Source: an uncultured Bdellovibrionales bacterium (lineage in GTDB: Bacteria > Bdellovibrionota > Bdellovibrionia > Bdellovibrionales > Bdellovibrionaceae). Taken from it: 42,835 nucleotides of DNA. A model generated the notes under the pieces. The model worked only from the letters and a program-made list of their open reading frames with translations. It did not search any database and had not been told where the DNA came from. The DNA is taken from contig CAIYID010000082.1 of NCBI GenBank assembly GCA_903926205.1, forward strand, positions 1-42,835, given 5' to 3'. Positions 1 to 42,835 of the stretch are shown here, piece by piece (the stretch's first letter is position 1; each line of letters begins with the position of its first letter). The translations under genes were made by a program, and so were the position numbers.

Positions 1-93
1 AGTAAACTGCGACGACTTCGTGGCGGAAAGGAGCAGATGAAAATATTTATCAATACATTGAACGGATTTGACTCTGAACAAAAGGCGGCCTAA
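1..93 (+). CDS. 3' end of an unidentified ORF (partial at window edge)
   Basis: Frame 1 is open from the window edge to a TAA at 91-93 and ends in ...NTLNGFDSEQKAA. Only about 30 codons are visible and I do not recognise them. The neighbourhood is full of gene remnants, so this may be another fragment and not a living gene. It could also belong with the headless frame that starts 12 bases later (frame 3), in which case the two would be one gene broken by a frameshift; nothing in the sequence proves this. Confidence 0.25.
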   Translation, partial: SKLRRLRGGKEQMKIFINTLNGFDSEQKAA

Positions 94-104
94 ACAACAA
101 TTGA

Positions 105-689
105 GCCCGGCCGAACTCTAACGGCAATCGGGACAAGTCCGTTATTAATGCAGAGATAGTTTTCCAGGAATTTTTAAAAATAAAGGAAACAAATGCCTAC
201 AGTAGCAAGCTTCCTAGACTCCTAGGTAAGTTAGTTGGCGATGGCTCTTTTGCGCTTAAGTCTGCTTACGCAGAAGATGTTCGGAAAAAAACAGCAACAA
301 ATTTGATCGATGCAGACGGTAAAATTAAGGCCGAGGTATTTTTTCACGCAATTTATGAGAATAAAAAATATGAATGCGATCAGTGGGGATCTGACACCAT
401 AAACACAAGATGTCTTTTGGATTCTAGAGGATTGGAATCCGTTGTTACCTTTCGAAAAAAAGCCCCAAATTCTTATTTTATACAGGAGTTGATAAATTAC
501 CTGGCTACAGGAAATTGTATTTATTTTAATAAATTTGAAGTGAGTATGAAGAAAACCACCGCCGCTGAGATTCTAGCTTTAATGATGCAAACTCGTATTG
601 ATATTGTTAATGCGACAGCTTCCGATAAATATTTTGGGTATAACGATAACTTTTTCTTTGTGAATACGGTGGATGAGAAAAGACAGTAA
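105..689 (+). pseudogene. Headless 3' gene remnant, function unknown
   Basis: The frame that ends with TAA at 687-689 is open back to a TGA at 102-104, but it has no ATG, GTG or TTG until a TTG at 303. The residues before 303 (for example NAEIVFQEFLKIKET and SFALKSAYAEDVRKKT) look as coding-like as those after it, so the coding sequence probably continued upstream and lost its start. A conventional gene call would begin at the TTG at 303 and give 128 residues, but no convincing ribosome binding site precedes it. The protein has no signal peptide or membrane segment and I recognise no family. The setting between decayed genes and transposase remnants supports a truncated gene. The alternative is a real gene with an unusual start. 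Confidence 0.5.
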
Positions 690-755
690 AGGATTTGAAT
701 TTTGAAAAAAGTTAGGCTGACTATTCAATAAATTCTTAAAATAAGAAAGTATGAT

Positions 756-1247
756 ATGAAAACACTTAAGATGATTACAATAAGTTTAGTTCTTGCTAGT
801 TCGCCGATCTTGAAAGCGCATTGGCATCATCACGACGGAAGTGAAAGTTGCATCAAAGAAAAATGGGATTTAATCAAAGAAGAAAAACAAATTACAGATA
901 AGTGTGAGGTCGTTCTGCCACTTAAACTAAAAGAGGGAGAATTTAAATTTCCTTTAATTGATTTAGGTCCGCTCAAGGTGCGTTACTGGGAAGCTCTTTC
1001 AGAGAAAAAAACTCATCTTGTTCAAACTTTTGAACACTCATTTATTGATGTTTGTTCAGGTGTAAAGACGTTTTCAGAAATAAAAATATTTAATTCAAAT
1101 GATTCTATCGACTTTTCTTTGCAAAATCCAAATCTAGATCCCGAAATTTCTGAGACTTACAAATTAGCACCTCTGACAGAAAACGAAGCCCTCCAAGAAT
1201 ATGAGAAGCTTCAAACTGAATGTGCCTTGCAAACTAAATCGAACTAA
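756..1247 (+). CDS. Small exported protein, unknown
   Basis: The 163-residue protein starts with a typical Sec signal peptide (MKTLKMITISLVLASSPILKA), followed at once by an unusual His cluster (HWHHH, residues about 22-26) that could bind a metal. The mature part is mostly charged and contains Cys residues near 32, 50, 108 and 156, which could form disulfides in the periplasm. I recognise no family. Its last bases overlap the end of the convergent nagB remnant by 14 bases. The gene is intact, and the N-terminal signal makes a real exported protein likely despite the decayed neighbours. Confidence 0.65.
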   Translation: MKTLKMITISLVLASSPILKAHWHHHDGSESCIKEKWDLIKEEKQITDKCEVVLPLKLKEGEFKFPLIDLGPLKVRYWEALSEKKTHLVQTFEHSFIDVCSGVKTFSEIKIFNSNDSIDFSLQNPNLDPEISETYKLAPLTENEALQEYEKLQTECALQTKSN

Positions 1248-1635
1248 TGACCGTAAAATTTGGGTGATTTTTTAGAAGTGTTGCGGGCAGAGTGCTAGTT
1301 GGCTCTGCTGCTAAAAATTTTTGATAAATTTCTTTTTTGCCTTCGCCAGTGACGAGCAAAATGATTTCTTCAGCTTTTAAAAAACTGCCAGCGCCAAAAG
1401 TGAAAGCCATTTTACTTGGTGCATTTTTAACTCGCTGAAAACTTTCTTCTCTCAGAGTCGTGAGCCCTCCTAAATAGCTCGTTCCTGAGCTTTGCACGAA
1501 TGGATCAATTTTTTTATCAAAGTTTTTGATCTCGTTACAAGGTTCATGAAATCCAATATGACCGTTGGGCCCAAGTCCGAGCAAAGCAAAATCAATCGGT
1601 CGAAGTAAAACTTTTTTTATGTGAGCTTGGAATTC
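1234..1635 (-). pseudogene. nagB: nagB remnant (glucosamine-6-phosphate deaminase, C-terminal half)
   Basis: The reading contains IDFALLGLGPNGHIGFHEP, the signature of glucosamine-6-phosphate deaminase / 6-phosphogluconolactonase-type sugar isomerases, then TTLREESFQ, a TFGAGSFLKAEEIILLVTG-type strand and a plausible C-terminus. The family is usually about 230-270 residues; here only about 130 remain. The frame stays coding-like upstream of the TTG at 1584 (HIKKVLLRPIDFAL) but hits TAA at 1636-1638, so the N-terminal half is missing. A short product from the TTG would lack the first half of the Rossmann-like fold, so activity is unlikely. This is a gene broken during the rearrangements that also left the transposase remnants downstream. 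Confidence 0.8.
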
Positions 1636-1732
1636 TTAGGCCTAAGTAAAATAAGCACAGTATTCGAGCCATGTTGAAAGTATCGCCGAGTCAGAAACTG
1701 GTTGTCGAGTTTGAAATCGCATAAGAGGTGTT

Positions 1733-1879
1733 ATGCTACAAGCCCCCGTTCATGGTAATAGCTCTATAAAGAAACCTACCCCCTGTATCGGCGGGCAAGA
1801 TCCTTTTGCCAAACAGGACCCAATAGGTACTTACGACACTTTTTGTCCAGATTTTACCGAGGAATCTGGCACGGATTAG
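1733..1879 (+). CDS. Possible 48-residue small ORF
   Basis: An ATG at 1733 follows a good Shine-Dalgarno stretch (AAGAGGTG about 3 bases upstream) and opens 48 codons to TAG at 1877-1879. The product is soluble, with two Cys and a run reading PFAKQDPIGTYDTFCPD. I recognise no family. It lies between the nagB remnant and an unidentified 3' remnant, so it may be a real small gene or a chance frame in junk DNA. The ribosome binding site is the only positive evidence. Confidence 0.25.
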   Translation: MLQAPVHGNSSIKKPTPCIGGQDPFAKQDPIGTYDTFCPDFTEESGTD

Positions 1880-1895
1880 GCACGGGAAAGGTCTA

Positions 1896-2174
1896 TCACT
1901 TTTTGCTCAAGCAGATTTCTTCGGATACTGAATTTAAAAATGGTCCGTCTTGTAATTTAATTTTGATAACTTTGTCGCTGATTTGTAGTTCAATAGATTT
2001 TCCTTTGGCGGAACCATTCGATAAAAATCGAATTTTGAGATAACCTTCGTTGTCCGTTTGAGAATCCCTCCAGCCGGACACACCATCTTTTGAAAGTGTA
2101 GATCCGAGTACTGGTCGGTTTTTACTGCAGGATCTAGAACCCGGGAAAGTACAAACTCCGATTACTGTTATCAA
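1896..2174 (-). pseudogene. 3' remnant of an unidentified gene
   Basis: Downstream of the truncated ISL3 transposase, a different minus frame reads CSKNRPVLGSTLSKDGVSG, then DSQTDNEGYLKI and further beta-strand-like sequence, ending at TGA at 1896-1898. The pattern (opening Cys, 'DSQTDNEGYLKIRF') resembles a small beta-sandwich such as a carboxypeptidase-regulatory-like or Ig-like domain at the end of an exported protein, but this is a resemblance only. The apparent TTG start at 2174 lies inside the transposase frame and has no credible ribosome binding site, so the 5' part was probably lost where the ISL3 copy joins. Confidence 0.35.
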
Positions 2175-2826
2175 TCGATACTCTTATGCCGGAAACACTC
2201 CGACAATATTCACCGATCCCACGGGCAAAATTTTTGGCTATTGGTGCGACAAGGTTTGTAACGAACAAAGGAGTGTGTCGTTTTGCAAAAAGACCGACAC
2301 GATTTTTAACTTCTTCAGTTCGATAATGAACTTCATCTGCAGCTAAATATGAAATATCAAGGTTATCAGGTAGCTTCAAAAACTGCAGCATGACATTCAT
2401 GCGATGTTGATCAAGATTCCACATTAACTTTGAATCTGTTTTTAAAATTCGGGCCACGGCCTCGCAGGTAATCTCCTCCATAAGTCGTCCAGCGATCTCC
2501 GCAAAACCGCAGGTCATGGACTCGAATCTTGGGTGGATCCAATCAACCCTTGCAATACCAGTACATTTGCAATCGTCACAAAATCCCCTTAATTGCCAGA
2601 ACTTCAAAGTGACATTTTGATAAATACCAAGGGGTGGTGCTTTGATCTCTTTTAAAACCCACTCCTTAACTCCGCCGAACTGAAGTCCGCACTTGGTGCA
2701 AAAACATTCATCACGGATTTGACGAATTTTAACTTCAACTCGTCGATCTTTTTTAAAACGCTTGATGTCTTCGATAACGACATCTTGAATCCCTAAAAAC
2801 TCGATGATAGCTTTTGCTAAGTCCAT
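2134..2826 (-). pseudogene. Truncated ISL3-family transposase
   Basis: The 230-residue frame has the ISL3 architecture at its N-terminus: a zinc ribbon with CFCTKC near residues 41-46 and CDDCKC near 78-83, then a helix-turn-helix region (CEAVARILKTDSKLMWNLDQ), then the start of the DDE domain (AADEVHYR, with the first catalytic Asp). Family members are about 400 residues or longer and carry two more acidic catalytic residues; here the frame leaves the family after about residue 213 (FARGIGEY) and runs into foreign sequence before its stop. It is therefore inactive. The upstream side (about 2827-2941) probably holds the left IS end, inserted in the IS110 remnant. Confidence 0.85.
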
Positions 2827-2940
2827 CCCTGACTCCCATGTTGCTGATGTTGTGTGGTAACAAAATCAAATCATAGGTCTTGGGGAATGGACAATTTTTG
2901 TATTATTTTTCTTGAAAAACCCCGTTATTATCCGGACAGT

Positions 2941-3560
2941 CTTATCCTCGAAACGCGCTGGCTAGCAGACAATGGTAGCAATGATATTGGCTCTGATGAT
3001 GCTGATCCCCGGTATTGTCATTAAGTTGCGAATCGGCCTATACTGTTTCTTATTTTTTTCGAAAAGCTCCTTAACTCGGGACTCATTTTTGTAAAAACTA
3101 TTTTCGTCAGTTTGAATGGCCTCAGCTCTGAAAACCGACTTCAGGCGATTCTTAAACCGAACGATCTCCTCGACAATATCCAAATAGCCGCTGATTGATG
3201 TCTGCAACTCCATCCAATGTGAAGTCTCGTGAAATACCGGCTGCAGATGATTTGTTCTAAGTTCCTGGGCCAAATGAAGGGCATCGCGAAAATCAGTTTT
3301 TGCTCCCTGTTTTTTTGCAATGTAAGTTGGATTGCAAATCAGTAAGTGATCGACCTTGTCCTTCAGCTGCAAATATAACCACTGGGAAATTGTTGATTCT
3401 TCGAATGTCATATGGCGCTCACCGTGAATTTTATTGATCACGTGAACTAGACTTTGTTCCGATGTTTTTACTGTCTCGCGCAAAACGCATTGTCCATTTC
3501 GTCAACAACTGCAAAAGTTGAAGTTGAACTGTGGGCATCGAGTCCAATATAATATTTCAT
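2941..3560 (-). pseudogene. Frameshifted, truncated IS110-family transposase
   Basis: A normal IS110 start lies at ATG 3560: MKYYIGLDAHSSTSTFAVVD, the DEDD RuvC-like first strand with the catalytic Asp. This frame dies about ten codons later, while the next frame continues the family with NGQCVLRETVKTSE, KTDFRDALHLAQELR and the transposase_20 start IPGISIIRANIIATIV. One missing A in the A-run at 3497-3499 (reading GACGAAATGG where GACGAAAATGG restores the frame) explains the break. A TAG at 2962-2964 interrupts the next domain, although PARFEDK still follows in frame, after which similarity stops near 2941. Full-length relatives are about 300-400 residues; about 205 remain, so the element is dead. 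Confidence 0.85.
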
Positions 3561-3680
3561 CAGCGGCATCCTCCTTCGGATTTGAAATGTTTGTGAACAT
3601 TCCAGTTTACATCCGCTCCCGAAAGGGCCTAACACCCCTTAGTTTAATTTTAACCTAGACGAGGTCCATTTGTGAATGTT

Positions 3681-3691
3681 CCCCTGAGGGG
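3681..3691. repeat. Short palindrome CCCCTGAGGGG (copy 1)
   Basis: Perfect hairpin of four C:G pairs around TGA, followed by GTGTG. It lies between the IS110 remnant and the 3' end of the minus-strand lipoprotein gene, where it might act as a weak terminator or mark a mobile-element edge. A very similar block lies at 27221-27231. Confidence 0.4.
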
Positions 3692-3721
3692 GTGTGCTCG
3701 CGCTTTCTTACATTGTCTTTT

Positions 3722-5278
3722 TTAAAGACCACAAGTACATGACCCTGCATTGGACAGGATCGTTGGCGGGGCTGTGTATTGAGTAGCGTTATCATATTGA
3801 GATTGATTATACCCACAACCATTCATTTGAGCTCCTGAGCTGAGGGAGCAGTAAGTTATTCCATTAGAAATATAGCCGCCTCCTCCGATTCTAAAAAGTC
3901 CGACTGGCCCAAGTGCTCCACAGGCACACACGCCACTATTACTCATTGAATTTGGCGCGTGTGCATATTGAGTAGCGTTATCATATTGAGATTGATTATA
4001 TCCACAACCATTCATTTGAGCTCCTGAGCTGAGGGAGCAGTAAGTTGTTCCATTAGAAATATAGCCGCCTCCTCCGATTCTAAAAAGACCACTTCCAATA
4101 ATAGGATCTATCGGAGTTGGAGTTGGAGTTGGTGCTGGAGTCGGAGTTGGAGTTGGAGTTGGAGTTGGTGCTGGAGTTGGAGTTGACGTCGGAGTTGGAG
4201 TCGAAGTTGGAGTTGGTGCTGGAGTTGATCTTAAAATATAAACAGAGTAGTTTTTTATTTCTAGCCAAACTCGTGAGGCCCCTTCTGATTCGATTCCCAA
4301 ATAAAGTCCGTTGAGAGTTGCATCTTCCCAAGAAGTTGGTGGAGAAACCCATCCCAATGTTTTCAGGACATCAGAATATGGAATTTTTATATGAGTCCAT
4401 TGATCCGTATTTTCAGGAACTGCGGGGTTGCCGAGGAAAGTATTATAACTAACATAACGACCTTCTGCATATTTTCCGCTGACATCGTAGAAGCATCGGT
4501 CATAGTTAGCATCGGCACAATCGGGCAAGGAAGAATCGCCATAGGAATCATTATAACCGGCAGAAGAAATCAGATCGATCTCAAAGAAATGGCCAGTATT
4601 TGTTCTTGCAGAATTCGCTTCGGTCCAGTTGATGATTCCACCCAACATGACTCGGTGGCCATCAAAGGTAGATAGTGGTGTCGTGCTGAGGTCAGATCCT
4701 CGGATTCGGATATCAAATTCTATAAAAATAGAGTTCGACAAACTTGTTTGCTGAACAGTGACGTCATCCATGCCAAAGAAAAGATGACCATACTGAATTG
4801 GCCAACCGGTGACATTAGTTTTTTGATAATTGATAGTATCTAATGACATTCCTAAAGAATTTCCAACTGTTTGCGGATAGAAAGCCATATTGAGCCAATG
4901 ACCAAAGTCAGTAGCATAATTAAAATCAGACATATAAGTGGTTATGCCGGGAATATTATTAGCTGCGCCGACATGGTTACTCTGTGGTGTCTCCTGAGTC
5001 ACACTGAAAATAAGCGGAGTGGCACCTCCTGCACAATTCCCCTGGGAATTACCATAAGTTTGATTGCCTGTCACAAAAGCTGAACAATAATTTTGAAAAT
5101 CAGAATAAGCAGTAATGGGTCCAGGTTGCGAGAGTTTCTGACCAGCAATAGGAGATCCTGTCGATATAAAAGATTTCAGTTGAGACGCACTTGAGTTAAA
5201 GCCAAATTTACTGCAAGCGTTGAACGCTATTGCAATCAGTGTCAATGTGATCAAAATTTGATTTTGTCTTATTCCCAT
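3722..5278 (-). CDS. Large lipoprotein with Pro-Thr linker and two C-terminal repeats
   Basis: The 518-residue product begins with a lipoprotein signal (hydrophobic stretch 8-18, then FNAC with lipid-anchored Cys22). Residues about 60-350 form a beta-rich domain of unknown family with many aromatic and Gly residues; it could be a lectin-like or carbohydrate-binding sandwich, which is an inference. Residues about 351-390 are a Pro/Thr/Ala/Ser linker of alternating TPTP units. The C-terminus carries two nearly identical 63-residue units, each starting GLFRIGGGGYISNG and containing the Cys pattern YCSLSS, NGCGYN and CACG or CTCG. A start at ATG 5278 fits a GGGGGAA ribosome binding site. The architecture (anchor, domain, flexible stalk, Cys-rich tandem tips) suggests surface display, possibly adhesion. 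Confidence 0.85.
   Translation of the reverse strand: MGIRQNQILITLTLIAIAFNACSKFGFNSSASQLKSFISTGSPIAGQKLSQPGPITAYSDFQNYCSAFVTGNQTYGNSQGNCAGGATPLIFSVTQETPQSNHVGAANNIPGITTYMSDFNYATDFGHWLNMAFYPQTVGNSLGMSLDTINYQKTNVTGWPIQYGHLFFGMDDVTVQQTSLSNSIFIEFDIRIRGSDLSTTPLSTFDGHRVMLGGIINWTEANSARTNTGHFFEIDLISSAGYNDSYGDSSLPDCADANYDRCFYDVSGKYAEGRYVSYNTFLGNPAVPENTDQWTHIKIPYSDVLKTLGWVSPPTSWEDATLNGLYLGIESEGASRVWLEIKNYSVYILRSTPAPTPTSTPTPTSTPTPAPTPTPTPTPTPAPTPTPTPIDPIIGSGLFRIGGGGYISNGTTYCSLSSGAQMNGCGYNQSQYDNATQYAHAPNSMSNSGVCACGALGPVGLFRIGGGGYISNGITYCSLSSGAQMNGCGYNQSQYDNATQYTAPPTILSNAGSCTCGL
3735..4090 (-). repeat. Tandem duplication, 189-bp period
   Basis: Two copies of a unit repeat with a 189-base period: TATTGAGTAGCGTTATCATA occurs at 3777 and again at 3966, and the GATTCTAAAAAG ends match in the same way. 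The period is exactly 63 codons, so both copies stay in frame inside the lipoprotein gene. A core of about 120 bases is almost identical at the DNA level, including synonymous positions, which points to a recent duplication or to gene conversion. Confidence 0.9.
4109..4229 (-). repeat. Low-complexity tract encoding the Pro-Thr linker
   Basis: On the plus strand the tract is built from GGAGTT units with scattered GGTGCT, GGAGTC and GACGTC variants. Read on the minus strand it encodes the TPTP linker of the lipoprotein. Short-unit repeats like this can change length by slippage in steps that stay in frame. Confidence 0.8.
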
Positions 5279-5888
5279 ATTCTAGTTCCCCCAAAAAGAC
5301 ATGATCCTCTAGCAAGTTTACTGCAACCATTAAGCCAAGTGAGAAGGGCATTAGATTTCACTCACCAATCTATTTAGTTATACCTTGATCAATAGCGAGA
5401 GTCTATTCAGTGTTTACTGATTGATTTCTCAGGTGAATAAATAAAATCGATGAAAGAGTTAACAATGACTAGAACGACGCCAGTTTTTCGTTTCAAATTG
5501 AGCCGCTCACGTGTTTAAACATCGGTGAACGCTCAACCCTTCGATTTCTCAACAAGCTGAACAAACAATTCTTTTTGAAGCACTTGGAAATTTTCCGAGG
5601 GCTTCTGAAGAACAAAAGTCTGTGCGATGTCGAACGCGGGGAAAATAATTTTTAAACTAAAGTGCACAATGAAGTTGATTTGAAAAATTTTGAAAAACCT
5701 GACGCTTGCTCAGTAATGCAGGGGAGATTGCTCACTTTTGGCGGGATGAATATATGGCTCAGCCAGCTAGATCATTCGCAAGTCAGGTCCCCGGCTTCTG
5801 AAATGACCGCCAAATATCTGTTGTTTTGGAAAAAATTCCTGCGACTATAACGTTAGGAAGTAATCACTTCGACAGAGAGGACCAGTCG
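5279..5888. other. Gene-poor, apparently decayed intergenic stretch
   Basis: About 600 bases without a convincing gene. Two short frames look like 3' ends of lost genes. On the minus strand, 5533-5667 reads FPAFDIAQTFVLQKPSENFQ and continues to ELFVQLVEKSKG before TGA. On the plus strand, 5706-5801 reads GEIAHFWRDEYMAQPARSF and ends at TGA. Neither has a good start or ribosome binding site. I see no terminator with a T-tract. The promoter of the flavoprotein gene should lie at the right end of this stretch and that of the lipoprotein gene at the left end, but no clear -35/-10 pair stands out. Confidence 0.4.
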
Positions 5889-7403
5889 GTGAAACGCTAT
5901 CGCATTTCCATAATATTTATATTTTTTTCGATTGTATTATTGATTTCAGGATATAACAAATTCGGTAACTCTTCGATAGACGGTGCAAAGCCAGTTGGCG
6001 CAGAGGAGGTCGTGGATCCGTGCGACTATAACAGAGTCATTCATCAGCTCCAGGAATTGGGGTTTCGTGGAAAGATAATTGCCACGCTTGAAGATCGTAA
6101 GCAAATGGCACAGGACTACGGGAATAGAGTAAAAAAGATTCCACCGCTATCGCTAGCGCCCGTCAGTGCATTAGACGTTTCGATTGTTGTTACGGCGGCG
6201 AGGACGCAAAAGTGCCAGATTGTCACACGGGGAACGGGACATGCCCTGGACGGTCAATCACAATCGGATAAAGCGATCATATTGATCACCCGTGATCTTC
6301 TGCTTCCTAGTGGAAAAACAGTTGAGGTGCTGACCAGAGCTGGTCGTAAAGTGGCCAGACTTTCTTCTGGTCAAAAGTGGTATGACGCTGTCACCAAACT
6401 TTACGACTATGGTCTTCGACCTGTTGTATTTCTTGAGATTCCTGGATTAAGCGTGGGCGGCACCCTTTCGGTAGGGGGCATTGGTTACGGCTCTCATCAA
6501 TTCGGGCTTCAAATCGATACTGTTACGCAGCTAACCGCAGTGGATGGACTCGGGAAAATCAGAGACTGCGCTCCTAAAGGGTATAACAAAGAAGCCTCTA
6601 TGGATGATCGTTTTTGCGAATCTCTCCTCGGGGGGCAGGGGCAATTCGGTGTGATTACCTCTGCAGAGATTGAAGTCACCTCCGCAAAACCCTACATTCA
6701 TGTCAAAAAGGAAGTGGAACCGGACCTCGATCACTTTTTAGACAAAATGGAATCCGCAGCATCAAACTGGAATGTTTTCGAATTATTCGGGTATATCACT
6801 TATGATCAAGAGCCAAGGTACGTGGTCTCAGTAGGCATCACTTCAGATTCACCGACACCAACCGACCCTTTGGATACAGTCTCTCCATTTTTGCTTTACG
6901 TGAAAAAACTCGAATATGCTACGGCGGTCGATTACAATTCATCCGGAAGAACGCCCTACTCTCCTGCCTGGCTTAACCTTCTTGTTTCGGATCGCGCCAA
7001 GTTCAGTGCGATCTTTAGGAGCAATCCCGAACTGATGAAAACGCTTCAAGGGAATGACTTTTTTATGATTGTACCCATTAAAGGTCCCAGGCTTCACCAT
7101 GATTCACTTTTACAAAGCGTTACAGAAAACCCAGGAACAGGCACCTTCGTCATTCACCTTGATCAAATTCGATCTGATTTCAACACATCCGAGGAGCTGC
7201 GAAAACGAAATGCGAAACTGCTCGAAGTATTTGTCGCCCCTCCCTTTGATGGAAGGAGATATTGGATCGATGATCTCCCTCGTGGGCCTAAGCTCTGGGA
7301 ATTAAACTTCGGCGCCTATTATGACCGAGTCAGGGCAAATAAAATTGCCTCTGATCCCGACATGGTTTTTCGTCCCTTCCCATTTTTATTTACTCCAAAC
7401 TAA
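5889..7403 (+). CDS. Cytokinin-dehydrogenase-like FAD-linked oxidoreductase, exported
   Basis: The start at GTG 5889 gives an N-terminal hydrophobic segment (ISIIFIFFSIVLLISG, residues 6-21) and sits 7 bases after AGAGAGGA; an in-frame ATG at 5826 would only add a poorly supported extension. The PCMH-type FAD domain is clear: RGTGHALDGQ (residues 114-123) places His118 where cytokinin dehydrogenases and related berberine-bridge-type enzymes attach FAD covalently, followed by GGTLSVGGIGYGSHQFGLQ and LLGGQGQFGVITSAEI, both strongly CKX-like. The C-terminal substrate domain (about 280-504) is more divergent. The likely reaction is oxidation of an amine or alcohol with FAD, at the outer face of the membrane or in the periplasm; the cytokinin substrate itself is not implied. 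Base composition looks richer in G+C than the neighbours, so transfer is possible. Confidence 0.85.
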   Translation: MKRYRISIIFIFFSIVLLISGYNKFGNSSIDGAKPVGAEEVVDPCDYNRVIHQLQELGFRGKIIATLEDRKQMAQDYGNRVKKIPPLSLAPVSALDVSIVVTAARTQKCQIVTRGTGHALDGQSQSDKAIILITRDLLLPSGKTVEVLTRAGRKVARLSSGQKWYDAVTKLYDYGLRPVVFLEIPGLSVGGTLSVGGIGYGSHQFGLQIDTVTQLTAVDGLGKIRDCAPKGYNKEASMDDRFCESLLGGQGQFGVITSAEIEVTSAKPYIHVKKEVEPDLDHFLDKMESAASNWNVFELFGYITYDQEPRYVVSVGITSDSPTPTDPLDTVSPFLLYVKKLEYATAVDYNSSGRTPYSPAWLNLLVSDRAKFSAIFRSNPELMKTLQGNDFFMIVPIKGPRLHHDSLLQSVTENPGTGTFVIHLDQIRSDFNTSEELRKRNAKLLEVFVAPPFDGRRYWIDDLPRGPKLWELNFGAYYDRVRANKIASDPDMVFRPFPFLFTPN

Positions 7404-7721
7404 TTTGCCCCCATATTTTACAAGCCCCTTGGCGGAGCCTTTACTATAAAAGTCAGTAAACCTGCGGCTGTGTATTGATAGCAAAAACCATAGCCACTCT
7501 GTGCGCGTCCCCCAATTATAATAAGTTGGCCCCTGTTGAGGAGGTGGCTGGTGTTCGCCGGGATGATGCTCATGATCTCCTCGAGGAAGAACTGTATATC
7601 CTAGACCAAGATACTCAGAAACTTGTGGTTGAGAATCCAAGACGGAAAAGTCATCCGCAAAGGCCATCGACCAAGACAAAAAAGTGATCAGCGCACTAAA
7701 ACATATTGAGGTTTTTTTCAT
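7386..7721 (-). CDS. Small exported protein, unknown
   Basis: The 111-residue product has a classical signal peptide (MKKTSICFSALITFLSWSMAFA, cleavage after AFA about residue 22). The mature part includes a His/Pro/Gln-rich stretch (HEHHPGEHQPPPQQGP, about residues 50-65) and a basic tail. ATG 7721 follows an AGAGGAG ribosome binding site with ideal spacing, which supports a real gene. No family is recognised. The last 18 bases overlap the end of the convergent flavoprotein gene, and no shared terminator is visible. Confidence 0.7.
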   Translation of the reverse strand: MKKTSICFSALITFLSWSMAFADDFSVLDSQPQVSEYLGLGYTVLPRGDHEHHPGEHQPPPQQGPTYYNWGTRTEWLWFLLSIHSRRFTDFYSKGSAKGLVKYGGKLVWSK

Positions 7722-7889
7722 AAGAACTCCTCTTGATGTTGCACCGTTGTTAATTCAAACGTTGACTGTCATTTTCATTTTCTTTTTACGTCGGAAATTT
7801 CAGTCAGCGAATAGACAAACTGACCCCAGTCAGAGTCTTACGCAAAATAAGTGCCAATAAATTAAGTGTCGAATCATCACCACGGCCGA

Positions 7890-9254
7890 CTAATTCTCTT
7901 TTTCCTTTGAACTCAAAACAGAGTAGAGAATCACAAAAAGTGAACTCAAAGTGCTTAATCCAAAAATAAGCAATAAGATCGCCTGAATCGCAGGAAATGG
8001 CCCGGAGAAAATTGGAAACCGACGTGAAGAGCCCCAAAGTCCTGATCTCATCATCAAACCAGACATGAGCATTAAACCAGTCAAAAAAGAAATTAGCGCA
8101 AATTTAAATATTTTATGACTGTATGGCTGCAAAAAAATTCTCAGGGATAAAAAATGAGCTAAAAAACTCAAGGTGATTCCCCCTAAGAGCAAGGGATGAA
8201 AATGCCCCGTCATGAAAAGCGTTCCTAAAATATTCGATTTAAAAGCGGCATTTCCTGCAATCATAAAACCAGAAAGTCCGCCAACGATGGTAAAACTACA
8301 AAAGCTCAGCAAGCCGACACTGGAGGGGCCTGAGTCAAAATTCTTGAGCAAAGGTTGACCTGTTTTTAGAGAATTTTTTTTCGCCATAAAATATTGAAAG
8401 ATATAAATCAAAGTAAAACCCGTAGTCGAAACTGCGGGAATCCAAATATACTTATCAAACCAAGGACCTATTTTTTGGGATTCGAAAATTTCAGGAAGAA
8501 GATGAACAAAACCTAAAATTACAAAAAGAGCATAGCCACCTGAAAGGAAAATTTTAAGCGACCATAAAAGCTTCGATTTTTGTTTTGCTTTAAAGAAAGA
8601 ACCCCAAATCATCATCAGCGCCAACGTCATTGCTTGCAAAGAAAAATGTCCAAGCGGAAGCCAAAGATGTTGGCTCCACTCACTCAACATCAGACCCCTT
8701 TGTAAAAACGCGTTCGTTCCCGCCGCACAGGCCGCCATGATCCAAGACGCAATCGCAATGAAAACCAAATCCAATTTTTCTTCTTGTGAGGAGATTTTTA
8801 CAAATACCAAACAAGCATGAATTGCAATAAAAGAAAATAAAATTACCTGCCCCAAAGAATTAATAATAAGAAAAAAACTGACCCAAGAAGAGTCCGGAGT
8901 CAAAATAAAGGGAGTCAACTGAATAGCCGGCAACCACAGATAGCCCATCCAAGAGCCGATCTCTCCAAGAAGAAAAAGAAACGTAGCAAGGAGAATGCCG
9001 ATTTTTTGAAATTCACTATACTCAAAAGATTGACGACTTTTTATGAAAAAAAAGTAAGCCATCGCTGACGGCGCCCAAAAAATTAACATCGAAAGAGCGT
9101 GAGCAGAAAGTGTTGAATGATAAAGCAGCAACCAGCTAAGAGATCCCGAAACCCGAATGATCAATGTAATTAAAATGGAAATTATCCCGATTGATAAACC
9201 AAAAAAAGCTGAACCTTTAAGTAGTTTCTCAATTAAAAATTGGTTTTTTTTCAC
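7890..9254 (-). CDS. 12-TM protein resembling heme-copper oxidase subunit I
   Basis: The 454-residue product has about twelve hydrophobic helices and almost no soluble parts. Some helices match the heme-binding spots of subunit I: LSAHALSM (His52, helix 2), LPLGHFSLQA (His203, helix 6) and MTGHFHPLLLGG (His351 and His353, helix 10, the HxH that carries heme ligands in oxidases and NO reductases). The paired His of helix 7 that binds copper B in active oxidases is not seen, so an oxygen- or NO-reducing centre is doubtful. The start is a GTG one base after the stop of the upstream prepilin gene, so the two are probably translationally coupled. No subunit II or cytochrome c gene lies nearby. The oxidase resemblance is my reading of motifs; a plain unknown membrane protein remains possible. 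Confidence 0.6.
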   Translation of the reverse strand: MKKNQFLIEKLLKGSAFFGLSIGIISILITLIIRVSGSLSWLLLYHSTLSAHALSMLIFWAPSAMAYFFFIKSRQSFEYSEFQKIGILLATFLFLLGEIGSWMGYLWLPAIQLTPFILTPDSSWVSFFLIINSLGQVILFSFIAIHACLVFVKISSQEEKLDLVFIAIASWIMAACAAGTNAFLQRGLMLSEWSQHLWLPLGHFSLQAMTLALMMIWGSFFKAKQKSKLLWSLKIFLSGGYALFVILGFVHLLPEIFESQKIGPWFDKYIWIPAVSTTGFTLIYIFQYFMAKKNSLKTGQPLLKNFDSGPSSVGLLSFCSFTIVGGLSGFMIAGNAAFKSNILGTLFMTGHFHPLLLGGITLSFLAHFLSLRIFLQPYSHKIFKFALISFLTGLMLMSGLMMRSGLWGSSRRFPIFSGPFPAIQAILLLIFGLSTLSSLFVILYSVLSSKEKEN

Positions 9255-9255
9255 A

Positions 9256-9768
9256 TCAAACTCCGGGACCGATAATCATAGTCTCATTGTACAAGGGACG
9301 AAGCCCATCGATTTCAAGGGAAATAATCTCGAAAACTTCCACCAAATAGGAAACTCCTACTTTTCCATCTGTCCTTGAGCTGGGAGTGATATGCACTTCA
9401 ATTGTCGAATTCGGCCCACAAAGACTTGGTCCGCTCGAACCATAAGCAGGCCCCAAAATAATTCCATCAACAAAAACATTCGTTGCAGAATTTTTTATCA
9501 TGGTTGGAGTTCCATTTTTAGCATAGCAAGCTAAATAATTAGTCCCACTATCTGATAAATTTGGCAAACCATTGACAGGAGAATATATTCGTGAAGACAG
9601 CTCTGTCATTACGACTCTGACTGACATCGCTTTCAAATTAGCGGTTGTCTGTTTCTGATAATGGGTCATCAAAACCATGACAGCGGAAACGCCGATGGCT
9701 AAAATAGCAAAAGAAATAAGTGTCTCAATTAAGGTAAAACCTTTTTGAGAAAAATTAATTTTATTCAT
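9256..9768 (-). CDS. Prepilin-like protein (PilV/GspI type)
   Basis: The 170-residue product has a canonical type III prepilin signal: a short basic leader, then KG|FTLIETLISFAILAIGVSAVMVL, where prepilin peptidase would cut after Gly10 and methylate Phe, with Glu at +5. The rest is a small globular domain with two Cys pairs candidates (ACYAKNG, SLCGPN). The size and the 'GFTLIE' plus 'AILAIGVSA' pattern fit minor pilins of the PilV / GspI group. The gene overlaps its upstream neighbour by 4 bases and abuts the downstream 12-TM gene, so it is the fourth gene of the operon. It would assemble into a type IV pilus or a type II secretion pseudopilus in the inner membrane and periplasm. Confidence 0.85.
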   Translation of the reverse strand: MNKINFSQKGFTLIETLISFAILAIGVSAVMVLMTHYQKQTTANLKAMSVRVVMTELSSRIYSPVNGLPNLSDSGTNYLACYAKNGTPTMIKNSATNVFVDGIILGPAYGSSGPSLCGPNSTIEVHITPSSRTDGKVGVSYLVEVFEIISLEIDGLRPLYNETMIIGPGV

Positions 9769-11297
9769 AGAGAATCTCTCACAGTAAAGCTCATGTCTTT
9801 ATACCAGCCAGGGGTATATAATTTCGAAAGATCCGGGGATTGAATTGCTGGTTTCCAACACTGATTTGTTACTATTCCGCCTGTCGGTCCCGTGGCGGTA
9901 CAGGTTTCAAAATATTGTTCTAAAGAAGAAGGCGCGAACTCTGTTGGTACAGAATTGCCGAACGGAGAAAAAAAGTTATGCGCTACCGTTGACTTTAGAG
10001 TTAAGAAATTACCGGCTAGATTTTGCACACTAACACTTGTCGGGAGGACCGCCGTCGCTGGTGTCGTAACAAAATCAAAAGGATTCAATATATAAAGAGT
10101 TCCGCCACCTGAAACCGTTAAATGTGTTACATTGATGTGACCATAAATGGCGGCTTCGACCCCAAGAGCCAATGTTACATTTAAAGCGTCAGCAATTATC
10201 AATCCACAAAAAATTGATGAATTTGAAAAATTCAAAGAAACGCTCTTACCTTTTTGAAGCAAAATCATATTATTAATGCTTCCCTGCGCCGCCGGAGAAT
10301 TTGCACAGGTCTGATTGAGCTTTGTAAGAACAACTCCATCTGGAAAATTTGTAATTCCAGCCCGTGTCGCATCAGCGAGTTCAAAACCAGGCCCATTCGC
10401 AGCTCCAACGACACTGCTGGGCAAGGGAAATCCACCGACGCTATTATAAACCCAAAAATAGTCCATAGGTTGAGTCCAACCTGTTCCACTATCGAATGGT
10501 AAGCCACTAATTCCATTAAAGGCACTTTGTTGAATACCTCCATAAAAATGACTCAAAAGACTGTTCACACTAAAATATTGTCCAGAGCCCACTGAGGGAC
10601 CTGTTGTGAATAATGTATCTTGAAAAAAAATATTTGGCACAGTTGTCGAAAATAAAGAAGGACTGGTAAACGTTTGCATATCAAGAGGGCTGTTTCCATT
10701 CGAAACTAAAGTTTTACCTGAAATTATTAAAGTAGATTTTGGATCAACTGTAATAACATTGCCAGTGCTCCTAAAAATAGCTGCAAAATTTATGGAGGAC
10801 GCTAGGTTGATCGACAACTGACGGTTCACTTGACCGGTGAGAGGAGGAAAGGTATCAGTCGAATATTGAATTTGAATTTCGACCATAGTGCTAGAAATAC
10901 TTGCATCATCGGCTCGTGCTACGCGGCTCACCGTTAAGTTAAAAGCTCTATATAGCGCAGCTTCACTTGAATCTAAAAAACAAGGAACGAGAGCCTGAGG
11001 AGTTGAAAAGGAAATAGGATTACCAACGGCTTGGCTGGCGTCTTTAAGCACACTAAAATTGCCACAAGAGTCATCGTTCGTAATAATTAGCTCACGAATG
11101 TGAGCTAATATTTTTTCCGTATGTTTATGAGCCTGCTGCTTGAGTGAGACCATCTTTAAAGTTTGACGACTGTTCGTCACATAGCCCGAGATTCCCAGTG
11201 CGGCTAGCAACAAGCAAATAACTAAAGGCACCACGACTAAGAGGCTTCCCCGTTCATCCGAGGTAATAAATATTTTCTTTACCATTCGATCAATCAA
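9765..11297 (-). CDS. PilX-like large pilus-assembly protein
   Basis: The N-terminus (SDERGSLLVVVPLVICLLLA then ALGISGYVTNSRQTLKM) follows the PilX N-terminal pattern of minor pilins, 'RG..L..' before a hydrophobic helix, but without the Glu of classical pilins. At 510 residues it is more than twice the usual PilX length; residues about 150-510 are a beta-rich extracytoplasmic region of unknown fold. The start is a TTG overlapping the upstream stop (TTGA), four bases after AGAGGA; a nearby ATG at 11285 is an alternative. Tight overlaps on both sides place it in the pilin operon. It probably sits at the tip or priming complex of the fibre, as minor pilins do, and the large domain could be the adhesive or secreted-cargo part; that last point is inference. 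Confidence 0.65.
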   Translation of the reverse strand: MIDRMVKKIFITSDERGSLLVVVPLVICLLLAALGISGYVTNSRQTLKMVSLKQQAHKHTEKILAHIRELIITNDDSCGNFSVLKDASQAVGNPISFSTPQALVPCFLDSSEAALYRAFNLTVSRVARADDASISSTMVEIQIQYSTDTFPPLTGQVNRQLSINLASSINFAAIFRSTGNVITVDPKSTLIISGKTLVSNGNSPLDMQTFTSPSLFSTTVPNIFFQDTLFTTGPSVGSGQYFSVNSLLSHFYGGIQQSAFNGISGLPFDSGTGWTQPMDYFWVYNSVGGFPLPSSVVGAANGPGFELADATRAGITNFPDGVVLTKLNQTCANSPAAQGSINNMILLQKGKSVSLNFSNSSIFCGLIIADALNVTLALGVEAAIYGHINVTHLTVSGGGTLYILNPFDFVTTPATAVLPTSVSVQNLAGNFLTLKSTVAHNFFSPFGNSVPTEFAPSSLEQYFETCTATGPTGGIVTNQCWKPAIQSPDLSKLYTPGWYKDMSFTVRDSL

Positions 11298-12862
11298 TTA
11301 ATCCTCTTAAATGAATCCCATTCTGGTTTGAGACTACAATAGCCCGGACCCGTCGAGCATCCATAATCCCTCACATGAAATTCAAAATAAATTCCCTTTG
11401 GAAAAGTTAGCACAGACGAGGCTGACGTGGGAGTAGAAATAGTCATTGGATCTCCCGCTGCCATAAAAATAGCGTTCTGATCATCATAATATTTTGCTGA
11501 AATGGAAATATAATTCCCTTCAGGCAAAGCCATCGCTCCCTTACTTCCTGCCACAGAATAAGTCACAACACCGTTAGAAGCACTACTTGAAAAAGAAAAT
11601 GGCATGCTCGCAATCACAGTCTCTAGGTAAGGACGCCCACCAGGTAACGTTCGAACAACCGGAAAGCAACGCGCCTTATTTTTAGTCAAGTCCTTTGCTT
11701 TAATTCCTTCTTGAACGATGGAGATCACCCCAAGCTCTGCAACAGGAGTTTCTAATAAGCTTTTCAAAGATTTAAATTGAGAAAAATCAACCGCGGGTTC
11801 ATCATCCTTGGCCGTTCCACCGTTGAAAGCCGAGACGTTATTAACAAAGGCCATAGAATTAATATTCTGACATTCTAAAGACAGTGGAACCGATTCCCAC
11901 CAGTATTGAGTGGCGCCCGTGGCTTGTCTGTCCTTACAGGTTTGAACCAACTTATTTAGTTTTGGGATCACATCCTTTACGATTTTTCGATATTTTCCCA
12001 TCGACAAAATCTCATTTACATCAAGGGTTGGATAAACCAATGCATCCAAAGCAGAAAGGGCATCACTCCAATCACCAGCAGGAGTATTTCCAGAGGAAAA
12101 AGCGACGTTCAATGAAAACGCACCTGAATTGAAAGTAAAACTTGCATCGATGGCTTTCTTCAGTTTTATTAATCCGCTCAAATTATCACTCACATCTGTT
12201 GCGGCTTGATTGTTATAATAATCAATCAAAGATTGAGCGATGCTAGCTCCCGTAGGACTTTGACTAATTCCAGGTCCAGCGCCTGAAGTGTCTTGATAGC
12301 TATTGCACAACATCGTCGCGACATACACAGAATAAGTTTGAGTTTGCGGTGTCACTACAAACTGATTTAAAAGTGAACTCAGTTCCTGCTTTAACAAGAC
12401 CGCGGCAGCAACATCTTTGCTGGGGTCCGGAGGTGCGTTGGCGGGGGTGAGCTTCGTCAATAAGCCGCCCTCAATTGGAAGATCTCCGTAGCCGATCGCA
12501 AACCAGTTACTAGGATCGGGGACACTGTTGGGGTCTGTAGATGCAGGAGTTCCCTTTAGCACCCAATATCCCATCACCAGCTTTTCGTTTGTCAGACCGT
12601 GGGCATTGGCTTCATTTGGATGAGCAGAGTAGTAGTTGGTAACGTCTCCATCGCCACAGTACCTGGTCGAACCAAATGAAATATCACCAGGCCTTGGATA
12701 TACAATTTGAGATTTTACCGTCGAGACTGAAGTGATCGGTAAATTGAATTTCATTGTGCCCTCAAAAGATTTGAACGGCGGTCGAACTGGTACGGGAGGT
12801 GTTTCAGCATAGCCATTAAAATTCACTAATAGGAAAATGAAAACACTCATGTAGTACTTCAT
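11294..12862 (-). CDS. Exported protein of the pilin operon, unknown
   Basis: The 522-residue product has a signal peptide (MKYYMSVFIFLLVNFNGYA) followed by a Pro-rich start of the mature chain (PPVPVRPP). The rest is a mix of helical and beta segments with several Cys pairs (for example near the C-terminus, YGCSTGPGYCSLKPEW). No family is recognised. It overlaps the upstream prepilin gene by ATGA and the downstream PilX-like gene by 4 bases, so the three proteins are probably made in fixed ratio and work together, as PilY1-like proteins do with minor pilins. It does not, however, show PilY1's beta-propeller or calcium-loop motifs that I could recognise. Confidence 0.65.
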   Translation of the reverse strand: MKYYMSVFIFLLVNFNGYAETPPVPVRPPFKSFEGTMKFNLPITSVSTVKSQIVYPRPGDISFGSTRYCGDGDVTNYYSAHPNEANAHGLTNEKLVMGYWVLKGTPASTDPNSVPDPSNWFAIGYGDLPIEGGLLTKLTPANAPPDPSKDVAAAVLLKQELSSLLNQFVVTPQTQTYSVYVATMLCNSYQDTSGAGPGISQSPTGASIAQSLIDYYNNQAATDVSDNLSGLIKLKKAIDASFTFNSGAFSLNVAFSSGNTPAGDWSDALSALDALVYPTLDVNEILSMGKYRKIVKDVIPKLNKLVQTCKDRQATGATQYWWESVPLSLECQNINSMAFVNNVSAFNGGTAKDDEPAVDFSQFKSLKSLLETPVAELGVISIVQEGIKAKDLTKNKARCFPVVRTLPGGRPYLETVIASMPFSFSSSASNGVVTYSVAGSKGAMALPEGNYISISAKYYDDQNAIFMAAGDPMTISTPTSASSVLTFPKGIYFEFHVRDYGCSTGPGYCSLKPEWDSFKRIN

Positions 12863-14151
12863 TCGGCCTCCCCGTAAACGGTAAATTTTAAAACTTTAGT
12901 TCCAATTTTTCTTGAAAACAAAATACTCCCCTTCAATGAGGAAATTTCGGTAATATCGACAGGCGATGTCTTGCCGGAAAAATCTCGGCGAATAAATGTA
13001 AAATTTCCCGGTTTCTTAGAGAGAACTTTTAACAAGTAAACCGAAAATCTCACGGGCAAAATAAAAAGATCATGCGGTGACATCGCATTTGAATCATAAA
13101 AATGTGACCATTTTTGAATAGTCACCGGAGCCGAAAGATCTGCAGAATTAAATGAATTTGTTGCGAACAAATTTTGTTGATGTGTTGGGAACAGATAAGT
13201 CCAAGCACCACTCGTTCCATTAATCAACGGACCATAATTAGCTAGTTGTGGGCTGAAAGCGGTGAATTGACTACTCGTAATTTCATTCAGTTTGACTAAT
13301 ACGTGCTGGGCTGTGATCGCATTATTTGGATATTGAGCCTGGCAGGCACTAAGATTTGCCGCACAAGAAGTGGCTTCAGAGAGCCACATCACTATGAATT
13401 GCTGCGGAACATAGGGATTATAAACGACCACTGGTGAACCTAAAATCTGATCTAAGTTGTTCTGACTCCCACTCCCTTTCTCGAGAGTTGTCAAAATATA
13501 AGAACCTGATGCCGCCGTACTGCTCGCGGTAGTCGAAATAAAGCGAAATGCCACCGAAGAATTTGAACGAGAAAGAACTGGAAATTCGACACTCTTTTCA
13601 TCTACCAATGGCCAAGTGACCGACACCTGATTAGCAAGCTTAGAAAGACTCCCAGGAATAGGCTTATTGATAAAGTACCGCGCATCAAAGTTAGCGCCTG
13701 GAGCGATTGAATTGCCCAAACTACTAATGTAAGAAGCATCTACATCACCAAAAAACTCCATATTGGTAGGAAGACCTCCTCCAGTGAACGGCGAAAGCTC
13801 ACCTGAAAGACCATCAATTGTTTGTAAACAAGGTGTGTTCTTGCCAGAACAAGCCGTTGGAACCGGCAGATGCAAAAAAATTGTTCCTAAATCGGCGGTC
13901 TCAGAAACATTGACGAATCGTGCGCCAAAAGAAGCCAAATTCGATTGTTCGATATAGGATTGAAGATTTGCTTTATCCTTAAAGAAATTGGAAGCATATT
14001 GTCCCACCAAGACAGAAACAATCGCAAAAATACCTACGGCGACAATCAATTCAACAAGTGAAAAGCCAACATCGCCCAAATTTTTTATTTTTTTGGGAAA
14101 TCCATTTTTTGGAGAAATAGTTTCCGCAAAAATAATACTTCCCTTTGACAA
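12859..14151 (-). CDS. Prepilin-like protein (PilW/GspJ type), first gene of the operon
   Basis: The 430-residue product carries a type III prepilin signal: basic leader (KKIKNLGDVG) then FSLVELIVAVGIFAIVSVLVGQYAS, cut after Gly29, Glu at +5. The start is a TTG after a run of G (GGGGGGG); the leader of about 29 residues is longer than usual. A PilW/GspJ-like minor pilin is the best fit from its place next to PilX- and PilV-like genes and from its long globular part. It heads an operon of five genes read on the minus strand to 7890. The upstream 290 bases carry the end of the previous transcription unit, so the promoter should lie close to 14152-14280. Confidence 0.75.
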   Translation of the reverse strand: MSKGSIIFAETISPKNGFPKKIKNLGDVGFSLVELIVAVGIFAIVSVLVGQYASNFFKDKANLQSYIEQSNLASFGARFVNVSETADLGTIFLHLPVPTACSGKNTPCLQTIDGLSGELSPFTGGGLPTNMEFFGDVDASYISSLGNSIAPGANFDARYFINKPIPGSLSKLANQVSVTWPLVDEKSVEFPVLSRSNSSVAFRFISTTASSTAASGSYILTTLEKGSGSQNNLDQILGSPVVVYNPYVPQQFIVMWLSEATSCAANLSACQAQYPNNAITAQHVLVKLNEITSSQFTAFSPQLANYGPLINGTSGAWTYLFPTHQQNLFATNSFNSADLSAPVTIQKWSHFYDSNAMSPHDLFILPVRFSVYLLKVLSKKPGNFTFIRRDFSGKTSPVDITEISSLKGSILFSRKIGTKVLKFTVYGEAE

Positions 14152-14299
14152 AGGTCCCCCCCTTTTTTGTCCTCTTCAGGATAGAGTCACTTGAAAGTTA
14201 TGTAAATTATTTATTTTATAAGTATTTTATTCGACGGCATTGCTTCGTTAAGCCAATTAAAGGGCTCAGTTTAAGACACTCAGTTTATTACAAACACGA

Positions 14300-14323
14300 A
14301 AATTGAGAGTTTTCTCTCAATTT
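14300..14323 (-). terminator. Hairpin terminator candidate
   Basis: AAATTGAGAG and CTCTCAATTT form a perfect 10-base stem around TTTT. On the minus strand the stem ends in a short T-run (CAATTTT), so it could end transcription coming from the lipoprotein gene that stops at 14443. Confidence 0.55.
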
Positions 14324-14367
14324 GAGACCGCCTTTAAGGATCACTCAACTGCCGAGCCGACCAGCGC

Positions 14368-14406
14368 TCGAGCGTCCACGATGGACGCTCGAAATGAGTT
14401 TAAAAG
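14368..14406 (+). repeat. Palindromic element RASTMDARN, copy 1
   Basis: An 11-base inverted repeat (TCGAGCGTCCA / TGGACGCTCGA) around CGA is followed by AAATGAGTTTAAAAG. The same block, including the 15-base tail with one change, occurs in the opposite orientation at 23849-23886. Read on the plus strand, the element encodes RASTMDARNEFK within a frame that runs from about 14261 to a TAA near 14439, without a good start. It is too symmetrical to be constrained by protein alone, and a REP-like mobile or structural repeat is the better explanation. Confidence 0.75.
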
Positions 14407-14442
14407 TGCAACAATCTTTTTATCAGGACAAGTTTAACTAAA

Positions 14443-15534
14443 TTAAAGTCCAAGAGATTTTTTGAAAATATTAATTTCAGACAATAAACCGACCTCTAAA
14501 GAGTGACGTCGATTCAAGATGACCTCTTGAGAACCATTGGTTTTGGTCGGTTCTGGCAAGTTCATGTGTTTATAAAAATCAGTCACATTAGAGTGAATCG
14601 AAGGCTCATAACCGAGTGACTTCAAGAAAGAAATTTCCCGATTAGCTTCATGGATCCAAGTTGTGTACTCAATCACTTGATCTTTATTCAGTTGGCTAAA
14701 TTTGGCGTCAGAATGAATTTTTAGCATCCAAAGCTTCGAGAGAATATTAGCATTTTGCACGTTGATAATTTTTGAGAGCAACATGACTGGTAAAAAATTG
14801 CTTCGGGCTCGCAAGAGTGCCACGGCTTTGTCTTCATTAAACATAATGATATGTTCAAAAGCCTGCAAAACAAGTCGCTCTTCATCAGCAGCCTTTTTCT
14901 TTTTCAAAGTGTCTTCAATCAAAGACAACATAGAAACATTTTGACGTTTCAAAGGAAGGTTCATTGCAATTTGATTGGTGTTGACCAAATGCACCGCCGC
15001 CGAAAGAGCCAAGAAATCTTCTGTGGCTTCATCACTCGCCGTGGGATCAATTTGTGCGGTTACATCTGGGAGATAGTTCGCTACTTCGCGGAAAAACTCA
15101 TTGGCCGCATCCTCGTAGAGATGTTCCAATTTCACACTGATATGACCTGCCGTTTTATTGGTGTCAGAATCACAAGCGGGTTCCCACAATTGAAATTCAA
15201 AAGCCATAAAAAACTGTCCCGCTCGATCAATTTTATCATCCATGGAAGAAACTTTTCCCATGCTGTCTAAGACCTCTTGACGAGCTTGACGAGTGTTTCC
15301 TTGCAATAAATCTTTGAGCATATTGCAGCTTGTATCATTGGTCGCACTGACACCCTGAACGGTTTTGTCCATTTGAGTGTTCATACTGTCCATTTTGCTG
15401 TTCATGGCACCAGTGGAATCGTGCATCTCTTTTAATTGACCAGTCATTTCGCAGCCACTAAGAATTCCACTGAGACTCAATCCCAAAGTTAAAAAACAAA
15501 CAGATCGACAGATAAATAGACTGACTTTCTTCAT
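14443..15534 (-). CDS. Lipoprotein with coiled-coil start, unknown
   Basis: Start chosen at ATG 15534, six bases after GAGGAG; an upstream in-frame TTG adds ten residues without a signal. The 363-residue product has a lipobox (GILSGC, Cys28) and then a heptad-like stretch (HDSTGAMNSKMDSMNTQMDK, residues about 36-55) typical of a short coiled coil, like Lpp or oligomerising stalks. The remaining 300 residues are mostly helical and soluble with no family I know. The gene appears to be alone between two hairpins. It is probably anchored in the outer or inner membrane facing the periplasm. Confidence 0.8.
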   Translation of the reverse strand: MKKVSLFICRSVCFLTLGLSLSGILSGCEMTGQLKEMHDSTGAMNSKMDSMNTQMDKTVQGVSATNDTSCNMLKDLLQGNTRQARQEVLDSMGKVSSMDDKIDRAGQFFMAFEFQLWEPACDSDTNKTAGHISVKLEHLYEDAANEFFREVANYLPDVTAQIDPTASDEATEDFLALSAAVHLVNTNQIAMNLPLKRQNVSMLSLIEDTLKKKKAADEERLVLQAFEHIIMFNEDKAVALLRARSNFLPVMLLSKIINVQNANILSKLWMLKIHSDAKFSQLNKDQVIEYTTWIHEANREISFLKSLGYEPSIHSNVTDFYKHMNLPEPTKTNGSQEVILNRRHSLEVGLLSEINIFKKSLGL

Positions 15535-15652
15535 TTTTCGCTCCTCACTGATTAAAAATTGCAAAGGAGTAAACTAACTAAAATGAAGCAGCATGTCAAT
15601 ATGGCAATTGATTAATTATTCTTATGTGTTTATATGTGGTTACAGTGCATAT

Positions 15653-15680
15653 GCCGACAGTCAAGATCACAGCTGTCGGC
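15653..15680. terminator. Hairpin between two minus-strand genes
   Basis: GCCGACAG and CTGTCGGC form a perfect eight-pair stem with a 12-base loop. It follows the stop of the hydrolase gene by 17 bases on the minus strand. No clear T-run follows on that strand, so it may terminate weakly or protect the 3' end. Confidence 0.45.
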
Positions 15681-15696
15681 CAAAAATTAATTCACC

Positions 15697-16665
15697 TTAG
15701 AGAGCTTCTAACGAGGGCACAAATGTACGTGGTGAGCCACCTGATAAAAGGTGAAGGATCGCTGGCGTGTAATAATCCGTGTCCATACGATTAAGTTCGA
15801 TATTACCACCGAGTGTCTCCATCACTCCAAAATGCGCTAGCAACTCGCCGGCCGGACCTGCATCAGTGGTTGGAGCTAAGTGATTGGCGTCGGGTCCCAA
15901 GGCCATCATAATTTTTTTGTCAGATGAATAAACGGCGGCATCTAAGAAATCTTGTCCTTGAGCCGGCGTTCCCCAATGATCATGCTCTCCTGTCAAAAAA
16001 AGAATTGGAAATTTATTAAACGGGCCTGCGTATTTCAGGTTGATGGTTTGTGGTGCCGGAATCGGAAGAGAAGAACTTTGAGCCTCTATCATTTTTGTGG
16101 GGTCAAGAATAGCATTGGCCATAAGCAGTCCATCTATTTTTCTCCCAATATCAGGGCACCGACTGGCAATATTGTAGCCTATGGCTCCGCCAATGGAGTG
16201 ACCAAACACAACTAAGTGATCACTTGGCTGACGTGAAACGTGAGCGGAATCATGTTCATATGCTAACGAATGATTCAACGCCCAGCGAATTCCCTGACAA
16301 GCATTGTTTGTCCAAGTGTCATGATTAACACTAGTCCATTTAAGCCCAATCAGACCTAACAGATCAATTGACTTCCAAATACCAAGACCAGCTTCTTGAA
16401 AGTAAGGATAAATAACATCATAACCACGAGAGGTCATATCTTCGATCAAATGCTGATAAATTTCAGGAGCAATAATAATAAAAGCATGCAGAAGTACAAC
16501 TGTTCCTTTGCTGGAACCTGTGGCCGTTGAAACATAAACCTGAGTTTTTTGTGGATTTGCGAAATCTGAAGTATTGGTCGCAGTCACATAAGAATTTGCC
16601 AAAGCTGTACGACTCAAACACCCCAACAAAAGAAAAACATAAACAAAATATAACACCTTTCTCAT
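15697..16665 (-). CDS. Exported alpha/beta hydrolase
   Basis: Start chosen at ATG 16665, next to a G-run, because it gives a signal peptide (KVLYFVYVFLLLGCLSRTALA); an upstream ATG at 16779 would add 38 residues that hide it. LLGC could also be read as a lipobox. The catalytic triad of the fold is visible: Ser157 in the elbow GHSIGG (155-160), Asp229 in TGEHDHWG and His262 in DANHLAP, with the oxyanion region at VVLLHAF (56-62). The family covers lipases, esterases and PET-hydrolase-like dienelactone enzymes; the substrate cannot be told. It probably acts in the periplasm or outside. The gene is divergent from the PEP carboxylase gene. Confidence 0.8.
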   Translation of the reverse strand: MRKVLYFVYVFLLLGCLSRTALANSYVTATNTSDFANPQKTQVYVSTATGSSKGTVVLLHAFIIIAPEIYQHLIEDMTSRGYDVIYPYFQEAGLGIWKSIDLLGLIGLKWTSVNHDTWTNNACQGIRWALNHSLAYEHDSAHVSRQPSDHLVVFGHSIGGAIGYNIASRCPDIGRKIDGLLMANAILDPTKMIEAQSSSLPIPAPQTINLKYAGPFNKFPILFLTGEHDHWGTPAQGQDFLDAAVYSSDKKIMMALGPDANHLAPTTDAGPAGELLAHFGVMETLGGNIELNRMDTDYYTPAILHLLSGGSPRTFVPSLEAL

Positions 16666-16909
16666 ATCCCCCCCGGTCAATAATTTTATAGAGCAGAAAC
16701 TCAACCTGGCAAGCTTTGCTGCCGAATTGTTAGGCTTTTCTGATAGAATCTTGTCGAAAAATGTTTTTTTCTTGCTCATTTCTCTTCAAATTACCTAATA
16801 GGTGGGTGGATATTTTGTGAAATTTGTTATCTTCAGAGGCCATTCGGGTGATAAAATAATGAGGCAAAAAATCAGGTGGATATTTGCTTAGCTCTCAAAA
16901 AAGGAAAAA

Positions 16910-19231
16910 ATGCCTTCGCACGGGAAGTCTTTATCTCCGGAACTAAAAAATCTTGTTAGCCAAGCAGTGGCTCTTCTTGGCAAAGTTATTCAACGCGAAC
17001 TTGGACCAAAATCTTTTCAACGAATAGAAAAAATTCGTCAGGAGATGACTCATTTACGCAATGAATCCAGCGTCCCTTCTTTTCAGCGCCTTCAAAAACT
17101 ATACACCGAATTGGAAAAACTCACTCCGAGCGAGCAGTACGAGCTCGCGCACTCTTTCACCTTGATGCTTGAATTGATGAATGCTTGCGAAAATGCTTAT
17201 CGAAGCCATCAGCTCAGTACAAAACATTCTGTCACTGATCAAAATGAAAAAGGACCGGATCGAATCACCTATGTATTGACGGCTCATCCGACCGAGGCTC
17301 GCTCACCACAAAACATCGCCATCTTTCATGCGATTCAAAATCAACTTCAAGCTATTCTTACTTATCACACGATCAAACAAGATGAAGCCGCGCTCAAAAA
17401 TCTTCTTGAAATCGCTTGGCACACGTCCATTGTCCGGAATCGAACACCGAGGGTTCGCGATGAAGCGGAACATATTTATTCCCTGCTTTTTCGTGATGAT
17501 ATCCTCTTAGGAATTTTACACGCAAACATACCTTTACAAGTCCGAACGTGGGTGGGTGGAGACAAAGATGGCCATCCGGGCGTTGATCAAAAAGCGCTAC
17601 TCCAAAGTCTAACACTGTCTCGACAATCGATCATCAACGTAAGCCTTGAACTTTTTAAACAAGTGCGAGCCGATCTGGAGCTCTTTGATTCAGGCGTGTT
17701 GCTTAAGAATTTAAGCCAGCTCGATAAATCCATTCGTCGGCTACGAACGCTTAAAACAGGAGATGGAAAACGAATTCTTATTTTACGGCAGCAATTAGAG
17801 GCTTACATTCAAAACTACCAGAAAATTCTTGGAAGTCAGCCAACTGCCTTATCTCAGTTACAAAAATTTTGGAATATTTTTCCAGGGCTAGTCGTTCCTT
17901 TGGAACTCAGAGAATCCTCCGATGTACTGATGCTCAAACTAGCGCCGCACCAAACGACCATCATTGATCGAATGCTCTCCACTGTCGAGCGAATCTCCCG
18001 GGGAGGGCAGCCCAACTGGTACGCACGCAGTCTCATTGTTAGTATGACTCAATCTCTGGCTCATTTGCAGGCCGCCGCTCGCAAACAAATAAAAATCTTT
18101 GGTCATATTCCACTTCCTATCGTTCCGCTCTTTGAAGAATCCAGTTCACTTCAAGATTCTGAAAATATTATGCAATCTTTTATTCACGATCGAAAACTCC
18201 TTCACGCGGCCAAGCAGAATTGGAATTCACAACTTGAGATGATGGTCGGATATTCGGATTCATCCAAAGAAGCCGGGGTTTTTCCAAGTCGCCTAGTTAT
18301 TTCGCAAGCATTGATTCGTCTAGAAAAAATTGTACTAAAAGCAAAACTCACACCGATCTTTTTTCATGGCTCTGGAGGAAGTATTGATCGTGGTGGCGGT
18401 TCCGTCGAAGACCAAACGGCTTGGTGGCCGCGCTCGGCCCTTCGTCGCTATAAAGTTACTATCCAAGGTGAAATGATCGAACGCTCTTTCGCGAATGCGG
18501 CCATTGCCGAGCGCCAACTTCAAACGGTGATCAACAGTGCCGCTCACGGTTTACATAAAAAATGTCAGCAGGCTCACTCGAAGGAATTGTCGGTTTTTGC
18601 AGAAAGAATTTCACAAGCTTATCGGGCTCAAATCAAGGCACCAAATTTTCTTAAAATGGTAGAAACCGCGACGCCTTATTCGTATTTGCGGTTTCTTAAG
18701 ATTGGGTCTCGGCCGAACAAGCGCTCAAGCCAACTCCAAGTTCAAGCCCTGCGCGCAATTCCTTGGATACTCTGTTGGACTCAAAGCCGAGTCCTCTTTC
18801 CCACTTGGTGGGGCGTCGGTAGCGCTTGGGAGCAAAGCTCAACGGATGAAAAAAACTCTCTAAAAAAAGCTTTTCAAAATACGCCAGTTTTTACTTCGTA
18901 CATTAAAGCTCTCGGCTTCACTTTAGCTAAAGTGGAACTTGAGGTCTGGAATCTCTATCTAGAAAAAAGCCAACTCCCAGTCGATATTGTGAAGGAATTT
19001 CAAGCCTGCTTTGCTGACGAATACAAAAAATCAGTGATTTGCTATCAAGCTTTATGTGGTCATAAAAATTTAATGTGGTATCGCCCCTGGCTCGGAGAAA
19101 GTATCCGTCTGCGCTCTTCGATGATTCATCCCCTGAACCTGCTTCAGATTTTGGCGCAAAAAAACAAAGATCCACATCTTCTTCGAGTCACTGTCACCGG
19201 TATTTCAAGCGGGATGATGACAACGGGCTAA
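16910..19231 (+). CDS. ppc: Phosphoenolpyruvate carboxylase, short divergent form
   Basis: The enzyme carboxylates PEP with bicarbonate to oxaloacetate and refills the TCA cycle. Motifs in order: TAHPTE (124-129, catalytic His), GGDKDGHP, LELRESSDVL, MVGYSDSSKEAG (with the conserved Lys), FHGSGGSIDRGGG, QGEMIERSF, GSRPNKR, RAIPWILCWTQSR, and the C-terminal GMMTTG. At 773 residues it is shorter than the usual 880-930. Two departures stand out: the loop normally FHGRGGSxGRGG has Ser for the first Arg, and the C-terminal GMRNTG is GMMTTG. The first Arg is a PEP-phosphate ligand in E. coli PEPC, so activity may be altered. ATG 16910 follows AAAGGA. The gene is convergent with the GH130 operon, with 20 bases between. 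Confidence 0.9.
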   Translation: MPSHGKSLSPELKNLVSQAVALLGKVIQRELGPKSFQRIEKIRQEMTHLRNESSVPSFQRLQKLYTELEKLTPSEQYELAHSFTLMLELMNACENAYRSHQLSTKHSVTDQNEKGPDRITYVLTAHPTEARSPQNIAIFHAIQNQLQAILTYHTIKQDEAALKNLLEIAWHTSIVRNRTPRVRDEAEHIYSLLFRDDILLGILHANIPLQVRTWVGGDKDGHPGVDQKALLQSLTLSRQSIINVSLELFKQVRADLELFDSGVLLKNLSQLDKSIRRLRTLKTGDGKRILILRQQLEAYIQNYQKILGSQPTALSQLQKFWNIFPGLVVPLELRESSDVLMLKLAPHQTTIIDRMLSTVERISRGGQPNWYARSLIVSMTQSLAHLQAAARKQIKIFGHIPLPIVPLFEESSSLQDSENIMQSFIHDRKLLHAAKQNWNSQLEMMVGYSDSSKEAGVFPSRLVISQALIRLEKIVLKAKLTPIFFHGSGGSIDRGGGSVEDQTAWWPRSALRRYKVTIQGEMIERSFANAAIAERQLQTVINSAAHGLHKKCQQAHSKELSVFAERISQAYRAQIKAPNFLKMVETATPYSYLRFLKIGSRPNKRSSQLQVQALRAIPWILCWTQSRVLFPTWWGVGSAWEQSSTDEKNSLKKAFQNTPVFTSYIKALGFTLAKVELEVWNLYLEKSQLPVDIVKEFQACFADEYKKSVICYQALCGHKNLMWYRPWLGESIRLRSSMIHPLNLLQILAQKNKDPHLLRVTVTGISSGMMTTG

Positions 19232-19251
19232 TAGATTGAAAAACTTAGAAC

Positions 19252-21183
19252 CTAACGAACATCTCCGCAACTTTTGAGATACATGATCAATTTAGAAAGA
19301 GACGCTTCAGCTAAGCCAACACAACTATCCGCGCCACCATAAAATACAAGCACACGTCCTTTCCAAAAGCCCATTCCACACGGAAATACGACGTTACGAA
19401 CCTGACCATATTTTTCATAACTTTCTTCGGGTTCGAGAAGTGGATCCAAAGAGCGACCAAGAATTTTTGACGGATCTTGAAGATCAAGCAACAATGCCCC
19501 CAATCGATAATTACGGTCCTGAAGACCCACTCCATGATAAAAGAGCAACCAACCGTCTTCGGTTTTTAATGGTGGCATATTTGCTCCGATTTTAATTCCT
19601 TCCCAACTGCCTTTCCGAGGGGAAATAATAAACTGAGACTCTAGCCATTTTGTCTGTCCATCAAAATCGAGTTCATTGCGAAAATCAAAAACGATGTCTG
19701 GCTCAATTCTGTGGATGGTAACAAATTTTCCTTTAATTTTTTCAGGAAAAAAACAAGCATCCTTGTTTGCATCCCCAGGAGCTGAAATCAAAATTGCTTT
19801 CACCCAGGACTTCCAATTTTTTTCACGAAAGTCATTGAGTAAAATGGAAGTGAGTGCGACTCGCGGAGGGCTATCTCCTCGATAAGCCGTGTAAAGCATA
19901 TACACTCTGTCACCAATCAGCGTAAGCCTTGGGTCCTCACAACCAGAGTTACCATTTGGAAAGGCCTTTTCTTCAAAAGTCTCTTTCGGAGAATAAATGG
20001 GTTCTGGCTCACGATTGAGTAATTTCAAAGTCTCCGCCGAAAAGGTGGCAAGCCCCATAAATGAAGTGCCGGCATTATCTTGGGCCCGATACACAACATG
20101 AAGCTGATCATCATCTTGAAGTACCGCCGGATTATACACCCCAAGGCGTTCCCAGGAATGATCCCAACGTGGAGTCAAAACAGGGTTAGAATAAGATCTA
20201 TGAAAAATCGGAAAACTGACAACCTCTGGAACAAGATTTTTTATCAAGGAAGGTAGGTGACAAGTTGCTACGGCGCAAACGGTGTCGGCTCCGCCATAGT
20301 AAACGCGAAGTTCCTCTCCCACAATTGTTGCTCCCGACGGAAAGACAATATTTGGAACCGTGCCGTGAATCTCATAACTTTTTTCAGGTACAAGTAGAGG
20401 CTCACGACTGCGAGCTAATATTTTTCTTGGGTCATCACCATCAAGTAAAGCCGCTTCAATTCCAAAAATAGTTCCCGAATGTCCATAGTTTTGAATTCGA
20501 CAATAAATAAGAAGCCAACCTTCTTTTACTTTCAAAGGTGGCGCTCCGACTTCCACTTGATCTGTGTTAACTCTTCGCAAACGAAGGGCATGAGTTGAAA
20601 GTTCCTGGTACCAATTTTGCCAAAACTCTCTGGACCATAAGTCCTCCAGCCGATCAAGCATCGCAATACCCATAGTGGCGGGTGGCAGATCTGTGTTGGC
20701 ACTTAAAATAACCGCATACTTTCCATTAATTTTTTCAGGAAATAGCGCCATTGCCTTTGCATTGAAAGGTGTCACTAAATGTCGTTCCGGTTTGCTTTCC
20801 AAATCATCAAAAATTGCTAGACCCACGCGAATATGATCTGGAACAAAAGGATAGGCTCCGATCGCGGTATAAAATAAATAAGTTTTTCCTTCGAGAAAAG
20901 TCGCTCGCGGATCTTCACAGCCGAAACGATCCCAAGGCAGTTCTGGCCGAATCAAAAGCCCTTTTTTTTCAAAGCTCAACCCGTCTGTTGAAACAGCCTG
21001 TCCTACCGAGGACATCCGTAAGTCCTTACCCTCCAAACGTCGATGATCTGAGATCGCGCGGTAGAATAGGTAATCTTTATTATTGAGTCGAAGTGCACTG
21101 CCATTAAATGCAGCAAAGCTCTCCCACTCTTGTTCGCTATTGGGTGATAGAATCGGATTTGATTTGCATCTTGTGAGTAGCAT
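19252..21183 (-). CDS. Tandem GH130-family glycoside phosphorylase/hydrolase-like protein
   Basis: The product (about 643 residues from ATG 21183) has two five-bladed-propeller GH130 domains in a row. The first shows FNGSALRLNNKDYLFYRA and GCEDPRATF (89-96), the second VYNPAVLQDDDQLHVVYRAQ and GCEDPRLT; the Asp of EDPR is the general acid of GH130. The second half also has HRIEPDI and GWLLFYHGVG followed by FYGGADSCVGLA, the usual family end. GH130 enzymes act on beta-mannosides (mannosyl-glucose or mannooligosaccharide phosphorylases and mannosidases); which one cannot be said. No signal peptide, so cytoplasmic. The gene overlaps the upstream GH130-like gene by 47 bases, which ties their expression. 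Confidence 0.85.
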   Translation of the reverse strand: MLLTRCKSNPILSPNSEQEWESFAAFNGSALRLNNKDYLFYRAISDHRRLEGKDLRMSSVGQAVSTDGLSFEKKGLLIRPELPWDRFGCEDPRATFLEGKTYLFYTAIGAYPFVPDHIRVGLAIFDDLESKPERHLVTPFNAKAMALFPEKINGKYAVILSANTDLPPATMGIAMLDRLEDLWSREFWQNWYQELSTHALRLRRVNTDQVEVGAPPLKVKEGWLLIYCRIQNYGHSGTIFGIEAALLDGDDPRKILARSREPLLVPEKSYEIHGTVPNIVFPSGATIVGEELRVYYGGADTVCAVATCHLPSLIKNLVPEVVSFPIFHRSYSNPVLTPRWDHSWERLGVYNPAVLQDDDQLHVVYRAQDNAGTSFMGLATFSAETLKLLNREPEPIYSPKETFEEKAFPNGNSGCEDPRLTLIGDRVYMLYTAYRGDSPPRVALTSILLNDFREKNWKSWVKAILISAPGDANKDACFFPEKIKGKFVTIHRIEPDIVFDFRNELDFDGQTKWLESQFIISPRKGSWEGIKIGANMPPLKTEDGWLLFYHGVGLQDRNYRLGALLLDLQDPSKILGRSLDPLLEPEESYEKYGQVRNVVFPCGMGFWKGRVLVFYGGADSCVGLAEASLSKLIMYLKSCGDVR

Positions 21184-23044
21184 ATTTTCCAATCTTCAAA
21201 GGAGTCTGTCTTTTAAATTTCAATTCATGATTAGATTTTAAAGCTCGAAGAAATTCGTTAAGATTCCGACTGGCAACACAAACCACACAATCGGCTCCGC
21301 CATAATAAACAAGCAGCTTTTCATTTAAAATCACGGCACCGCAGGGATAAACAATTCCTGGCTTAAAACCACAATTTTCATACCAATCGTTTGGTTCCAA
21401 AATCGGAGTTGAAGAACGATAGAGAACTTTCGTTGGATCTTTAAGATCTAATAACATTGCTCCCATTTTGTAAAAGCAATCGTCTCGATCGTCGACTCCA
21501 TAATAGATAAGTAGCCAACCCTCAGAAGTCTTAAGCGGTGGCGCACCGGCTCCTATTTTTCGACTGTCCCACATGTTTTCGCGAATCGAAATTCGATGTT
21601 TACCCTGAAGCCATCTCGTTCCATCAAAATTCAAATCATCTTCATAATCGATCAGAATATCTGGAAAAACTCGATGCATGATGACGTATTTTCCATTAAT
21701 TTTCTCTGGAAAAATCACGGCACTTTTATCAACAATACCTGGTCGAGAAATTAAAACAGGTCTTTCCCAAAGCCACCGCTTCGCTAAAAAATCTATAAGA
21801 TCAATCGAAGTCAGCGCCACTCGTGGAGGGCTGGCTCCATCAAATGCCACATAGGTCATATAGACTCGTTGATCAATCAAGGTGATTCTTGGATCTTCAC
21901 AACCTGCAATTCCACCACCTGAAACATATTTTTGTTCCACAGCACTAGTGGAATCCTTTTGATAAGATTCAAAAACTTCTTGGGGTAAATATACGGGTTT
22001 TTCTAGTCGCTCATCAATTCGAACACCATCTTCTGTGCTGGCATACCCAATGCTTGAAATCAAATCAGGTCCTTGTGCGCGATAAAGAATATGAATGCGC
22101 CCATCGGCATAGAAGGCCGCTGGATTATAAGTCGCAAAAGACTCCCAGGCAAATTCATTACGGGAAAAGAGGACCGGGTTGAATTTAGATTTTTCAAGTG
22201 AAATTAAATGGTCTTTTGGAAGTTGAACAGGAATTCCCTCAATAGGATACCGAACAAGCATGATACCGAATCTGCTTGTATTCCAAAAACTATAAATTTC
22301 AGAACGAAAAATGGCTGCACCACCAAAGCTCACCTCACCCCATTCTGGATCATCTTCCCAAACGGGCTCAGCAGATCTCCAGGTCACACGAGAAGGATTG
22401 TGAATATCAAGCAGAGCCACATATACGCGCTGTCGTAACTTCTGACTTTCAAAACGGAGAACTCGATAGCAAATTAAAATTCCTTGAGATAATTTCTGTG
22501 CATAATCCACTTCGATTAAATCACCTTTAGCTATATGAGTTGGAATTGAGGAATAAACGTCCAGACTCCAATCAATTGCATTTTTTGAAATCCTGACTTC
22601 TATTGAGGTTCCACCTAGAAACATCACATAATTACCATCCAGCAGATACTCAGGAACAATAACACCGTTAGTAAGAGGGACAGAGAAAGACCTGTCATTA
22701 ATCGCTTTGGGCCGAGTCCATTTTTTTAAATCCTTTGTTAAAGAAATCGCTAAGCCTTTCCCAATAATATTCATGAGCGAAAAATAACCGATGTCTAGGA
22801 GTCCTTGTTGGACATGAGTACAATTTGACAGATGAAACTTAGAGGTACTCAGTTGGAAATCGATGGCATTCTCAGATTCAGCCACATCAATATTTCCACT
22901 CGTTTTAGAAAAAATAAGTTTTAATTTTTCTTTTTCTACGAAAGTTCCTATCACTGTTGGCGCCAAGTCGATAGATTTTAGAACTATCTTACTCGTTATT
23001 TTTTTTCTTGGATTTGATTTTTCGATTGAACTCGGCTGAATCAT
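21137..23044 (-). CDS. GH130-like protein with degenerate first domain
   Basis: The 635-residue product has a full GH130 domain in its second half: SFATYNPAAFYADGRIHILY (302-321), GCEDPRIT (381-388, general-acid Asp384), HRVFPDI, GWLLIYYGVDDRD and VYYGGADCVVCVA. The first 280 residues keep the propeller rhythm (FLGGTSIEVRIS, WGEVSFGGAAIF) but have no EDPR, so this half is probably non-catalytic and may bind substrate or partners. ATG 23044 follows AGGTGAG. It lies 15 bases downstream of the RaiA-like gene and overlaps the next GH130 gene. Two such paralogues side by side suggest a hetero-complex or two steps of one pathway. Confidence 0.8.
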   Translation of the reverse strand: MIQPSSIEKSNPRKKITSKIVLKSIDLAPTVIGTFVEKEKLKLIFSKTSGNIDVAESENAIDFQLSTSKFHLSNCTHVQQGLLDIGYFSLMNIIGKGLAISLTKDLKKWTRPKAINDRSFSVPLTNGVIVPEYLLDGNYVMFLGGTSIEVRISKNAIDWSLDVYSSIPTHIAKGDLIEVDYAQKLSQGILICYRVLRFESQKLRQRVYVALLDIHNPSRVTWRSAEPVWEDDPEWGEVSFGGAAIFRSEIYSFWNTSRFGIMLVRYPIEGIPVQLPKDHLISLEKSKFNPVLFSRNEFAWESFATYNPAAFYADGRIHILYRAQGPDLISSIGYASTEDGVRIDERLEKPVYLPQEVFESYQKDSTSAVEQKYVSGGGIAGCEDPRITLIDQRVYMTYVAFDGASPPRVALTSIDLIDFLAKRWLWERPVLISRPGIVDKSAVIFPEKINGKYVIMHRVFPDILIDYEDDLNFDGTRWLQGKHRISIRENMWDSRKIGAGAPPLKTSEGWLLIYYGVDDRDDCFYKMGAMLLDLKDPTKVLYRSSTPILEPNDWYENCGFKPGIVYPCGAVILNEKLLVYYGGADCVVCVASRNLNEFLRALKSNHELKFKRQTPLKIGKYATHKMQIKSDSITQ

Positions 23045-23059
23045 TTCTCACCTTGCACT

Positions 23060-23509
23060 TTAACGAAGTTCATTGGGTTTTGCCTCTTCAATCGTTCTCG
23101 CGGCCTTTTGATACACGCCCTTAATTTCATTATCATGTGTTGCCTCCACTTTATTTGAAATCCGACGTTCTGATTTTATTAATTCTCTATTTTTCATTAA
23201 GGAAATAATCAGCAATTGATCGTCAATTTCATGAAAGGCTTCCCGAATAATCTTGAAGACATTCGAGCCCGCACCGTCTACCGAAGGATGCCGTGCTACT
23301 TTTAAAATTTTTTCCGGTGTGACTATCTCTATTTGAAACTCGTAAATATTGCCTGGATATCGATGATGACTTGGCAATCCAAACACCACCTGACAACTTT
23401 CAATACCACCGTATTTTTGATCCAGTTGCGCCACTTCTTTTTCAAAATGCCGACGAATTGATTTCAAGTGCGGCATATTTTGACAGCGCACTTCTAAACT
23501 ACAATCCAT
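23060..23509 (-). CDS. RaiA/HPF-like ribosome-associated protein
   Basis: Start chosen at the third in-frame ATG, 23509, because GGGAG precedes it at the right distance and the domain starts there. The 149-residue product matches the S30AE fold pattern of ribosome hibernation factors: an initial strand (MDCSLEVRCQNM), a helix (SIRRHFEKEVAQLDQKYG), strands SCQVVFGL and YEFQIEIVTP, and the final helix KIIREAFHEIDDQLL. It resembles the divergent 'HPF/RaiA family ribosome-associated protein' group more than classical YfiA. Known members bind the decoding site of 30S subunits in starvation. It is the first gene of an operon with two GH130-type proteins, an unusual pairing. Confidence 0.7.
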   Translation of the reverse strand: MDCSLEVRCQNMPHLKSIRRHFEKEVAQLDQKYGGIESCQVVFGLPSHHRYPGNIYEFQIEIVTPEKILKVARHPSVDGAGSNVFKIIREAFHEIDDQLLIISLMKNRELIKSERRISNKVEATHDNEIKGVYQKAARTIEEAKPNELR

Positions 23510-23822
23510 AACAAACTCCCGAAGCCTCATTTCCAAGCCTTCCATTTTTTTAACAAAAAAAGATCACCCATTACGGTTAGATATCACCCTCAAGATTTAA
23601 TAAATGAGCGTCCATTCCATCAGTGCAAATGCAAAGGTCCTTCCACTTTCTAATCAACCTCAAAATGACTTAATTTAGGTCTGAGGCCTTTGCGTGACAC
23701 TTTCCCCCCTTCGCAACGAGGAATTATTCCACTATTTTTTCTGCTGAACTAAATATTTATTTAAATTATCCGAAGCGACTGATCTGAAATCTTTCTCAAA
23801 AAGTGAAGAGTTGTAGTAAAAA

Positions 23823-24092
23823 TCATCTTGATGAAAAGGGTTTTACCCTTTTAAACCCATTTCGAGCGTCCATCGTGGACGCTCGATCACTGTTTACCTT
23901 TGCCGTCTCACGATCATTTATAACTACTTGAAAAAGGACTAATTCTTCCATTGTTTTGCAATTCGCAAGTGCTCCAATGGGGGTGACGACACCTTTTTCA
24001 GAATTGAGATTGAGTCGAGATTTCTTCCTTTTTTTTAGGTTTGTTTTTCGCTCAACGAAGGCGCGAAAAGCTGAAAAAACATTGAGCGACAT
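23823..24092 (-). CDS. Small basic ORF ending in a palindromic element (doubtful)
   Basis: An 89-codon frame begins MSLNVFSAFRAFVERKTNLK and has a Lys/Arg-rich part, then GVVTPIGALANCKTMEELVL, which looks moderately coding-like. Its last 22 codons are encoded by the palindromic repeat and by a second hairpin (AAAAGGG / CCCTTTT, 23834-23852), so the natural end is probably earlier or the frame is not a gene. No strong ribosome binding site is seen. No family recognised. If real, insertion of the repeat has extended or altered its C-terminus. Confidence 0.3.
   Translation of the reverse strand: MSLNVFSAFRAFVERKTNLKKRKKSRLNLNSEKGVVTPIGALANCKTMEELVLFQVVINDRETAKVNSDRASTMDARNGFKRVKPFSSR
23849..23886 (-). 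repeat. Palindromic element RASTMDARN, copy 2
   Basis: Same 25-base palindrome as at 14368 (arms TCGAGCGTCCA and TGGACGCTCGA), here inverted, with the conserved tail CTTTTAAACCCATT on its plus-strand left side. On the minus strand it reads RASTMDARNGFK inside an 89-codon frame. Copy 1 and copy 2 differ at one base over the 38 aligned bases. Confidence 0.75.
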
Positions 24093-24244
24093 TCAGCAAT
24101 AAATGTCACAACGTCCTACCTTGAGACATGATTTAGCTCGAGACTCAATATGCCTGGTTCAGAAAGCTCTGCATAGGCACAGCCTTTGCTCTTAAAATAT
24201 TCATGTTTGTATGTGTTTAAGTTTTACAGACAGAGAGAGTATAT

Positions 24245-25564
24245 ATGAAGACAATATTTGCTGTAGCATTAATTCCCTTGACCCTCGCAATTACTCCTCT
24301 GAGTATGGCCGGGACCACCCCAAAAGCCTCAGCGACCATTATGTTCTATCTCGACAATCAAAATGGCGACTACGTTGATAGTTATATTAAGAATCAGTTG
24401 GAAGTCATAAAAAATCTTAGTCAAAAAAATAATACTGTCCGCTGGGTGACTCTCCATGAGAAAGGTAGTGCTCTATCGACGGGGCAGCGCTCACTCGATA
24501 TCAAAGATCAAAATCTCACTGTAAATGAATGGATCAACGGCTCGGAAGTTCTGCTAGCAGACATTAAGGTTGAACAAAAAAATTTAAGGCCCTCATTTTC
24601 CAATCCTGAAGTGCTAAAATATTTTTTAGAAAAAGGACTTTCTTTGGGATCAAAACACAACATATTAGTGATGGCCGACCACGGTGTTGGTAGTTATGGA
24701 TTGATGACGACGAGCTTAACTGAAAATGGAAAAGCGCTCAATGAAGTCATGAGCAATAGAGAGGCCGCGGCAGCTATTGCTGGCGCCATGAAAAATACAC
24801 ACGCACAGATTGATCTTATAATTTTTGATGCTTGTTTAATGGCTAATATTGAAGCTGTGACCGATTATCGAAAAGCAGGATTGGAAATGCCAGTTGTCGC
24901 CTCGGAAGACACGACAACCCCAACAAGTGGTTCGTTAAACTATGAAAAAACAATAGGCGCTTTGGCAAAAGAATTGGAAAAGGGTCGTCTCTTTGATTCA
25001 CTTTTATTTGGAGCTATGATTGTTAAACAAAGTAAGAATAACAACGCAATAAATATTTCTTTGATCAATTTAAAAGTTTTAACAGATGATATTTTAAATA
25101 AATTAAGTCATCTTTTTGCTGACCTTACTACTGACTTGAAAGAACCAGACAAAAACAAAGTTTACAGTGAATTTCTCGAAGCAAGAATCGTCGACGATAA
25201 AACGATGGGAGTAGACAACGAAGTGGATCTACGGACCTACCTAGAAATGTTACAAAAAATTAAGGTCTTATCGAAGGAAGTCAAAGAATCTGCTTTAGAG
25301 CTCGAAACGGCACTATTTTCAAAAACAGTCGCACCAGACAATTCTAAGCTAGTTGTTGTGTCAGAGAATGATCAGTCAGACGTAACCAGCGAAAAAGGCC
25401 TCTCGATCGTGCATCCGATAAAACCTGATATGCATGAAGCCGAAACAGTCAAATTTTTCATCAATGACTGCAAACATTCTGAAAGTCTATTATTTTCTTC
25501 ATTAACAGGCTGGACTGAAGTGTTAAAGGCCTATGTGGAATTTAAAACCTGTGATGGTCAATAG
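24245..25564 (+). CDS. Exported clostripain-like (C11) cysteine peptidase
   Basis: The 439-residue product has a signal peptide (MKTIFAVALIPLTLAITPLSMA). The clan CD fold of clostripain is visible: strand TIMFYLDNQNGDY (31-43), then MADHGVGSYG with catalytic His146, then IIFDACLMANIEAV with catalytic Cys197, and later SEDTTTPTSGSLNYEKTIG near the substrate pocket. C11 peptidases cut after Arg or Lys and often self-activate. The N-terminal export signal suggests action in the periplasm or, in a predator, on prey. ATG 24245 follows GAGAG. The C-terminal 200 residues are helical and less conserved. No inhibitor gene is seen beside it. Confidence 0.85.
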   Translation: MKTIFAVALIPLTLAITPLSMAGTTPKASATIMFYLDNQNGDYVDSYIKNQLEVIKNLSQKNNTVRWVTLHEKGSALSTGQRSLDIKDQNLTVNEWINGSEVLLADIKVEQKNLRPSFSNPEVLKYFLEKGLSLGSKHNILVMADHGVGSYGLMTTSLTENGKALNEVMSNREAAAAIAGAMKNTHAQIDLIIFDACLMANIEAVTDYRKAGLEMPVVASEDTTTPTSGSLNYEKTIGALAKELEKGRLFDSLLFGAMIVKQSKNNNAINISLINLKVLTDDILNKLSHLFADLTTDLKEPDKNKVYSEFLEARIVDDKTMGVDNEVDLRTYLEMLQKIKVLSKEVKESALELETALFSKTVAPDNSKLVVVSENDQSDVTSEKGLSIVHPIKPDMHEAETVKFFINDCKHSESLLFSSLTGWTEVLKAYVEFKTCDGQ

Positions 25565-25700
25565 GCGCAAACTTAGTCAAGCTCAGGAAACCGTTTCAAT
25601 TTGAGTCAACGGCACTTGCTTAAGTTTTAGTAAATTTTAATCTCTGGCTCTAAAAAAATATATTTAAAATGGCGATAAGAAGAGCAACTAGGAGTTCCTA

Positions 25701-26111
25701 ATGAGTTCAAATTCAAAACCTCAAATTTTACTTGTTGAAGATAATTTGGAATTTGCTGAAACCATCAAGGAATTCATTGACGAGTTTTCAAAATATAAAA
25801 TCGTGCACTACAGTTCCGGAAAATTAGCCTTGGAGTATCTCAATCAAAAATCTTCTGAGGTGATCGGTATTTGCTCTGATCTCTTGATGAAAGACATGGA
25901 TGGAATTGATTTCCTCGCGCAAATACGAAAATCAAAAGTTTATGGAAATTTACCTTTGATTTTTATTTCCGGAGCTTCACCAATGGTATTTAAAAGTTTA
26001 CTCGAGCCTTATGATTACTCGGGGTTTATTGAAAAACCCATTAACTACGATAAATTGGTTGGAATGATAGAAATGACTTTCCCAATACCAAAAAATAAAA
26101 GAGTTGCTTAG
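25701..26111 (+). CDS. Single-domain response regulator (CheY-like)
   Basis: The 136-residue product is one receiver domain: acidic pocket VEDN (Asp14), phospho-acceptor Asp60 in GICSDLLMKDMDGIDF, Ser90 in FISGAS at the switch Thr/Ser place, and Lys112 in IEKPIN. There is no output domain, so it works by binding a partner when phosphorylated, like CheY or Spo0F. ATG 25701 follows AGGAG with ideal spacing. No histidine kinase gene lies in the window, so its kinase is elsewhere. It follows the C11 peptidase gene by 136 bases, and shared transcription is possible but not shown. Confidence 0.9.
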   Translation: MSSNSKPQILLVEDNLEFAETIKEFIDEFSKYKIVHYSSGKLALEYLNQKSSEVIGICSDLLMKDMDGIDFLAQIRKSKVYGNLPLIFISGASPMVFKSLLEPYDYSGFIEKPINYDKLVGMIEMTFPIPKNKRVA

Positions 26112-26167
26112 CCTAAGCGCAGCCGAATATTCTTAATTTCTTTGATTCAGTTGAATTTTGATTTTCT

Positions 26168-27043
26168 CTATGAGCAAGAGTTGAGTGGATCAAGTCCCGT
26201 TCCATAGGTTTTATAAAAATAACAGTTCAGACTATTGACATCAGAATCAGAGATCCAAGGCATAAACAAGGTCTCATTGACTGTTCCTAGTAAAGTGGTT
26301 CCTCCGACAGCGAGGGTACAAGGACTTGAATTACAAGAAGTTCCTAAACCTGCTTGTGGGTCACTCCCTTGAGCGGATTGAGTGACTTTCACTCCATTTA
26401 TCCACGCGCGGAAAACCGTACCTCCACCTTTGATGGTCACCACAATTGAAGTCAAACCAGTTGGTGGTGGCGCGGTAAAAGAAGCGACAAGGGTACTGCC
26501 TAGAAAAACCTTCAAAAGTGCATAAGTGCTACTTGTTACATTCCAACTAATATTAAAAATATTAGAATCCCCTTTTTCCTTGATAAGGGTGTACGGATTT
26601 TTAGTAATAATTCCTGAGCCGTTAGGAAATTCTGATGAGTCAGGCGTGTAGACAATTGCGAAGCTGAAGTCCTTTATCTGCGATTGGCTTATCACCGCGA
26701 CAGGCGTGGACGTAGTATCCACCTCTTCCGTCCCTGTAAAGCGAAAGGTTGGAACCACACCACTCACCGTTACCGGAGATCCAGCTGTCCAATTTGAATC
26801 AGCAGAAACTGAAAACGAACCAACATTGGCGGAGGCCACCAAGTCATAAGTCGTAGACGTTGTATATGCAGCGGCCAACTCAGCCGGCGTTTTAGTAAGG
26901 ATATTTGTCAGCGGGGATTTAAGTTGAAAATCTGCGGCAAGGAAACCGCTGCACGAGTCGCTCCATAAGGCGGAGACATCCAAACATTGCTTACTACAGC
27001 CTGTGAGAGCTAACGCTGCAATGGCCAAAACAACTTTTTTCAC
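26168..27043 (-). CDS. LamG-like lipoprotein
   Basis: Start chosen at GTG 27043, five bases after GGAGG, because it gives a textbook lipoprotein signal: MKKVVLAIAALALTGC with Cys16. An upstream frame would add 24 residues. The 291-residue product has a beta-rich body with features of a LamG / concanavalin-like lectin sandwich (residues about 120-270): FSFAIVYTPDS, ALLKVFLGSTLVA, IVVTIKGGGTVFRAWINGVK and ETLFMPWISDSDVNSL. Such folds bind sugars or proteins. It lies convergent to the response regulator and divergent from the barrel-like gene. Confidence 0.75.
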   Translation of the reverse strand: MKKVVLAIAALALTGCSKQCLDVSALWSDSCSGFLAADFQLKSPLTNILTKTPAELAAAYTTSTTYDLVASANVGSFSVSADSNWTAGSPVTVSGVVPTFRFTGTEEVDTTSTPVAVISQSQIKDFSFAIVYTPDSSEFPNGSGIITKNPYTLIKEKGDSNIFNISWNVTSSTYALLKVFLGSTLVASFTAPPPTGLTSIVVTIKGGGTVFRAWINGVKVTQSAQGSDPQAGLGTSCNSSPCTLAVGGTTLLGTVNETLFMPWISDSDVNSLNCYFYKTYGTGLDPLNSCS

Positions 27044-27220
27044 AAAATCCTCCACCCTACCTATCGGAAGGTACTGAGTGGAAATTAAGTATAAAACTTG
27101 AGTTTTGTTTTTCAAATTATCCTTCTAATTCTGCATTGTTTTAGAACTTCAAAGTTGTCTCATTTTCGGAAATTCCTAAGCTAACAATTCAATTTGAGCT
27201 TTTGTTGGTGACTCAACACA

Positions 27221-27231
27221 CCCCTCAGGGG
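27221..27231. repeat. Short palindrome CCCCTCAGGGG (copy 2)
   Basis: The reverse complement reads CCCCTGAGGGGTGTG, matching the block at 3681-3696 apart from one G. Here it lies in a divergent promoter region and not after a gene, so a terminator role is unlikely. Confidence 0.35.
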
Positions 27232-27339
27232 GGCACCCCTTCTTAGGTCCAGGAGCCTGGTAATAATAATTTAGACACTGACAGCTATCGTTCTCAATCG
27301 ATAAGCTATAACTCTAGTACGACATCCTGAGGTGAAAGT

Positions 27340-28266
27340 TTGAAAAATTATCTTAGATCACTTCGTCTTTTTCTGATCATTGGCCTGCTTACGCCTGGAA
27401 TTTATGCCACCGCTCAAACTATTGAAAAAGTAAAAGGAAACTCAGTCCTAATGGACGTCGGCGATCTTGAGATGCAGGCGGGTGATGAATTTTTTATTCT
27501 CAATGATGACGGTCGCAAGACAGGTATCGTCAAAATCAGCCAAGTAAAAAATGGACGTGCCGCAGGAAAAATCCTTAAAGGTAGCGTCGTTGTCGGAGAA
27601 AAATTATCTGAAAAACCCAAAGAAAAAAGCGCCGCAGCTGCTGATTCTTCTTCCAACGATGATTCAGATTCGAGTATAGAAAAAATTCGAGAAAGAAATC
27701 AGAGCAAAAACTACCTCGGAATTTTGTTTGGTTACAGCATGGACAGCTTGTCTCTCCAAGCCGCAGACAATAGTAATCCGGCTCTGCACTCAGAAGGAGC
27801 TTCCTTGACTGGGAACTCTTTTAAAATCAAAGCATTTTACGACCGCCCCTATTCTGAAAAATACACTTTTCGGTTTATAGGTGGCTATGATGGATTCAAT
27901 GGCTCCTATAGTGCCAAAAATAATACGATCAACAAAGATGGCTCCATGACCTCAAACCTGGCCGTTACATTTCTTACTGCAGAATTTGAATTCCTTTGGA
28001 ATTTTTATAAAAAGACCTTCGCGACGGTTTGGCTGAGCGGTGGCTATAGTTTTCAATATGTAATAAATCTATCCTCAAATATGTACAGCCTGCAATTGGG
28101 CTCGTCGTATTTGAATTCAGTTTTTGTGGGCACTGGTGCAAATATCAAAATGTCTAAGACCTCTTTTTTGCCTATTTACTTTCACTACAATTATTTTGTC
28201 GCAGGCTCTGGCGTTACTCAATCGGCCATTAATATCGGTGCCGGCTGGGGCTGGAATTATAAATAG
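27340..28266 (+). CDS. Envelope protein with predicted outer-membrane beta-barrel
   Basis: The 308-residue product has a signal peptide (LRLFLIIGLLTPGIYATAQ). Residues about 25-90 form a small beta domain (VKGNSVLMDVGDLEMQAGDE, GIVKISQVKNGRAAGKIL), similar in pattern to the FlgT C-terminal or SH3-like periplasmic domains. After an acidic/Ser linker (residues 95-120), the last 185 residues alternate hydrophobic and polar residues with aromatic girdles (YLGILFGYSM, YTFRFIGGYDGF, TVWLSGGYSFQYV, FLPIYFHYNYFVAG) and end in GAGWGWNYK, typical of an eight-stranded barrel. The start is a TTG after GAGGTG. Likely outer membrane; function unknown. Confidence 0.75.
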   Translation: MKNYLRSLRLFLIIGLLTPGIYATAQTIEKVKGNSVLMDVGDLEMQAGDEFFILNDDGRKTGIVKISQVKNGRAAGKILKGSVVVGEKLSEKPKEKSAAAADSSSNDDSDSSIEKIRERNQSKNYLGILFGYSMDSLSLQAADNSNPALHSEGASLTGNSFKIKAFYDRPYSEKYTFRFIGGYDGFNGSYSAKNNTINKDGSMTSNLAVTFLTAEFEFLWNFYKKTFATVWLSGGYSFQYVINLSSNMYSLQLGSSYLNSVFVGTGANIKMSKTSFLPIYFHYNYFVAGSGVTQSAINIGAGWGWNYK

Positions 28267-28269
28267 AGC

Positions 28270-30318
28270 TTAAAATTTGGCCAAAGCTTTTTGCGCCTGC
28301 CGCTGAACCATAGGATCGGAATCGTGAATAAGAGTTTTAATCACCTTCATTTGCTGGCCTAGAATGGGATTTGTCTCTAAGACCACGGCATCCGCTTTTT
28401 GATAGTGAATAATAATTTCTCCTAATGCATAGCAACCTGCGGCTCTCATAAATTGATCTTTGTTTTGCAACATTTTAGAAAGCAACTTCAGCGAAGTTTT
28501 ATCCAGCGTCATCTTCAAAGACACCACCAGACTATTAGCCATGGAACGATTGTGTCGAAAGGCTTTGAGGTTCTGCTTGATCTGACTTAAATGTAAATCC
28601 AAGGCTCCCCATGCCTCAATAGCATTGGCTTGAACTCGATCATCCGAATGAATCAAGCATCGACTTAATAGGTCAGTGAGAGACCCCTCAAGCACGTCTC
28701 CCTTCATTATATTAGGAGCTAGTGAAATGACGGTCGCCAAGGCTCTCGTTTTTTGCTGATTTTGAGAAGCCAAAGCGGCAAGACACTTAACATAGGATTT
28801 CTGCAAATCGGTAGAAATGCGTCCAAGTTGAGGCAGACGAAAAATTTTCAATTTTTTAAGCATCTCATCTTCTGTCATTAAGTCAGAGGAGATTGTCTCA
28901 AATTGTCTTACCAAAGAATCATCTGAACGAAAATATGATAGTAAGAATTCCTCATTCACTTCTTCAAAACGAGTGAAGGAAGTCACCCAATGATAAGACT
29001 CATTGTCTTCAATACCTGGAATACGATGCAAAACAGGCAAAGTTTTTCCTAATAATTTTTTTGAAGCCAGAAATATTTTCTGAGACAAAACGCAGGAATT
29101 AACAGTCTTATCTTCAATAAATTTAAGCATCCGCACCGTCGTCAAGAATGGGTTTCGAGATTCCCCTCCCGCCCCTTCGATTTTTAAGCGACGATTCTCG
29201 CCCAAAGGATCGAAACTACCGAACGAGGATTTAAAGACTCGAAGTCGACCTTGATCAAGCGAAGCCTTCACTCGGAAAGAAAAATCAAATTTTCTTTGAA
29301 TTTGATGATCAATTTCTGCTGAAAGAAAAAAAATATCTCTTACACAGGCAACCGCTGAACAGGCCGCAATATCTTCTTGTGAAATTTTAAAATATAAAAT
29401 CACTTCGTCACCCAACTCTTCGTGAACAAAACCGTGATAACGAGTGGCAATTTCCGCACAATTCACTTTGAAATAATCAAACCAGTAGTGCTGGATCTCA
29501 TTAAATTCAGGGTTAGAATAAACTTTTGTAGAGTCATTGATATCCACTCGCACCATGATTGAGTCAAACTCGTAAGGCGGCTCCTGAGTCGAAGAAAGCT
29601 CATGCTTGAGTGAGGGTAAAATTTGACTCCGAAGTATCTCTAGTTCATCTTTTCCTTTTCCCTGCTGATCAGAAATTCGTTCCATAACAGACGCAATCGA
29701 ATGAGCTTCGCGAAAGGTATAATTTTCTTTTAAGGTGTTCTTATTCCTCAAACTCCCAATTCCGCCCCACTGCAACCGACTGATTAAAGTTGAAAGCTCG
29801 CGAAAGCTATAAGAAATAATTAGAATCAAAATCATCGACTGAAAAAGAAAATTACGCCAAAAATTTCCTCGATTATAAGCCATAACGGTGGCGATGTAGT
29901 TTTGTGGAATGAGTTTTCCTATGATTATTTCATGCTTATTGATTTTCTCTCCGACGTAAGCCGCCTGAGGCAATTCCGAATGAGCATCTAAAATAAGTCG
30001 AACCTTGCCATCAATGATAGCATTGAAATCTGGGCTGACTAAATCTGGTAAGCTGGAAGAGGCCGGCTCCCTCTCGCTTTTAATAATATAAAATCCAATT
30101 TTTTCTTGCTCTTGAAGAGCTTGTAAGTTTTTCTGAAGAACTTCTGGTTGTGAAATATTGCGAATTTTTTCAAATTGCTCTGCAACTTTAATTGCCGTTT
30201 TTGTGATTTCCTGTTTCCGAAAATCTTGAGCGCCTTTGGTATAATCAAAGAAATCCCAAGCCAAATTGGCCATGCATAAGAGCACAATGCCGGTGGTAAT
30301 CATTGATCGTTTTTGCAT
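28270..30318 (-). CDS. Membrane-anchored degenerate class III cyclase with HEAT repeats
   Basis: Residues 7-25 and about 157-175 are membrane helices that bracket a periplasmic sensor-like region. After an intracellular helical linker comes a class III nucleotide cyclase-like domain (about 245-400): MVRVDINDSTKVYS keeps the first metal Asp, HEELGDEVILYF keeps the Gly-Asp but has Glu where active cyclases have the substrate Lys, and NPFLTTVRML holds the Arg region. Activity is thus doubtful. The C-terminal 200 residues are HEAT-like repeats (SDDRVQANAIEAWGAL, NKDQFMRAAGCYALGEI, DSDPMVQRQAQKALAKF). The layout suggests a signalling protein that binds a partner through HEAT repeats. It lies four bases from the convergent barrel gene. 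Confidence 0.75.
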   Translation of the reverse strand: MQKRSMITTGIVLLCMANLAWDFFDYTKGAQDFRKQEITKTAIKVAEQFEKIRNISQPEVLQKNLQALQEQEKIGFYIIKSEREPASSSLPDLVSPDFNAIIDGKVRLILDAHSELPQAAYVGEKINKHEIIIGKLIPQNYIATVMAYNRGNFWRNFLFQSMILILIISYSFRELSTLISRLQWGGIGSLRNKNTLKENYTFREAHSIASVMERISDQQGKGKDELEILRSQILPSLKHELSSTQEPPYEFDSIMVRVDINDSTKVYSNPEFNEIQHYWFDYFKVNCAEIATRYHGFVHEELGDEVILYFKISQEDIAACSAVACVRDIFFLSAEIDHQIQRKFDFSFRVKASLDQGRLRVFKSSFGSFDPLGENRRLKIEGAGGESRNPFLTTVRMLKFIEDKTVNSCVLSQKIFLASKKLLGKTLPVLHRIPGIEDNESYHWVTSFTRFEEVNEEFLLSYFRSDDSLVRQFETISSDLMTEDEMLKKLKIFRLPQLGRISTDLQKSYVKCLAALASQNQQKTRALATVISLAPNIMKGDVLEGSLTDLLSRCLIHSDDRVQANAIEAWGALDLHLSQIKQNLKAFRHNRSMANSLVVSLKMTLDKTSLKLLSKMLQNKDQFMRAAGCYALGEIIIHYQKADAVVLETNPILGQQMKVIKTLIHDSDPMVQRQAQKALAKF

Positions 30319-30369
30319 CAATAAATTTTCGGCAGAATGCTCGAATTTCTAAACGAGCACTGCCTCAAC

Positions 30370-32805
30370 CTATTTTTTCCCGGAGTTAAGTCCTGTCAGA
30401 GTGGCAAATGGATTATTAAATGGCTGTGCCTTCGATGGCTGATAACCACCTCGCTGTTGATCACTTCGCTGTGGACCACGAGGACCTGGCGACTGGTTGT
30501 CATCAGGACGTTGGCCTGGTCGATAATTGCCCTGCGGTCGTTGCGGCTGTGACTTCGTCTGTTGTGGCCGCTCAGAACGCCCGGTTCTTTCTGGTCGCTG
30601 ACTCGATTTCTGAGGCGCCGCAGAAGGCGCGGATTCCATTTTCATCGAGAGCGAAATCTGATTGCGATTCAAATCCACACCCATCACTCGCACAGTCACC
30701 TGATCGCCAGGATTCACGACTTTTCGAGGGTCATCGACAAATTTTTGAGAAAGTTCTGAAATATGAACTAGTCCATCTTGATGAACACCAATGTCCACAA
30801 AAGCACCGAAGTTAGTAACGTTAGTAACAATGCCAGGACAAATCATATCTTGTTTTAAATCTTTCACTTCAAAAATATCGTCACGAAATTGAAAAATTTT
30901 AAACGGATCACGAGGATCACGACCTGGTTTTTCCAACTCGCGAATGATGTCATCAAAAGTATAATCACCGATGATGGACGCCCACTTAGGCTTAAGAACC
31001 ATCATTTTCTTTGCACCTTCGCCCACCAATTCCGCGATACCAACACCTAACTCATGAGCCATATCGCGAACAGCCGCGTATCGTTCAGGATGAATTCCTG
31101 TTTTATCGAGAAGTATTTTCCCATTGAGAATTCGTAAAAATCCAGCCGCTTGCTCGTAAGCTTTAGCGGTGAATTTGGGCACTTTCAATAATTCGCTTCG
31201 ATCTTCAAATAAGTGATCTTTGCGATAGCCGATGATATTTTTCGCCATCGCTGGACCAATTCCAGAAACGTAAGCAAGCAAGGCTTCTGAGGCAGTGTTC
31301 AAATCCACGCCCACATTATTCACGCAAGATTCAACAACCCCCTCAAGACCCTTTTTCAAATGAGATTGATTCACATCATGTTGATATTGACCCACACCAA
31401 TGGATTTCGGATCCACTTTGACGAGTTCTGACAAGGGATCTTGCAAACGTCGCGCAATTGAGATCGCACCTTTCACCGTGAGATCCAACTCTGGAAATTC
31501 CTGTCGAGCAATATCCGAAGCAGAGTAAACACTGGCTCCTGATTCATTCACCATCACTACAGGAATTTCTTTTCCAAGATCCTTTAAAATTTTTCGAATG
31601 AAAATTTCCGTCTGACGTCCGGCAGTTCCGTTGCCAACAGCGATGGCTTGAATTTTAATATTCTTGGTCGTTTCATCAAAAAGCGGTTTCGCTTTTGCTT
31701 CTGCGCCATCACCAAGAATTTGCATCACAGTGTGCGTGATAAAATTTCCACCTTTGTCCACCAAAGCAATCTTGCAACCCGTTTTTAAACCCGGATCAAC
31801 TCCTAAAACCACTTTTGGACCAAAGGGAGAGCCCAAAAGAACTCGTCGCACATTCTCCGCAAAAACTCGAATGGCATCTTGGTCTGCTTTGTCTTTCAAT
31901 GTTTTATGAATTTCATTCACCACTGAAGGAACGACGTAAACAGTCAGTGCTTGTTTTGCGCAGGTCTTTAAAAATGTTCCAACAGCAGAATCTGGCTGAT
32001 TTGTGGCAAAATCTTCAAACAGTTTTAAAAGTAAGGGTTCCTCAGCAGCAATCTCTACCGATAATTCTTCTTCTTCCCATCCCCGTCTCATGGCCAAATA
32101 ACGATGACTCGCCTTTGGGTCCAACAGGCTTTTCACAGGCTCTTTGAATTCCTGATACATCTCATATTTTGAGTGTGGTTTGAAATTTTTCGTGCGCTTC
32201 GAAATCACTTGGCCTTTTTCTGCATAATTATTTCGAACTTTCACACGAAGATCCGCCTCATTGGAAATTTTTTCCACCAAGATGTCTTGCACACCTTTAA
32301 GAGCCAAATCATAAGAGACAATTCCCGCGGCCACGTTCAAGAAATTCTTCGCTTTCACTTCCATGGTCATTTCGATAGAGCCATCGTCTTTGATCAAGCC
32401 ATGACCCAAGTCCCAGACCCATGCGGCCAAAGGATCCAAGCCAGCATCGCGAGCAATCGTTGCTTTGGTTTTTTTCTTTTTCTTGAAGGGGCGATAGATC
32501 TCTTCAAGTTCATTTAAGTCCCAGCTTTTCTCAATGCGTTTTTTGATCTCGTCAGTCAGATTTCCCTGTCCACCGATTTCTTCCACCAAGAAAGATTTTC
32601 GTTTGACGACCTCTTGATAAGTTTCATTCGCTTCGATCACTTGGCGGATCTGCACCTCGTCCAAATTTCCAGTTTTTTCTTTTCGATAACGAGCGATAAA
32701 CGGCACCGTTCCGCCTTCAGCGGAAAGCTCCAACACAGCAGCGGCCGACTTCGAAGAGACTCCAGACACAGACTTCAAAAGGTAATTCTGTAAATTTTGT
32801 TCCAT
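30370..32805 (-). CDS. tex: Tex family RNA-binding transcription accessory protein
   Basis: The 811-residue product shows the full Tex layout: N-terminal helical region with FIARYRKEKTGNLDEVQIR, a YqgF-like RNase H fold (VVLGVDPGLKTGCKIALVD, AIAVGNGTAGRQTE), helix-hairpin-helix motifs (NTASEALLAYVSGIGPAMAK), and a C-terminal S1 RNA-binding domain (CPGIVTNVTNFGAFVDIGVH through NQISLSMKM). After it comes an 85-residue disordered tail rich in Arg, Gln, Pro and Gly (GNYRPGQRPDD), longer than in most Tex proteins and probably a further RNA contact. Tex acts with RNA polymerase and ribosomes in the cytoplasm. It lies just downstream of infA. Confidence 0.95.
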   Translation of the reverse strand: MEQNLQNYLLKSVSGVSSKSAAAVLELSAEGGTVPFIARYRKEKTGNLDEVQIRQVIEANETYQEVVKRKSFLVEEIGGQGNLTDEIKKRIEKSWDLNELEEIYRPFKKKKKTKATIARDAGLDPLAAWVWDLGHGLIKDDGSIEMTMEVKAKNFLNVAAGIVSYDLALKGVQDILVEKISNEADLRVKVRNNYAEKGQVISKRTKNFKPHSKYEMYQEFKEPVKSLLDPKASHRYLAMRRGWEEEELSVEIAAEEPLLLKLFEDFATNQPDSAVGTFLKTCAKQALTVYVVPSVVNEIHKTLKDKADQDAIRVFAENVRRVLLGSPFGPKVVLGVDPGLKTGCKIALVDKGGNFITHTVMQILGDGAEAKAKPLFDETTKNIKIQAIAVGNGTAGRQTEIFIRKILKDLGKEIPVVMVNESGASVYSASDIARQEFPELDLTVKGAISIARRLQDPLSELVKVDPKSIGVGQYQHDVNQSHLKKGLEGVVESCVNNVGVDLNTASEALLAYVSGIGPAMAKNIIGYRKDHLFEDRSELLKVPKFTAKAYEQAAGFLRILNGKILLDKTGIHPERYAAVRDMAHELGVGIAELVGEGAKKMMVLKPKWASIIGDYTFDDIIRELEKPGRDPRDPFKIFQFRDDIFEVKDLKQDMICPGIVTNVTNFGAFVDIGVHQDGLVHISELSQKFVDDPRKVVNPGDQVTVRVMGVDLNRNQISLSMKMESAPSAAPQKSSQRPERTGRSERPQQTKSQPQRPQGNYRPGQRPDDNQSPGPRGPQRSDQQRGGYQPSKAQPFNNPFATLTGLNSGKK

Positions 32806-32846
32806 GATTATTTCGATGGTTGAGGTTGATATTAGAGAGACAAAAA

Positions 32847-33065
32847 CTATTTATGCCGAAACATGATTAAGCCGTGAGTAGGATCATACGGAGAGACCCC
32901 CACTGTCACGCGATCTCCGACAACAACGCGAATATTAAATTTTCGCATTTTACCGCAGAGCTTTGCTTGAATCTCGACTTCGTTGTCGAGCTTGACTTTG
33001 TAGATTCCGCCAGCAAGCGCATCCACAATCTTTCCTTCAATTTGTGCTAAATCGTCTTTTGCCAT
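32847..33065 (-). CDS. infA: Translation initiation factor IF-1
   Basis: The 72-residue product is a complete IF-1: MAKDDLAQIEGKIVDALAGG, then YKVKLDNEVEIQAKLCGKMR, RVVVGDRVTVGVSPYDPTHG and the final RHK. The OB fold binds the A site of the 30S subunit with IF-2 and IF-3. The upstream region has no obvious Shine-Dalgarno (the leader reads AAAAATTTTGCA), which may matter for its own regulation. It is not in the usual spc/alpha ribosomal operon but beside tex. Confidence 0.97.
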   Translation of the reverse strand: MAKDDLAQIEGKIVDALAGGIYKVKLDNEVEIQAKLCGKMRKFNIRVVVGDRVTVGVSPYDPTHGLIMFRHK

Positions 33066-33140
33066 TGCAAAATTTTTATTGGATTTATGGACGACTGTCT
33101 AGCAATTTATTACGAGGCTTGAAGACTCAAGAAATTAAGC

Positions 33141-33692
33141 CTACGAGCGCTTATAATTACTAATGAGCGACTTCGTGCCCGTTTCAAATAACACTTCTAG
33201 GCGATTATTATCGCTATTAATAATAAAACCCCACCCAAAAATCTTATGTTGGATTGGTGTATTAGGGGCAAAAACTCCGGTCATATTATAGGTGACCGCT
33301 TTCTCCGCCCTATGCTTCTCATTAAGCTCTGTCCACTTCTTATTTGATTCAGCAGACTCTGCCGCTTCAGCTTTGGCCTTAGCAGACATTTTTTTTGGTT
33401 TTTCTACCACCGTCGCCGAGTCAGCGCTCTGGGACGTTGATTTTTTTTCAGAAGATGCCGTTTTTTTTGAAGCAGCGGTCTCCTTCTTATCTAGTTTTGG
33501 TGCGACTTCCAACTTCGACGGTTTCTCACTCTTGGTCGGCTTTTCGACTTTCAATACTTTTTCTGTTTTCAAAACTTTTTCAGAGGTCTTTAATTCGGAT
33601 TTTGATTTAGCTTTTAAGCTGACGTTAGGCGCGTCCTTTTTTTTGGATGTTTTTTCAGATTTACTGACTGATTTAACTACCTTCTTTGCCAT
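33141..33692 (-). CDS. Lys/Ser/Ala-rich protein with C-terminal FGWG domain
   Basis: Residues 1-115 are a low-complexity, basic region of Lys, Ser, Glu, Thr and Ala with repeated motifs such as KVLKTEKVLKVEKPTK; this is disordered and may bind nucleic acid or act as a tether. Residues about 130-183 form a small conserved-looking domain: TPIQHKIFGWGFIINSDNNR, then LEVLFETGTKSLISNY. The pattern H..FG.G.I..........V.FE.G.K.L resembles the small Tudor-like domain at the end of UvrD/PcrA helicases that binds RNA polymerase. ATG 33692 follows a strong GAGGAGG. Its place before infA and tex fits a role in transcription, but that is inference. Confidence 0.7.
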   Translation of the reverse strand: MAKKVVKSVSKSEKTSKKKDAPNVSLKAKSKSELKTSEKVLKTEKVLKVEKPTKSEKPSKLEVAPKLDKKETAASKKTASSEKKSTSQSADSATVVEKPKKMSAKAKAEAAESAESNKKWTELNEKHRAEKAVTYNMTGVFAPNTPIQHKIFGWGFIINSDNNRLEVLFETGTKSLISNYKRS

Positions 33693-33804
33693 TCAAAATC
33701 CTCCTCATTTCTATTGATTCTGTAATACAAATGAGGTTGACTTGGAAGCCTGATTGTTTTTGCAAGGCAGCAATTTTCTCTAAATATAACAATGGTACGC
33801 TCTT

Positions 33805-34860
33805 ATGAAGGTCATCGCTAAGGAAATTAAAGCTCTTAAATCTCCCTATTTGCAATTCATCGCTGGTGATGAGGCGGCGGAAGCCTATCGTCCCTGGCCA
33901 CCTGAAATTGCACCTCCAGGTGCCTTGGTTTTTGTCTCTAGCCTCGCCCAAATGGAAACAGCTTTGGAAATCCCAGCAGGAATCATTGTTGCGGCTAAGT
34001 CTGCCTACCATGAAATTCCAAAATTAGGACCTTCTCAGGCGCTGTTTTTAACCCCTGCCATTCAAGCGGCAATGACAATTCTGAATCCTTTTTTTGACAC
34101 TAAATCGCAGCGCATCGAATCCTTGATTTCTCCGCTGGCCAGTATTCATGGGAGCGCAAAACTAGGTCAACGCGTGAGCGTTGGTCCCTTTGCGGTGATT
34201 GGTGCCAACGTAGAGATTCTCGACGACTCGAAGATTGGTCCCCATTGCGTGGTAGAGAAAAATGCAAAAATCGGCTCACGAACTCAACTTCACAGCCTCG
34301 TGCACGTCGGAGCAGATTGCGAGATTGGCAACGACTGCGAAGTTCATCCTCACACCTGCCTTGGTTCCGATGGTTTTGGTTTTGCTACCGACCCTCAAAA
34401 CATCAATCATAAAATTCCTCAATTAGGAAATGTCATCATCGAAGACGATGTGGAAATTGGCTCCAACTGCAGTATTGACCGCGGTACTTTGATTGAAACC
34501 CGCATCGGCGTTGGAACAAAATTAGACAATCAAGTTCATATTGCTCACAATTGTAAAATTGGAAAAAATTGTTTGATCACTGCTGGATTCAGAATTGCTG
34601 GTTCATCTGAGGTTGGTGATAATTTCAAGTGCGGCGGTGGAGTCTTAGTGGCAGACCATGTAAAGATTTGCGCCAACGTCACTGTTGGCGGCAACTCAGC
34701 CGTTACCAAAGATATCTCAACGCCTGGCGCCTACACCGGCTACCCTCTCCAACCCTGGAGAGAAGGCCTTAAAATGTTGGCGTCTCTTGCTAATTTGCCA
34801 GAGATGCGTCGAGAACTTTCAGAGATAAAGCAAAAACTTGCTGAGAAAAATCGGCCTTAA
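33805..34860 (+). CDS. lpxD: UDP-3-O-acylglucosamine N-acyltransferase
   Basis: LpxD transfers a 3-hydroxyacyl chain from ACP to the 2-amino group of UDP-3-O-acyl-glucosamine in lipid A synthesis, in the cytoplasm. The 351-residue product has the small N-terminal uridine-binding domain (1-105), a left-handed beta-helix of hexapeptides ([20 protein letters not shown] and on), the LpxD signature GSDGFGFA (187-194), the catalytic His248 in [10 protein letters not shown], and a C-terminal helix ([15 protein letters not shown]). It stands apart from the usual bamA-skp-lpxD-fabZ-lpxA cluster. It is divergent from the Lys-rich gene and convergent with the methyltransferase gene. Confidence 0.95.
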
Positions 34861-34865
34861 AACTC

Positions 34866-35990
34866 TTAGAACATTTCATATTTCAAGAAACGACACTCAA
34901 TAGGACCATTATAAGTGAAGTGACGACGAGTGGCCTTCAATTTCAAATCAGTAATTAAGTCTTTGTTTCCAGATAAAATCCAGGCATTCCAACCCTTAAA
35001 TCGATTTTTCAGAGTGTAACTCAAATCCTTATAAATATCTCGCACGTTTTCTTCGTCACCCAAGCGAACTCCATAAGGAGGATTTGTCACAACCAAGCCT
35101 GCAGGCACCTGCGGCTCGCAAGTGGCAACCGGACCGGGCTTAAATTCAATCACATGATCAACACCCGCACGACGAGCATTATCTTTTGCCATTTTCAAAA
35201 CTTTACGATCGATATCAGAGCCATAAAATAAATACGGCAATTCCGTTTTTTCTTGAGAAATCGCTTCTTCGACCACCGCTTCCCATTTGTCTTTTTCAAA
35301 ACCAATCATAGACATAAAACCAAAACGATTTCTGAGTGAGCCCGGAGCAATATTCATCGCCATCATTGCGGCTTCAATCAGAATAGTTCCGCTACCACAA
35401 AGAGGATCAATCACAGGGGACTGCTTATCCCACTCTGCCATCGCAAGTAAGGCCGCCGCTAAATTTTCTTTTAGTGGAGCATCACCAGCTTCCAAACGAT
35501 AACCGCGCATGTACAAGGCATCGCCCGATGTATCGACGGAAAGATGAAATTCATTCTTTCGTCCTTGTATAATAATTCGTAATGCTGGTCTTTGATTATC
35601 AACATCAGGGCGACGACCATATTTCTCACGAAATTGATCAACGATCGCGTCTTTTACTTTCATTGCTAAAAAGCGCTGATCATGAATCGCACACTCTTTT
35701 ACTGCCGCATCTACTTTCAGTGTTTGATCGGGAGAAATGTATTTCGTAAAATCATGTTGTAAGACATTATTGTAAATATCGTCGCCATTGTAAGCTGGAA
35801 AATCTAAAACGGGCTTTACCACTCGGGAAGCAATTCGTGAATGTAAATTCACTTTATAGCAACCTTCCCAATTGGTATCGAAGAAAACTCCTGCAGCAAT
35901 TTTCTGAGTCGATGGGATTCCGAGACCTTGAATTTCTTTTTCTAAAACTTCTGATAAGCCTTTTGGACAAATGGCTAAAAAACTAGGCAT
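34866..35990 (-). CDS. rlmL: THUMP-domain rRNA guanine-N2 methyltransferase (RlmL/YcbY N-half type)
   Basis: The 374-residue product has an N-terminal THUMP domain (1-150) and a class I SAM-dependent methyltransferase domain: DPLCGSGT (195-202, SAM loop), YGSDIDRKVL, and the N2-guanine catalytic motif TNPPYG (302-307). This equals the N-terminal half of E. coli RlmKL, which modifies G2445 of 23S rRNA; the RlmK half (m7G2069) is absent. Stand-alone RlmL proteins of this size are common. ATG 35990 follows AAGGAGGA. It lies 42 bases after the ETF-QO gene and is probably cotranscribed. Confidence 0.9.
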   Translation of the reverse strand: MPSFLAICPKGLSEVLEKEIQGLGIPSTQKIAAGVFFDTNWEGCYKVNLHSRIASRVVKPVLDFPAYNGDDIYNNVLQHDFTKYISPDQTLKVDAAVKECAIHDQRFLAMKVKDAIVDQFREKYGRRPDVDNQRPALRIIIQGRKNEFHLSVDTSGDALYMRGYRLEAGDAPLKENLAAALLAMAEWDKQSPVIDPLCGSGTILIEAAMMAMNIAPGSLRNRFGFMSMIGFEKDKWEAVVEEAISQEKTELPYLFYGSDIDRKVLKMAKDNARRAGVDHVIEFKPGPVATCEPQVPAGLVVTNPPYGVRLGDEENVRDIYKDLSYTLKNRFKGWNAWILSGNKDLITDLKLKATRRHFTYNGPIECRFLKYEMF

Positions 35991-36032
35991 AAAAATCCTC
36001 CTTCATCAGAGGATTCCTACCGTCCCCTGATG

Positions 36033-37706
36033 TTAAACTTCTGTGTATTTTGGCCCGCCCCCACCTTCTGGAACAGTCCAATCGATATTTTCGAATGGGC
36101 ACTTGATATCACAGGTTTTACAATGAATACAGTTCGTATAGTTAATTTGTAAATTCGACTCGATCATCTCATAAACTGCCGCAGGACAGAAATGAGTGCA
36201 GGGTGACTTATATCGAGGAGCGCAGGTGCTACGACAAACCTCCGCATTCTGTAAAATCAGATGGTTAGGTGAGTGCTCATCGTGCATCGTTCCCGTCAAA
36301 TAAACACTGGAAAGCTTATCAAAAAAGAGAACTCCATCCGGTTTAGGCAACTGGTTCTCTGCCTGCTCCCAAGGTTCAGGCCCCCAAACATCGACAACGC
36401 GCTCCGTGGTGTCAGCGTCTGCGTGAGTCGTCATTTTATCCACAAGTCCGCGTCCGCCAGTTAATTCCTGAAGTGCAATCATCGGCAAAGACGCAAGAAC
36501 TCCCTGACTCAATGTCTGATGAAAATTTCGAACTCGATAGAGCTCATCATTCACGAAACTTGCGCGAATTTTTCCATCATAGGATTCTAATTTCGCTGCG
36601 GAAAAATTTTGGGCTTCGATGGCCTCAATCGCCGTTTCCGCCGCTAACATGCCCGACTTCATGGCCAAATGAATGCCTTTCAGTTTTTGCACATCCACCA
36701 TGCTCGCTGAGTCTCCGCAAACGATAAAACCATCGCCAAATAATTTTGGCATCGAATAGTATCCACCGGCAGGCAAAGTTTTGCCTCCATAAGCGACCAC
36801 TTTCCCACCTTTTAACATCTCTCGAAGGAAAGGGTGAGTTTTCAATTTTTGCAATTCGCGGTGTGGATCTAAAAGTGGATCATGGGTGTCCAAATAGGCC
36901 ACCAAACCCAAAATAATTTTATCGCCAGGAATGGTATAAATAAAAGTTCCACCAATGGATTTTTTGAGAGGAAATCCCATGGTGTGAATCACTTGCCCCG
37001 GAGTCACTGTACCTGGAGGCATTTGAATGATTTCCTTAACTCCTTCTTCAAAAACTTCAGGATTTTTTCCATCTCGCAGATTTAATTTTTCGCTGACTCG
37101 TTTAAACAAAGACCCACGTGTGCCTTCAGCAAAAATCACCAGCTTCGATTTTAAAATTAAGCCAGGCTCAAAATTTCCTTTTGGCGCGCCGTCTTTATCT
37201 CGGCCTTTGTCGCCCGTGCGAACTCCAACTATTCGGTCTCCTTCATAGATCGCTTCGACCGCGGCAAAACCCGGAAAAATATTAATACCTTTGGCCTCAC
37301 ATCGAGCCGCTAACCAACGATTGAATTTTGAGACAGAAACAATGTAGTTTCCTTCGTTTTTAAATGGCGGCGGCGTCACCGGTAATTTCACGTTGAAGCC
37401 CTCACCTAAATAATGAACAGCATCGTAAGTCACTTCCGCTTCGAGTGGGCAGCCCTCTTCTTTGAAATTTGGCACTAACTCAATAAGAGCCCGAGGATTC
37501 AAGACAGCTCCGGATAAACTGTGAGCACCAACTTCGTGACCTTTTTCTAAAACAACAATCATTTGTTCAGGCAAATTTTTCTTTTCACGCAACTCAGCTA
37601 AATGCAATGCTGCCGAAAGGCCCGCACTTCCGCCGCCGATAATAAGGACATCGACGTCCATGGTTTCTCGTGTAACACCTTCGGGCAAATCTGTACGTAG
37701 ACTCAT
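36033..37706 (-). CDS. etfD: Electron transfer flavoprotein-ubiquinone oxidoreductase
   Basis: ETF-QO takes electrons from ETF (beta-oxidation, amino-acid breakdown) to quinone at the inner membrane. The 557-residue product has an FAD Rossmann motif (VLIIGGGSAGLSAALHL, about 20-36), LEKGHEVGAHSLSGAVLNP typical of the family, an amphipathic quinone-binding region, and the C-terminal 4Fe-4S ferredoxin-like domain with Cys in CRSTCAPRYKSPCTHFCP and NCIHCKTCDIKCPFENIDW. Length matches the family. ATG 37706 follows AGGAG. No etfAB lies in the window, so the partner is elsewhere. Confidence 0.95.
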   Translation of the reverse strand: MSLRTDLPEGVTRETMDVDVLIIGGGSAGLSAALHLAELREKKNLPEQMIVVLEKGHEVGAHSLSGAVLNPRALIELVPNFKEEGCPLEAEVTYDAVHYLGEGFNVKLPVTPPPFKNEGNYIVSVSKFNRWLAARCEAKGINIFPGFAAVEAIYEGDRIVGVRTGDKGRDKDGAPKGNFEPGLILKSKLVIFAEGTRGSLFKRVSEKLNLRDGKNPEVFEEGVKEIIQMPPGTVTPGQVIHTMGFPLKKSIGGTFIYTIPGDKIILGLVAYLDTHDPLLDPHRELQKLKTHPFLREMLKGGKVVAYGGKTLPAGGYYSMPKLFGDGFIVCGDSASMVDVQKLKGIHLAMKSGMLAAETAIEAIEAQNFSAAKLESYDGKIRASFVNDELYRVRNFHQTLSQGVLASLPMIALQELTGGRGLVDKMTTHADADTTERVVDVWGPEPWEQAENQLPKPDGVLFFDKLSSVYLTGTMHDEHSPNHLILQNAEVCRSTCAPRYKSPCTHFCPAAVYEMIESNLQINYTNCIHCKTCDIKCPFENIDWTVPEGGGGPKYTEV

Positions 37707-37727
37707 ATTAAAGCTCCTGATGAATGA

Positions 37728-38093
37728 CTAATCGTTAGAATCATTGGCATGATTTTCAGCTGGCTCCGCAATTTCAATTGGTTCCTGAGCTGGTTGCATT
37801 TTTCGTGAGGCCGATGGCAACTGTGCTTGCACTTTGAGAGGCTCCTCATCGTTACCGCCTGGGTAGGCCCGCTGATGGGCTCGCTCTCGAATCAATTTTT
37901 CTTCATTGGTTAAAAGACTCGAGCTACTCGCAGAAGAACTACCTCCTGCGCTATTGATCGAAGTCGTTTGGCTGCCAGACGAAGCCGTCGATGAGTTCGC
38001 CGTTGAATTACCCGAGATATCATTGCTCGCAGAAAAACAAAACGAGCTTATAAAAAGCAGATTAAAAAACAAAATTCCAAATGAAATTCGCAT
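37728..38093 (-). CDS. Small exported Ser-rich protein, unknown
   Basis: Start chosen at ATG 38093, which gives a clear signal peptide (MRISFGILFFNLLFISSFCFSA); the frame stays open upstream to 38177 without one. The mature 100 residues are low complexity: a Ser/Thr/Asn/Gly-rich stretch, then LLTNEEKLIRERAHQRAYPG and an acidic C-terminus (EIAEPAENHANDSND). It looks disordered. No ribosome binding site of note, so expression may depend on coupling to the upstream amidase gene. No family recognised. Confidence 0.6.
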   Translation of the reverse strand: MRISFGILFFNLLFISSFCFSASNDISGNSTANSSTASSGSQTTSINSAGGSSSASSSSLLTNEEKLIRERAHQRAYPGGNDEEPLKVQAQLPSASRKMQPAQEPIEIAEPAENHANDSND

Positions 38094-38189
38094 GATTGAA
38101 ATCTGACATCTTTGCTCCAAAGAAATCAAGCCAAAAGCCAGCCTATAACGAGCAAACGGTAACACCACACCGCCCATGACACCTCTCGT

Positions 38190-39029
38190 TTAACGCTTCA
38201 TTTGCACAAGGCGACGATGATTCGCCATAGGAATTTGCTTTCGTACAGCTTTGATTTTTTCTAAATCCAATTTGACCTTCAGAAGCTGAGGGCCCTCCGG
38301 ATTTCCCTCAGCTAAAATTTGCCCCCAGGGGTCGATAACCAGACTGTGCCCAAAAGTCTCACGAAGACCAGACTTTTTCAGACTATGATGCTGACCTGCC
38401 TGCGCGGCAGCAATCACATAAGCCTGACTTTCAATAGCCCGTGCTCTTAGAAGAACATGCCAATGAGCTTTACCCGTCGGCACCAAAAAACTTGCAGGCA
38501 CTAGCATCGCCTCCACGGCGTGCTGAGCATACCAATTGAACAACTCAGAAAAACGAAGATCGTAGCAAATGGTCTGACCAAAATGCCAGCCGTGAAGTTC
38601 AAGAATTTTCGGTTCTTCTCCATGCAAATAGACATCGGATTCTCTGACTGGAGCATGATTTTCAATATCAATATCGAATAAGTGAATTTTTTCATAAGTG
38701 ATCGAGACTTCACCTAGCGGTGTCACGGTCACTGAAGCATTCCGCAATTGACCACCCACTCGCATTGCAACTGAACCTAAATGTAAAAAAATTCCTCTTT
38801 TATTTGCTTCGTTTTTTAACAAAGAAAAAACTTTGTGATCTAAAGTTAAACCCTCGATGACTTCGCCTTCTTTAATTCTCATATAAAGAGAATTTTCAGG
38901 AAAACAAGCAAGATCGATTTCATCATTTTTTTTTATTTCACTTAAAAGATTCACGATTTGGCGAAAGTTCGTATCAACATCGTCGACCGAGTTCATTTGC
39001 CCTACCGCAACTCCAAAATATTTTTTCAC
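38190..39029 (-). CDS. Nitrilase-superfamily amidase (Nit1-like)
   Basis: The 279-residue product has the catalytic Glu-Lys-Cys triad of the carbon-nitrogen hydrolase family: Glu45 in CFPEN, Lys114 in YEKIHLFD and Cys155 in QTICYDLRF. The signature KIHLFDIDIE and the end (DPWGQILAEGNPEGPQLLKV) fit the Nit1 / deaminated-glutathione amidase and omega-amidase branch, a metabolite repair enzyme; the exact substrate is inferred. Start is a GTG next to GGAATAATT, two bases after the upstream stop, so coupled translation is likely. Cytoplasmic. Confidence 0.9.
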   Translation of the reverse strand: MKKYFGVAVGQMNSVDDVDTNFRQIVNLLSEIKKNDEIDLACFPENSLYMRIKEGEVIEGLTLDHKVFSLLKNEANKRGIFLHLGSVAMRVGGQLRNASVTVTPLGEVSITYEKIHLFDIDIENHAPVRESDVYLHGEEPKILELHGWHFGQTICYDLRFSELFNWYAQHAVEAMLVPASFLVPTGKAHWHVLLRARAIESQAYVIAAAQAGQHHSLKKSGLRETFGHSLVIDPWGQILAEGNPEGPQLLKVKLDLEKIKAVRKQIPMANHRRLVQMKR

Positions 39030-39031
39030 AA

Positions 39032-39463
39032 TTATTCCATCGACGAAGAAACTCGCGCTTGGCTAATGTCTTTACATTTCCAGTCGCCTGATTCCAAATT
39101 AACTTTGATTCGTTGCGCGACTTTTTGACAAGTTTCTGTAGCCTCCGATTTTCCCACAACTTGGTCCACACCTTCTTTAGTGTAGAGAGCTCGACAAGTA
39201 TTGCCTTTTTTCTCGATGCGAATCGTACGCACCGCTTTTCCATTTTTACACATGATATAATTAGAATCAGGGCTCACAGAATCAGAGTTTACAGTTCCCG
39301 AATTTGCCGTCTCAACTCCTGTTGGTGATGTATTTTTCACTACGGCTGGAGATTCCGTCTTAGCAACAGAAGAATCCGTCTTGGTATCTTCTGCAAAAGA
39401 AAAATCGCCAACAAAACAAGCAAGCAACGTTAACATCATCAGTGTGGTCATTCGAGCTTTCAT
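39032..39463 (-). CDS. Small exported protein, unknown
   Basis: The 143-residue product has a signal peptide (MTTLMMLTLLACFVGDFSFA; a lipobox-like LLAC is also present). A Ser/Thr/Val-rich linker (about 25-65) leads to a compact C-terminal domain with Cys at CKNGKAVRTIRIEKKGNTCR, ATETCQKV and GDWKCKD, four Cys that could make two disulfides. I know no family. It starts a likely operon with the amidase, the Ser-rich protein, ETF-QO and RlmL, all on the minus strand with short gaps. Confidence 0.7.
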   Translation of the reverse strand: MKARMTTLMMLTLLACFVGDFSFAEDTKTDSSVAKTESPAVVKNTSPTGVETANSGTVNSDSVSPDSNYIMCKNGKAVRTIRIEKKGNTCRALYTKEGVDQVVGKSEATETCQKVAQRIKVNLESGDWKCKDISQARVSSSME

Positions 39464-39580
39464 AGCACCTAACCCCTAGTTCTTTCATTTATCGAAATTG
39501 TATTCTCAAATCCTGTTGTATCAGGTGTATCGGAATGAGAAGGCCAACTCTAAAGTCTTGCTAACGTCTAGAAATAAAAG

Positions 39581-39606
39581 AACCCAGCTGTTTTCAGCTG
39601 GGTTCA
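39581..39606 (-). terminator. Terminator of the rpmB-rplX operon
   Basis: GAACCCAGCT and AGCTGGGTTC make a perfect 10-pair stem with a six-base loop. On the minus strand it is followed by TTTTATTTC. It lies about 80 bases after the stop of the L24 gene and is a convincing intrinsic terminator. Confidence 0.85.
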
Positions 39607-39687
39607 GTACAAAGTCGAGTAAATTTTTCTAAAAAAAAGACAACACGGACTGATTGTCAGAGAGTTTTTTTGATACTGTGCGTTTTA

Positions 39688-39951
39688 CTAAGCGTTTTTA
39701 GAAGTCGCTTTCTTTTTAGCCACTTTTTTCTTTTCGCCAGCAGCTTTTTCTACCAACTTAACTTTTGAATAAGGAAAAAAGCCTTCGGTCTTTTTTTGAC
39801 CTTCTTTTTTGTCAAAATGAGTCATGACTTTGATGCCCTGAACTTTAATTTGCAAGGCCGTAGGATCAACAGCAATAACTGCGCCTTTTTTGCCTTTTTC
39901 AGCTCCAGAAACCACTTCTACAGTGTCACCTTTTTTGATTTTTAATTTCAT
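39688..39951 (-). CDS. rplX: Ribosomal protein L24 (uL24)
   Basis: The 87-residue product has the KOW motif of L24: KIKKGDTVEVVSGAEKGKKG, AVIAVDPTALQIKVQGIKV and then FFPYSKVKLVEKA in place of the usual SNVMLVDP. The C-terminus is a Lys/Ala tail. L24 starts assembly of the 50S subunit. The gene normally sits between rplN and rplE in the spc operon; here it overlaps rpmB by four bases (ATGA). This copy may be the only one, or a second, divergent paralogue; the window cannot tell. Confidence 0.85.
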   Translation of the reverse strand: MKLKIKKGDTVEVVSGAEKGKKGAVIAVDPTALQIKVQGIKVMTHFDKKEGQKKTEGFFPYSKVKLVEKAAGEKKKVAKKKATSKNA

Positions 39952-40256
39952 TTTTTGCTCCCGGCAGTTACTTTTTTTGCCTTCATTTTTCTTAAAATGC
40001 GAGTGCGAGCATCTAACGCCCGTGGAGACAATTTTTCAACATCCTGACGGAGGATAAAGGTATCAAAACCACCCATATGCTCCATATCTCTCAAAGCGCC
40101 AGTGGAAATTTGTAATCGAACAAACTCATTCAAAGCTTTGCTAAATACGCGTTTTTTCTGCACATTTGGCATAGAAATAGACTTAGTTTTAACGTTCGAG
40201 TGGCTCACCTTGTTTTTTACGACTGGTGATTTACCAGTCAATTCACAGCGACTCAT
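39948..40256 (-). CDS. rpmB: Ribosomal protein L28 (bL28)
   Basis: The 102-residue product starts MSRCELTGKSPVVKNKVSHS, the L28 signature (xxCxxTGKxPxxGNxxSHx), followed by MPNVQKKRVFSKALNEFVRL. It has only one Cys at the start (CELTG, not CxxC), so it is the zinc-free type. The C-terminus (LDARTRILRKMKAKKV) is longer than in E. coli L28 (78 residues). ATG 40256 follows AAGGAGAG. It leads a two-gene operon with L24, divergent from rpsR, with a promoter at 40284-40312. Confidence 0.93.
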   Translation of the reverse strand: MSRCELTGKSPVVKNKVSHSNVKTKSISMPNVQKKRVFSKALNEFVRLQISTGALRDMEHMGGFDTFILRQDVEKLSPRALDARTRILRKMKAKKVTAGSKK

Positions 40257-40283
40257 TCAGGCTCTCCTTCGTAAGAAATGTGA

Positions 40284-40331
40284 TATATATGGAAAAAGAC
40301 ACTTGTTGGCAACGGAAATTTACAGTATATC
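40284..40331. promoter_or_regulatory. Divergent promoters of rpmB and rpsR with overlapping -35 boxes
   Basis: For rpmB (minus): -35 TTGCCA at 40307-40312, 17-base spacer, -10 TATATA at 40284-40289. For rpsR (plus): -35 TTGTTG at 40303-40308, 17-base spacer, -10 TATATC at 40326-40331. The two -35 boxes share two bases inside TTGTTGGCAA. Two polymerases could not bind at once, so the two operons would compete or be balanced. These are predictions by eye from spacing and consensus. Confidence 0.55.
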
Positions 40332-40356
40332 GATCTTCCTTGTTAATTAATTAAAG

Positions 40357-40410
40357 GTACCTCGCCCGGGAGATATCCCGGAAAGTGTGCATAATGCACA
40401 TAATGAGGAC
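40357..40410 (+). promoter_or_regulatory. Structured 5' leader of rpsR (three-way junction candidate)
   Basis: Two hairpins are enclosed by a closing stem. P1: GTACCTC (40357-40363) pairs with GAGGAC (40405-40410), leaving one bulged A. P2: CCGGGA (40366-40371) with TCCCGG (40376-40381), loop GATA. P3: GTGTGC (40385-40390) with GCACAT (40396-40401), one G-U pair, loop ATAAT. The stem ends a few bases before the ribosome binding site AAAAGG, so folding could affect translation. P3 at DNA level is also a perfect palindrome (TGTGCATAATGCACA), so a protein operator is the alternative. Confidence 0.55.
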
Positions 40411-40425
40411 GAAAAAGGAAAAGAC

Positions 40426-40704
40426 ATGAAAAAGACGACTTCTTCTTCAAAGAGCAAATACCGCCAGGACTTCAACGGTGATCAAGTATTCGATTACAAA
40501 GATCCCTCAAGCCTCAGCCGATTCGTCAGCGATGGTGGAAAGATCACCCCTGCTCGTATTTCTAAATTGAGTATCGCTCAACAGAAACGAGTCTCTGGAG
40601 CGGTTAAAAAGGCTCGCTCATTGGGCTTACTTCCAAATGGTGCTGATGCTCATGACACTTACCATCGTCCAGAGGCAATTTCTCCAGCCCCTTTCGAAGT
40701 TTAA
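40426..40704 (+). CDS. rpsR: Ribosomal protein S18 (bS18)
   Basis: Start at ATG 40426, eight bases after AAAAGG; an upstream ATG at 40387 lies inside the leader structure and is unlikely. The 92-residue product has the S18 core: VFDYKDPSSLSRFVSDGGKI, TPARISKLSIAQQKRVSGAV and KKARSLGLLPNG. The N-terminal zinc-type CxxC is absent. S18 binds S6 on the 30S platform. The gene stands alone, without the usual rpsF, ssb or rplI neighbours, and is divergent from rpmB-rplX. The C-terminus is extended by about 20 residues (DTYHRPEAISPAPFEV). Confidence 0.93.
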   Translation: MKKTTSSSKSKYRQDFNGDQVFDYKDPSSLSRFVSDGGKITPARISKLSIAQQKRVSGAVKKARSLGLLPNGADAHDTYHRPEAISPAPFEV

Positions 40705-40766
40705 TTTTCATTCGACGAATGAATTTAAAAACAGATCTTTAAAAGATTAAATTTCTGTTTTCATTA

Positions 40767-40797
40767 AAAAGCAAAGCTGTCAAACGGCTTTGCTTTT
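40767..40797 (+). terminator. Terminator of rpsR
   Basis: AAAAGCAAAGC and GCTTTGCTTTT form a perfect 11-pair stem with a nine-base loop, ending in TTTT. It lies about 60 bases after the rpsR stop. On the opposite strand the same stem, with its A/T symmetry, could also serve the minus-strand membrane-protein gene. Confidence 0.85.
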
Positions 40798-40811
40798 CTG
40801 CTTTGTGCAGA

Positions 40812-41240
40812 TTAAATATCAATTTTTTGTTTTCTTTTGTAGTTAGCGAGCATCGAATCAGCAACAAAAGTCATCAACATGAAATAAAATAGATAATTTG
40901 AAATATGGTGAAGCTCTGGCCCTGAGAATCCAAACAAACTCAAGCTTTCAAAAGCTTGATCCCAATTTGTTATTCGAAGAAAAAAAATTGGAATTGCTGA
41001 CAACCCTAGAAAAAACAAGGCTCCGTAGGTAGAAAAGCTTTTAAACAAAAGCTGCACCTTAAATTCAGTGATGAGTACAAATAACGGACCCGTTAAAAAA
41101 AGAGTACCAGCACAAAGCGCCGCCCATTTTCTCTCAGGAATAAATTTAAAAAATAAAATAACAACAATAATCACAAGAGCATGACCTGCTAGATAAAATC
41201 GATGTCTATTTTTTAAGCAAAAAATTTCGTCTAACTTCAT
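40812..41240 (-). CDS. Small 4-TM membrane protein, unknown
   Basis: Start chosen at ATG 41240 after GGGAGAAAG; the frame is open further upstream but that part overlaps the promoter of the next gene. The 142-residue product has a short cytoplasmic head (MKLDEIFCLKNRHRFY) and four hydrophobic helices (LVIIVVILFFKFI, LCAGTLFLTGPLFVLI, YGALFFLGLSAIPIFFL, ISNYLFYFMLMTFVADSML), then a Lys-rich end. No family recognised. It is alone, divergent from a small soluble protein gene. Confidence 0.65.
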   Translation of the reverse strand: MKLDEIFCLKNRHRFYLAGHALVIIVVILFFKFIPERKWAALCAGTLFLTGPLFVLITEFKVQLLFKSFSTYGALFFLGLSAIPIFFLRITNWDQAFESLSLFGFSGPELHHISNYLFYFMLMTFVADSMLANYKRKQKIDI

Positions 41241-41374
41241 AGAATCTTTCTCCCGAGTTTCGGACTGCAAAATTAATTTGCTCTCATTAAGTGAAATTCT
41301 CAAGCCTTTCGCCTTCGATTTGTCTGGCCCAATGCTTGCTATACCTATCTGCAAATCTTTTCAGAGGGGAAACT

Positions 41375-41602
41375 ATGGACATCAATCAGATCAACGGCTG
41401 TATTTTTTCGAATAAAATTCAAAACCTCAACGCAGGCTTGAAGTTTTTTGGGCTTAACCCAAGGGATTGGCAAGTTAAAGAAAGGTCCGATGGACTATTG
41501 ATGATACATCATCTCCGAGACCCTGAACTCATGATGCAGGGGCAGGCATACTCCAAAGGTCAAAGTTGGGACTGGAGAGAAATTTCCATTGCAGCGGTCT
41601 AG
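41375..41602 (+). CDS. Small soluble protein, unknown
   Basis: ATG 41375 follows AGAGGGGAAACT, a strong ribosome binding site; the longer frame from 41291 is antisense to the membrane-protein leader. The 75-residue product is soluble: NAGLKFFGLNPRDWQVKERS, then GLLMIHHLRDPELMMQGQAY and WDWREISIAAV. It looks like a single compact alpha/beta domain. No family recognised. Confidence 0.6.
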   Translation: MDINQINGCIFSNKIQNLNAGLKFFGLNPRDWQVKERSDGLLMIHHLRDPELMMQGQAYSKGQSWDWREISIAAV

Positions 41603-41640
41603 ACAGGTTTAAGAAACCACATCTCTATTTTTATTTAATA

Positions 41641-42318
41641 TTAATGATACGAATAGCAATTGATCGAAAAAAGAGTGTGCTTAAGCAGCTCCTCACGGCT
41701 GCCCATGACCTCCAATAATTTTGGAGGAGTCTCGCAGTTAGTGCAGACACGAGCACCCTCTTTCATTTCGAATTTTTTTGTCGGAAGCTCTGCAACAACA
41801 GAGTCTTTGAAGGATTCAAAAGATTCTTTGTTCAAATATTTTAGCCATGTGGCTCTAAGATTACAAAAAAGCGAAAGTTCGGTTGTATCCAGACGTCCGC
41901 TTACCTTTGCCTCTTTATCGGGCAATTCCTCACCCCAAGCAATAAGAACTAAAGTCCGCATTCCTTCAATCAAGGACTTGCGAATGACTCCATTCTCTCC
42001 AAAAAATTCACCACAGGTTGACGCTATGGGATCAAGATCTGCAATCATTTTGCTCAAAATCTTGAAGTACTCTAGACAGGCCCCGGCACTTCCTTGACCG
42101 TCACGGCAAGATGCAAAGGCTCGGTCATAAATTGGAGCACGGGTCCCAGCGTTTTTGATCGAAAGTGGATAGAGATACCCTTTTTCAAGCTCTTTAAAGT
42201 TCTCCAATTGGGTATCACAAATACTATGAGGCCGATTTGTGTATACAATGAAGGCGATACCAAGAACAAAAACAGAGATCACAAGCAAAGGCTTAGGAAT
42301 ATTATTCAGAAGATTCAT
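41641..42318 (-). CDS. Single-span membrane protein with periplasmic Cys-rich domain, unknown
   Basis: Residues 8-26 form a membrane anchor (KPLLVISVFVLGIAFIVYT); the other 200 residues would face the periplasm. The soluble part has many Cys (ICDTQ, FASCRDG, GACLEYF, STCGEFF, LFCNLRA, RVCTNCET, SINCYSYH), enough for four disulfides or a CxxC-type site (CTNC). No known family. The start ATG 42318 has only a weak ribosome binding site. The gene is divergent from tRNA-Pro. Confidence 0.7.
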   Translation of the reverse strand: MNLLNNIPKPLLVISVFVLGIAFIVYTNRPHSICDTQLENFKELEKGYLYPLSIKNAGTRAPIYDRAFASCRDGQGSAGACLEYFKILSKMIADLDPIASTCGEFFGENGVIRKSLIEGMRTLVLIAWGEELPDKEAKVSGRLDTTELSLFCNLRATWLKYLNKESFESFKDSVVAELPTKKFEMKEGARVCTNCETPPKLLEVMGSREELLKHTLFSINCYSYH

Positions 42319-42380
42319 CGCCTAAGTTTATGGCGTAAAAGACAAATCAGGCAAGGTTCTTGAAAACTTATGTCTGCAGG

Positions 42381-42410
42381 TTGACAACTAAACCGTTAGG
42401 CCACTATGAT
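42381..42410 (+). promoter_or_regulatory. Promoter of tRNA-Pro
   Basis: TTGACA (42381-42386, perfect -35) and TATGAT (42405-42410, one mismatch to the -10 consensus) are 18 bases apart. The expected start is near 42417, seven bases before the mature tRNA. Confidence 0.8.
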
Positions 42411-42423
42411 ACAACCCTCGCGT

Positions 42424-42500
<77 letters not shown>

Positions 42501-42680
42501 ATTTCAACAATAGAGTTAAAAAAGACCTTCTTATCCCGGAAAAATAGGGATTGCAGACCAGCCGCCGCAGCCAAGCGGTCCGGCCTTTTAAATTTTAATA
42601 TTTTTGATTTTAAGAAAGAGTCCCCGGAGGCTTGCTCCGAGGACTTCTGAGATTTTGCTAATTGGACCGCTTCGGGCGAA

Positions 42681-42710
42681 GGGTTCTTCACCAAAGGTAG
42701 GGGCAGTCAC
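42681..42710. repeat. 30-base direct repeat, copy 1
   Basis: A 30-base block beginning GGGTTCTTCACC and ending GGGGCAGTCAC. An identical copy occurs at 42806-42835. On the minus strand it reads VTAPTFGEEP. Confidence 0.85.
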
Positions 42711-42805
42711 GGTTTCTGTTAGCTACCGGAATCGGTGGATAAGCCGAGTCAAATCTGATTTTCAAAAATTAAAATTCAAAAAATTTATTTCCATGCCGAC
42801 CGGCG

Positions 42806-42835
42806 GGGTTCTTCACCAAAGGTAGGGGCAGTCAC
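42806..42835. repeat. 30-base direct repeat, copy 2 (at window edge)
   Basis: Identical over 30 bases to 42681-42710, 125 bases away, and reaches the last base of the window, so the repeat may continue beyond it. Confidence 0.85.

Follow-up and report, generated by a model that had tools for sequence, protein, structure and literature searches.

The tip complexes of type IV pili determine both what these fibers adhere to and whether they are assembled, and a locus in which minor pilin genes run directly into a gene for a polytopic membrane protein raises the question of what such a protein would do for a pilus tip. The locus lies on a contig from an uncultured Bdellovibrionales bacterium (CAIYID010000082.1, positions 1 to 42,835), referred to here as the window, i.e., the whole 42,835-nucleotide stretch of DNA that was analyzed. 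Reading of the open reading frames and their junctions placed five genes in one tight operon running from 14151 to 7890 on the minus strand, where all operon features given below are located. In order, they encode a PilW/GspJ-like prepilin, a Cys-rich protein of 522 aa, a large pilin of 510 aa, a PilV/GspI-like prepilin and a polytopic protein of 454 aa. The pilW/522-aa, 522-aa/large pilin and large pilin/pilV junctions are each overlaps of 4 bp, and a gap of 1 bp separates pilV from the 454-aa gene, which starts with GTG and is served by a Shine-Dalgarno-like GGAG (9261..9264) located within the end of pilV, 6 nt 5' of the start codon. A first-pass annotation had described five minus-strand genes overlapping or abutting by 1-4 bases, which the coordinates and junctions confirmed. 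Other genera have the same four pilin-type genes, in an unchanged order wherever the locus is complete, which places the operon beyond chance.

The first and fourth genes encode ordinary minor prepilins. The PilW/GspJ-like protein (430 aa; 12859..14151) carries an unmistakable GFSLVELIV motif with the prepilin site after Gly29 (about 14067); its N_methyl score of 17.3 bits is below the Pfam cut-off of 21.2 bits, and homologues were found at the equivalent operon position in four further loci (L014, L015, L016 and L115). The PilV/GspI-like protein (170 aa; 9256..9768), with its prepilin site after Gly10 (about 9741), matched N_methyl above the same cut-off (33.9 bits, 2e-8) and TIGR02523 PilV at 1e-5, which is under the cut-off of that model. 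The prepilin N-terminal signal of a type IV minor pilin operon is therefore present in its small subunits, in agreement with the two clear prepilin signals reported at first pass.

The third gene, which encodes the large pilin (9765..11297), starts with TTG and has an alternative ATG a few codons further downstream. The N-terminus of its product consists of a short basic leader, the residues D-E-R-G-S and a hydrophobic helix lacking Glu5, and relatives with an N-terminus present share the pattern E/N-x-G-S/Q with a hydrophobic residue at position 5. Homologues occur in eight genomes of the phylum. The first-pass annotation had read this as a PilX-like start; a profile search, the test set beforehand for that claim, gave no PilX relationship. 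No Pfam pilin or PilX match was obtained for the protein or six relatives (0/7), nor did NCBIfam pilin or PilX models match the three large-pilin members scanned, so "PilX-like" is untenable as a family assignment. An AlphaFold (AF2) model was generated from a four-sequence alignment and was poor (mean pLDDT 47.8, pTM 0.38), which limits the weight of its structural matches; these were nevertheless coherent. ComZ of Thermus thermophilus (6qvi) ranked first in the PDB by Foldseek (E 0.013) and also by VIA (Z 8.5, 3.8 A over 150 residues), both at this low pLDDT. Residues of about 20-165 of the model resembled pilins and pseudopilins (S. sanguinis PilB, Z 6.2; XcpGHIJK, Z 5.6; EpsI:EpsJ, Z 5.3), and the VIA alignment over residues 167-409 to ComZ and DUF3494-type ice-binding beta-solenoids predicted a beta-solenoid at residues 168-409 (10071..10796; pLDDT 47.8), with FfIBP also high among the matches. 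The claimed novelty of an "oversized PilX" was not upheld, as the size has precedent and the low-confidence model most resembles ComZ, itself an oversized tip pilin. Pilins of the I, J and K types are known to assemble into tip complexes, and read plainly, the model would make the 510-aa protein a tip pilin of the K type that carries a solenoid as its head.

This resemblance invites an explanation in which the operon encodes a DNA-uptake tip resembling ComZ/PilA2 of Thermus, with the membrane protein aiding DNA passage or energizing uptake. The first rank of ComZ in two structural aligners and the adjoining GspI-like pilin, as in ComZ-PilA2, speak for it. However, a common layout taken from a low-confidence model does not establish DNA binding, com genes are absent nearby, and COX1-like proteins, to which the membrane protein belongs (see below), have no known role in DNA transport. 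We therefore consider DNA uptake unlikely as the function of this operon.

The second gene (11294..12862) encodes a secreted, Cys-rich protein with a CGDGDV motif. Its N-terminus is signal-peptide-like by direct reading, in line with the first-pass report of one exported protein. No family in Pfam or NCBIfam and no meaningful PDB chain was matched, and no profile in Pfam or NCBIfam makes this protein a PilY1. Homologues were found in L014-L016, L027 and L115, and five Cys are invariant among four members of the family. J-, K- and I-type pilins encoded together with an exported non-pilin protein could also constitute a pseudopilus set like that of a type II secretion system (T2SS), with the 522-aa protein as its cargo and the membrane gene as a cargo-specific helper, and the carrier genomes do encode multiple PilB/GspE-type ATPases. 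Against this, no gsp genes adjoin the operon, and the 522-aa gene occupies the position that PilY1 has in other minor-pilin operons, i.e., those of type IV pilus tips. In addition, a PilT-family retraction ATPase was detected above the curated cut-off in all eight carrier genomes, which fits a retractable type IV pilus, with PilB/GspE-type ATPases also present. Export of the 522-aa protein by a T2SS-like set is accordingly judged distinctly unlikely. The "specialised fibre or secretion complex" proposed at first pass thus stands in part: a specialized minor-pilin (tip-complex) operon is upheld, which may be part of either a fiber or a secretion system. No other pilus or secretion genes were recognized elsewhere in the window, which also contains an ORF matching an IS110-type transposase N-terminal domain (2962-3483), about 2.3 kb from an FAD-oxidase gene, and two neighboring minus-strand genes (19252-23044) that overlap and belong to the GH130 mannooligosaccharide phosphorylase family.

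The identity of the polytopic protein encoded by the last gene (7890..9254) emerged from its relatives. As a single query, it had no match in Pfam, NCBIfam, 147 relatives or the PDB, and Pfam COX1 was not reached; a two-row profile likewise found no PDB chain. A 444-aa counterpart beside the homologous operon of another genome (G015) gave a full-length Pfam COX1 match (E 3.3e-5) and aligned with the 454-aa protein by BLASTP (1e-6) around MTGHFHP, and a third counterpart (G275) matched Pfam COX1 with an E-value of 1.3e-49. When a COX1 profile was built from genuine oxidases and these two counterparts, leaving the window protein out, the latter scored 34.1 bits (E 2.7e-10), and the best of 300 local block-shuffled versions of it reached 3.5 bits. 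The only non-identical polytopic decoys to outscore it were other COX1 proteins, and the next lower score (14.4 bits) belonged to a cbb3-type oxidase. PDB matches of one profile (A9) were rejected as evidence for the window protein because the G275 sequence dominates that profile, and a match of profile A1 in another genome (G106) was an ordinary oxidase adjoining an SCO1-like gene. By these profile comparisons, the 454-aa protein is a divergent homologue of heme-copper oxidase subunit I (COX1). Both its hydropathy and the alignment to COX1 would accommodate about 12 transmembrane helices, in line with the "oxidase-like membrane protein" and the "12-TM last gene" of the first-pass annotation.

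Alignment with genuine oxidases further indicated which cofactor ligands may have been kept. His52 (9099..9101) aligned with the low-spin heme ligand of helix II, His203 in a GH pair (8646..8648) with the CuB ligand of helix VI, and His351-Phe-His353 (8196..8204) with the HFH heme ligands of helix X. The ligands retained by the 454-aa protein correspond to those that bind the hemes in COX1. In contrast to the well-aligned aa3-, cbb3-, NOR- and other-type oxidases of these genomes, which keep the His-His pair of helix VII, none of the three pilin-linked COX1-like proteins (454-aa, G015 and G275) contains two adjacent His anywhere, which makes a canonical CuB site impossible in the 454-aa protein. 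The set of three CuB His plus heme ligands that defines a catalytic oxidase is therefore incomplete here, with the His of helices II, VI and X kept and the HH gone. An AlphaFold model of this protein from a two-row alignment (pLDDT 43) was useless and set aside. An orphan COX1-like protein of 465 aa (L106:7383-8777, G015:C14; Pfam COX1 1.3e-11), encoded away from pilins and next to a small heat-shock gene, likewise has aligned His in helices VI and X and lacks the helix VII HH in the alignment.

On this evidence, the 454-aa protein is highly unlikely to function as a respiratory oxidase or NO reductase that is located beside pilins incidentally. It is a genuine member of the COX1 superfamily, but besides the missing HH pair its Tyr and Glu motifs are altered, subunit II and III genes are missing at all three COX1-like loci (the window, L014 and the short contig L035), and a separate, genuine oxidase is encoded on another contig of the same genome. 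The 454-aa protein is a tangible example of an oxidase subunit from which the catalytic copper site has been lost.

To place the membrane gene in context, profiles of the large pilin and the 522-aa protein were run over the family, the order, two other classes and finally the phylum (368 genomes). The operon was found in eight genomes: that of the window, G015 (Oligoflexia bacterium BroJett040), G031 (Bdellovibrio sp. qaytius), G042 (a Pseudobdellovibrio MAG), G207, G275, G231 and G359. The four-gene set is also present in G015, G031, G042 and G359, and short contigs carry part of it in G207, G275 and G231; three of the distant copies come from short contigs of MAGs with 3-9% contamination. 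An adjoining polytopic, His-rich protein was encoded at all seven assessable loci, namely a COX1-like protein at three and a member of a second family, termed M335, at four. The COX1-like gene lies downstream on the same strand in the window, directly upstream on the same strand in G015, and convergent at the downstream end of the operon in G275. M335 is downstream in G031 and G042, with an overlap of the order of 30 bp with pilV, downstream, convergent and abutting in G207, and upstream and divergent in G359. Being close relatives, G031 and G042 were treated as a single event. The contig of G231 stops inside pilW, leaving just one flank visible, where a different gene follows pilV. The wider flanks vary, with thrS-infC in G015, a phosphodiesterase gene in G031, SUF genes in G359, and hydrolase and FAD oxidase genes in the window.

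Because orientation and side differ among loci and the 454-aa gene is missing from other members of the family, the membrane gene might be thought to have joined the pilin operon by chance. From about 2.5 partner-family genes per genome of roughly 3000 genes each, however, about 0.002 partner neighbors would be expected per locus, as opposed to one of these two rare families at 7/7 assessable loci, although the choice of families followed the first sightings. Chance joining is thus hardly credible, and the linked membrane partner proposed at first pass withstood the neighborhood survey.

The survey also returned further candidates. A match in G003 (L017) was an ordinary T2SS operon. In genus g80, prepilins of 81-88 aa with a clear GFTLVEMM signal matched pilin profiles in three genomes (L039, L040 and L041); in the two loci that were read (L039 and L040), the prepilin gene sits next to one for a flagellin-like protein. 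The 81-aa matches to the PilX profile in this genus were rejected as small prepilins beside flagellin-like genes. In G015, a gene for a two-domain trypsin-like protease (L014:9805-11502) runs convergently towards the end of the pilin operon, and a trypsin-like gene adjoins a small PilX-profile prepilin in G206 (L114). A scan of viral contigs found no relative.

M335 is a previously unnamed, histidine-rich membrane family, now identified and not in Pfam. It is polytopic, with near-invariant PHF, WHYxKQxxG, FHSLQY and N(I/L)HHxxxDxxxWK motifs in a 21-sequence alignment (A12), and occurs in 18 of 240 genomes of the phylum (L068-L087). It matched no Pfam family and no PDB chain, and homology to the COX1-like set was unsupported (hhalign probability <1%). 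Since the partner belongs to either of two unrelated families, the property they have in common may be something besides heme. M335 was also found apart from pilins, where its neighbors often include exported proteins, lipoproteins of the vWA type or with TSP3 repeats, or a cyclophilin, and these settings outside the operon suggest an accessory role for exported proteins generally. Among the COX1-like proteins, a tree placed those of the window and G015 together (0.84) and that of G275 near aa3-type oxidases (0.65); as branches were very long and some ORFs mis-chosen, independent recruitment of COX1-like partners is a hint only.

Taken together, we lean towards reading the operon as a type IV pilus tip (priming) complex with a dedicated, putatively heme-bearing membrane partner that assists or gates assembly. 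The parts of this reading differ in strength. The membrane protein is very probably a dedicated partner of the tip complex, and it probably holds heme; any one specific role for it, as assembly aid or as gate, is doubtful when taken singly. The COX1-like protein would be a non-respiratory, heme-bearing accessory of the inner membrane that acts on the tip complex ahead of, or in the course of, its insertion into the pilus machinery, working as a folding or assembly factor or as a redox-dependent gate. The unrelated M335 family could substitute for it, and the finished tip complex would cap a pilus that binds DNA, surfaces or perhaps prey. More tentatively, a CuB-stripped oxidase subunit I may have been turned, perhaps repeatedly, into a dedicated pilus-tip membrane factor, for which an unrelated His-rich family substitutes in relatives; we hold this somewhat short of probable, and, if true, it would connect the respiratory membrane to the assembly of pilus tips through a new class of link.

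Both heme-ligand pairs are retained and the catalytic CuB site is lost, a combination that would also suit a redox, O2 or NO sensor, whose heme state controls tip priming so that pilus deployment follows respiration; the unrelated, His-rich M335 might then provide an alternative cofactor. Such a sensor overlaps with the explanation preferred above and differs in making sensing central in place of folding help. The cassette holds neither a signaling domain nor a regulator, and the literature searched contains no example of this kind, leaving the sensor a modest chance.

Overall, the pilin set is a new representative of known kinds and the interest of the locus comes mainly from its membrane partner. 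A fixed association of pilin operons with a CuB-less oxidase subunit or M335 was absent from the open-access papers searched, and the present data suggest a previously undescribed coupling of pilus tips to a redox-type membrane protein. A conserved yet replaceable, oxidase-derived partner suggests that membrane cofactors can help or gate tip assembly. The complete genome of Bdellovibrio sp. qaytius has the M335 version of the operon, which makes the proposal testable.

Several known systems share part of this arrangement. The type IVa pilW-pilX-pilY1-pilV/FimU clusters likewise combine a minor prepilin operon with one secreted non-pilin protein; here, in contrast, the secreted protein is not PilY1 by profile, there is no FimU, and the PilX profile is unmatched. 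The GspI-GspJ-GspK tip trimer of the T2SS also has a small I-, a medium J- and a large, Glu5-less K-type pilin encoded together, but no gsp operon is present here, the genomes bear PilT, and the extra domain is predicted to be beta-rich, whereas the GspK insert is alpha-helical.

A closer parallel for the large pilin is ComZ, described as a GspK-like pilin without Glu5 and with an inserted beta-solenoid whose nearest solenoid is that of FfIBP; it has been placed at the pilus tip and has DNA-binding activity (PMC6561018). ComZ (6qvi, PMC6561018) and the 510-aa protein are both large, Glu5-less pilins with a solenoid insert (here a low-confidence prediction), found beside smaller pseudopilin-like pilins and expected at the tip. 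Sequence similarity between the two is nevertheless undetectable, and neither the secreted CGDGDV protein nor the membrane partner has been described for the ComZ locus.

For the membrane partner itself, COX1 (PF00115) represents the homologous fold family, with the His of helices II, VI and X in common, from which the 454-aa protein differs in lacking both helix VII CuB ligands and subunits II/III and in being linked to pilins. The nearest functional precedent may be TfcP, a non-canonical cytochrome c of Myxococcus xanthus minor-pilin cluster 1 that is translationally coupled to its pilin set and stabilizes PilY1 at low calcium instead of carrying electrons (PMC8833165, PMC13190605). Both loci would encode a repurposed heme protein (the heme being putative here) translationally coupled with minor pilins and unlikely to transfer electrons (PMC8833165). 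TfcP is a soluble, periplasmic c-type cytochrome, as opposed to the polytopic COX1-like and M335 proteins, and the relationship is one of analogy, not homology. Considered side by side, TfcP and the COX1-like partner hint at a recurring use of retired heme proteins in pilus biogenesis.
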